Assembly: GCA_002104895.1 (NCBI GenBank)
Contig: MCFG01000152.1
Coordinates: forward strand, 1 to 64,000
Reading direction: 5' to 3'
DNA length: 64,000 nt
Source: Anaeromyces robustus
Lineage: Eukaryota > Neocallimastigomycota > Neocallimastigomycetes > Neocallimastigales > Neocallimastigaceae
Part shown: positions 1-64,000 of the stretch, piece by piece
How the letters are laid out: every line of letters starts with the position of its first letter
Position numbering within the stretch: the first letter of the stretch is position 1
Made by a program: the position numbers and the translations under genes
Notes under the pieces: model-generated
Seen by the model: the letters and a program-made list of their open reading frames with translations, nothing else
What the model was told of the DNA's origin: nothing
Databases searched by the model: none

Positions 1-121
1 AAGGAATTTAATAGAATAAATAAATAAATAATAAATAAATAAATAAATAAATTCGTGTGCATAAAATAAATAATTAATATTAATATAAACATTATATTAT
101 TTATAAAATTTTAGATTCAGA

Positions 122-1143
122 ATGTCAGAGATTCGTCGAAAATTAGTTATAGTTGGTGATGGTGCTTGTGGTAAAACTTGTCTTTTAATTGTTTTCTCCA
201 AGGGTACTTTCCCAGAAGTAAGTTTATTTAATAATATTTTTATACAAGAAAGTAAATAAATAAAATAAAATAAAATAAATAAATAAATAAAAGATTCATA
301 AATGCATAATAGATAAATAGTTTAACAAATATAAATATTTTAGTAAATAAAATAAGTAAATAAATAAAAAACTTTTTTAAGAGATTAGTATTTAAATTTT
401 GAAATATAAATAATTAAATCAAATTTTATAAATAATAAATAAATAAATAAATAAATAAATAAAAAAAATAAAGGTTTATGTCCCAACCGTTTTTGAAAAC
501 TATGTTGCGGATGTTGAAGTTGATGGAAAGCATGTCGAATTAGCCTTATGGGATACTGCTGGTAAATAGAATATGATTAATTATAAAGTTATAAAATAAC
601 ATAAAATTTAAGAAATATTATTTTTTAACAATTAATATTAAATAATGATAAAATGAATATAGGACAAGAAGATTATGATCGTTTACGTCCACTTTCATAC
701 CCAGATTCTCATGTTATTTTAATATGTTTTTCTGTTGATTCTCCAGATAGTTTAGATAACGTTACTTCTAAATGGGTTTCAGAAGTTTATCATTTCTGTT
801 CCGGTTTACCGATTATTCTTGTTGGTTGTAAGAAGGATTTAAGAAACAACAGTAGTGTTATTGAAGAATTAAAGAAAGTTCACCAAAAGCCAGTTACTTA
901 CGAAGAAGTAAGTTAGAATTTTAAAATTAAATGAAAGGTAAATATAACAAGATATTAACAAAATTTTAAAATTAAATAATATAATAGGGTAAAGCTGTTG
1001 CTGATCAAATTGGTGCTTACAAATACATGGAATGTTCTGCTAGGGAAAGAGATGGTGTAAATGAAGTTTTCGAATGTGCCACTAGAGCTGCTTTAACTGT
1101 ACGAAACAAGCCTAAAAAACATGGTGGTTGTGTATTATTATAA
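122..1143 (+). CDS. RHO1: Rho1-family small GTPase
   Basis: Four exons (122-217, 474-561, 663-907, 988-1143) splice in frame to 194 residues. Every intron is GT-AG and A+T only. The protein is a full-length Rho GTPase: P-loop GDGACGKT, effector region [12 protein letters not shown], switch [15 protein letters not shown], guanine-specificity motif with CKKD, and ECSA near the end. It closes with a basic stretch and the CAAX box CVLL, which predicts geranylgeranylation and membrane attachment. The LLIVFSKG and [10 protein letters not shown] segments match fungal Rho1 rather than Rac or Cdc42. In fungi Rho1 drives glucan synthase, protein kinase C/cell-wall integrity and actin polarity. The start at 122 gives the expected [15 protein letters not shown]-terminus. 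Family certain; the orthologue name rests on residue patterns I recall. Confidence 0.95.
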
Positions 1144-1859
1144 GTTATTTAAACATTAATATTTCCGAAAAATTGAAGATAAAATTCTGAAAAGATTGAT
1201 TTTTTTTTTTTTAAATAAACAAAAAAAAAAAAACAAAAACAAAACAAAAAAAAAAGAATAATAATAAAGTTAAAAAAAGATATAATTATTTAGTAAAATA
1301 TATATTAAAATAAACTTTTTTATTTTTTTTCAAAAAATAAATAAATAAATAAATAAAAAAAAAAAACATCAGATTATATAAAAATAAATTTCCAAAAAAA
1401 ACAATGTTTTTTAAAATTTAAAATAAAATAAAATAAAATTAAAAAATAAAATTAAAAAAAAAAAAAAAAAAAAAAAAATAAAATAAATTAAATAAAAAAT
1501 AACCATCATCATAACATTAATCTAATAAATAAAAAAAATAAAACTTAATACAGACTTTTTTTTTTATTTTAAATAAATAATTATTGCTTTTTTTCTTTTA
1601 TTTTACATAAACAAAACTGAAAAATAGTTTTATAGTTATTGCCCACTTAGGAGTGATTTTTTTATATTGTTGTATTATAATTATTACATTTTATAAAATT
1701 AAATGATTAAAAAATAAATTAAAACTTGAAAAAAAAAAAAAAAAAGAGAGTAGTAATAGTAAAGTTTTGTATTAGGAATTTAGAATAACTTTTATTTGAA
1801 TTAAAAAAAATCAATATAAATTTATTATTTGAATAAAAGTTATGAAAGATAAATATCAA
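1144..1859. other. AT-rich spacer downstream of RHO1
   Basis: About 700 bases of 3' UTR and spacer made of A and T runs. I see no open frame with protein-like composition. Confidence 0.6.
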
Positions 1860-2400
1860 TGGTCTAGTTACTATTTCCTCCAGATTATTCTATATGGAAT
1901 ATCAGTGGTTCAATTAGTATTTCTAATAATATTTACGAAAACTATTTCTTCATTTGAAAAATAATAAAGTTCCAGGTCTGGAAGAATATACAAGATCTTT
2001 CTCTAACTTACCCCTAATACTAACTTAAATTCTTCTAGATTATATAGAATACAAAGTGGTTTTCCATTTAAGGTAAATCAACTCTTGAAAACTATTCTAA
2101 GTGCTGCCCCTTGTTGTGGTAAATAAATATAAAATTTTTCTTATTGAATTTTAAATGGTAAGACCTTTGAACAATAGATAGATATACAATTTTTAACTAT
2201 GCTGATGTCAATATCGAAAAGATAAGGCATGAAATTATTCCTACACAAATTATTCTGGTCCGGTTACCGGTTGAGTGATATTCTGAATACTCTGCTGTGG
2301 GTAGCGGTCATTATTTATTTTATTTTTCTGATGTTCCAGCTAAATATATTCCACAGGATAGTCGAATGTTATTCTATTCGTTGAACGGGAGAGATTAAAA
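1860..2400 (+). mobile_element. LINE C-terminal remnant (weak)
   Basis: A patch clearly richer in G+C than its surroundings. Around 2040-2120 one frame reads LYRIQSGFPF followed about 16 residues later by a Cys-Cys pair. The same layout (R-x-R-[SC]-G, then a Cys cluster) appears in the LINE C-terminal zinc-knuckle segments near 52.7 kb and 52.1 kb on the other strand. Stops are frequent and no longer frame survives, so this is an old, badly decayed copy. It could also be an unrelated gene relic. Confidence 0.4.
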
Positions 2401-2630
2401 GTTTAACTTCTTTCTTTTTTTATTTATTTAATATTTTAAATTTGATTAATATTTGTAATTAATTTGATTATTTTTTTGTATTTTTATTATTTTTATTTAC
2501 TTTATATGAATAAACATTATGTGTATTAACACTTTCGCAAACAAAAAGAAATGAATAAAATATGTTAAATATATAAACAAAAAGAAAAAAAAAATAAAAA
2601 GAAAAAATATTAAATATAAATAAGATGTAA

Positions 2631-2750
<120 letters not shown>

Positions 2751-3203
2751 AGATTGAAATAATATATGAATAAGGTAAAAAGTATTTTATAATATCAATA
2801 GTATAATTATAAAACAATTATATTATTCTTTTATTAAAATGTTTTATATATATTAATGGTTATTAATAATATTTATTTATAATTTTTTTTTTGTATATGT
2901 ATATATGTATTTGAATAAAGAAAAGAAAAAAAAAAAATTAATAATAAAAATTTTAAGAATATTTTTTTTTTGTTATTTCATTTTAAATGAATCAATAAAT
3001 AGATAAATTAATAAATAAGTAATTATATATGAAAAATTAACAAAGTGTTGGGTAGATTGTATATAAAGTAAGAATATAATTATATAAATAATGAAATTAA
3101 ATATATATATATATATATTATTTAGTATAATATATATATTTTTATTAAATATTTAATTTTTCTTTTCTTTTTTTTAAAAAAAAAAAAGTTTAAAATTTAT
3201 TAT

Positions 3204-3553
3204 TTATTGTTTTTGACAGCAGCAACCACCTCCACAACATTTTTCACCACTATTAGTTTTCATAAATTTTGTTGGTTTTTCATTTTGTTCTGATTTTCTT
3301 TTACAACAAACATTTTCTTCGTCTTTAGATTTATAACTACAACATCCTTTGCCACAACAACCATTTTCTTCTTCTTCTTCTTCTTCTTCTTCATAATCTC
3401 CACAACCACAACAACCACCACAACAACCTTTATTTTCTTTACCGCAATTTTCTTCACCACAACTACATCCATTTTCATCAATCATAATATATGTTCCATT
3501 TTCATAACGTAAGACACCAATTTCTACCATTATTTTTAAGAGATGAGGATTTT
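3204..3553 (-). other. Cys-rich C-terminal exon
   Basis: Last exon of the TPR-like gene. Read alone it would start at a Met at 3530 and give a 108-residue protein, but an acceptor at 3555-3554 joins it in phase to the preceding TPR exon (…INLNP then ENPHLLK). It holds about 20 Cys in roughly 100 residues, in CC, CCGGCCGCG and CCCQK-type groups, and a run of nine Glu. The composition resembles metal-binding or oxidation-sensitive tails. A separate small gene remains possible. Confidence 0.6.
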
Positions 3554-3842
3554 CTATTATATATATATATATTTTAAAAGAAAAAAAAAAAAAAAAAATA
3601 AAAAATATAGAATATGTATATTAATTAAAAATCATAATATTTATATTTATGAATTTATTATACTTTATATATTACCTGGATTAAGATTTATAGAAGCTTT
3701 CATTGCATCAATTGCATTTTCATAAGCACCCAATGTATCATCGTCATTATCTGTCATAGTACTTAATAATAAATAAGACTGTCCTATCTTTGTTCATATA
3801 TAATATATAAGATAATATATATATTTATTTATATAATTATTC

Positions 3843-3873
<31 letters not shown>

Positions 3874-4091
3874 AAAAAGAAAAAAGAAAAAATAATAAAT
3901 ATTTAAGAACTTGATATTATACAAAAGATTATACATAAATGATTTTATTTTTAATAAATTTTATTCCTTACCATTTCTAAGTAATTAGCTCTATTTATTA
4001 ATTTATTTTCTTTTTTAGCAAGTGCTTCAGCAGACATTACAATTTCAATAGCTTCCATAACATAATCCTTTTTTTTTTTTTTTTTTTTTTT

Positions 4092-4125
<34 letters not shown>

Positions 4126-4635
4126 TCGTAATATAATTATCAAAATATTAAAAAAATTTAATATTTAAAGTTAATTTTTATAAATTCATAAATAATTTTT
4201 TTATAATCCATTTAAAAAAAAAAATGGAATAAAATAAAAATAAATAAACGATTAAATAAATAATGAAATAATACTCATATATATTCCATTTTATAAATTT
4301 ATATTATTAAAAAAGTTTTTCATATATAATTAATATTTAATAATTATTATATGTACCATAGCTTTTTCAAATTCTTCGTATTTTTCATTATAGAGATCAG
4401 CCAAATAATAATTAGCAAAACCAGGTAAGGCTTGAATCCAATCATCTTTTTCATAAGCTGAAGGATAAATTTCTACAGCTTTATTAGAATAGTCAATTGA
4501 ATATTTTAAACATTCTTCTATACATGCAACACCTAATATATACATTAGTAATAATAATATTATAAATAACAACATTATGAATGACATATATATGTAATAT
4601 TTTTTTATAGAAAAAAAAAAAAAATTAATAAAATA

Positions 4636-4723
<88 letters not shown>

Positions 4724-6097
4724 ATCAATAAATCTTTACATTGTCTCTTTGATGAAGATTCACGTTGACAAAGACTATAATTATAGTAAGTATTGGCAAC
4801 AATAGCATATAATTCTGAAAGCAATTTCTTATCTCGTTCTTTTTCTTTTTCTAAAAGAGAAAATCCCTATTTTTATTTATTTATTTATATTATTTATTTA
4901 TTATTAAATTAATTATCATTTAATATAAATAAAAAATAAATTAAAAAATATATACCTTTTTAAGTAGATTTTTTATTTCTTCTAGTACTTTTTTATCTTT
5001 TTCTGATAATTCATTATCAATGAATTTTTTAGTTTTTTTAGGTTTTGCTTCTTCTTTACCTTTTCCCTTTTCTTCTTCTTCTTCTTCTACCTCTTCTTCT
5101 TCTTCTTCTTCTTCTTCTTCTTCTTCTTCTTCTTCATCGTTTAGTTCATCAGCTTCATTTTCATTTTTACATTTTATATTCATCTATATTTATTATTTAA
5201 TGTTATTTATATAGTTAGTTTAATTCTATTTTTTATATGAATATTTAATTTTTATATTAATTTAATTATTTAAATGTATAAAATGATATAATTATTGAAT
5301 TGTAGTTAAATAATAATATAAATATTTTAAAAAAAAAAAAAAAAAAACTTTTTTTTTTTAAATTACATTTATTATAAATGTAATATTAAAACTTATATTA
5401 ATAAATATAAAATACAATATATTTTAAACATTATTAATATATTATATATATATATATAAAATTTTTCTTTGAATATTTTATATAATAGAATTAAGAACTC
5501 ATATATTCATATCATATGAAATAAATTTATTTTAATATGAAATATTATATATTTATTTTTTTCTTCTTTATATATATATTCAGTGTTTTATTGTTTCTTT
5601 TCTTTTTTCTTTTTTCTTTTTTCTTTTTTTTTTTTTTTCTTTTATATTACCTTTACTAAACGAATGTTTGCTAATGTTATTAATACATAACCTTCATTTT
5701 CATGATTTTTTAACCATGCTTCACCTATTTTTTCAGCATCTTCTATATGTCCAGTATAATCTGTCCAAAGACTAAATTCTTTAAGACAATCCATATATTG
5801 TACAAGTAGATCTCTTTGACTTTTAATATCACCTTTTTTTTGAATATCTTTCCATTCTGTTTCAAATGCTGTTATTGCTTTTTCAAATAATTGTTGAACT
5901 AAGGCATTTTTATCAATGTCATCATTATCACTTTCTGCTTCATTTTTGTCATCATTATTTTCTTCTTTTACTGGACTATTCTTTTCACTTTCTTTTATAG
6001 CCATTTGAAAATAATCAACAGCTCCTGGCTGTTCTCCATCAAATTTTAATTCTATACCAAGCTTATTTGATTTTTCTTTAACAAATTCTTCTGCCAT
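3204..6097 (-). CDS. TPR-like protein with acidic middle and Cys-rich tail (possibly Ett1/Nro1-like)
   Basis: I splice seven exons on the - strand: 6097-5651, 5183-4956, 4866-4740, 4532-4357, 4067-3972, 3787-3676 and 3553-3204. All introns are GT-AG, all phases agree, and the product is 511 residues. The first 149 residues are helical with an acidic Asp/Glu patch. Exon 2 is almost all Glu followed by Lys. Exons 3-6 hold TPR-like helix pairs such as ELYAIVANTYYNYS, ALPGFANYYLADLY and YLEMIGQSYLLLSTM. The last exon continues with ENPHLLKIMVEIGV, then becomes a Cys/Glu-rich tail with many CC, CGGCC and CCC clusters. Order and the acidic insert recall the fungal translation-termination/Ofd1 regulators Ett1/Nro1, but I see no diagnostic motif. 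Intron 3 consists largely of an (ATTT)n repeat. The tail may bind metal. TPR-like fold fairly sure; orthology is a guess. Confidence 0.75.
4646..4725. repeat. (AAAT)n tract inside an intron
   Basis: About 20 copies of the 4-base repeat lie between the donor at 4739 and the acceptor at 4533 of the TPR-like gene. The intron has absorbed the expansion without harming the reading frame. Confidence 0.85.
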
Positions 6098-10052
<3,955 letters not shown>

Positions 10053-10096
10053 ACGATACATTGCCACTTTCGTATTAATAATTGTAATAAATAAAT

Positions 10097-10722
10097 CTGA
10101 GTGTAGCATTTCGGCAATGTACATGAAATTTTTTGCATTGACAGGTCCTTTACGCCACATTTCATATTGTAAATTTATATAAATATTTTTAACGCCACAT
10201 TTATATAAAAAATTTTTAAGAGAGTTTATATACTAGTACTTGTATATTAACATTTCTTATTTATTTCATAATTTAAAGAATTATAAATATAAATTTTAAA
10301 TTTCACTTAATATTTTATTTATTTCATAATTTTAAGAATTATAAATATAAATTTTAAATTTCACTTAATATTTTATTTATTTCATAATTTAAAGAATTAT
10401 AAATATAAATTTTAAATTTCACTTAATATTTTATTTATTTCATAATCATAATTTAAAGAATTATAAATATAAATTTTAAATTTCACTTAATATTTTATTT
10501 ATTTCATAAGTTAAATAAAAAAAAAAAAAGAAATATTAATAAAAAGAAGATACCACTAATAAATTGGTTTCATAAATCAATAATAAATAAAATATTGATT
10601 TTAATAATATAATAAATTTTTTATTAATTTAATTTATAAGCCACAATATAATACATTTAAATAATACGTTATTTTAATGCGCGATACATTTACGAAATAC
10701 ATTGCCGAAATGTACACTTCCC
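10097..10722. mobile_element. MITE-like element with imperfect terminal inverted repeats
   Basis: The left end (near 10099-10126) carries GTGTAGCATTTCGGCAATG. The right end (near 10694-10720) carries the inverse, ACATTGCCGAAATGTACACT. These GC-containing blocks stand out in A+T spacer and match over about 20 bases with one or two differences. A related ACATTGCCACTTTCG block lies just outside at about 10060. The interior has two ACGCCACATTT blocks and a 58-bp tandem repeat but no coding frame. I found no convincing target-site duplication, so the superfamily is unknown. Confidence 0.4.
10260..10510. repeat. 58-bp tandem repeat, about 4.3 copies
   Basis: Units begin TTTATTTCATAATTTAAAGA and are nearly identical. 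The fourth copy has a 6-base insertion near its start and a partial fifth follows. The array lies inside the TIR-bounded element. Confidence 0.85.
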
Positions 10723-11046
<324 letters not shown>

Positions 11047-11421
11047 AAACTAAATGAATATTTTAATGGTTTAGTTTACTTTGTTTCAAAGATTATTATA
11101 ATAAATGTAATATTTTCTAAAACAAAAATATATGATCTTCACTATGTTTTCAAATAAGAATATATAAAAATATATATATATGCAATTTAAAACGAGATTA
11201 AAAAAGAAAATCAAATATTTTTTGTTTTAGAAATATTACTAAAAAAAAATTTTTTTTTTTTTTTTCATAATATTGTTTTTATTAAAATATTAATGAAAAT
11301 GAAGACAATTTAAAATTATTTTATAAATAATATTTATTATATGTTTATTGTTTATTATTTATTATTTTATTATTCATATATTAAATTATTCATAGGATTT
11401 ATAGAATATATAAATCATGTT

Positions 11422-11431
11422 GTTATTTTTC
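11422..11431. repeat. SINE target-site duplication, left copy
   Basis: GTTATTTTTC directly before the SINE; the identical decamer follows its poly(A) tail at 11989-11998. Confidence 0.8.
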
Positions 11432-11924
11432 GTCAAACCAGTTTTTATCCTGGTTGTTAAGGCGTTGTCTTAGCATACATAAGGTCTCTGGTTCGACCCC
11501 GCGGGTCTGATGTTTCCTCTATGTGGGTTTTTCATCAGGACTTGTTCGACCGCCAGGTTAAGTATTGTCCTTCCTTAATTATACCAAACTTCTTAATTTA
11601 ATAATTTATTGTACTGCCTGATACTTATAGTCTTTAATATTGTTTCTTTGAGAAAATCCAACCTGTACCAATCAATAACGTAGAATAACCAAGTGAATTA
11701 GAATCACGTGACCATTGGGCTTTTCATCAGCCTTGTTTGAGGTTTGTCGGGCACCGAGAATGTGTGGCTTGCGGATATAAATTCAGCAATTATTGTACAT
11801 GATTGGGAAAGCCGAAGCTGACTTTCAGTATGGCAGTCCATGAGGGACACACTACCACCTAATTATTAGGGAGTGGGTTTACTGCTTCACATTAGGGAAG
11901 GTCAAAGAAGCATACCCCGGTCAT

Positions 11925-11988
<64 letters not shown>
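11432..11988 (+). mobile_element. tRNA-derived SINE with poly(A) tail
   Basis: A 557-bp island of normal base composition. Near its 5' end are a Pol III A-box-like TGGTTGTTAAGG (11451-11462) and a B-box GGTTCGACCCC (11490-11500). Together with GGCGTTG this recalls the D- and T-arms of a Ser/Leu tRNA that has lost its variable arm. A 430-bp unrelated body follows, then 61 uninterrupted A. The 10-base direct repeat GTTATTTTTC abuts both ends (11422-11431 and 11989-11998), as expected for target-primed insertion. The clean repeat and long tail suggest a recent event. No protein is encoded; mobility would need LINE machinery. Confidence 0.85.
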
Positions 11989-11991
<3 letters not shown>

Positions 11992-11998
11992 ATTTTTC

Positions 11999-12499
11999 TA
12001 TATTAATATTTACAACGTTATTTAATTTGTATTCAAATACATAATAATTCTAGGAGAATAAATATAAAAAAAATATAATTAATAATAATGTATACATCAT
12101 ATTTAAATATATTACTGTGTATTATTAAATGTATTTCCCATATATATATTCACCATAGTATAATATATATAAATTATATTTTAATATATTATTTAATTAA
12201 AGATAATATATATGAAATAAAATAGAATAAAATATATTAATTATGAATAACATTTATTTAAAAAATAACATATTTGTATTATATTTTAATATTTTAACAT
12301 TAATATATTAATTTATAAAAGTTGAATATATGTATTTTATTTTATTTAGAAGAAAAGAATTAAAGTTATATTCATTACATATTAAAAATAATACTTATTA
12401 TTTATTGTAATATATTGATATAAATTTTTATATACTTCAATTGACCAATTAGCAAATGTTAAGAAATTAAGAAATTTTAATAATTTTATTTAATTATTT

Positions 12500-12540
<41 letters not shown>

Positions 12541-14156
12541 AAATTTTAAAAGATAAAGGAAAAAAGATATATTGAGTCTTACAAATCTAATTATTTGTTT
12601 GTAAGATTGTTAGTAATTTTTTTATATTTTTTTTTTTCAAAAAAAAAAAAAAAAAAAAAAAAACTGAAAATAAAGAATGAGGGATTGATTACAAGAAGGG
12701 TTCTTCAAATTTAAAATGAAATTAAATGTATATAACAAATTAACAAATTAATAAATAAATAAATAAATAATTAAAATTTATAACCTTTTATTTTAATATT
12801 TTTTTCTTAATAAAAAAAGGATTTAAAATTATTATTATAAAAACGACAAAGAATAATATTTTACATTAAATATAAAAAAAACAACTAGTTAATAAAATTA
12901 TAATTTTTTTTATTCAGTTAATAAAAATTATTTTTTTTTATAAAAAATATACCAAATTTTTGTTTTATTGAATAATTTGAAATTATAATTTCATATAAAA
13001 CATTTTTATAGTATATATTTGAAATAATGTATTGTAATATAGATGGTTTATATATTAACTATTTTTTAATTAAAAGAATTTTTATAATTCATTTTTAAAA
13101 AAGTATTTATTTTAAGAAAAAAAGAATAAATATTTAAATTATATAAATTATATAAAATATTTTAGTTAGAAATTTAAAAATTCATATTATTATAATTCTT
13201 ATATTATTATTCTTTCATATAATTATTTTAAATAAAAAACAATTTATTATTTTTATATATATTATATAGTTAATTACCTATAGAAGATAAAAATATATTT
13301 ACCTTTTTTTTTAATATTTAAATTAAGAAGAATATTTATATATTTATTTATTAATTTCATGTTATATTATATTTAGTAAAAAAAATAGATATTATAAAAA
13401 ATAATTATAAACCTTTTTCATGTTTTAATTTTTATATATATTTGAATAATATATATTTTAATATAACAGTAATACGAAATAACTCTTCTTAAAGAAAAAA
13501 CATTCTCATTTATTTACGGCTTTTATTAATAAAAAATTCAATAAATAAAGTTAACTTGAGAAATATAATATTATATTTCTGTAATATTTTTTTTTTTTAA
13601 AAAAAAAATAAAGTAAAACAAAACAAAACAAAAAAAAAAAATAAAAATAAAAATAAAAATAAAATAAAATAATAATAAAAAAAAAAAGAAAAAAATAAAA
13701 GCAAAAAACTAATTGTAATAAAATAATATTAATAATAAAAGAAAATAAATAAAACAAAAAAAAAAAAGTGAAATAAAACAGTAAATTATATTCAAATCAA
13801 AATCCAATAAAATATTCATTAATAAAGAAAATAAATATACCCAATTTATAAATAATAAAATATATATATTAACCTAATATATTTTTATTGATTAAATCAG
13901 AAAAAATAATTCAAATAACGATTTAATAAAATGAATTATTATTTAAAATTTAAATAATTTTTCATTTTAGAATTAAAATAAAAAAAAATAAATTTATTAA
14001 ATTTAATATTTTTAAAAAAATTTTTTATTTCACATAAAAAATTATAAATTTAATTTAAGAATTAAACATATAAATTTATTAAAGAAAAATAATTAAAAAT
14101 TCTTTTAAAATATATTTAATTATACCGTTTAGAACAAATATAAATAAAAGTGAAAA
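11999..14156. other. AT-rich spacer
   Basis: Two kilobases of A+T sequence with long T and A runs. The - strand frame at 13551-13757 is a Phe/Tyr-only translation of A-rich DNA. I see no gene. Confidence 0.6.
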
Positions 14157-17100
14157 ATGGGTATATTTAGTATAAAAAGAACTAATAAATCAAAAGAAAA
14201 AACGAAGGAATCTTCTGTAATAGAAGGAAAATCAAAAAATATTTTTCATTTTCCCTCTATTTTTAAACATTCAAATAAGAAGAAAAATAATAAAGAGAAC
14301 AATGTTGTGAAAAATCAATCAAAAAAAGAACAAGGTTATTATTTTATTTCCTATTCAAAAAGTATGGAAATAAGTCGCGCTTCGACTCATATAAATAATC
14401 AAAACAATCTTGTAAATAATTCTTATTATGATACCAAAACTATTGAACTTATTAAAACTACAATGAATCCTATTTCATCTATTTCATATGAAGATCAAAT
14501 TAATAATCGAAAACGTAAAATAAAAGAAATTAATTCAAGTGATCCAGAAATAAAAAGAATTCATTCTAATCAGAGTTTAAAGGAAGATTATGAGAGGAAT
14601 AATTTAGAAGAAAAATCTTCTATTACTACTTCAATTGACAGACCTTTAGAAGAAAAGATTGATGATAATTTATCAAAAAATAAATTAAGACATCAATCTA
14701 CTATGACTAAATTAAATGAATTTTTGAGTGAAGGAAAAAAGAATGGATTAGTAGATATAAGTAGTTATGATGAAGAATTAGAATATACTTCTTATACAGA
14801 TTTATCTTCTAAAGAAAAATCTACTTTATTAAATACAGAAGATATACAACAAAACGTTGAAGTTATAAGAGTCGATGACTTGAAACAAACAGAACCAAAT
14901 CATACTCCTACTTCAACTCAAGTTACATTAGGAAAGGATAGTAGTTTAACAAATACGTTGACTTCTGAAATGACATCATTAAATTCAGATGATGAAAATG
15001 AAATTAAAAGAAATAATAATAATATTAATAATATTAATAAGGATAAAACTAAACAAGAAGAAATTACAGATTCTAATATTAATATCAATGAAAATTCTGA
15101 TATTAATAATGATATTGATATTAATATTAAAGAAAATTCTAAATCTGATACTATTACAGCTTCTAATTCAAATATCAAATCTTCATGTACTCATGAAAAA
15201 AGAAAAAGAGGTGATAGTTATAGTATAAGTCCTTCACAAGGATCAACAACATATGTTCAAGAAAAAAGATTTAAAAAAGATGATGTGAAAGGTAGTAAGG
15301 ATCTCAACTTCGTTAAAAATCATAAAAAACGCATGGGTATAATAACAAGGAGTTGTGGACCAGCAATAAGGGACGCCTCCGTTGTTCAAGGTGTAAAGGG
15401 ACCATGGAGAATCATTGAAACAACAACTTTAACAGCAGGTATAGCCACTTCCCCAGAAATTATTCATCAAGCCTTTGGAAATAATATTTCATCACAAATT
15501 AAACCAATGATTTTCCGTTCGCCTTCTTTACCCTCCTTAAATACTACCTTATCCAACACTAAAAATATAATTACAAGACATCAAATCATGTCGGATTCCT
15601 TGTTAAATGAATATGATAGTGTCCAGAAGCAGAGTTTGCCGTCTTCATTTAATGGTAATGATTCAATATCTGATGATGAAGGTAGTGATATTTCCGGTAG
15701 TTTAAATTATTTTTCTACTGGAAGTAAATATAAATACGATCAAAACCAAATAATTGATGAAGAAAAAAGCTCAAAAAACTCACTTCCTATTAATATTAAA
15801 AAATCAAGTCCAAAATTAATCATTCAAAATCTAAAAAATAAATCTCTTAAAGCCGTTTTAAAGCATGATACTAAGAAGTTAAGCCAAAATAATGGAAAAA
15901 GGTCTCCTAGAGTGAAAATAAGTGATTTAAGTAATCCCTCTTTGCAATCTCATCCTCAATCTATTTCTACTTCTACTAATACAATTACATCTACATCGAA
16001 TATTAATATAAATACTATTGATACGAACAATAACGAAAAAGACATTCAGACAGTAAATTCTAATATTAATACTAATTCTAATATTTCTCCTATTAGCACA
16101 TCTACTACTACAAATATTATTATTAATGATATTAATTCTAATACAAATACCAATACTGATACCAATATTAATATTAATACTAACACTAATACTAACATTA
16201 ATACTAATACTAATACCAATATTAATATAAATACTCCTCCTATTATTAATGTTAATACAAATATAAATAATATTAATACTAATACTAATAATACAGTTAT
16301 TCCAAATGATACCAATGTTAAAATTGATGATAATAATTCAAATATAACGACAACAGAATTTAGATTACAAAATCAAAGTAATTCTATTACATTATTCCAA
16401 GATAGTACTATGGGTTCATTTAAAGTTAATTCATCTTCTATGATTAAAGAAGAATTAACTAAAGATTCTATAGAAAGTGAACCACAAGAAAAAAGTTCAT
16501 TAACTATTCTTAAATATCATTTAAATAAACCTTTATACTTAGAAAATGACAACCCATATAATACAAAGTCTAATTGGAATAACTCTATGACAATGGAAGC
16601 AAGATATTTTATAACCTCGGATAATAAAAAAAGAAATGATCATGAAAATAGTTCATATAATGGCCAACATCAACGTCAAAAAGAGGAAAAAAATAACTAT
16701 GCCTATGGTAGAGATACTTCTTCTTCTCAAACAATAGAAGATGAGCATTCTACCTCAAATATTTCATTTTTGGGCGATTCATCTCAAGAGCAACTTCAAT
16801 CTCTTGAAGAAATTGTAAATCAAGTAAATTCAAATAAGAAAGGAAAAGGAAATGGAAGTTATAGTGAAGAAATTAAACCAATTCTTGAGATGGCACGTAA
16901 ACGTAAGAGTTCTGAAAGACGTAGAAAATGGCCAAAAAAGCTTAGAAGTAATGAAAACCTTGGTAGTGGTATCCAAGAAAGTATTAGATATGAACAAAAT
17001 GATTCAACAATGAGTTATAATAATGATAATATGACTACAATGGCAACTATTACCTCATTAGATAGGAATGATCAAAAACAAAAACAAAAACAAAAACAAA

Positions 17101-19445
17101 ATCAAGATAAAAATCAAGATAAAAATCAATATCAAGATCAATTAAGTCAAAATGATTCACTTTATGATAATTATAATTTAGGACTTTCTTTTATCAATTC
17201 TGAAAGTAATAATGATGATCATTATTCACCACGTCATAAATATAAAAATCCTCATCGTATAAAGAATACTGTAGATATTGATCCTCATCCTAAAATTATT
17301 GAAATACATGATATTTATAATTACAATCATCATCATTCATTTGAAGAAGAAGAAGAAGAAGAAGAAGAAAAAGAAAACATTAGTAATAATAATATCATAG
17401 GAAATGATAATAGGAAAAAAGATAGAAATAGAAATAGTAATAAATATAGAATTAAAAGTAAAGGTAAAAATAAAAGTAGAAATAAAAATGAAGATGATAA
17501 AGTAAAAGGAAAAGAAGTAGAAGATTATATTGAAGAAGAAGAAGAAGGTGATGATGATGATTTGAGATTAAGAGAGGAAAAAAATGAAGGAGTAAATATA
17601 GGTGATACAACATTTACTTCACTTGAATTTAAAGATACTGTTATTAGTAGTGTTGAAAATGATATTGCTTCATCAAATAATAATAATAATAATAATTCAA
17701 CCTTTATTCTTAAACATATTAATTCTCCTCTCTCAGAAATATCTATGGATAAATTGAGTCAAAAAAATAGTTATCATTCAAAAAGAAAAGCTTCATCAAT
17801 TAGAAATAAAAATTTCCCAAGAATAATTGATGTTCCACAAAATAGTAGTATGAAAAAAGTTTATGCTATGGAAAATATTGATGAAGAAGAATATAATACA
17901 ACCTTTTTAAATTATTCTTGTACGGGAGCTACTGCAGCAGATGATACTATTCATTCTATACATATTCCACCAACGACACCATTTCCTGAAAATTCAATTC
18001 ATATTCTTACAAGTCAGTCAACTCAAAAAACTTCAACTTATAATTATTTACCTAAGGATTTATTCGAATCAAATGAAAACATTAATATTACAAATTTCCA
18101 AATCCATACATGTAAAGATTCTGTTTTATCTCCTTTGATACCCTGTGTTGCCTGTAGTAATGAGAATAAATGGAAAAATAAAAAATTTACATCTAAATTA
18201 CGTCAACATTTTAAGAAATGGATATTTTCCATAACGAATAGTAAACATAGAGATAATAAATCAACTATTTATACTTCTTCTGCAACGCTTTCCATACCTA
18301 TTTATTTTGGTGATCAATTAGTATCTCCAGAAGATCAGCATCAACATCGTCACCATCATCGCTCTAATGATTCAAATAAAATTGGAAGTGGATCTTCCAG
18401 TAGTAAGTCGTCCCTTTATAGTAAAAAATGGAAATCGAAAAATAATAAGAATTTAATTAAAGATTCATCTCCATACCTTTTCCCAAATAAAGTAACTCAA
18501 AATCCATTACCAATACAGTATAATTCTGTGATGAAATCACCATCAACAACAATACCTAATTATAATTGTGTTATTGAAACTAAAAAAACAGAAAGTGAAA
18601 TTTTACCTATTGCTAATGATATTAACAAAAAGAATTCTAGTGTACGTATAAGACGGACTACATCGAAATCGAAATCAAAATCAAATTCAAATTCAGAATC
18701 AAATCTAGAATCAAAGCCAGAATCAAAGCTAGAATCAAATCTAGAATCAAAACCAGAATTAAGATCAAAATCAAGATCAAAATCAAAATCAAAATCAAAA
18801 TCAGAAATAAAACCAAAAACTTGTTTGTCAGTATCAACTCCTGAAAACATACCATTATCCACTTCACAATCAAAAACTAATTTATCATCAAATAAACATC
18901 AAAATAATCCAAAAATCATAAAAAGAAATGATTATAATGATCAAAATGGTTTTGATAAAGAAAAATCATTATCAAGTAGTCAAGCTAGAATACATTATAA
19001 ATTAAGTGAAAATGAAAGGAATAAGCATAAAGGTTTAATTTATTATAATAATAGTCGACAGAATTTAGAAAAAGATGCTATTTCACATCAAGGTAGTGCA
19101 CCAAATCTTGCTTTAGAAAATAGTATAGAACTTAAAAAACGTTATAATAATAAAGTTTCAGTACATGAAGGTTATAATGAATCTATTTTTTCAAGTCCAA
19201 TTACTCCAGAATTACAACCTATGGAATTAGATGATGATATAAATAATTCTTTATCTTACTCATCTACAGTTTCCACTAATTTGGTGACGATTAATAGTAA
19301 TTCTTCTATTCCTGCTAAAAAATCAAATTGTAAACGTCATTCTCAGTCTTTACAATCATTATACAAAGATATTTGTGTCCTTGGTTTAAGTCTAGAGCGT
19401 CTTGCTGAAAAATATAGTACGACTAATTTAAATAGAAAAAAGTGA
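14157..19445 (+). CDS. Large low-complexity Asn/Ser/Lys-rich protein, function unknown
   Basis: A single open frame of 1762 residues with no intron. I recognise no domain. It begins MGIFSIKRTNKSKEK. It is built from Asn, Ser, Lys, Thr and Glu, with NTNTNIN runs (about residues 630-720), KQKQKQKQ and DKNQ runs (about 975-995), acidic (E)n stretches (about 1060-1145) and SKSKSNSNSES-type repeats (about 1500-1545). Better-ordered islands lie near residues 398-460 (GPAIRDASVVQGVKGPW…IIHQAFG) and at the C-terminus (SLQSLYKDICVLGLSLERLA). The KRKSSERRRKWPKKLR block near residue 920 looks like a nuclear-localisation or phosphorylation site. An intact frame of this length in such DNA shows it is under selection. 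It may be a disordered scaffold or regulator, but nothing identifies it. Confidence 0.85.
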   Translation: MGIFSIKRTNKSKEKTKESSVIEGKSKNIFHFPSIFKHSNKKKNNKENNVVKNQSKKEQGYYFISYSKSMEISRASTHINNQNNLVNNSYYDTKTIELIKTTMNPISSISYEDQINNRKRKIKEINSSDPEIKRIHSNQSLKEDYERNNLEEKSSITTSIDRPLEEKIDDNLSKNKLRHQSTMTKLNEFLSEGKKNGLVDISSYDEELEYTSYTDLSSKEKSTLLNTEDIQQNVEVIRVDDLKQTEPNHTPTSTQVTLGKDSSLTNTLTSEMTSLNSDDENEIKRNNNNINNINKDKTKQEEITDSNININENSDINNDIDINIKENSKSDTITASNSNIKSSCTHEKRKRGDSYSISPSQGSTTYVQEKRFKKDDVKGSKDLNFVKNHKKRMGIITRSCGPAIRDASVVQGVKGPWRIIETTTLTAGIATSPEIIHQAFGNNISSQIKPMIFRSPSLPSLNTTLSNTKNIITRHQIMSDSLLNEYDSVQKQSLPSSFNGNDSISDDEGSDISGSLNYFSTGSKYKYDQNQIIDEEKSSKNSLPINIKKSSPKLIIQNLKNKSLKAVLKHDTKKLSQNNGKRSPRVKISDLSNPSLQSHPQSISTSTNTITSTSNININTIDTNNNEKDIQTVNSNINTNSNISPISTSTTTNIIINDINSNTNTNTDTNININTNTNTNINTNTNTNININTPPIINVNTNINNINTNTNNTVIPNDTNVKIDDNNSNITTTEFRLQNQSNSITLFQDSTMGSFKVNSSSMIKEELTKDSIESEPQEKSSLTILKYHLNKPLYLENDNPYNTKSNWNNSMTMEARYFITSDNKKRNDHENSSYNGQHQRQKEEKNNYAYGRDTSSSQTIEDEHSTSNISFLGDSSQEQLQSLEEIVNQVNSNKKGKGNGSYSEEIKPILEMARKRKSSERRRKWPKKLRSNENLGSGIQESIRYEQNDSTMSYNNDNMTTMATITSLDRNDQKQKQKQKQNQDKNQDKNQYQDQLSQNDSLYDNYNLGLSFINSESNNDDHYSPRHKYKNPHRIKNTVDIDPHPKIIEIHDIYNYNHHHSFEEEEEEEEEKENISNNNIIGNDNRKKDRNRNSNKYRIKSKGKNKSRNKNEDDKVKGKEVEDYIEEEEEGDDDDLRLREEKNEGVNIGDTTFTSLEFKDTVISSVENDIASSNNNNNNNSTFILKHINSPLSEISMDKLSQKNSYHSKRKASSIRNKNFPRIIDVPQNSSMKKVYAMENIDEEEYNTTFLNYSCTGATAADDTIHSIHIPPTTPFPENSIHILTSQSTQKTSTYNYLPKDLFESNENINITNFQIHTCKDSVLSPLIPCVACSNENKWKNKKFTSKLRQHFKKWIFSITNSKHRDNKSTIYTSSATLSIPIYFGDQLVSPEDQHQHRHHHRSNDSNKIGSGSSSSKSSLYSKKWKSKNNKNLIKDSSPYLFPNKVTQNPLPIQYNSVMKSPSTTIPNYNCVIETKKTESEILPIANDINKKNSSVRIRRTTSKSKSKSNSNSESNLESKPESKLESNLESKPELRSKSRSKSKSKSKSEIKPKTCLSVSTPENIPLSTSQSKTNLSSNKHQNNPKIIKRNDYNDQNGFDKEKSLSSSQARIHYKLSENERNKHKGLIYYNNSRQNLEKDAISHQGSAPNLALENSIELKKRYNNKVSVHEGYNESIFSSPITPELQPMELDDDINNSLSYSSTVSTNLVTINSNSSIPAKKSNCKRHSQSLQSLYKDICVLGLSLERLAEKYSTTNLNRKK

Positions 19446-19733
19446 TTAAATATTTTTTTTTTAAATTTAAAAAATAAATAGGTAAATAAATTAAGTCATT
19501 AATAAAAAAAAAAAATAATATAATAATATAATAAATCAAATAGTATATATATAAAATATAAAAAATGAAATAATAATATAACAAAACTATCAAAACTAAA
19601 CTAAAATGAAACCAAATAAACAAACAAATAAAAATAGAAATAATCATAACAAATTAAATTATTAATAATAAATTAGATTAAAAATAATTAGTAAAAAAAT
19701 ATATATATTAATAATTTAGAAAAAAAAAGAAAG

Positions 19734-19769
<36 letters not shown>

Positions 19770-19970
19770 AAAAAAAAGAAATAGAACTATTAAGTTAAAA
19801 TATAATTTGCAAAAGAAATATTAGAAAAATATATATTATAATAATTTTAATATTAATAATATAAATAATATATAAATAATAATTAATAAACAAACATGTA
19901 ATTAAATATTATATAAATATATATTATTATTATATTATTATTATATTATTAAGGATAAAAGTTTTAAGAG

Positions 19971-20007
<37 letters not shown>

Positions 20008-20073
20008 ATATTGAAAATGGATTATATATACTAGAGAACAAAAGAAAAGAAAATTTTTTTTCGTCTTTTTTTT

Positions 20074-20114
<41 letters not shown>

Positions 20115-20865
20115 AAATATTTCTTTATATTTTAGTTTAGTATTTCAGTGATAATTATTTATAATTTTTACTTATTAAGTATATTATTTTTTATTTTAAT
20201 TATTACATTATAAGTAGTAGTGATAATTAAATATTATATATATTATATATATATTTATAATAATTGATGCATTATATTATTATTATTATTATTATTTTTT
20301 TTAAATAATTTAACTTAATTTATTTTAGATTATTTATTTTTTAATTTTTTAATATTGATTTTTATTTATTTAATTTTTTTTTTTTTTTTTTACTTTTTGT
20401 TATATATATGAATGTATATAACGAAAGTATGTAATAGAACAATGATAGATCTTTCACTTTTTTTTTTTCCATTTTTTTTTTTTTTTTTTTCTAAATTTAT
20501 ATTATATTTTTAAATTTTAATTATAATATATATATTTTTATATTTTTTTATTTTTTTTCATGAACTTTTTTTTTAATGAAACCTTTTTAATAAGTGATAT
20601 CGTGTTTTTTTTTTTTTTTTTTTTTTTTAAATTATTAATTTTTTTATATTTTCAAAAATTTATTTATTAATATAATAATTATTATATTATTATTGTAATA
20701 TTTATATTTTTTTTTATTATTAAGTAAATAATCGAATAAAGAAAAATATTTTTTTAAAAAAAAAAAGATTCAAGAAAAGTAAATTTTTTTTTTTATTTAA
20801 TATATTTTTTTTTAATAATAATAAGAAATATAATTATTTATATATATTATATATTTCTTATTATT
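19446..20865. other. AT-rich spacer
   Basis: Long A runs, then long T runs (about 20040-20115, 20370-20390, 20600-20630), consistent with 3' UTR and spacer. No gene seen. Confidence 0.6.
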
Positions 20866-21400
20866 AATTGTTTTTTATTTAAAAATTCTCGTATTAACTA
20901 TTTCTCTGATTTAGATAGAAACTTTTTTTTTTTTATTTTTTAAATATTTTTTTTAACAGTTTATATGTGACCAGTGATAATTCTAGTATAGATATATATA
21001 ATTAATAATATTGTGGTTATAAAATTAGTATGTGTAATGTCGATACTTAGGAAATAAAAAAAAAAAAATTGTTAACAGGTACTGAATTTATATTTTTTAA
21101 TTGGTGGAAGAGAACCTGGTATTAATAAAATAATTGACAATTATTCATATAAAAAGGAATGAAAATGTTCATATATAAGTGTCAAATTGAGTCTAGTACA
21201 TATACAAATCTCCATTCTTATTGCGATCTGCGGTTTTATCAAATGATATTATTCCTGTTGTCTGCAAAAGACAACATTATATTGTTCAATAAATTTAAAA
21301 CCAACTTCTCCAGGAACGTTAATGTTGATAACATAGTAGGACAGCCTAGTAGGGCAAATATCGATCCTATTACCGACCCAAGTGGAATAGGATAGATCAA
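20866..21400 (+). mobile_element. 5'-truncated LINE 3' fragment (family A)
   Basis: This + strand segment aligns by eye with the - strand LINE at 52.2-52.6 kb. Both read CGTATT…CTTCTCTGAT-like, then TAGATAGAAA, then GACCAGT, then AATAATATTGT. From about 21090 it also matches the copy at 41.6-42.1 kb, including TTGGTGGAAGAGAACCTGG, GCGATCTGCGG, TCTGCAAAAGACA, CTCTCCAGGAACG and AGTGGAATAGGATAGATCAA. A 78-residue frame at 21159-21395 lies within it but is only a fragment. Stops elsewhere show it is dead. Confidence 0.7.
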
Positions 21401-21793
21401 TTTTACTTTAATTCTCTATGTAGAATTAAGAGTTAGAATGGATTTATTGTTTTTATGTATTACTATACTACTTTATATCCTCCAGTATTATTCATTATTA
21501 TTTATAATATTTATCTGTTTTTTTTTTTATTAGTATTATTTTTTTTTTATTTAAACTCTTTCTGTATATGTAGTATTATAATTTTTTACTATTTATTCGG
21601 AATGAAAAACAAAACAAAATACTTCTTAGAAAAAAAGATTTTAAAATATTATCATTCTTTCTAAACATGAGAACAAAAAATTTAAGTAAAAAACATATGG
21701 TGAAAAAAAAAAAAAATTTTTTTATCTTGTTTATAAAATTTATTAAATGATTTTTCATAAATATATATATTAATGTAAATCATTAAGATAAAT

Positions 21794-21870
<77 letters not shown>

Positions 21871-22310
21871 TAAAGTAAAACAAAATAAAACAAATAAAAC
21901 ATTTAAAATAAGAAAATAAAAAATTTTTTTTATTTTATTTATTTTAATAAATAATATAATAAAAATATATGGTAATAGTAACAATATTAATAGTATAAAT
22001 AATAATTTAAACAAAATTTTACTTATTAAAAAAATATAAAGTGTAAGTAATAATTTTTAATCAAAAATTTAAATACTTTTATATTATATATAATTAATAA
22101 TATGCTTAATTAATATATAAATTTACATAAAATAATTTTTAAAATATTATGATTACTTTCATTTAATTCTTAAAAAAATTTTTTTTTTTTTAATAAAACT
22201 TATTTTCGATTATTTTAGTAATAGCTTTTATAAACGATAGATTATATATATTGAGCTAATTGAATTTTACAATACAATTTTGTTTAACTTTTTTCTTTTT
22301 TGATCTATTA
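21401..22310. other. AT-rich spacer with (AAT)n
   Basis: Spacer between the LINE fragment and the receptor gene. It includes an (AAT)n tract of about 24 units at 21796-21867. No gene seen. Confidence 0.6.
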
Positions 22311-24590
22311 TCAATTATTAGTTGGTTTACTCATTTTAACATTATTACTTGAATCAACACTTTGACTAATTTTTGAAGGTATATTACTATCAGTACCACT
22401 ATTAATAATATTATTATTAATTTCATTACTAGTAACATTATTTTCTTTTTTGTATAAACTAAAGACAATACTTCTATCATCTTTTACATATAATAACATA
22501 ATATGTCTTCCATAAATAGCTATATAGTTGAAAATTGAATAAATTAATATACATACTGATAAAATTATATAATAAGCTATATAATTTTTAATAGGAAGAA
22601 ATTCTAATACTAAAAGTACAATAAGAATAATAAAATCAACAATAAATGAAGTAAAAATATATTTAGAATAATTTTGAATATCTATAATATCCCATTCTAT
22701 AAATATTAAGAATAAACCAATTAATACAAGTAATAATTCAAAAACAAAAATAATGATATATATAGTTTTTCCGAATAATTGATTTAATGAACATTTTTGA
22801 TAATTTTCTCCATTCACCGTTATAATTTTTTCAGTGGTATATGGATTTATTACTAACAATATATTTAATATCAAATCTATAAGGATGAAAATAAAAGGAA
22901 ATAAGAATTTATGCTTTTTACTCCATGAAGATATTTTTTTAATTTTTGAAAATATTTTATTATTCATCCATTCCAATAAATCATTGTTATTCATAAAAGG
23001 CGTATGATCTTTAAACCAGGAATGTATATATTCTTGATCTGGGAAATAAATAAATAATTTATATAATACTGGTATTAAACTAATAATAAATCCAAAAGAT
23101 AATAAAAGTCTTCTTAAATGACATTTTATGATGGTGATATCTTCAAAAATTGATATAATGGAACTTAAAATAATACAACTTCCTATAACTGTAAATACAA
23201 AGTAAAATTTTGGTATACAATTGAAACTAACACTGTATCTATTAATAACTAAATAGATTAATGATAAAATCATCAATATTGCTATAAATAAATAAATAAA
23301 TAAAATATTAAATCCAATACTGGAATCTCCTGAATTTCCTGAAATGATATAATACTTAGTGAGATCATCAATTTTTTTTATTACTTCATCTATATTTTTA
23401 TTATGGAATAAATAATCAATAACATTTTCTTGATATTTTCTAATATAATCATCAATACCAATTTCATATTTTTTTGTATCCAATGAATTTAATTGTAATA
23501 CTGAAGAAGGAAGTAAAGTATGCAATAATGTACAATTAACTGCATGACATACATCATCATCATCATATAAACTATATTGTGCTGAAAGTACATTTTTTTC
23601 AATAATCCCATTTTTTTGAAAACTTTTTGATGTAATATATTTCATAACTTCAAAAGCGTCTTTGTGATTTTCTTTTTTTGAATACTTGTTTATGGCTACA
23701 TTATAAGCACTTATAATGGAACCTGTAATTTCTTCTCTTTCTCCTGGTACATTTGATAATTCATATAATTTTGTATATATTTTTGAATACCAATATTTCA
23801 TAAATAAACTATTCCCAGTTACAAAATTTTCATATATTAAATCTTCATATGAAAAATTTGTACCTATTATTATTTTATTTATTTATTTAAATTTATATTA
23901 TTTAAAAACAATTATTAATTATATATATAATTATTTCTATATATAATATCTTAATTTTAATGGTATATTATGTATATATATCTAACTTATCTATTAACCT
24001 GATGAAACTTCTTCTGATATTCTTTTCAACATTTTCAATGCTTCTTTAGTTTCATCACTTTTTAATTCTGGATATGGTGAATCAATTGACTTTCTATATG
24101 AATTAATAAGCTGATGTATGAATAATAGCCCTTCTTCACTTTCTATTTTTATAATGTATTAAAAGATATATGTATTTATATATATATATATTTTAGTTAT
24201 TAATTATTATAATTTAATAAGATTATATATATATATTTATATATATATATATATATTATTATTATTTCATAAATAATGATTATATATATTATCAAATACC
24301 ATCAATTAATCCATGAAAACCTGTTAATTCATTATTATTAAGTTTTCTTTCTTCATTTAAAATATATTTAGTTGTATCTATTAACTCATCCCATGTTTTT
24401 GGTGCTGTTTTATTGTATTTATTTAAATATTCAATATTTGAATATAAGACATCTATATCTATTGTTATAGGCTAAACAATAATTATAATATTCATAACAA
24501 AATAATAATGAATATTAAATATTAAAGATTTGTCGATCATTATTATTATTATTTTTATTATTATTATATATTATTTATTATTTATTATTA

Positions 24591-24627
<37 letters not shown>

Positions 24628-25235
24628 AATTATTAATTATTATTATTTTAAAAATTTTTATTAATAAAAATAAATTTTTTAATAGTTACAAGTCCAACAA
24701 TGTGATTATCATATATACAAGTGTTTTCTATAATGTTTTTATCATATTCATCTATTTGTTCTTGTGGTATTCCATCATCTAAATTTAAGAAATATTTTCC
24801 ATATTGTTGAGTGTATAGTCCATAATAAAAATAAATATCATATTTATTTGATTTTTTATAAATGAGAGTATCCATTAATGAACTAAAATTATTTAATTCA
24901 ACAGTGAAATTTTCCGGCATTAAAAGAGTTAACTTTAATGTTACATCAATATCATTTTTAGCAGAATAATTATTAAAATCTTCAACAATTGAATTATAAA
25001 AATCAGTTTCATCGGGATATGCTAATGCTAAACCAGTAATTGTAACAGCTTTAATGATATCTTTATTTGTTTAATTATGTATATGTAAAATAATATTGTG
25101 TTAATATATCATATTAAAAAAATATATAGTATATTGTATAATAATTATTATAATTTTGTATATCATGTTGAATTAAATGCAATTACTTATATTTATAAAA
25201 AACAGCACAATGCATAATAGATTTTTAATATTCAT
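22311..25235 (-). CDS. Class C GPCR-like receptor with bacterial-type solute-binding ectodomain
   Basis: Five exons on the - strand (25235-25187, 25060-24690, 24471-24300, 24142-23999, 23863-22311) join in phase to 762 residues. Exon 1 gives the signal peptide MNIKNLLCIVLFFINI. Residues about 20-410 look like an extracellular family-1 solute-binding protein: VTITGLALAYPDETDFYNSI, KYDIYFYYGLYTQQYGKYFLN, LPITIDIDVLYSN and PKTWDELIDTTKYIL. The last part has about seven hydrophobic helices with CHLRRLLLSFGF and WDIIDIQNYSKYIF-like loops, as in the 7TM_3 (metabotropic glutamate/GABA-B) class. A polar Ser/Asn-rich cytoplasmic tail follows. The start is fixed by the signal peptide. The likely role is sensing an extracellular sugar or similar ligand at the plasma membrane and signalling through G proteins. 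The ligand is unknown. Confidence 0.85.
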
Positions 25236-26840
<1,605 letters not shown>

Positions 26841-27250
26841 GTAGTTGTTAATTATTAATAATGAATAAGAAATTATATGTTTATAAATAAATTAATAAAT
26901 TCATAAGAAATAAATAGAAAAAGAAACATTAAGAAATTGGAAAGAAGAAATAAAAAAGTAAAAAGTAAAAAAAATATAATTGGTTTTTGGAATGTTAAAG
27001 AATAAAGATAATAAATAGATAATATTTAATTATATTAAACAATTAGTTAATTATTAATATTAATGGAGTTGTTAATTATTAATAATGAATAAGAAATTAT
27101 ATGTTTATAAATAAATTAATAAATTCGTAAGAAATAAATAGAAAAAGAAACATTAAGAAATTAGAAAGAAGAAATAAAAAAGGAAAAAAAAATATAACTG
27201 GTTTTTGGAATGTTAAAGAATAAAGATAATAAATAAATAATATTTAAACA
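26841..27250. repeat. Tandem direct duplication, 224-bp period
   Basis: The segment from 26843 (AGTTGTTAATTATTAATAAT…) recurs from 27067 with few differences through GGTTTTTGGAATGTTAAAGA and AAAGATAATAAATA. It lies just upstream of the Hsp20 gene. Confidence 0.85.
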
Positions 27251-27418
27251 ATTAAAATTATAATATATACGGTTAATAAATATTCATTTTAAATAATATT
27301 ATTAAATAGTTTTTTTTAAAAAGAAAAATTATTAAATATTCGTAATAAAAATCGATTATATATAAAATATTATTAATAACAATATATTTAATAATAAATT
27401 GTTAATTTTTGAAATTAG

Positions 27419-27426
27419 TATAAATA
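27419..27426 (+). promoter_or_regulatory. TATA box of the Hsp20 gene
   Basis: AGTATAAATACCTC followed by AAATTTTTC lies 146 bases before the start codon. The same arrangement stands before the genes at 36030, 40132 and 43634. Confidence 0.55.
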
Positions 27427-27564
27427 CCTCAAATTTTTCAAAAAAAAAAAAAAATAATAATAATAATAAAAAATATCCAAATTAAGTTATATATTAAAAT
27501 TTGAATAAATAGAAATTTAAAATATATAAATATAACAATAAAAATATTATATATATATAATAAA

Positions 27565-28119
27565 ATGTACTTTAACTTCGGTGAATCTTTATTAGAGAAT
27601 TCTTTATCACACATTTTTGAGGATAATTTCTTTAATTATCCTTATCAATGTAACATTAAATGTAATAAAACTCCTACATATATATATACATATTCATTCT
27701 CTTATAATAATAACAGCTACATTCCAAATATTAACATTAGTGAAGATGAAAAGCATTATTATCTTCAAGTTGAATTACCAGGAATGACTAAAGATCAAAT
27801 AAAAATGGAAATTAATGAAGATCGTATTTTAACTATTGCTGGTGAAAGAAAATCAATCGATTCCAAAAATAAAGATAAAAATGAGAATCCTTCTACATCT
27901 AATGAAAATGGAAATGAAGAAAGTAATAAAAATAACAAAAATAATAATAGAAAATATACTTTGAAAGAAAGTAATTATGGTAAATTTGAAAGATCATTTA
28001 ATGTTCCTGAAGATGGAGATCTCGAAACTATTCAAGCTAAAATGGAAAATGGATTATTAGAAGTTACGATTAATAAAATTTTACCAAAAAATGAAACTCG
28101 TAATATTCAAATTCAATAA
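27565..28119 (+). CDS. Small heat-shock protein (Hsp20/alpha-crystallin)
   Basis: A single-exon 184-residue protein. Residues about 56-182 form an alpha-crystallin domain: PNINISEDEKHYYLQVELPG, then MTKDQIKMEINEDRILTIAGERK, a low-complexity Asn/Lys/Glu insert, then YGKFERSFNVPEDGDLETIQ and AKMENGLLEVTINK. This is the usual strand order of plant- and bacterial-type Hsp20. The insert of about 45 residues after the GER motif lengthens the loop that in this family carries the dimer-exchange strand. A short C-terminal tail ends RNIQIQ; IQI fits the I-x-I oligomerisation motif. Hsp20s are ATP-independent holdases that keep unfolding proteins soluble in the cytosol. The start gives a Phe/Tyr-rich N-terminal arm typical of the family. 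Confidence 0.95.
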   Translation: MYFNFGESLLENSLSHIFEDNFFNYPYQCNIKCNKTPTYIYTYSFSYNNNSYIPNINISEDEKHYYLQVELPGMTKDQIKMEINEDRILTIAGERKSIDSKNKDKNENPSTSNENGNEESNKNNKNNNRKYTLKESNYGKFERSFNVPEDGDLETIQAKMENGLLEVTINKILPKNETRNIQIQ

Positions 28120-29820
28120 AAAAAGTCGATTATTTAACGTTTTATATTGAATTTTTATAGTTTAATTGTACAAAAAAAAAAAAAAATAAAAATAATAATA
28201 AAAATAATTTTTTTAAAATATTATTATTAAATATTTATTAATTCATAATATATCATAATAGTTATTATAATATTTTATTGAATGTTTGTTATATTTTTAA
28301 TAATTATATAAATAATAAGAAAGTAAAAAAATAATAATAATAAAAATATTTAAAAATAAAAATGTAAATTAAAATATATATTATATGTATATATAATAAT
28401 ATATAACAAAAATAAAATAAAATAAATAAATAGGTCGAAAAATAAAAATAAAAATAAAAAAAAAAAAACATATCAATAATTCTAATTTTTGTGTATATTT
28501 TTTCTGTTAAGAAATATATTAATTAATATATATATATAATTTTTTTAGTAACTTGATTATAAATATAATTATTATTAAAAAATAGTTTATATATAAATTG
28601 ATCATTTCTTTATCTTTTCTCTTTCACTAAATTATTAATATATCCATTTTTTTGTAAAAAAATTTTTAAACAAGGTTTATTTTATAAATTTAATTTTATG
28701 AAAAAAGACAATATTTTTCATTAAATAAATATCTATTATTTATAGTCTTCAAATTAATAAATGAATGAGAATTATATAAAGGTATATAAAATAAATATAA
28801 TATAGCATTTTTAAATACACAATATAATACAAAATATAAAAAAAAAAAAAAAAAAAAAAAAAAGATATATAGAAATAATAAAAAAGTAATATAAGAATAA
28901 GATATTATAGAAATAATTAGAAAACTTTTAAATATCAATCATAATAGAATAAATAATCATTAATAATATTTTAATTGTTAAATACTATTATTTTTTTTTT
29001 GTTTGAATTTTCAAATGATACTAAAAAAAAAAAAAGCAATATTAATTATAAAAACCCTTTATTATTATTATATTTATTATTATTATTTATTTATTATTAT
29101 TTAATATTAAAAACTATTATTTATTATTTGTATCAAAGTTATACTCAATACAAAAAAATTATTAATAAAAATTATTATTAATAAAAATTAATAATTAAAA
29201 TATTATTATAAAACATTATTGTTAAACAAGTTTTATAGTAGTAATATTATGCAAATTTTATATTGCGGATAAAATTATTATATGTTTATATTTTTAATAA
29301 TAATATTTTTTTAAAATTTTAAAGATAATTCTGTTCTATACTTAAATTTATTATTAAATTTGCATTTTATTTTCCTTAACAATATTATAACAACAAGTAA
29401 TAGTAAATATTTATTCAATTAATACACCATTTAAAAGGAAATCATATTAAAACCTATAATAACTAATTATAAAAAAATATGTTTATTTTATTTAATTTAA
29501 TTTATTTATGTATAATTAATGGTAACAAAATAAATCTAAAAAAATTTAGTTTTTCTGTACAAAAAAAAAAAAAAAAATGATTAAAAACAAATAAAAAAAT
29601 TATCATAATAATCAAATTATTTTTTAAATAATAAACCATGTGTAATTTTTTTAACTTATAAATGGATTTTATATAATATAAGAAAATGAAAATTCAATTA
29701 AAAAAGTTATTAATGGACCAAAGTGTAAAGGAGAGATGATAGAAGTATCAATCATTGAGGAATTAAAAAAAAAAAAAAAAAAAAAAACAGTATTGAATGA
29801 ATATAAAATATTCTTTATTA
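28120..29820. other. AT-rich spacer
   Basis: Spacer with A and T runs. The short frames here translate to Leu/Tyr/Phe strings. No gene seen. Confidence 0.6.
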
Positions 29821-29822
29821 TT

Positions 29823-29930
29823 TTTATATAACATAAAAATAATAAAGAATACAAAGTTTAATAATATGTATATGAATATATTAAGAATACAAAGTTTAAT
29901 AATTTTTATGTTATATAAAGTCTTTTCTTA
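29823..29930. mobile_element. Small MITE-like palindromic element
   Basis: Ends carry an 18-base inverted repeat (TTTATATAACATAAAAAT and its complement). Inside, AAGAATACAAAGTTTAATAA occurs twice as a direct repeat about 30 bases apart. A degenerate copy in the opposite orientation occurs near 34340-34390. It is A+T-rich, so the mobile-element label is tentative. Confidence 0.35.
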
Positions 29931-29979
29931 TTATGATACAAGTTGAAGAATAAATTTAGAAATAGAGTAAAATTAGAAA

Positions 29980-30125
29980 TACCTCCACCATGTGAATAAT
30001 CTGCATCACAACACATTACTCATCACTTTTAATTCAATAGAAAGATTAAGCATATGAGATACGAAAGAGCATTCTAGATTTTGCTTATGAAACTATGCCC
30101 ATAAAGTTCAAGTAATTTATTATTA
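29980..30125. pseudogene. GC-richer relic, origin unknown
   Basis: About 140 bases of ordinary base composition in A+T spacer. One - strand frame reads LELYGHSFISKILECSFVSH before breaking. It could be an old gene or transposon scrap. Confidence 0.25.
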
Positions 30126-30268
30126 TTTATATTATTAAGAAAATTATTTTTTGAAATATACTTAATGAATTATAAAAATGTAATAATAGCTGCATCATCA
30201 ATTGATTCTTTTTTTCACTTTTTTTAATGTATTTTCAGATATTTATGTTAATAATAATATAATATTAT

Positions 30269-30386
<118 letters not shown>

Positions 30387-30813
30387 ATAACATTCAATTA
30401 ATACAATTAATAAAGTATTTATAAGTTAACAGTAATAAATTTAATGTAATAATAACTGTTATTTAAATTTTCAAATAAATGATTATTTAAATCTATATAT
30501 TTTTAATTAAGGTAAGAATTGTATGTATTTATTATATATTTATTGATATTAAGTATTTAATGTTTGTCGGTATTATATTTATTTATGATAAACCTTTTTA
30601 TCTTTTTATATTTAATTTTTTTTCAAATTAATATTGATTAATCATTTGTAATTTTCTAAGAATCTAGTTATAATTTTAAAATTTTTAAGGAGAAAATCTA
30701 ATCCATTATAATTTTTAACAATATTATTAGATAGAATAATATAAATATAAATAAAATTTGAATGAATTGTTTTTGATTGGTGTAACAATTATGTTTTTAA
30801 TATAATGAATTTC

Positions 30814-30822
30814 CTATAAAAG
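30814..30822 (+). promoter_or_regulatory. TATA box of the ankyrin gene
   Basis: CCTATAAAAGTAACT lies about 160 bases before the start codon, the same distance range as the TATA boxes of the Hsp20 and His-rich genes. Confidence 0.45.
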
Positions 30823-30974
30823 TAACTATAAATGGAGATTTTTATTTTTTTCTTCAAAACAAACGAACAAACGAACAATAAATAATCAAAAACACTATTA
30901 TATATATATATTTTAAATATATAAATTATTATCTCTTTTTTATTTAGAAAAAAAAAAAATATACAAAATTTAAA

Positions 30975-32814
30975 ATGCAATATGAGGAATTTGAAAAGAA
31001 ACTTATTTCAAAATTATTAAAAAACGACAAAAAATGTATTAATATCATAGAAGATAATGCAAAAGCTGTTAATAATTATTTGAAAAATGAAGAAAAACCT
31101 ATTCATATTAAAAGTTTGGTCAGTAAACTTAATGATATAATTATAAACGAGTTGAATAAGTTCAAATATATAGAAAAAGTTTTAAAACATGAATTATTTA
31201 CAGAAATTCTTAAAGAATTTAGGGAAAGCAATATCTTAATTAGAGCTATTAAAAATAAAAAAAGAGACGCTGTGAAATGGTTAATGACTATGGATATCAA
31301 TTATTTTGTTCAGGATGAAAATGGAGTTACAGCTTTAATGGAAGCAGCTGCTAATTCTAACTATTTATTTGTAGTAAAAGAAATCTTGGAAAAGAATGAA
31401 GAGGTTGTAGATATCACTGATAATAATGATAGCAACGTCTTATTCTATGTTACAGACGAAAAAATATTTTCTTTACTCTATAATTCCAAAGCAGATTTTA
31501 ATCATATTAATAAGGATAGTGATACAGTACTTATTAAATGTTGTAGAAGAAGATTTTGTCCAAACTTTGAAAAAATATTAAATCGTACAGACAATATTAA
31601 TCATGTTAATAGTAGGGGAAAAACTGCCGCAATGTATTTAGTAGAAAATGGAAGAGCAGAGGAATTAAAAGCCTTATGTAGATTATATCCTAATTTAAAT
31701 TACAAAAATAAGGATAATAAAAGTGCCCTTACTATTTTAATTGATCAATTTAAAGATATCTATGCTAATGATAGATTTATATGTATGGAAGACTATGTCT
31801 GTACAATGATTATTTTAATGTTGAATGATTGTGATTTCAATGCTCCTATTGATAAAGAAGGAAATACTCCAATTATGTTTTTCATTATGGCAGGTGATTA
31901 TTTTACATCTACTCTTCTTCTTGAAAAATGTAAAAATCTTGATCTTTCTATTAAAAATGAACATGGAATTAGTGCTTCTTATCTTTTATTCTGGACTGAT
32001 TCCAACGAAAAAACCTTTAGACAAAAAATACTTTTCCATGATACCTTTGATAATGATTATATTGATAATGATAATAATAACTTAATCATGCATTTTCTTG
32101 CTAGAGGACAAATAAATGAAGAATATACTATCGCTTTACAAAAAAGAAAGGTAAAAAACCATGTAAATAATAAAAATGAAAATGAAATAATTATTGCTAC
32201 TAAATTAGGATTACTAACTGATGAACGATTATTTGATGGTAACGATGTTAACCAACAAGATTTTAATGGTAACACCGCACTACATTATGCTATTAAATTA
32301 AAAGATAAATATGTAATCAATATGTTAGCCTATCACAAAGCAGATCCAAATATAAAGAATGAACAAGGATTATCCGCCTTTTGATATGGCTAATGAAATG
32401 GAAGATAGTTCTATTATTGAAATTTTGAAAAATCCAATGAAGCCCGTAGATATGTCAAAGGAATTAAAGAAAGAAGATAAAAAAAAGAATTCAAAGGAAG
32501 AAAAATTAGACAAGAAACTTGATGACTATGTCAAACAATATCAAATTAACAATTATAAACCAGAATATGAATATTTAATAAAGAATAAAGTACGTTCCTA
32601 TTCTCGTATTAAAATTAGTAAATTTGCATTAAAAACACTTTGTAGAATCTATTTATGTTTATACAAAACAGAAGCACCAAATGTATTAGTTTCTGAAAGA
32701 GCTGAATATGAACTAGATGAGGCTGAACGTTTTGCTATCAGATGTGATTTGTTATTCGATAGTGATTTTGGTTATCATTTATTATTCTTAGAATTATTAA
32801 CAACCAAACATTAA
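30975..32814 (+). CDS. Ankyrin-repeat protein, interrupted by one +1 frameshift
   Basis: The first frame (30975-32384) encodes 469 residues of helical N-terminus and ankyrin repeats (ENGVTALMEAAANSNYLFVV, NSRGKTAAMYLVENGRAEEL, KEGNTPIMFFIMAGDYFTST, FNGNTALHYAIKLKDKYVIN). It stops in the middle of a repeat, at ADPNIKNEQGLSAF. The next base register continues the same repeat without loss (DMANEMEDSSIIEILKNP) and runs to 32814 with a Lys-rich and then a Cys/Leu-rich C-terminus. The joint is GCC TTT TGA T at 32376-32385. One T fewer, or a +1 slip on TTT, gives a continuous product of about 612 residues. The rest of both frames is intact, so this is a sequencing error, a very young lesion or programmed frameshifting. 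Ankyrin domains bind proteins; the partner is unknown. Confidence 0.8.
32376..32385 (+). promoter_or_regulatory. Candidate +1 frameshift site (GCC TTT TGA T)
   Basis: The zero-frame stop TGA directly follows TTT, and slipping one base lets the tRNA re-pair with TTT. TTT TGA shift sites are known from nematode antizyme genes. The surrounding four-T run is equally compatible with an assembly error. Confidence 0.35.
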
Positions 32815-33240
32815 TTGAAATAAATGAAATAAGCAAAAAAAAAATAAATATAAAAATAAATTAGAACAAAATAAAAAAAAAAAGAAGTAGAAATAAAAAG
32901 TAAATCTATATATATATATGTAATAAAATAATAATAATATAAATGTTAATATAAATCTATATGTAATAAAATAATAATAATATAAATGTTAATAATAAAA
33001 ATACAGTTTAATATAAATTTAAATAATTTAAAAATAATATATAAAAATTAATTTTTTTTTTTTTTTGTGTATTTTTTTTTTTTCTTTTTTTATTAAAAAA
33101 ATATAATATATATTAATATATATATGTAATTTTTATATAATTAAAAAAATGGTTATAATATTAATAATATTTTTATATTTTTCATGATAAAAAAGGTATT
33201 ATTTATATTTTTTTTCTTTGACTTTTTTGTATATTATATA
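32815..33240. other. AT-rich spacer
   Basis: Downstream region of the ankyrin gene with a short repeated AATATAAATGTTAATA block near 32937-32995. No gene seen. Confidence 0.55.
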
Positions 33241-33990
33241 TTTAAAGTATAGCTTTATTAAAAGATAACTCCTTTTCTCCGTTAATATTTAAAATATTTA
33301 TAAAGGCAGCAACATCTGGTTCATAAGGTCTGTTGTTTTCAATTATTCTTTCTCTCCATTTATCATTTAATTCAGGATATCATCTATATATATATTTCTT
33401 CTTAATTCTTTAATATATTCATTAGTTATTGCCATAGTTCTTTGTATTTGTAAATTTCTATATTTTCATCATTAAAATGATTATTTTATAGTGGTAATAT
33501 AGGAGCAGGTGCAACTCTTGATCTAGCAACTGCAATAGGTCTTTGTCTTTTAAGTATTGAAAATACTGTAGAAGTACTTGATTCACCCCCTCTTCCTCTT
33601 TTTTTATTAGCTAAAAAAGAAGCAGATCTTTCTTCTTGACTGGTTTCTATTTCTTTTCCTTTATCTTTTTTATTAACGGGAGTTGAAGGAATTACTTGTT
33701 CATTGTCTGGATCAAGAATTAAAGCTCTTTTTCTTTTTAAAATTAATGATTAAGGTTACTAATATTTTTTTTCTTTTTCAATAGGTGTTGATAAAACAGG
33801 TGTATGTTTTAATTCATTATAGTAATCTTTTGTTTTTAATATAATAATTTTTGATACATTTGGTACTAAGAAAATTGCTTTATTATATTTATCATTTGCT
33901 ACTTTCATATCTAATTATAGCTTTATTGGTAATTTCATTTTCTTTTAAGTATTTATAATACAAAATAACAGCTTTGTTATTGTGTAATGT
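33241..33990 (-). pseudogene. Broken gene of unknown family
   Basis: The - strand shows blocks of clear protein-like sequence in more than one frame. Examples are KAIFLVPNVSKIIILKTKDY, RALILDPDNEQVIPSTPVNK, ERSASFLANKKRGRGGESS, RQRPIAVARSRVAPAPILPL and WRERIIENNRPYEPDVAAF. Composition and length suggest one former gene of about 250 residues or more with several breaks. The Lys/Arg-rich middle would suit a nucleic-acid or nuclear protein. I do not recognise the family and cannot say whether it is a host gene or an element gene. Confidence 0.45.
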
Positions 33991-34008
33991 AATATTTTGT
34001 TTTTATTT

Positions 34009-34156
34009 AGATGTTCCTAATACAAATCTGTTAGAAGTTTATGGTTATTTTGCCACCGATACATTTTTTGCCGTCATCATTTTGGTAATTTCTATAATTT
34101 TAACGGTAGGTTATTTTTTAAATATCTATCGGTATACCATAAATAATAACACTTAA
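34009..34156 (+). pseudogene. Fragment with one membrane segment, origin unknown
   Basis: After an acceptor-like TTTTTATTTAG, 48 residues run open: DVPNTNLLEVYGYFATDTFF then AVIILVISIILTVGYFLNIY, a convincing membrane helix. No upstream exon could be found. It may be a terminal exon of a lost membrane protein or chance. Confidence 0.25.
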
Positions 34157-34614
34157 ATTTACATAACCAACGGTCATTTTATATTTATTAATGATATAAA
34201 ACAAATATGTGTAACAACATATTGGTATATTTGAACATCTACTTATTCAAAATTAAATTATTTCTTAAATAATAATTTATATTATTATAATTATATTATA
34301 GTATATTATAGTATATTATATGATTATTTTATATTTATTATTTTAAATTATTAAACTTTGTATTCTTATTATATTCATATGCATATTATTTTATATTCTT
34401 AATTATATTATTATATATTACTATATTTATTTATAATAATATTTAATAATGAATTTTTATTATTTTTATAATTACAAGTTGTTAATTAAATTTTTAATTA
34501 TAAGTAGTAAAATTAATGTATTATAATTATTATATTATAATAATAAAATATTAATAAAAAATATAATAACTAAAATACACTTAATCGTAATTTAACATGG
34601 ACATAATAATAAAT

Positions 34615-34824
34615 TTAATATATAAATGTATAAAAGTATGTTGTAAATAATGTGATATTCTTTATGTTGTAGCTTGTTTTATTAATTTCAAATACATCTG
34701 TATAGAAATAGATATTTGTTAAATCAGTAGCAATAAGGAAGACTTTATTAAATTTAAATAATTTGTCTTCTCCATTGTAGCTGAAATTTTTTTGTCTTGC
34801 AGAATACCTTATGAATACCGACAC
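34615..34824 (-). pseudogene. Short frame, possible gene fragment
   Basis: A 69-residue frame starts MSVFIRYSARQKNFSYNGED and has mixed, protein-like composition for about 45 residues before becoming Tyr/Phe-rich. It may belong to the same decayed locus as 33.2-34.0 kb. Not recognised. Confidence 0.25.
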
Positions 34825-35790
34825 TCCATTTATAGTAATTTTTAATAAATAGAATAAAAATATGGAAGAAAAGATTCAAGAATGGTTATATAAATCTTAT
34901 TATTTTTGTAATAGCTTTTTAAATAAATAAAGTTAATAAATAAAATATTCTCTATATTTTAAATATAAAACACAGTATATTTTATTATAATATTTATATA
35001 TTTATTATAATATATAAATATTATAATAAAAAAAAAATACAATAAAGGAAAAAAAAACTTTTTGAAACTTCAACTACCCCAAATATAAATTTTATTTAAA
35101 TAATAACTTTAATCTATTATATATATTGTATGTTATTCAATTTATCTATTAATTGAATTCTTTATTCTGACTTTTTTAAATATAGAAAAATAAATATAAA
35201 TTTTATATATTAAAATTTAATTAAAATTTATTTATAATATTTATTTATTTATTTTTATTATTATTAATTTATTTATTTTTTTATTTTTATTTATTTACTT
35301 TTAATTATTTTTTTTTAAATTTTCTTAATATAATAATTTTATTTAATAATAAAATGAATTTCAATTACTAATATGTCATTAAACATTACTAATATATTTT
35401 AATTACAATAATAAAAATATATTAAAATAAAAATGTTTTCAAAATATCAATAACCAATACTATTTAATATATTATATGATTATATTGATAATATATATAA
35501 CATATATAATGAATATATTTCTGTATATTCTTTAATTAAAAATTAATTATTTATATAATTTATAAAATTTTCAATATATTATGAATATATTATGAATACA
35601 TTATAATAAATTGTATTTAATATTTAATAGAAATAATATAATATATCAATTATCAATATATTGTGAATATATTATAATAAATTGTATTTAGTATTTAATA
35701 GAAACAATATAATATATATAATAATAAAGCTTTATTATTAATTAATCCAACTTTAATTTTACACAAAAAATTTATACACATGGAAAAAAA
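34825..35790. other. AT-rich spacer
   Basis: Includes a near-direct repeat at 35570-35715 (ATATTATGAATA…AATTGTATTTA-TATTTAATAGAAA, twice). No gene seen. Confidence 0.55.
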
Positions 35791-35804
35791 GTTTATATTT
35801 TTCC
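35780..35804. promoter_or_regulatory. Inverted repeat upstream of the His-rich Hsp20 gene
   Basis: TGGAAAAA and TTTTTCCA form 8-base arms separated by 9 bases, ending just before the TATA box. A symmetric operator-like site is plausible; the binding factor is unknown. It does not match a canonical heat-shock element. Confidence 0.3.
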
Positions 35805-35808
35805 ACAG

Positions 35809-35816
35809 TATAAATA
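35809..35816 (+). promoter_or_regulatory. TATA box of the His-rich Hsp20 gene
   Basis: AGTATAAATAGTCC followed by TATTTTTC, 221 bases before the start codon, closely resembling the promoter of the Hsp20 gene at 27.6 kb. Confidence 0.55.
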
Positions 35817-36029
35817 GTCCAGTATTTTTCTAATAAAAAAATTCATTTTTAATTTTAATTTTAAATAAATAAATATAATAAATTAAAATATATTTATTTA
35901 AAATAATAATAAGTTTGTATATTAATTGTGAATAGTAATAAAAATATTTATTTTTTATTAATTGTGTAATTGAACAACAATAAATAATTAGTTATTTATA
36001 ATTGAGAAAAATTTTAAGTATTAAAAAAA

Positions 36030-37874
36030 ATGACTTTTTGTAATGCTAGTCATGGACATCACGGCCATCATGGTCATCATGGTCATCATGGTCATCATCA
36101 TGGTCATCATGGTCATCGTAGTCACCATAGTCATGAACATGGACATCATGGCCATTCTTTAAAAGAAAAGCCAAAAGTTGAACATTTTTTTGATAAGAAA
36201 GGACCTATTGGCTTTGCTGGTTTAGGAAAGTGTTATGGACATCCATCTTTTATGTTCAAGCATGGCCCTCATGGTCCTCATGGTCCTCATGGTCCTCATG
36301 GTCCTCATGGTCCTCATGGTCCTCATGGTCCTCATGGTCCTCATGGTCCTCATGGTCCTCATGGTCCTCATGGTCCTCATGGTCCTCATGGCCCTCATGG
36401 CCCTCACGGTCTTCACGGTCCTCATGGTCCATTTGGTCCATTTGCTGGTCCATTTGGCCTTTTTGGTCATGGTTATGGTCCTTTTGCTCGTCCACACCAT
36501 AAACATGGACATGAACATGGACATGGACATAGACACTGTAAACCATTTAGTTCATTTGGTCATTTTGATGAAATTGATTCTAAAAAGGATTGTGCTAAAC
36601 TTCATCATAAGCATGAAGATGAACATGAAAAGAAGCTTGTTGATCCATTTGGCTTAAAAGAAAAATGTAAGTATGGTTATGGTCATGAACGTCGTTGTCA
36701 CTCTTTAGGACCATTTTATCCATTTGGATATCCTCTTTATCCTTTTGGTTTTGGTAAACATTGTCATTCTTTAGACCCATGTACTTCTTTAAAGCATTAT
36801 AATCGTCTTAGTCGTCGTTGTCACTCTTTAGGTCCGGAAAATTTGTTTAGACATATTGATCATGATTATAGTAATCGTCGTTGTCATTCTTTAGGTCCGG
36901 AAAATTTGTTTAGACATATTGATCATGATTATAGTAATCGTCGTTGTCATTCTTTAGGTCCGGAAAATTTGTTTAGACATATTGATCATGATTATAGTAA
37001 TCGTCGTTGTCATTCTTTAGGTCCATATTCTCCTTTAAAGCATCATCATCATCGTCATCATCATCATCGTCATCACTCTTTAGGCCCAGAATTTAAAATT
37101 GGACATTACCATTCTCAACATGCCTTTGATCGTCGTTGCCGCTCTTTAAGTCCTGGATTTAGAATTAGACATCATCATCCACATCATGCTTTAGGTAGAC
37201 GTTGTCGTTCTTTAAGCCCTGGATTTAGAATTAGACATCATCATCCACATCATCCACATCATACTTTAGGTAGACGTTGTCGTTCTTTAAGTCCTGAATT
37301 TAGAATTAGACATCATCATCCACATCATCCACATCATACTTTAGGTAGACGTTGTCGTTCTTTAAGCCCTGGATTTGGATTTAGACGTCATCATTCACAT
37401 CATCCCTTTGGTAGGCATTGTTACTCTTTAGGCCCAGGATTTCCTTTAGTACATCATCGTGGTCGTCGTTGCTATTCTTTAGGTCCAAATTTTCCTATAG
37501 AACACATGCATCGTGGTCGTTGTAGAAATAGTAAAAATCTTGATATTTTTCCAAAATTAAAATTATGTAAAGATGAAAATAACTATTATATTAAAGCTAA
37601 ATTACCTGGTGTAGCTAAAGATAATATTAAAATTAAATGTCAAGACCAAATTTTAACACTTTCCGGTAAAAGATGTTTTGTTAAGGATTGTAAAAAGAAT
37701 AAGAATAAAAAATCTAAGGAAAAAAGAAAGTCTAAATCCAAAGTTTGTGATGTATATAAGTTTGAAAGATCAATTCATATCCCAAAAAATGCTGATATGA
37801 AAAGTATTCGTCCAATGATGAAAAATGATGTATTAGAGATTATTATTAACAAAGCTGAAACTCCAAAAGTATAA
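36030..37874 (+). CDS. His-rich repeat protein fused to an Hsp20 domain
   Basis: A single exon of 614 residues. Residues 8-45 are GHH repeats. Residues about 78-134 are some 18 GPH triplets from a 9-base DNA repeat. HGHEHGHGH follows. From residue 220 to 495 a short motif, R-R-C-[HRY]-S-L-[GS]-P, recurs about a dozen times, first in three perfect 63-bp units (36813-37001), then in longer units with RIRHHHPHH. Residues about 505-612 are an alpha-crystallin domain: FPKLKLCKDENNYYIKAKLPG, NIKIKCQDQILTLSGKRC, a Lys-rich insert, then VYKFERSIHIPKNADMKSIR and NDVLEIIINKAE. The C-terminus therefore resembles the Hsp20 at 27.6 kb, while the N-terminal 500 residues would chelate Zn, Ni or Cu. No signal peptide is seen, so it is probably cytosolic. 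A metal-responsive chaperone is an inference. Confidence 0.9.
   Translation: MTFCNASHGHHGHHGHHGHHGHHHGHHGHRSHHSHEHGHHGHSLKEKPKVEHFFDKKGPIGFAGLGKCYGHPSFMFKHGPHGPHGPHGPHGPHGPHGPHGPHGPHGPHGPHGPHGPHGPHGPHGPHGLHGPHGPFGPFAGPFGLFGHGYGPFARPHHKHGHEHGHGHRHCKPFSSFGHFDEIDSKKDCAKLHHKHEDEHEKKLVDPFGLKEKCKYGYGHERRCHSLGPFYPFGYPLYPFGFGKHCHSLDPCTSLKHYNRLSRRCHSLGPENLFRHIDHDYSNRRCHSLGPENLFRHIDHDYSNRRCHSLGPENLFRHIDHDYSNRRCHSLGPYSPLKHHHHRHHHHRHHSLGPEFKIGHYHSQHAFDRRCRSLSPGFRIRHHHPHHALGRRCRSLSPGFRIRHHHPHHPHHTLGRRCRSLSPEFRIRHHHPHHPHHTLGRRCRSLSPGFGFRRHHSHHPFGRHCYSLGPGFPLVHHRGRRCYSLGPNFPIEHMHRGRCRNSKNLDIFPKLKLCKDENNYYIKAKLPGVAKDNIKIKCQDQILTLSGKRCFVKDCKKNKNKKSKEKRKSKSKVCDVYKFERSIHIPKNADMKSIRPMMKNDVLEIIINKAETPKV
36263..36428. 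repeat. 9-bp coding minisatellite (GGTCCTCAT)
   Basis: About 18 copies in frame, encoding Gly-Pro-His. Most copies are identical at the DNA level; the last few show synonymous changes, so the array is recent or homogenised. Confidence 0.95.
36813..37001. repeat. 63-bp coding tandem repeat, three copies
   Basis: Three nearly identical units of 21 codons beginning RRCHSLGPENLFRHID. A partial fourth begins at 37002. Confidence 0.95.
37126..37400. repeat. 69-75-bp coding repeats (RRCRSLSP…RIRHHHPHH)
   Basis: Four units with CGTCGTTGCCGCTC-like starts and a variable number of CCACATCAT triplets, all in frame within the His-rich Hsp20 gene. Confidence 0.85.
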
Positions 37875-38399
37875 TAAATAAAACTTTTTTTCTTTAAATA
37901 ATTTAGTTATTATATTTATTTCTTCAATTTTATATCATTATTGATATAATTAATCAAGAAAAAAAATAAATATAATAGTAAAATAATAATAAAGGAAAAA
38001 GTTATTAAAAAAAATATATTAAAATAAAATAATAATAAAAAATAATAATAAAAAATAATAATAAAAAAATAAAAATAAAAACAAAAATAAAAATAAAAAT
38101 AAAAATAAAAATAAAAAATAAAAAATAACAAAATAAAAATAAAAATAAAAATAAGTAATAATAAATATTAAAGTGTCAAAAAATTTATTTACAATTCATT
38201 TTTATTAAATTAATTGAAAAGTTATATATTAAATATATTTCAATTTTTTAGTATAATTGTTATAATTATAAATCATATATATTAATATTTACAATTTAAT
38301 AATATTATCTTTCATAATATTTTTTTAATTATTTCTTATAGTTTTTAAAAATAATAATTAAGAACCATTTTTATTTCCCTTAGTCTAAAAAAAAAAGAA
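37875..38399. other. AT-rich spacer
   Basis: Contains (AAAAAT)n-like runs at 38030-38155. The - strand frame there is Phe/Tyr only. No gene seen. Confidence 0.6.
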
Positions 38400-38672
38400 C
38401 AATTTTTATATGTATGTATCGAATGTATTAATATCAAATTTTGTTTATAACGATGATAATATTAAGAGGATAAACATACTAGTCTGTCAAAATACTAATA
38501 CTCATATAAGTATTACATTTGTTAATTGTAAGTTTATTTGAACACAATAGAAATATAATTCTTAATTACGAGTTATGGACTTGGATGAACATTATGATAT
38601 CTAAATATATTAATAATTATATATAAATAAATAAAAACAAAAAGAAGTATATTCTCCTCTTTCAGTCTAAAG

Positions 38673-38712
<40 letters not shown>
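38400..38712 (+). mobile_element. LINE 3'-end copy, family B tail
   Basis: Ends AAGAAGTATATTCTCCTC then TTTCAGTCTAAAG and a poly(A) of about 38. The same terminal block ends the longer copy at 45.9 kb and, on the - strand, those at 50.9 and 53.2 kb. It holds only 3' UTR-like sequence here. Confidence 0.45.
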
Positions 38713-38714
<2 letters not shown>

Positions 38715-38934
38715 TAATTAATTGCCAAAAAATAAATTATAATTTTTATTCTTATTACTTTTATATTTTTATTTCTGATATATCTATATAGTAAATATAT
38801 AAATATATATATGAATTATTTGACAAATAAATATTAATACCAAGCTTAAAAAGATTCCTTTGTCTAAATTATTATTACTATTTTTATTTACTTTACATTT
38901 CATGTATTATATATTCTATACTTTAATGTAATCT

Positions 38935-38985
38935 ATATTTAACAAGTATGTTTAATTTAATAATTTTAAATAAAAATTAATCCTG

Positions 38986-39016
<31 letters not shown>
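38935..39016 (+). mobile_element. LINE 3' tail, family C
   Basis: TTTTAAATAAAAATTAATCC then TGGTTTAAAA with 27 A. Matches the family C terminus at 41.6 kb, 45.2 kb and (- strand) 51.4 kb, where it reads AGATTAATCCTAGTCTAAAA. Confidence 0.4.
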
Positions 39017-39020
<4 letters not shown>

Positions 39021-39261
39021 AATCTTATTATTATTTCGATACGGATGTTTATGATAATATTTATTGAATTAATACTTTCTTTTTAATTTGATATATATTA
39101 AATTTTTTGATATAATATTTGTAATGAATTTTATTTACTAATTTTTTATTACTTCTAATTTTTTACATTCATATATTATATTTTATATACTTTAGATTAA
39201 TAATTTAAATAGAAAAAAAAACTTTTACCAAGTCTAAAAAAAGAATTATTACTATTTATTT

Positions 39262-39301
39262 ATTTAATTAATTAATTAATTAATTAATTAATTAATTAAT
39301 T

Positions 39302-39394
<93 letters not shown>

Positions 39395-39418
39395 CTTACT
39401 TATTTATTTATTGATTTG
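39262..39418. repeat. (TTAA)n then (TTTA)n microsatellite
   Basis: About 11 TTAA units pass into about 27 TTTA units. The equivalent place in the second duplicate (42650-42765) has only TTTA. Confidence 0.9.
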
Positions 39419-39816
39419 TTAATTTATTTTTAGTCAAATAAAAAAAAAAAACAATAAAATGTGGATTATTTTCTGTCAAAAAATACAAAAAAAAGGTTCA
39501 GTTAAAAAATAATATTTTAATCAAATTTTTATTTAAAAAAATATATTTAAAAATTAATTAAAAAAACGTGGCCGTTGAAAATAATATAAATAAAAAAAAA
39601 ATAAATAATCAATAAATAAATGAATAAATGAATAATTAATTAATTAAATATTTAAATAACTTGGTATTGTATTGTATTATTATTAATTATATTGAAATAA
39701 ATTATTCAATATAATTAATATATTGATAAAATATCATTTATAATATATACATAATATATGGCAAAAACTTTAAATTTTTCTAATTATTAATAATTATTAA
39801 TTAAAAATACATTTTC

Positions 39817-39917
39817 TTTTAAATAATAATATTAACAAAGAAATATTATTTTGTTTTAAATAATAATATTAACAAAGAAATATTATTTTGTTTTAAATAA
39901 TAATATTAGCAGAGAAA
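39817..39917 (+). repeat. 37-bp promoter minisatellite, 2.7 copies
   Basis: Units start TTTTAAATAATAATATTAAC and lie just upstream of the TATA box of the His-rich gene. The same array precedes the paralogue at 43319-43419. Repeated upstream units like this can carry multiple binding sites. Confidence 0.8.
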
Positions 39918-39953
39918 AAAAAATAAGAATATTTTATATAAATACTTTTTTAG

Positions 39954-39960
39954 TATAAAA
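39954..39960 (+). promoter_or_regulatory. TATA box of His-rich gene, copy 1
   Basis: TTAGTATAAAAGTATC followed by AAATTTTTC, 178 bases before the start codon. Confidence 0.55.
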
Positions 39961-40131
39961 GTATCAAATTTTTCTTCATTAAAATATTTAATTATATAAT
40001 AGAAATTTAAACAATACATTTATTAATAATTAATAATTTATAAAATTTAAAACGGTATAATTCTTTTGAATAATTTATTTATTATTATTATTTATTTTTT
40101 CTCTTTTTAAATATAAAAAAAAAATACTAAG

Positions 40132-41088
40132 ATGTCTTTATGTTTATATAACCAAATGTTAAAAACTTCATTAGATGATCTTTCAGGAGATAACTTACTT
40201 TTTGACAATGACTTTTACTGTGAATGTAATATAGATCAATATGGAGATAGCTACCAAGGAAATAATAACGAATATAATCACAGGAATAATTACAAATTTA
40301 ATAGATATGAACACGGACAATGCCATAGAGATGGACATGGACATAAACATAAACATGGACATAAACATGGACATGGACATGGACATAGACATGGAGATAG
40401 ACACAGAAATGAATATAGATATGGATATAGAAATTTCTTAAGCAGCAATTATAGTTGTCATTATAATCATGATTCCCCAGAATATAATGATAATTGTAAT
40501 AATTATCATAACTATCATTTTGTAATGCTAAATGATAGTCATTACTTTAATAATCATTCAGTAGAATGTAGTGATGATTATCACAATAATCACTCTCTAA
40601 TATGCGATGAAAATTTTAATAATCAATATAGTTCTTCATTAGAATCAAATCATCAATTTGAAAGTCATGATGATCATCATGGTGATCATCATGGACATCA
40701 TGGTCATGGACATCACGGTCATGAACATTACGGTCATGAATATCATGGTGATCATCATGAACATCACGGTCATGGACATCATGGTATTGAACATCATGGT
40801 ATTGAACATCATGGTAATGAACATCATGGTATTGAAAATTATGATCATGGACATCACGGTTATGGACATCACGGTCATGGACATCATGATCATGGAAATA
40901 ATGGACATAATGATAAAAATCATGAAAATCATATACATAGTGAAAATTTCAATAACCATGAAAGTCAATGTATTCCTTCAAATATTAGTTTATTATATAA
41001 ATTAGAAAATTTATCAATTTCATGTGTTAATAATAATACAAATACTAATAATGATATTGAGATTCATTCCGATGAACCAAAAGAATAA
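40132..41088 (+). CDS. His-rich metal-binding-like protein, copy 1
   Basis: A single exon of 318 residues. The N-terminus MSLCLYNQMLKTSLDDLSGD is not His-rich and has no signal peptide. Residues about 62-90 are HGHKHKHGHKHGHGHGHRHG. The middle is Asn/His/Tyr/Ser. Residues about 180-265 are some 20 [HGN]-H-H-G-x-[EG]-H repeats. The C-terminus (LLYKLENLSISCVNN) is ordinary. No known domain is present; unlike the gene at 36.0 kb there is no Hsp20 region. Such His arrays usually bind Zn, Ni, Co or Cu. Compared with copy 2 the frame ends 11 codons earlier because a CAA is TAA here. It shares promoter and most of its sequence with copy 2, 3502 bases downstream. Confidence 0.85.
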   Translation: MSLCLYNQMLKTSLDDLSGDNLLFDNDFYCECNIDQYGDSYQGNNNEYNHRNNYKFNRYEHGQCHRDGHGHKHKHGHKHGHGHGHRHGDRHRNEYRYGYRNFLSSNYSCHYNHDSPEYNDNCNNYHNYHFVMLNDSHYFNNHSVECSDDYHNNHSLICDENFNNQYSSSLESNHQFESHDDHHGDHHGHHGHGHHGHEHYGHEYHGDHHEHHGHGHHGIEHHGIEHHGNEHHGIENYDHGHHGYGHHGHGHHDHGNNGHNDKNHENHIHSENFNNHESQCIPSNISLLYKLENLSISCVNNNTNTNNDIEIHSDEPKE

Positions 41089-41540
41089 ATTAAGGTATTG
41101 CATATTTCAACTATCTGAATAAAAGCATGAAATCCCTATTTAAAATATAGTAAAATAATAAAAAATAAACTATGCTTATAAATTATATAAATATATTTTT
41201 ATGTATAGTAATATCGTATATAAAGTATTAAAATATATTAATATTTTTAACAAAACTAATATAAATTTAAAATTTATAACATATTAAAAAAAGTAATATA
41301 ACTAATAAGTAAAAAAAGAAATAAATAAATAAAAAAAAAAAAAAAAACATTAAATCAATAATTTGTTCCATATATGAAACAAAAATTAATTTTAATTTGT
41401 ATATATATTTATTTTTCATACATTCATGTAGTAAATATATTTATTTTTTAATAATAAAAATTAAAACCAAGCATAAAAAAACTTCCTTAGTCTAAATTAT
41501 TATTATTATTTCGATACGGATTCACTTTTATGTAATTTAT
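41089..41540. other. AT-rich spacer between His-rich duplicates
   Basis: 3' flank of copy 1, still alignable to the flank of copy 2 for about 60 bases, then spacer with A runs and the start of the second duplicate. Confidence 0.5.
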
Positions 41541-41610
41541 ATGACACATGTATGTTTAATTTAAATTATTAATTTTAAATAAAGATTAATCCTAGTCTAA
41601 AAAAAAAAAA
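41541..41610 (+). mobile_element. LINE 3' tail, family C
   Basis: Ends AATAAAGATTAATCC then TAGTCTAAAAAAAAAAAA, immediately before the family A fragment. Confidence 0.45.
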
Positions 41611-42140
41611 TCGATAAAGATGCTTATCCTGGTATCAGTAATGGTGTTACATTTGTTGAACGGGCGAAACTTGAAATATATATACTTCTTTCTGTATTAA
41701 TTGGTGGAAAAGAACCTAGGGTTTTAATGAAATAAATAACAATAGTCCATATAAAAAAGGAATGGAAATGTTTGTTTAAGTGTCAGACTATGAGCCTGGT
41801 ACATATATAAAATGTCCATTCTTGTTGCGATCTGTTTTACTTGTTTTTTATTTTTTAGTATCATTTTTTTTTCAATATGTGTTTTTTTTATGATTCATGT
41901 ATTTTAATATTTAAATTCAATAAAGTTGATGTATGAATTGTTTGCCATAAAAAAAAAATTGTTGCGATCTGCGGCTCTATTGAATGATATTTTGCTTGGG
42001 GTCTGCAAAAGACATCATATGTTATTCAATAAATTCAAAACTAACCTCTCCAAGAATGACAATGTTGATAAACAATAGGATAGCCTAGTAAGGCAAATGC
42101 GATCCTATTACTGACCCAAGTGGAATAGGATAGATCAATG
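41611..42140 (+). mobile_element. LINE 3' fragment (family A), interrupted by a retrocopy
   Basis: Matches the copy at 20.9-21.4 kb: TTGGTGGAAAAGAACCTAGG, CATTCTTGTTGCGATCTG, GGTCTGCAAAAGACATCA, CTCTCCAAGAATGACAATG and AAGTGGAATAGGATAGATCA. It is 5'-truncated, has several stops and lies in the second duplicate only. A 124-bp foreign segment splits it at the GCGATCTG site. Confidence 0.7.
41835..41958 (+). mobile_element. Retrocopy of an mRNA 3' end inside the LINE
   Basis: A 124-bp insert flanked on both sides by the same 13 bases, TTGTTGCGATCTG (41822-41834 and 41959-41971). It ends in 10 A, preceded 24 bases earlier by AATAAA (41919-41924), the normal layout of a polyadenylated transcript. 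The uninterrupted copy at 21.2 kb shows the site filled once. Poly(A) plus target-site duplication indicates reverse transcription of a truncated transcript. The source gene is not in this window. Confidence 0.8.
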
Positions 42141-42674
42141 TTTTTTTTATTATGTTTAAATAAAAATAAAATATATGAATAATAATTAGATTGTTATTAT
42201 ATATATACTTTTTTAAAATAATATATTATAAAAAAAAATAAAAAATAAAAAATTAAAATACATCAAATAATAATATAAAAAATAAAGAAAAGAAAAAAAA
42301 AGATAAATAATCTATAAAAGATAAATAACATATGTATGTTAAATTAAATTAATTTAAATAAAGATTAATCCTGCTGTTAATTTATAAATTTTTTATTATT
42401 TTACTTTTTTATGTTCATATATTATATTTTCTTTACTTAAATTTAATAATTTAAATAGAAGGAAAACTTTTATCAAGTCTAAACAAGAATTATTACTATT
42501 TATTATGTTTTTATTATTACTTATTTATATTTATTTTTTATACTTCTTTATTTATTTATTTTATTTATTTATTTTTTATTTATTTGCATTTATTTATATT
42601 TATTTATTTATTTAATTTATTTATTTTTGATTTATATTTATTTATTCATTTATTATTTATTTATTTATTTATTT

Positions 42675-42750
<76 letters not shown>

Positions 42751-42929
42751 TGTATTTATTAATTTATTTTTAATCAAGTATATAAAAAACGATAAAAATG
42801 TGGATTATTTTCTAATGTCAAAAAACAGGAAAAAAAAAATGGTTCAGTTAAAAAATAATATTATTATATTTAAAAAATTAATTAAAAAAACGTGGCTCTA
42901 ATTTAAAATAATAATTGAAAATATTAATA

Positions 42930-43021
<92 letters not shown>

Positions 43022-43318
43022 AAATAAATAAATAAATAAATAATAAATGAATAAATAAATTAATAATTAAATAATTGAATTATTAAATAATTAATAACTT
43101 GATATTGTATTGTATTATTATTAAATTATTCAATAGAATATACCATTAAATATAATTTTAATCTGGAAATTATTAATGATAAATAAATTTATATTGAAAT
43201 AAATTATTCAATACAATTAATATATTGATAAAATATCATTTATAATATATACATAATATATGGCAAAAACTTTAAATTTTTCTAATTATTAATAATTATT
43301 AATTAAAAATACATTTTG
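42141..43318. other. Spacer with (TTTA)n and (AAAT)n tracts
   Basis: Includes a family C tail relic at 42330-42375, a (TTTA)n tract at 42650-42765 and an (AAAT)n tract at 42930-43060. The + strand frame at 42584-42901 is the repeat read as Leu-Phe-Ile-Tyr and is not a gene. Confidence 0.7.
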
Positions 43319-43419
43319 TTTTAAATAATAATATTAACAAAGAAATATAATTTTGTTTTAAATAATAATATTAGCAGAGAAATATAATTTTGTTTTAAAT
43401 AATAATATTAGCAGAGAAA
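43319..43419 (+). repeat. 37-bp promoter minisatellite, second duplicate
   Basis: Same unit and 2.7 copies as at 39817, with AATATAATTTTG replacing AATATTATTTTG and one more GCAGAG variant. Confidence 0.8.
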
Positions 43420-43456
43420 AAAAAAATAAGAATATTTTATATAAATATTTTTTTAG

Positions 43457-43463
43457 TATAAAA
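43457..43463 (+). promoter_or_regulatory. TATA box of His-rich gene, copy 2
   Basis: TTTAGTATAAAAGTATC followed by AAATTTTTC, 177 bases before the start codon and essentially identical to copy 1. Confidence 0.55.
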
Positions 43464-43633
43464 GTATCAAATTTTTCTTCATTAAAATATTTAATTATAT
43501 AATAGAAATTTAAACAATACATTTATTAATAATTAATAATTTATAAAATTTAAAACGGTATAATTCTTTTGAATAATTTATTTATTATTATTATTTATTT
43601 TTTCTCTTTTTAAATATAAAAAAAAATACTAAG

Positions 43634-44623
43634 ATGTCTTTATGTTTATATAACCAAATGTTAAAAACTTCATTAGATGATCTTTCAGGAGATAACTTAC
43701 TTTTTGACAATGACTTTTACTGTGAATGTAATATAGATCAATATGGAGATAGCTACCAAGGAAATAATAACGAATATAATCACAGGAATAATTACAAATT
43801 TAATAGACATGAACACGGACAACGCCATAGAGATGGACATGGACATAAACATAAACATGGACATAAACATGGACATGGACATGGACATAGACATGGAGAT
43901 AGACACAGAAATGAATATAGATATGGATATAGAAATTTCTTAAGCAGCAATTATAGTTGTCATTATAATCATGATTCCCCAGAATATAATGATAATTGTA
44001 ATAATTATCATAGCCACCATTTTGTAATGCTAAATGATAGTCATTACTTTAATGATCATTCACTAGAATGTAATGATGATTATCACAATAATCATTCTCT
44101 AATATGCGATGAAAATTTTAATATTCAATATAGTTCTTCATTAGAATCAAATCATCAATTTGGAAGTCATGGTGATCATCATGGTGATCATTATGAAGGA
44201 CATTTTGAACAGGATAAACAAATTGAACAACATGGAGATTACGATCATGGACATCATGATCATGGACATCATGGTCATGGACATCACGGTCATGAACATC
44301 ATGGTAATGAACATCACGGTCAGGAACATCACGGTCAGGAACATCATGGTAATGAGCATCATGGTCATGGACATCACGGTCATGGACATCACGGTCACGA
44401 ACATCGCGGTCATGGACATCATGACAAAAATCATGAAAATCATATGCATAGTGAAAATTTCAATAACCACAAAAGTCAATGTATTCCTACAAATATTAAT
44501 TTATCAGATGAATTAGAAAATTTATCAATTTCATGTGTTAATAATAATGAAAATATTCATTCCGATGAACCAAAAGAACAAATTCAGGTATTATGTAAAG
44601 AAATACATACTTTAACTATCTGA
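43634..44623 (+). CDS. His-rich metal-binding-like protein, copy 2
   Basis: A single exon of 329 residues. It is nearly identical to copy 1 through residue 180, with scattered changes such as Tyr to His and Cys to Arg in the first His block. The second His region diverges. Copy 2 has an inserted YEGHFEQDKQIEQHGDYDHG segment and its own number of HGHEHHG-type repeats, so the arrays expanded independently after duplication. The C-terminus extends 11 residues further than copy 1 (EQIQVLCKEIHTLTI) and supplies an extra Cys. No recognised domain. Metal storage or buffering is the simplest inference; nothing shows which metal. Confidence 0.85.
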   Translation: MSLCLYNQMLKTSLDDLSGDNLLFDNDFYCECNIDQYGDSYQGNNNEYNHRNNYKFNRHEHGQRHRDGHGHKHKHGHKHGHGHGHRHGDRHRNEYRYGYRNFLSSNYSCHYNHDSPEYNDNCNNYHSHHFVMLNDSHYFNDHSLECNDDYHNNHSLICDENFNIQYSSSLESNHQFGSHGDHHGDHYEGHFEQDKQIEQHGDYDHGHHDHGHHGHGHHGHEHHGNEHHGQEHHGQEHHGNEHHGHGHHGHGHHGHEHRGHGHHDKNHENHMHSENFNNHKSQCIPTNINLSDELENLSISCVNNNENIHSDEPKEQIQVLCKEIHTLTI

Positions 44624-45189
44624 ATTAAAGCATGAAATTCATATTTAAAATAAAGTAAAATAAATCACTATATTCATAAGGATATAGTAGTGATTATTTT
44701 TTTTACCATTTTTATATATAGTTATATAGTTATTCAATTAAATTTACAAATAATCAATATATAAATCAAATATTTTATTTTTATTAATTTTTAGTTTTTA
44801 TATATAGTCATTTTTAATTTCTTTTAACCTATTTAATAATTAAATTATGTTTATGATATATAAATAACAAATTATAAAATATTAAAAAAAAATAAATAAG
44901 TAAAGAACAAAATAAAAATAAATAAAAAAATAAATAAAAAATAAATAAAAAAATAAATATTTTTTTTTTTGCATTCATCTATTTTATAATTTTCTTGTGT
45001 TTTACTATTATATATTTAATATTATTAAATATAAAAAAAAGGCATTGAATTTTTTAATATTATCATTTGTATTTCAAAGATATTAAAAATTTAAAAACTA
45101 GAAAGATGTAATTATTATGCTTGATTATGATATACGTTTGCACTTTGAGTATTTATTTAATTAAAAAATAATTTTTGATAGTAAAAGGT
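44624..45189. other. AT-rich spacer
   Basis: 3' flank of copy 2 followed by spacer. No gene seen. Confidence 0.55.
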
Positions 45190-45244
45190 TTTAAGTGAAT
45201 GACTTTCTTATTTAAATAAAGATTAATCCTAGTCTAAAAAAAAA
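45190..45244 (+). mobile_element. LINE 3' tail, family C
   Basis: ATTTAAATAAAGATTAATCC then TAGTCTAAAAAAAAA. Identical terminus to 41.6 kb. Confidence 0.45.
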
Positions 45245-45969
45245 CTTCTTATTATCCTTGTTGTCAATAAATCATTTGAATATTGAATATATAATTTTCC
45301 TTTCTTCTCTTTAATTAGATGGAATTCACTAGATTTTACCAATGACTTCTTTATTATTTTTTTCAGATAAAATGAGAACCTATATCAACCATAAAAATAT
45401 ATCTATTTCTTCTTTGTTGAACTTCAACTTTGGAATAGTTGCATTTCAATAAAAGGAAACGGAAATATTTAAAAAAAATTGAACTTCTTGTTTCATACTT
45501 TATGAGATTAATGGATTTTTTACAAAATCTGTACTAGTAATATGTAGCTTTTTGGAATTACTATTCAAACGGCGCAAGCCTACACTCTTCAATACCAAGA
45601 ACATCGACGTAATAAAACATAATAATAATATCACTAATTACGATATTAATTCAACCAGGGCCTTTAGAGTTTTTTATTTTTTTTATAAATAATAATAATA
45701 ATAACCTAATGGAAAGTTTAGTTAATATCATATTATAATTAGTATAGATGTTACTTCCTTGTTTTATAATATATTGTATAATTTAGAGAGATATGAAATC
45801 CAAATATTACATTACTCTCTACAGGAATTTTTTGTAATTTCAGAAATTTAATATATTATTTAGATAGAATTTTTATCTCTTTTATATTTACATAATCTAA
45901 ATGTATAAATATTTCTTAATAATAAATAAAAATAAAGAAGTGTATTCTCTTCCTTCAGCCAAAAAAAAA
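45245..45969 (+). mobile_element. 5'-truncated LINE (family B), degenerate
   Basis: Normal-composition sequence to about 45660, then 3' UTR ending AAGAAGTGTATTCTCTTCC then TTCAGCC and nine A. Its first half matches the - strand piece at 50.4-50.8 kb (GTTTCATAC…CTGTACTAGTAATAT…AGCTTTTTG). Its second half matches 50.9-51.3 kb (GTTACTTCCTTGTTTTATAA). No long frame remains. Confidence 0.55.
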
Positions 45970-47711
45970 TGTAATTTTATTAGAAAGATTATGATCTATG
46001 GGTGTTAAAAGTAGGTACTTTAAAGTATACATCTCAATAACATATTTAGAAAAACTCTGAATATATACATATATTTTATTTTAAAATAAACTACATAATT
46101 TATTTTATATTAAGCCAAATAATGTATAAATTAAATATATATGTTATATATTAAAAAAAAAGTAAAAATATTTAAAATATTAATAAAAAAAATAATATTC
46201 ACATTTAAATATATTTCAAAAAAAAAAGTCTACTTTCAATTTAATTTGTTTTATCTTATTATTATTTATATTTATTTACTTCATAATTTTTTTTTTCTAT
46301 AATATATATAAATATATAAATAATTATATAAATATATTATTAATTAAAAAAATTAATAAATATGATTATATATTATAAATAAAAAATAAAAAATTTCCCT
46401 AAAATAATTTTTTATTGAATTTGAACGTAACTAATAATTGCTTTTTGTAGCTTCTATGTATTCTATTTTTAATATTTAAAATTAGTTTTTTTTTTTTTAA
46501 TTTAAAATAAATGTAGATCGTTAAAAAATTTAATTACAAATATGTGGATTATTTTATTATTATGTAATTTCAATTAATACGCTTTTATAATAATATAAAA
46601 AACATGTATTTAATATAAATATATATTAAGCTTATTTTGAAATAATATATTAAATACAGAAAGTTAATATATATATTTATATATATATATTTTTTATATT
46701 ATTGGATGATATATTAAGTATTATTGATTTATTATTAATTATAAAAAAATATATATATAATAAAAAAAAAAAAACGGTATCTTGAAAAAAAATTTTTTTT
46801 AGGATACTTTTTTTTTTTTTTTTTTTTTTTTAAATTATTTTTCCTTTTTTTTAAAAAAATCATTTATTATAAATATTATAAAAAAGTATAATCATATATA
46901 ACACATGAAATATATATTAAATATCTATATAAATATATAATATAATATTCAAAGTACCTAATATATATATAAAATATTAAATATGTATAGTGTATATATA
47001 ACTACACCATCTCATAAAAATTATAGATTTATAGATTTATGAAAAAAACATTGATTTATATATAATCTTTTTTTTTTTTTTTTTTTTTATAATTATATAA
47101 TAATATATTTATCTTTTAATATCTCCATATACTAATTAATAACATAATTTTGTTATTATGTAATATATATATATTTTAACAATGTATATATTATGCATTT
47201 TTTTATTAAACTTTAATCTATATATTTTCAGTGTAACATTAGTAAATGTTATAGAACAACGGACTAATTTTTTGTGTACAAAAAAATATATTAAAATTTA
47301 TTATACAATAGACTTTAAAAAAAAATTTATATGTAAATCATTTAAATAATATTCAATTTTTCAATATATTATTGTTTTACAAATACATATCATAAATTAA
47401 TACTACAGTAAAATAATAATAAAAAAAAAAAAATGCTATGGAGTAATATAAAAGGTAATTAAAAAAAAAAATTAAAATATAATTTAAAAAAAAAAAAAAA
47501 GTATAAAAATAATAAAAATCCTTAAAAAAATTTTTATGATAAAATAATAAAAAACATATATTAAAAGGTATTATAAACATGTTGTTTATAAATACTTTTT
47601 ATATTTACTCATAAAAATTTATTATCCTTTATTAAAAATAATATTATTATTAAAAAAAAATAGAAAGCAAAAACATTAAAAAAATAATAAGCAGAAAAAT
47701 ATTTAAAAAAA
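45970..47711. other. AT-rich spacer
   Basis: Spacer with several long T runs (46806-46830, 47069-47088). The frame at 47377-47580 (-) is Phe/Tyr-rich noise. No gene seen. Confidence 0.6.
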
Positions 47712-48137
47712 ATGGCTGCTTTAGACAGTTTTGATATTATAGAGGGTGTTATACTATGTACAACTGCACAAAACCATCTTAAAATAGCCAAGAAAAGTCT
47801 TGATAAAATTAAAATATTTAATAAATTTAATATTATTAGTAATGGTTGTGTAATTGGTGTGATAAAAAAAAACAATATAAATAAAGCTGGTCTTAATTTA
47901 AACGAAGTGAAAGAAATAATGAAGGAACTTACTAATAACTTAAAAAGTGTTAATGTTCCTGAAGCTATTATAGTAAAAAATACCCTATTAAGAATTGATT
48001 TATTTTTCGATAATTATTTTGTTGACTTTCTACTAATGCAATCAAAAATTAATGATTTACAGATAGAATGTAAAAGAGGAATTAATATTATAGAAAATGT
48101 TAAAAATATTCTTATATCTATTAAAGTAAATCAATAA
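47712..48137 (+). CDS. Small hypothetical protein
   Basis: A single-exon frame of 141 residues starting MAALDSFDIIEGVILCTTAQ. Composition is balanced (Lys, Ile, Asn, Leu) with mainly helical character and hydrophobic heptads near residues 65-80 and 105-140. No signal peptide, membrane segment or known motif. The start is preceded by an A-run. Base composition rises clearly above the flanks, which supports a real gene. Function unknown; it stands alone, with no neighbour within 3 kb. Confidence 0.6.
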   Translation: MAALDSFDIIEGVILCTTAQNHLKIAKKSLDKIKIFNKFNIISNGCVIGVIKKNNINKAGLNLNEVKEIMKELTNNLKSVNVPEAIIVKNTLLRIDLFFDNYFVDFLLMQSKINDLQIECKRGINIIENVKNILISIKVNQ

Positions 48138-50424
48138 TAATAATAATATATCTATAAAAAAATTATAATATAAAAAACGCAAAACAACAATAACAATAAT
48201 TAATTATAATTAATCAAAAGTATAATAATAAAACTTTTAAAAAATATAAAAGTAAAAACAATAATAATAATAATAATAATAAATAACAGTAAATAATAAT
48301 AAATAATAATGATTAATAAATAATAATAATAATAATAATAATAATAAACAATAATGATTAATAAATAATAATATTAATCATAATATAATAATAGACAACA
48401 ATAAAAACAATTAACAGTAATATTAATTATAATTATAATTATATTTATAATAATAATTATTATTATAATAATAATAATAAAATTAAAATATAAAACAATA
48501 TTAATATTTTAATTAATAAATAAATATTATATTAGTATAATTATATAAATAAATATATGAATAATTATACTAATAAATCATCAGATAATATTTTATATGG
48601 TATAGCAATTGTAATAAAACAGTAAAATAATATATATGTATATATATGTATAACATAGAAAGTATATACATTGATTGTATATACATAAGTGTGATTATAT
48701 ATAACATATATAGTATATATGTATGATATGACATAAAGTGTATAATATAACATAATATGTATATTATATATATATTATATCATTATTAATAGTGATAATG
48801 GTGAAAAAAAAATAAAATCATTTAAAAAAAAAATATACAAAAAACAAATAACAATGTAATAATTAATAAAATTTGTAAAAAAAAGAATAATAAAAAAAAT
48901 TTCAAATTAATTTAAAAAACAATTATTTGTCTATTATTTATTTAATTTCATTTGAATATAAAAAAAAATAAATCATAAAAGATAAAAATTAAGATAGTAT
49001 TAAAGTAATTTAAATAGAAATATATATAAAATCAGTATAAAAGCTATTATAATATTAACAAGTAATATTTTAATATATAAAAAAGATAATAATAATTAGT
49101 TATTATAATTCTTTTGTAATATATATAAGAAACAATTGTTTGATAACAAATTTATAAATAATTTATGGGATATTTAAAATTGAATAAAAGTTTTATGACT
49201 TTTTAAATAATTAATCATAATTTTTTGTTTCTCAATTTCTTTTTAGTTATTAAAATAAAAAAATAGAAAAAACTAAATAATGGATATACAATATACATGA
49301 TTAATAATATTTTATGTTGAAATGTTTTATACATTCATTAATTACATAAGAAATTTTTAAAATCTCAAACTTAATTTTATAATATTTAAGTTTGAGATTT
49401 TAAAATAGAAAATTAGAATAAACTAAAAGTTGTTTTATAATTAAAGTTTATACAAATTTTAATTAAATTTTCAATTTCGTATAAATCATTCTTGCAATAA
49501 AAGGTAAAATTAAAAATGTAATATGTGAATTAATTGAAAAGTTTGAAACAATATATATATATATTATATTGTTATATATATATTTATAGTAAAGAACAAA
49601 ATAGGTAAACTTTATTTTTGCGTAACAAAATATATATTGATAGAATTGTTTATATTGTGGGAAAAAAAATATACCTAGTTCATATGAAAATACTGTTTAA
49701 AACTTATAAATAATACAGAAAAAATATATTTTTAAAAAAATATTCGAGAATTAGAATATTTATTATTTTAGAATATAAATTTATATAATAAAGAAGAGAA
49801 AGTGCAGGATTTTTTTTTAAAAAATGAATATTTATTTATTGTATTATTAATAAAAAATTTATAAAATTATATTTTTGATATTTTTTTTTTTAAATTTAAT
49901 TATCTTTTAGAAATAAATTTTTTTAATCTTAATATATTAAATAAACAGATAATGATATAATGTTAATATTTATATAACAAAATAATAGAATATATTTTGA
50001 AGTATAATAAAATTAAAAATTCAAATAAAATAAAATAAAAAAAAATATTAACGATATTTAATAACGTTATGAATTTTATATATATTTTAAAATTTAATCA
50101 AAGTCTCCCTTTTATAAAATAAAAGGTCTAGATTCTTTACCAATTAATATTTTCATTTTTTGTTCACAATGTTTTATTACAAAATTATCAGCCATTATTA
50201 TTAGTTTTAATATTATAATCGTGATTATTTAGAAAAAAAAATATTAAACAAATTTAACAATATTATTTTAGAAGAAATTGGTATTTAAGATACATCACTA
50301 TTACATATTTTTTTGAATTTTTAAGAATTGATTTTTGGATTATTGAAAAGACTAATTATCATTACAACTGTAAGGTTTTATTGAAGGTGTGATTATAATT
50401 AAATAATGTTGTTAATATATATTC
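48138..50424. other. AT-rich spacer
   Basis: Spacer rich in AAT and ATATGTATAT repeats. A strong 20-base hairpin lies at 49355-49405. No gene seen. Confidence 0.6.
49355..49405. repeat. Perfect inverted repeat, 20-base arms
   Basis: TTTTAAAATCTCAAACTTAA (49355-49374) and its exact complement (49386-49405) around an 11-base loop. The CTCAAAC core makes it unlikely to be an A+T accident. Confidence 0.7.
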
Positions 50425-50800
50425 TTTTTTTTTTTTTTTTTTTGGCTTAACATTTTTATTAATAACTTCAAAAAGCTGAATATTACTGGTACAGTTTTTA
50501 TTAAAAAAAAAAATCAGTCAACCCCACAAGGTATGAAACGGGAAGCATTTTTTGAACTTTTGTAAATATGCTTAATAGAATGTTTCTATTCCAATTTATC
50601 TATATACAGTTTTTCTAAAGCTGAAGTTTCATAAAAAAAAAAAGAAATAGATAAATTTTATAGTAATTATACTTTTTCTATTCTAAGATAGAGGGATGAC
50701 TATTAAATAAGAAATATTTCCTTTATCTTGTCTTCAAATCTAATCATAACAAATAATATTTAAATATCCCAATAAAAAATATTTTCTATGAAAAAAAAAA
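50425..50800 (-). mobile_element. LINE fragment (family B) with poly(A)
   Basis: Read on the - strand it ends in 19 A at 50443-50425. It contains CCCGTTTCATACCTTGTGG and ACTGTACCAGTAATATTCAG, which align with 45.5 kb. Degenerate. Confidence 0.5.
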
Positions 50801-50889
50801 AGAATATAACTTTTTTATATTAATTTTTTTTTAGTTTTTTGACTGTACAATTATATAGCTTTTTCAATATTTTTTTTATATTTTTTCAT

Positions 50890-51300
50890 TAGACTAAAAG
50901 AAGAGAATACACATCTATATTTTTATTTATTATTATTAAATATTAATATATTTATATTTAGTACATTTAATAAAATAAATATAAAAATAAAAATCTTTAG
51001 TAAAAAATCTAATATAAAGATAAATATATAATAAATTTCTGATATTATAATAATTTTAGTAGAAGGTACTATTCATTTCTAAATGGTACAATAACAATAT
51101 ATTATAAAACAAAGAAGTAACATTTGAATTAAAGATAATATAATGTTCACTAAACTCTCTTTTAGATAATTGTCATCATTTCTTATAAAAGAAGATGATT
51201 GTGAAGACCCTGTAGTTAAAAGAATGTTGCAATTCTATTATTAATATGAGGGTATTCATAACCCATCATAATAAGATGTTTAGATGTTTAGAATTACAAA
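50890..51300 (-). mobile_element. LINE 3' end (family B)
   Basis: - strand copy ending GTGTATTCTCTTCTTTTAGTC. Its coding-like part includes the membrane-like segment LVNIILSLIQMLLLCFIIYC. It aligns with 45.65-45.97 kb. Confidence 0.55.
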
Positions 51301-51364
51301 ATTTATTATTATCATAGTTTTTATCTTTAATTTATTGTTTATTAGTGAGATCATTCTAATTACC

Positions 51365-52149
51365 TTTTTTTTAGACTAGGATTAGTCTTTATATTTAAAA
51401 TAATTAATTTAAATTAAATATATATGTGAAAATATAGATTGTATTAAAATAAATAAAAGTTATAAAAGATACACAAGAAAACAATAAAATTTATAACAAA
51501 TATTAATCAAATTAAAAATATTAAATAAATAAAAAGGAAAGAAGTTAAACTTCTAATCTCTCCCATTCAACGAATGAGATGTCATTCAAATCCGTATTGG
51601 AATAAATTCCATACCTTATCTTTTCGACGTCGATGCCCTTGAAGCCGCCCGGAGAGTTCTTATTGTTATTATACCAATTGAGAAGAATCCGAAAGAATAT
51701 ATTTACAATTGACATAACAACAGTAAGAAAATACGACAGACCCATAATATCCGGAACAGGAGACTCGGATGAACTTTTGATAAATAATTCATGCCACTGA
51801 CTCTGTTCCCCAATAATATCTAGTTTTTCAAATGCATAACACTCATCAAGGAAAGCGTTAAGTATCAAGTAATATATATTATCTTCATAATCTTGGTCCG
51901 AGTCCTCAGAAAACCCAGTGATTTTTCTCAATTAATTAATGCAAACTTCACGAATAATTCTTCATTATTTTTAATAAATGTATTTCTATCCTTATAATTG
52001 AATATCCAATGAGGAAAACTTTGCTTTTTTTTCACATAGCAAGAACAGCACGTATGGAAGTTTTCAAGTGTAGATTTACCTTTAAGTAGAAACTTATAGT
52101 TAAATTGAAAACCGCTGCGTATTCTCATAATCCAGAAGATCGGCATTTG
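51365..52149 (-). mobile_element. LINE 3' end (family C) with C-terminal coding part
   Basis: On the - strand two frames cover the end of a LINE protein. 52146-51928 reads WIMRIRSGFQFNYKFLLKG then CCSCYVKKKQSFPHWIF, a C-C…H zinc-knuckle-like module. 51931-51545 reads DECYAFEKLDIIGEQSQW… to WERLEV. The 3' UTR follows and ends CTAATCCTAGTCTAAAAAAAA at 51365. This fixes the family C tail as the 3' end of this LINE type. The two frames overlap by a few bases in different registers, so the copy is broken at least once. Confidence 0.65.
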
Positions 52150-53134
52150 CCCTACTAGGCTGTCCTACTGTGTTATTAGCATTGACGTTCCTGGAGAGGT
52201 TGATTTTAAAATTATTGAACAATATATATATAAGGCATGATATCATTCAATAGAGTCGCAACAAGAATAGAGATTTTGAATATGTACCAGATTCGGATTG
52301 ATATTTAAACAATCATTCCCATTCCAATTAAAAAAGAATATAAATTCGATACCTATTAACTATTTTTCTATTACCTAAAATATCTATATTACATATACTA
52401 TTGATCCTATTATTATCACTACTTTTATAACCCTTAACAATATTATTAATTCTATTATCCACACTAGGTTTATAACTGGTCCTAACTAAACTATTAAAAA
52501 GATTATCTAAAAAATAAAAAAAATTTCTATCTAGATCAGAGAAGTGATCAATACGAAGATTTTTAAATAAAAAACAATTTATAAACCAATGATCAATTCT
52601 CTGATAACTGTCACAATGGAAACAATTATGAACAACAATTAGGACAAGAATTATTAATCATTTTTGCAGCTTTAGCAACTCTAGCATCGATTTTATATCC
52701 ACATCTTGCCCTAAGTATCCACCTAAAACCTTTGCTATATTCAGGAAATTCTAGATTAAGCTTTAAGTAATTCCTTGATTCTTCAAAGTTGTACATTTTA
52801 TAGGTTTTAGCTTTAATTGATTTATCACTGTTCATGTCTCTGTCCCAATAGAATTCCATAATTTCTTTAGTAGAGGATGAAATATTTTTTAATTTATCAT
52901 TTAATATTTTACTTTCTTTGTCCCAAGTCCATTTTCTTGTTGTAGCAACATTATTAACTATCTTTGAGATAATACAGTTGGAGTCCTTCCACTTATTAAA
53001 ACATCTAACTTGAGCTAAAGCACATTTACCAGAAAGTGGAGGAATATTAAGTTCTTTTGAGATGTAATAAATAGAAACAAAAGAATTAGGTTTCGAGTAG
53101 CCTAAAATCCAATAAAAACCTTTGTTTTCTATTC
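52150..53134 (-). mobile_element. 5'-truncated LINE (family A), C-terminal part
   Basis: From about 53120 on the - strand one frame runs open to 52626: GFYWILGYSKPNSFVSIYY, then ELNIPPLSGKCALAQVRCFN, KWKDSNCIISKIV, then FRWILRARCGYKIDARVAKA and NNSCPNC. This is the region behind the reverse transcriptase in LINE ORF2, ending in a zinc knuckle. Just past the stop another register reads NCFHCDSYQRIDHWFINC, completing a C-C…H-C knuckle, so there is one frameshift. The remainder aligns with the + strand copies at 20.9 and 41.6 kb. The RT domain itself is absent. Confidence 0.75.
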
Positions 53135-53420
53135 TTTTTTTTTTTTTTTTTTTTTTTTAGACTAAAGTAAAAGAATACATTTCTTCGTTTATTTATTATA
53201 GATAATTATTTAATACATTTATATTTTAAATATTTATTATATATTTTTTTCATTTTAATAAAATCAATTTAAAATAAAAACAAAAAAATATTTTTTTAAA
53301 TTCTATCTAAAAAAATCTATAATAAATATTTAAAATAGAGATAAATATCTGTTTAAAAAGTTAAAATATAGAACAATTTTTTTAGATATAATAATTCTAA
53401 TATTAATACCGATTAAAAAA
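53135..53420 (-). mobile_element. LINE 3' UTR (family B) with poly(A), abutting the family A copy
   Basis: On the - strand it ends ATGTATTCTTTTACTTTAGTC then TA and 24 A at 53158-53135, directly joined to the open frame of the family A copy. It looks like a truncated insertion into, or just ahead of, the older element. Confidence 0.45.
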
Positions 53421-53686
53421 AAAGATATAAAAAATTTAAAACTTTATAAATAATTCAAAAGACACAAAAATTATAATCAAAAAAACAAATATTTATTTTT
53501 ATATATATTACATATTTTATTTTATTTTTATAAATTTTTTTTAAAAAATAAATTATTATTTTTTCTTCTAGCATAAGAAAAAACAACAATTCCTTTTTAA
53601 CTTTATATATTAATACATTTTTATATTTTATATATTTATAATTTTTTTTAATTTTTTTTAATATTTTTTAATGGTATGGAATTTTT

Positions 53687-53826
53687 AAAAATTACGTAGA
53701 ATACTGCGCGGAGATACCAGTATCTCAGCGTCGATCACCTACTATCCTTTTCTTATTTTTTTTAAAGAAAATTCGTAAAAACATTATATTTTTAAGATGT
53801 CGAAGCGTTATCTATCAATAATTTTT
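53687..53826 (+). ncRNA. Structured RNA unit 1
   Basis: Outer stem AAAAATTA…TAGA with TCTA…TAATTTTT. Hairpin GAGATA/TATCTC with loop CCAG. It has GTCGATCACCTACTATCC and TGTCGAAGCG, one change from the consensus GCCGAAGCG. Confidence 0.55.
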
Positions 53827-54130
53827 TTAAGGTATATTATAGAATAATTCTTTTTCAAAAAGAATATTGCTTTACGCGTGTGTAAATTAATTATGTCATT
53901 GCGTATTAAAAAAAATGATAATTTTTTTTTTGTTTGTATGGATATAGTTGGTGTTAATAAACGTTTTTAATTGGATTTGTTTATTTTATCAAAAAATAAA
54001 TAATGAATGTATGTAAAAAAAAATTCTAAAGTACTATATAATTGAAAAAAATCTAAAAACTGTACAATAAATAAGTCTAATGTACTTAATTTTTTATAAA
54101 TATTATTTTTTGTTTTTTTGTTTTTTTTTT

Positions 54131-54256
54131 TTAAATAAGAAACAGTGAAAATCTGCGCGAAGGTGATACCAGTCTCCTCTGGCGTCGGTCATTTTTTCCA
54201 TATATGAACTAGCATATTAGAAATATTGCCGAAGCGAATTTCATCAAATTTCTTTT
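54131..54256 (+). ncRNA. Structured RNA unit 2 (most divergent)
   Basis: Outer stem GTGAAA with TTTCAT, extended by GAAA/TTTC. Hairpin AGGTGA/TCTCCT with loop TACCAG and one T-T mismatch. It lacks the CTACTATCC block and the second hairpin is altered, but GGCGTCGGTCA and GCCGAAGCGA are kept. Confidence 0.5.
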
Positions 54257-54279
54257 GAATTGATAATTATTTTCATTTT

Positions 54280-54434
54280 AAATAAATCGAAGATATTCTG
54301 CACGGGAGTACACAGTACTTCGGTGTCGGTCACCCACTATCCTTTTCTTTTTTTTTTTGATTTTGTTATTTTAGAAAATTCGTAAAAACATTATATTTTT
54401 AAGATGCCGAAGCGAAATCTTTCATAATTTATTT
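54280..54434 (+). ncRNA. Structured RNA unit 3
   Basis: Outer stem AAATAAAT…GAAGAT with ATCTTTC…ATTTATTT. Lower hairpin GCAC/GTGT instead of GCGC/GCGT. Upper hairpin GGAGTAC/GTACTTC with loop ACA. Blocks GTCGGTCACCCACTATCC and GCCGAAGCG are present. Confidence 0.55.
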
Positions 54435-54481
54435 ATAATCATTTTAATTTCTTAAATAATTGTTTGATTTGCTTTGTTTAA

Positions 54482-54610
54482 TAAACCGTGGTTATCTGCG
54501 CGGAGATATACAATACCTCAGCGTCGGTCACTTACTATCCTTTTTTTTCTAAAAAAATTCGTAAAGACTTTACGTCTTTAAAATGCCGAAGCGATTTCCA
54601 TCAAATTTAT
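54482..54610 (+). ncRNA. Structured RNA unit 4
   Basis: Outer stem AAACCGTGG with CCATCAAATTT. Hairpin GAGATAT/ATACCTC with loop ACA. The second hairpin is TAAAGAC/GTCTTTA with loop TTTAC, where other units have TAAAAA/TTTTTA. Shortest T spacer of the array. Confidence 0.55.
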
Positions 54611-54640
54611 TAATAGGTTAATAAATTATTAAATTAAAAA

Positions 54641-54814
54641 TAAACCGTGGCTATCTGCGCGAAGGAAATACCAGTTTCCTCTGGCGTCGGTCACCTACTA
54701 TCCTTTTCATTTTCTTTTTGATTTTTGATATTTTTATTTTTTAAATTTTTTTTTTTTGAAAATTCGTAAAAACATTATATTTTTAAGATGCCGAAGCGAT
54801 TTCCATCAAGTTTA
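54641..54814 (+). ncRNA. Structured RNA unit 5
   Basis: Outer stem AAACCGTGG with CCATCAAGTTT. Hairpin AGGAAA/TTTCCT with loop TACCAG. Blocks GTCGGTCACCTACTATCC and GCCGAAGCGATTTCC. Closest to unit 4 in its ends and to unit 2 in its hairpin. Confidence 0.55.
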
Positions 54815-57765
54815 TTTTTTCAGAATTTTAATTCCATTGGTAGTTTCTTTTCTTTAAATAAGAATAGTTATACAAATAAATATTTTATTTTCATAGATAG
54901 GATCATAATAATAATAAATATTTTTCAATAATTTTTTTTTTACTTTTTAATTTTTTAAAAAATGCTTTGTTAAAACAGTATAATTTTTTTTTCACAGAAA
55001 AAAATTTTTTTTTATATTAAAAAATTTTAAATATATCAAATATTTAAAAAGAAAAATTATCAAAAATAATTAAAACTTTAAAAATTTTAAAAAAAAATTA
55101 TTGAAATATTATCTTTTTTTAATATTTATTATTATTTGATTTGATGATAAAAAAATGTTTTTTACGAAAAATCACTTCCTTTTTATATTTTTTAAAAAAA
55201 TTAAAACATTATTAAAAAATGTTAATATTATTAATATTTATAGAATATAATATATGAAATAATATATTTGAATATATTATTTTATATATTTATCCATTAT
55301 ATTATATTATATTATAAAATATCATATAATATAATATATTCAAATAAATATTTAAATTTATATTAAATAAACTTTTTCTTTTATATTTACTATATATAAT
55401 ATATATTATAATAGAGTATATATTAATAGATATAAATAATATTAATAACCTTCTATAATAATTTCTATTATATAAACTTTATTTAATAGAAAATATTTTA
55501 ATATTATCATCACATATATTACAGTAGTATTGGATGATATATTTATATTAAAATAAACAATATATTATACTTAGTAATATATATAAATTAAATGTTCAAA
55601 TATATTATTGAATATATAATATTATATGATCTTTATAATAAATATAAAAATAAAATAGAATTATAGAAATAGGAGAGGAAATATGAGATAATTTTATTGG
55701 TTGAAAAGAAAGAAAAAGGAATAAATATGGATAGTAATAAAGAAATATACGAGTTTTTTTTAAAATTTATATAATTATATATATTATATAATATTTATAT
55801 ATATAATTCATATAAAACTTGTTTTATCTAAATACAAATTTTTAATACTATACAAAATATGAATATTATATATTATAATACATTATAATAAATTATAAAA
55901 TGAAATAGAGTCAAGCCTATATTTGAAAAAAAAAAAAATTAGTAAAAAAAAAAATTTAGGGCACTTACTATCTTACTATAGGACAGTTTTAAAAATCCTC
56001 TTATTTTATTTTTTTAAAAAAAAATGTAAATCAATTAGTAATAAATATATATAATATATATGTATATAAAAAACACTATTAAATTATTAATTATTATAAT
56101 TAATAATGATGAATTAATTTACCCTTTTATCTGTATTTTCTTCTTTCTTATTTTCATTAATATAATATATATAATAAAGGAGATTATAAAAAAAGAGAGT
56201 AATTCTATATAAAAATTTATTATTAAAGTTTATCTTATTCCTTTTAATATAAAATAATAATTACTATATAATAAGATGACATAACAAAATAAATAAAATA
56301 GATATTAAAATAAAACAATAACAGAATAACTATAATATTAAAAAACATAAATTAAAGAATATCTTATGAATAAAATTTAGTTTATTTAAAATAATAATAA
56401 AAAAAAGCTTGATGAATTTTTTATATTTATTCTTTAATAAAAAAAATAAGGTGAGAATAATAATTTATAAAAAAAATAATAATAGAGTTTTAATAAGTTT
56501 TACTTGTTTTGATATCCACTTAATTATTTACTAAATCATTTATCTAATTATTATTTTTTTTATTTATTTATTTATTATTAATTAATTTTTTTTTTAATAT
56601 TATAATACCTATAAATAAAATAATAATGATAATAATAATAATAAAAAAAGAAACATTTTTATTTCAATAGTTATTAATAAAAAAAACCTTTTTAATATTA
56701 TATGAAATTAAATTAAATTTTTAAAATCTAATTCGTTCAACTATGTAATATAAATAATATTATTTATTTTTTATATTTACTATATTAATTAATTGAATGT
56801 GATACAAAAAAATAAATTAAATTTTGTGCTACAAATTTTAATTATTATAAATTAATTTTTAAGTAAAAAATCATTATTAATAATAATAATAACTATAATT
56901 AATAATAAAAATGAAACACTTTAATATTTATTATTTAATTAGTTATTAAATATTATATGGATAAATTTTATATATATAAAAATATATAATAAAAAATAAT
57001 AATAATATCCATGTAAAATGAATATTATTTTCTTTTAGTATATAAATTATTTAAATTTTAAATATTAATATTAAAAAACCTCTCCTATTTTTTTTTTAAA
57101 CTTTTTTAAGATTTAGTAAAAAAAAATGAAAAAGAAGGAAAGAAAAAATATTATAAAAATTGATTTTTATTTGTTTTAAAATATGATAAATGATACACCA
57201 TAAATCATTTTGTTTATGCTATAAATTAACCATTAAAATATGAAAATAAAAAAAAACTATAAAATTAAAGTTAATAATTTTCGAAAATTTTAATAAATAA
57301 TAAAAATATTAATGATAACATATATAGAAATTGATAATATTATAATTCTTTTTATCACTGTTTCTTTTTTTTTTTTTTAAAACAGTAAAAAAAAATTATT
57401 AAACGGCATATATTACGAAAAGATATATTTTATTATTATATACAGAATTTTTTCATATAACCTTGTAATTACATAAAATAAAGATTTGTAGAATTAATAG
57501 AATCTTAATACTAATAATAATAATATCTTTAAGAGAATATTTAATGAAAAGTATTATGCCATATTTAAAAAAATATTAATTAATAGTTGAGAAATAAAAT
57601 ATTTTTAAATATTAAATATATTAATAATTACAATTATTATAAAATATTGTATAATTATAATAATAATTTTTACAAAATTTTTATTATAATTTATTAATTG
57701 TTGATTATTATTATTATCAACAATTAATAAAATAATAATAATTATTAATATTTTGTTTTATAAGT
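54815..57765. other. Gene desert
   Basis: A+T spacer with poly(A)/(T) runs. No frame or RNA gene could be supported. Confidence 0.6.
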
Positions 57766-58300
57766 ACAATAATGGCGGTTCTTCATAATATTATAATTAT
57801 ACAGAATAGTCAGTATTATTTATATAAAACAAATAATGATAATAATAATTAATAATTAATAAACAATAATAATAATATAATTATTATTATTATAATATTT
57901 ATATTTTTTTTGGTACATATAATAATAATAACGACGGTTCAATATATATTATATTTTTTAATTAACAGAAAAATAATGAGAAAATAAAAATAATTTAATA
58001 TATTTTGTTTTTCTTGGTAAAAATAACGACGGTTCAACCTAAAACCTAAATATTATTTTATAATTATAATAATAATTAATAATTAATAAAAAAATAATTA
58101 TTATTAATATTTTTAAATATTATTTTATAATTATTATTTTTCGCAACTATTTTATAACAATAACTATGGTTCTTGTAAAAATTATTTTTTATAATTATTA
58201 TGATAAAAATAATTAAATATTAATAAAAAAATTGTTAATAAAAAAAATAATAATTATAATTAATATTTTTTAAATAACTATACAATAACGACGGTTCTTG
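57765..58300. repeat. Dispersed GACGGTTC motif, five occurrences
   Basis: Near 57775 (GGCGGTTCTTC), 57931 (ACGACGGTTCAA), 58026 (ACGACGGTTCAA), 58163 (ACTATGGTTCTTG) and 58288 (ACGACGGTTCTTG). Each is preceded by AATA-type sequence and separated by 95-160 bases of pure A+T. The copies are too far apart for a simple microsatellite. Confidence 0.5.
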
Positions 58301-61300
58301 CTAGTTTTATAATTATATTGAAAATGATAATAATAATTAATAATTAATAATAAAATAATAATTAACAATGATATTGAAAATGATAATAATAATAATAATA
58401 ATAATTAATAATAATTAATAATAGAATAATTATTAATAATAATTGCTTATAATATTTGTTTTACATCTAAATATAGATTTATAAAGCAATATAAAAATAA
58501 TAATAGTTTTCAATCAATAATTATTAATTTAATTATTTTATATATTAATTTATTTATTATATTTATTTATTTTATTTATTTATTTTATTTATCATCAAGT
58601 TATACATCCAGTTAATATTATAATTATTATATAAAATTAATATTAATTTTTTTTATCCATAATTCATTATTTTTTATATTTTTTCTTATTAATTATATTT
58701 AGAAATTTATGATATTAAGTTTAGGATAAAAAACGAAAAATTATATTAGGTAAAACATCCTTGTCTTAAACCTAAAAATTTATTAATAATAATATATATA
58801 AATTTTTTTTATTTTTTTTTTTAATTCGTCGGTGATTTAAATTTTAACAAAAAAACTTTTTTTTTTAAAAAAAAATATATATTTATCAAACTATAATAAT
58901 TAATATATAAAAAATTTTTTAAAAAAAAAAATTCTTATGAAAATTAAAAAAAATTTTAAATATTAGAATTATTATTAATTTAAAGTATATTTATAATATA
59001 TTGGTAATTTTTGTTTATAATATATTATTCCTTATATAATATATTTTGTAAATATATTACCAATATATGTCGAAATAAATCTTTCAGTGTTTTAAAATAA
59101 TCCAATAATATACTTTCAAAAAAATTAATTAGTCTAACTTTATATTTATATTTATTAAATTAAACTTTAATAATTTTATTTAATAGTTATATATAAAATA
59201 ATATATAATTATATATATAATAGTTCATTATTTTAAATATATTTAAAAAAAATATTATATAATTAATAATATGTATGGATAATATATTATAAATATATTA
59301 TTTAAAAAAGTTTTTTTTTTTTAAAAAAAAAAATTTTATAGGTGTAAATTTCTGTCACAATGAAACTTTTATAACACGATATAACAAATATAACAAATAA
59401 TAAATAGTTAAAATATATATACAATAATAAATTTAAAATATTTTTTTTTCTTATATGGAAGTATTAACCACAATTTAAAAAAGAAAAAAAAAATTGTTTT
59501 ACTTAAAGTTGTCAAATATAGATAGGATAAAACAAAATTTTAAAAAAAAAAAAATTTCAAAATTTTAAAAAAAAAAAAATTTCAAAATAAAAAATGATAA
59601 TAATTCCAAACATCATATAACATTATGCATGTTTTATTTATTAAATTAAAATTAATAATAAAAACAAAATTAAATAAAACAAATAAATTAGAAAAAAAAA
59701 TTTTTTTTACAAAAGTAGTAAAAGATAATTTATGCAATGAACTAAAATTAGAAACTAAAGGCTTATAAAAAAATTTTTAATAACTAACTAATAATGGATA
59801 AATAATAAATATATAAATTTAAAAATAATTAAAGAAATAATGCTAAAAATAAAAAATAAAAATAAAAAAAAAAGGCTTATGCTTTTTACTTTTATTAATA
59901 ATATCCTATCATTAACCATTAATAAATAAATAAATAAAAAGAGTCATAATTATATTAAATATATATATAACTGCCAATTTTTTATTTAATATTTAATTAC
60001 TTGTAAAACGTTATACCATTTAGAAAATTAATATATAAACTATTATTAACTCTTAAAATCTTTTAATAACATAGGCAATCATTATCCATAAATATTATAA
60101 ATATTATAATAATATTTTATTTATTATTATTTTTAATTAAAATGGATAATATTAATTAAAAAGAAAAAAAATTTTATTTAAAACAATAATTAATACGTCA
60201 TTTTAAATCATAAAAATATCTTTTTATTTTAAAATTTTAATATTTTTATTCCTATAATATATTACAATATATTATTTTAATAAATAGATTAAAATATATT
60301 ATATTATAATATATTATAACGGGTAAAATAAAAATAATAATAATTTTTATAATTATATAATTAAAATTTATCTATTTAAATAGTTTTTATTTATTTATTT
60401 TAATTAATATGTTTTACATAAATAAATCAATAAATAAAAATTATTAAAATAAATAAATCTTTATTATATTATTATATTAAATAATTAATATATAGTAACA
60501 ATATATTTAAATTAAATAAATATATAAAACTTGATAATATAAAAAAAAACATCTCCAAAATAAAAGAAAATTTTTTAATTTTTAAATTTTAATTTCTTTT
60601 TTTTTTTTTTTTTTATTTTTTAATAAATTTAATGTTTCAAAAAATAAATTTTTATTGTTTTTATTTTATAATAATCATCTTACAAATATTATGACGAAGT
60701 TAATTAGTGGTACTTTTATCATTACACAAATTTCACTTAACAATTTATTAATAATATATTAATATTACACAAATTAAATAAAATAAAGTTGTTTATTATT
60801 AATAGTAAAAAAGTTTATTTTATATTTAATTGAATTTATTTTAAATGATTTTCAATGAAAATAATTAAAAAATACATATATTATAATGTATTCTAATATA
60901 AGTATATATTTAAAATAATATATCATAACAATATTCATATTTATAAATAAAATTCAATTGATTTTTCAAAAGAGATTTTTATTTAAAACATTAAAATTTA
61001 TAATCATGTTTTAAAATTTAATAAAGTAAAATAATAATAATGATAAAATTATTATTACTTACTTATTATTATGATTATTGTTTTTTTTTATTAATATTTT
61101 AGATGACTTTTTATATTAAATATTTTATATTGTTGAAATATAAAAGTCATAATTATAATTATATGAAAATAAGTTATTATTATTCCTAATAATTTAAAAG
61201 AATAAAAATAAAATAAAATAAAAAATAAAAAACAATTATTAATATAATTAAATTAATAAAAAATAAATTGTATGTAACGTTAAACCTTTATTAATCATTC

Positions 61301-64000
61301 AGTAATCATAATTAAAGTCATTAATTTCTTATTATTTTACCCAAAACAAAAACGATATGAGAAAAAAAATAAAAGTATATAATAAAATTAATAAAATAAA
61401 TAATAAAAACTTAACCGCGCATATTAAAATATATAAATTATTTTATAATTATTTTTATGTTTTTATCATCTCTATATTCCTAACCATTTTCTATATATAT
61501 TTTATCGTTTATATTTCCTAACCATTTTTTAACATGTTTTATCGTTTATATTTTCTAACCATTTTTTTTTACATTAATTTCTAATAAATTATAAATACAT
61601 AGTTTAGTAATATTAATTTTTTCTTCCATTATTCTTTTATTTCCTTAAAGAGCGTTAATAATAATAAATATAATTAAATTAATATTATATCAATTATAAA
61701 AAGAATCATTATTAAATTAAAAAAATTAAAAGGATAATATTATAAAATAAAAGATAATTAATAATTAAAATCGATTAATTAAAAGAAATAATACTAAATT
61801 CTTCTTTAACAATTAATAAAAAAATAAAATATAAGAAAAATATAATAAAAATGGATAAATTATTTTTTATTATTATTTTGTTTTTCATTAGTTATTTTAA
61901 AAAAAAAATATTAAAATAATTTTTTTAATAATTATATTAATCCTTAACCTCCATATTAATTCTTTTACTTTAATTTCTATATATATAATACATATAATAA
62001 AATATAATTATATTATATAATAAAGTTTATATTTATTAATTTAATTTCTAAAAAACCAATATATTATAATTTAATAAAAATATATACTCAATTTATTTTA
62101 TTATTAATATTAAAGTTTTTTTTTTAAAAATTATCATGAAATTTAAAAAAAATTAAAGAATAAAAATAATTTTAAGGATAAATGAAAGTTAATAATAATA
62201 AAAAAAAAATTAATTAAAAGATATTAATTATATTTTAATATATAATAATAGTTACTTTTTAAATAAAGAACAAAAAAAAAAAGTGATATTTTTAAAATGT
62301 ATATAATAAATGATATAATGATATAATTATATTAATAATAAAAAATAAGGATGAAAAGTAAATTATTAAAAAAAAAAAGATTTGAAATAAAGTTTTTAAT
62401 ATAATTTTATTATGAGTTTTTTTGATCATATAATCGTATAATCATAAAAAAAAAAAAAAGACAAATAAAATTAAATATAATAAATATTGAAAGAAGAAAA
62501 TAATAATAAAAAGATAGGGTCATCATAATAAAAAAATGATAATTGTTAATCTATATATATTGTATTTCTATTATTTATAATATAATATTATGTTCATTAT
62601 TCTATTAATAAATATTTTTAATATTATTTTAAAGATTTGCTTTATAATATTACTTATATTTTAATATTTCATATTATATTAGTATTATTTTAAAATATGA
62701 TCATCATAAAAACAATATATAATTTTTAAATAATAATAATAATATAATAAATAATAGTATTTTTTAAATAATAGTATTAATCTTAAATATTAATAAGAAC
62801 AATTTTTATTTGTCTTTTTTTTTTTTTTTTATTTTATTTAAAATGAATCATCATCATATGAAATTGCTAAATTATATAAAACAAGAGAGACAATCTTTAA
62901 AATACAGAGACATTTTTTAAAAACAATAATTCTCTTTTTTTTTTTTTTTTTTATTTTTAATTTTTAAACATGAAAAAAATTTATTGTTATAATTATACTA
63001 ATAATCACGCTATTGCTTTATTTTTATTTTATTTAATTGTATATAATTATTTAGTTTTATTAAGTAATCATTATCAAAGATAATTTATGTATATATCTTT
63101 TTCCTTTTTTTTTTTTTTTTTTGAACAAAAATAATAATATTATTGCTTAATTATTAATTATTATAAAAGAGATTTTTTATATATATCTTATTCCTATTTT
63201 TTAAAAAATAATAATTGTAATATTATTACTTAATTAATTTTTAATTATTAAATATTATAAAAGATATTTTTTATGTATATCTTTTTCCTATTATTTTTAA
63301 AAAACAATAATCATAATATTATTGCTTAATTAATTATTAATTAATAGTTATTTATAATATATTTCTTTTCACTTTTTTTTTTTATTTTGTTAATTTTTTA
63401 TTTATTATTATTTTTTTAATTTCATTTTTTTGTATCATTTTTTTTAATTATTACTTCTTATTCATATTTTTTATTTCTATTATTTTTATTATTTTTCATT
63501 TTTTTCATGTTTTCTATTTTCTAATAATTTTTAATTTTACCTGTCACAAAAGATCACAAGTTCAGTAAAAATAATTTTTTATGGTTATACAAATTAAAGT
63601 TTTTTTTTTTATTTTTTTTAAAAAATAAACAAAATATACAAAAAAAATTTTTTTTTTAAAAAAAATCACAATTGAAATAATTAATACCATAGTTAATGTT
63701 AATTTTATTTTTTTATCATCGTAATACAAATATTTAAAAAATTTATTTATATATTTATTTATTTATTTATTATTTTTTATTATTATTAATTTATTTAATT
63801 TAATATAATCTATTAATTTATTTTATTTATTTTTTTAAAAAAAATTTAATGAATTAAATCTTCAAGATATATTTTAATATATTTTTTATATATTATATAT
63901 TAAATATACTATATATATTTTATTATAATTTAAATATATTGAAATATATATAAAATTATATTAATATTTTTGTTATTTAATTTAAAGAAAATAACATAAA
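58301..64000. other. Gene desert to the window end
   Basis: Nearly six kilobases of A+T-only sequence with AAT and homopolymer runs and many weak inverted repeats. I see no gene, RNA or element here. Confidence 0.6.

Follow-up and report, generated by a model that had tools for sequence, protein, structure and literature searches.

In clustered non-coding RNA genes, such as polycistronic snoRNA clusters, paralogous small structured RNAs lie a few tens of bases apart. The locus described here resembles them in this arrangement and in its apparent co-transcription, but differs in that no snoRNA family is found in it at the Rfam threshold. The helices of the Neurospora VS ribozyme follow the order II-[III-(IV,V)]-VI. 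One account of this ribozyme describes its 3-4-5 junction, a U-turn and, within region III, a bulge at 718 (PMC4598650). Comparative sequence analysis has also yielded 15 structured RNA motifs in fungi (Li and Breaker 2017; PMC5640933). The main text of that report makes no mention of Neocallimastig, chytrid or tandem, and as far as this main text goes the present array, likewise a putative structured fungal RNA, would be distinct from the 15 motifs. In the gut-fungus literature, as represented by listings and the opening parts of abstracts, no structured non-coding RNA is named.

We identified an array of five tandem units at one locus of Anaeromyces robustus, within a window that comprises the whole 64-kb stretch of DNA analyzed. 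Judged from its sequence, the array is a real and unrecognized covarying fold present in five tandem copies.

The array and its common fold

A sequence-only reading had pointed to five copies within about 1.1 kb, and hand alignment confirmed them over a full array span of 53685-54819, with all five unit sequences matching the window letter for letter (Table 1). The units are 124-184 nt long and form an island in AT-rich DNA, their GC content being 28-37% compared with 8.9% and 10.5% in the flanks. Units 1 and 2 are separated by 305 bp (53829-54133), and the remaining three spacers measure 20, 40 and 21 bp.

Table 1. Units of the array and their helices, located by hand alignment (window positions). 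The strand given is the probable one. Bit scores are from a covariance model and are no independent test of the units, because the units themselves built the model.
Unit	Span	Strand	Bits	P0	P1	P1c	P2	P3	P4	P5
1	53685-53828	-	144.4	53685-53694/53819-53828	53696-53704/53807-53815	53706-53707/53805-53806	53708-53729	53731-53737/53798-53803 (extension 53738-53740/53795-53797)	53748-53753/53766-53771	53776-53794
2 (variant)	54134-54257	-	77.7	54134-54143/54248-54257	54145-54153/54236-54244		54157-54183	54185-54191/54227-54232	54194-54199/54219-54224 (P4-like)	
3	54278-54436	-	147.7	54278-54287/54427-54436	54289-54298/54414-54422		54302-54324	54326-54332/54405-54410	54343-54348/54373-54378	54383-54401
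4	54477-54614	-	150.2	54477-54486/54605-54614	54488-54496/54593-54601		54500-54522	54524-54530/54584-54589	54541-54546/54552-54557	54562-54580
5	54636-54819	-	128.5	54636-54645/54810-54819	54647-54655/54798-54806		54659-54685	54687-54693/54789-54794	54704-54709/54757-54762	54767-54785

Several short words recur in the units. In the 64-kb window CTGCRCG has five exact matches, all inside the array (expected 0.08), while GYGTCGRTCA with at most one mismatch has six, five of them exact and in the array (expected 0.58), and ATTGYCGAAGCG with at most two mismatches has seven, five in the array (expected 0.61). These counts lie far above chance, as the proposal of common GC-rich words would predict, with one correction: CCGAAGCG is present in four of the five units, and unit 1 has TCGAAGCG in its place, with the pairing partner changed too.

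The common fold consists of a closing stem, P0/P1, which leads to a three-way junction with P2, and of P3, which connects to another three-way junction, from which P5 and P4 arise. On the minus strand P0 forms an AU stem with at most 10 pairs (6 of 10 compensated), followed by a U.G pair in four of the five units and then by a G-C pair with a bulged A. P1 has mismatches or a bulge mid-stem, then a bulged A and two invariant pairs (P1c); up to these two pairs, P0 and P1 together contain 16-19 standard pairs when read on minus, interrupted by mismatches and bulges. P3 carries a bulged A, and in the four full units it gains another three pairs, an invariant U.G among them. P3 proper varies at a single pair, where A-U replaces G-C in unit 1. 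P5 begins at the second three-way junction with zero joining bases, and the 5' to 3' order on the minus strand at this inner junction is P5, CGAA, P4, GGAUAGU, the second P3 strand, and then hairpin P2. The CGAA and GGAUAGU joints are identical in the four full units. P4 is an A/U stem whose loop is unconserved and 5-47 nt long, the 47-nt loop being that of unit 5. The P2 loop is nominally 2-4 bases, and the P2 internal loop differs among units. Unit 2 keeps P0 to P3 and is without P5 and the GGATAGT joint, a plain hairpin replacing the inner junction.

The outer stem and hairpin tip proposed in the sequence-only reading both exist, as does the hairpin base GCGC/GCGT with its paired change, the P2 base being A-U in unit 3 where the other units have G-C. 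The proposed second hairpin, TAAAAA/TTTTTA changing to TAAAGAC/GTCTTTA, is found in four of the five units but is absent from unit 2. The fold is larger than that reading described, gaining the AT closing stem P0, the P3 extension and the P4 stem. One compensated pair, A-T to G-C, is seen in P5 of unit 4. Identity among the units is mosaic, at 24/27 between units 2 and 5 in P2, 17/18 between units 4 and 5 in P1, and 26/26 among units 1, 3 and 5 in the P5 block, a pattern that would fit unequal exchange or gene conversion between tandem copies.

A covariance model was built from a MAFFT alignment of the five units and scored over 12 sources, in which nothing apart from the units themselves exceeded 10.0 bits. 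The 305-bp spacer, 53829-54133, contains a weak match resembling the outer stem (54055-54096, 9.9 bits), with an E-value of 0.012 in 321 bases without filters and of 3.5 in 97,673 bases. A decayed sixth unit in this spacer, as the match might suggest, is not convincing. The same spacer has 17% GC and contains an ACGC...GCGT inverted pair.

Covariation and strand

Selection on base pairing in the array, as first proposed from its paired changes, is well supported by comparison of the unit sequences. In the final minus-strand model 24 of the 53 proposed pairs change on both sides yet stay Watson-Crick. Two MAFFT alignments, A1 (plus) and A3 (minus), which represent the same five units on opposite strands, were compared with shuffles that ignore kinship, the data being five paralogs from one genome. 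For the 28 named pairs of A1, 90.9% of cells (one unit by one pair) are paired versus 83.5% when shuffled, and 11 pairs have both sides changed versus 4.5, values reached by none of 500 shuffles; of the five measures, four stood clear of every shuffle, and the fifth, further pair types, was reached by 9 of 500. For the 52 named pairs of A3, 22 are changed on both sides versus 9.7 when shuffled, and none of the five measures was reached in 500 shuffles. Sliding the partners by 1-3 columns reduces the paired cells of A3 from 87.0% to 42.1-52.1%.

RNAalifold gave a similar picture on the hand alignment, in which the P4 loop was shortened. On the plus strand the energy is -27.7 versus a column-shuffle mean of -3.0 (sd 2.0, minimum -17.2; 0 of 1000), and 20 pairs are compensatory versus a shuffle mean of 1.4 and a maximum of 10 among 1000. 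On the minus strand the energy is -31.15 versus a null of -2.7, the lowest of 500 being -10.5. The column shuffles preserve the gap pattern and the letter count of each column, but the hand alignment is fitted to the structure and therefore favors this test, and the named-pair structures of A1 and A3 were derived from the same sequences. RNAalifold on A3 with no structure given is free of both biases; it predicts 40 pairs, 18 of them compensatory, and recovers P0, most of P1, P2 and P3 while drawing a different pairing instead of P4 and P5.

When the strands of each helix were swapped between units, the units' own arrangement was reached by 1 of 120 for P0 and P2b, the minimum possible, and by 6 of 120 for P1, P4 and P5. 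Swaps are uninformative for P2a and P3 (24 of 120) and for P1c (120 of 120), as these helices hardly vary. The folding energy of single units is modestly below that of shuffles (z -1.41 to -2.84).

The locus is probably read from the minus strand, to judge from the modeled pairing. Of the 255 cells of the final model, 220 hold Watson-Crick pairs; a further 16 are G.U on the minus strand, 3 are G.U on the plus strand, and 16 are of other kinds. The consensus energy of -31.15 on minus is lower than that on plus, in all five leave-one-out sets as well, and the strand difference of -3.45 was reached by 13 of 300 nulls. With RIBOSUM scoring of the hand alignment, RNAalifold returned nearly the whole minus model. 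The wobble tally depends on the register, however, standing at plus 8 and minus 7 in the first hand model and at plus 8 and minus 12 with the P3 extension; it reached plus 3 and minus 16 only once the boundary between P0 and P1 had been shifted, following structure-free RNAalifold. Per-unit energies favor minus in no more than three of the five units. The first hand structure had an energy of -23.96 on plus and -23.08 on minus, with three of four scorable units favoring plus, and the energy of the whole array is lower on plus (-213.7 versus -191.2).

Comparison with the genome and with known RNA classes

In the 70.2-Mb genome (769 contigs), five pattern searches that together covered overlapping stretches of the unit found the family at this locus only, a result that rests on patterns that strongly diverged copies could escape. 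The family is thus multicopy, as had been suggested, in the sense of having five copies, but by pattern search all of them lie at a single locus. Two additional TGYCGAAGCG sites in the genome fell below family membership by the covariance model, which likewise recognized no members among two 3-mismatch pattern matches elsewhere in the genome and 10 further near matches (the reversed-pattern control gave 12). A dispersed repeat or SINE was rejected on these grounds, the pattern searches giving one locus and the near matches no members. A DNA search of the genome with the array returned 37 other matches, restricted to the AT-rich spacer (query 295-456) and to unit 5 (query 1010-1098), where they cover the surroundings of the T-rich P4 loop; seven of the 37 were scored with the covariance model and none matched the family. 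With the matches confined in this way, the array does not appear to be a decayed part of a known repeat.

Searches for relatives elsewhere gave matches at chance level at best. A 20-base pattern had no matches and an 18-base pattern had seven; when these seven were scored together with the 10 near matches from the genome itself, two gave matches no better than chance (10.4 bits and E 2.3 for the higher-scoring one). A two-word pattern occurs in at least 120 stretches of viral contigs, with no covariance-model match among the 80 matches listed. A three-word pattern, whose gap limits fit the spacing of three of the five units, occurs in 8 stretches of viral contigs and at least 120 of prokaryote contigs. 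Of the 128 three-word stretches scored, 88 gave no match and the other 40 gave one at chance level (10.6 bits, E 7).

The sequence-only reading had found no ribozyme, snRNA, snoRNA or riboswitch consensus in the array, and cmscan against the 4227 families of Rfam 15 is in agreement, with no match at the gathering threshold in the window. At E-values up to 10 the array gave four sub-threshold matches only, none to a ribozyme family. On both strands all snoRNA families stayed below the Rfam threshold, with two C/D-box families as sub-threshold matches (E 5.5 and 9). ARAGORN in its bacterial setting detected no tRNA or tmRNA genes in the window, and these classes were rejected on that result. The Rfam method works on this genome, since it located two host U6 genes (RF00026; 68.9 and 67.5 bits) on other contigs and the host RNase MRP elsewhere in the genome (62.9 bits). 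The 5' stem-loop and 3' end of the host U6 genes diverge from the Rfam consensus, and their core is intact.

A few short words of the array resemble human U6 snRNA. Descent from U6 was rejected, however, as the array is unmatched by RF00026 and the host U6 lies elsewhere, without those words in alignment. In the minus-strand model the two linked three-way junctions and the helix order P1-[P3-(P5,P4)]-P2 may correspond to those of the VS ribozyme, a likeness judged on helix order. The bulged A of P3 is reminiscent of the bulge in the VS linking helix, and the joint from P4 to P3 contains UAG, a possible U-turn, where the VS ribozyme is described in the account cited as having a U-turn near its inner junction (PMC4598650). 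The spacers of 20, 40 and 21 nt show by eye no shared hairpin that could correspond to the VS substrate. The counterpart of the helix V loop, which in the VS ribozyme recognizes the substrate hairpin, would be the P4 loop, and this is variable in length and sequence, and the P2 internal loop, which would correspond to the active-site loop of helix VI, also varies between units. Because the units show no substrate hairpin by eye, and neither their side loop nor the counterpart of the active-site loop is conserved, we do not file the array as a VS ribozyme.

Possible functions and genomic neighborhood

The reading we favor, with some reserve, is a single co-transcribed non-coding RNA gene in which a new structured RNA is present as five paralogs. 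The transcript, if read from the minus strand, would carry five paralogous structured RNAs of 124-184 nt each. With 20, 40 and 21 bp between them, units 2-5 probably share a transcript, since separate promoters would have little room before three of the five units; unit 1 is 305 bp away. Runs of at least five T lie inside all five units on the plus strand and inside four of five on the minus strand (unit 2 excepted), which argues against a Pol III small RNA gene, expected to be free of such internal runs. Compensated variation in the stems contrasts with the constancy of the inner joints, and this makes the inner junction the probable contact site. In each unit this fixed junction would bind one partner, either a protein or another ligand, although unit 2, which is without it, is a point against the inner junction as the proposed functional site. 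The five copies might provide several binding sites on one transcript, or might be cleaved at the closing stems, each cut releasing stable small RNAs.

Tandem structured domains occur in UTRs, and the units might instead be cis-acting domains (riboswitch-like, or serving stability or nuclease stalling) in the UTR or intron of a protein-coding transcript. At 20-40 bp, three of the four spacers would place the domains near enough for joint action. We nevertheless regard this as unlikely, since the region 53160-64000 contains no stop-free frame of at least 80 codons (the longest has 75), a result that short exons or genes beyond the window could escape but that also speaks against the array being part of a protein gene. 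In addition, the next frame downstream on the minus strand, 0.5 kb away at 52629-53156 (-), is a reverse-transcriptase-type repeat fragment. It is more improbable still that the array is a DNA-level element, such as a cruciform or protein-binding palindromes. The Watson-Crick cells, 220 of 255, suit either strand equally well, but in 16 cells G.U on minus becomes A.C on plus, compared with 3 of the opposite kind, an asymmetry unexpected of DNA and yet moderate, given the minus 7/plus 8 and 12/8 of the earlier registers.

A lineage-specific form of a known eukaryotic RNA class, so strongly diverged that the Rfam models miss it, is again improbable. The short words reminiscent of U6 speak for it, whereas host U6 and RNase MRP, the two classes covered by genome-wide search, are accounted for elsewhere. 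The possibility that each unit is or contains a ribozyme cutting a multimer into monomers gains from the tandem arrangement, the VS-like helix order, the bulged A in P3 and the UAG that may form a U-turn. We consider it highly improbable, as no Rfam ribozyme family is matched at E-values up to 10, the spacers share no hairpin by eye, the P4 loop and the P2 internal loop are unconserved, and the array occupies a single locus. A further reading, in which the array encodes a new gut-fungus RNA machine of VS-convergent architecture, a double three-way-junction RNA with the invariant CGAA/GGAUAGU junction catalytic or ligand-binding, is improbable. If transcribed, the array of paralogous structured RNAs that we favor would represent a new RNA family with an unusual tandem organization and a defined candidate active junction. 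Its five natural variants form a ready mutational series, and so much internal covariation within a single genome would make the RNA directly testable.

For the reverse-transcriptase-type fragment at 52629-53156, 151 matches are listed in the genome, counting the fragment itself, and most show 93-97% identity; among its relatives in Anaeromyces robustus one carries a reverse transcriptase domain. Linkage of the array to this fragment was rejected; the array does not belong to the repeat, given that it was detected at a single locus. Beyond the window the GC content reaches up to 0.30 in 250-base steps. Downstream of the window on the same contig, which is 142,936 bases long, 5,000 bases read N, and the seeming absence of genes beyond the array may partly be an assembly effect.

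Several protein-coding regions were noted elsewhere in the window. An ankyrin protein at 30966-32381 has 62% identity to its best named Anaeromyces robustus match, and for both this protein and the reverse-transcriptase-type fragment the closest named relatives come from that anaerobic gut fungus. The frame at 22311-25070 (-) has a class-3 seven-transmembrane match of 33.2 bits, compared with a Pfam cut-off of 33.5, and an adjoining frame, without a Pfam match, appears by eye to be part of a solute-binding protein. At 40117-41088 and 43577-44623 (+) lie two closely similar histidine-rich repeat proteins, the former without a Pfam match; the pair is an apparent tandem duplication. Finally, the protein encoded at 36018-37874 (+) joins a long His/Gly/Pro repeat region to a C-terminal Hsp20 domain, an unusual build for a small heat-shock protein.
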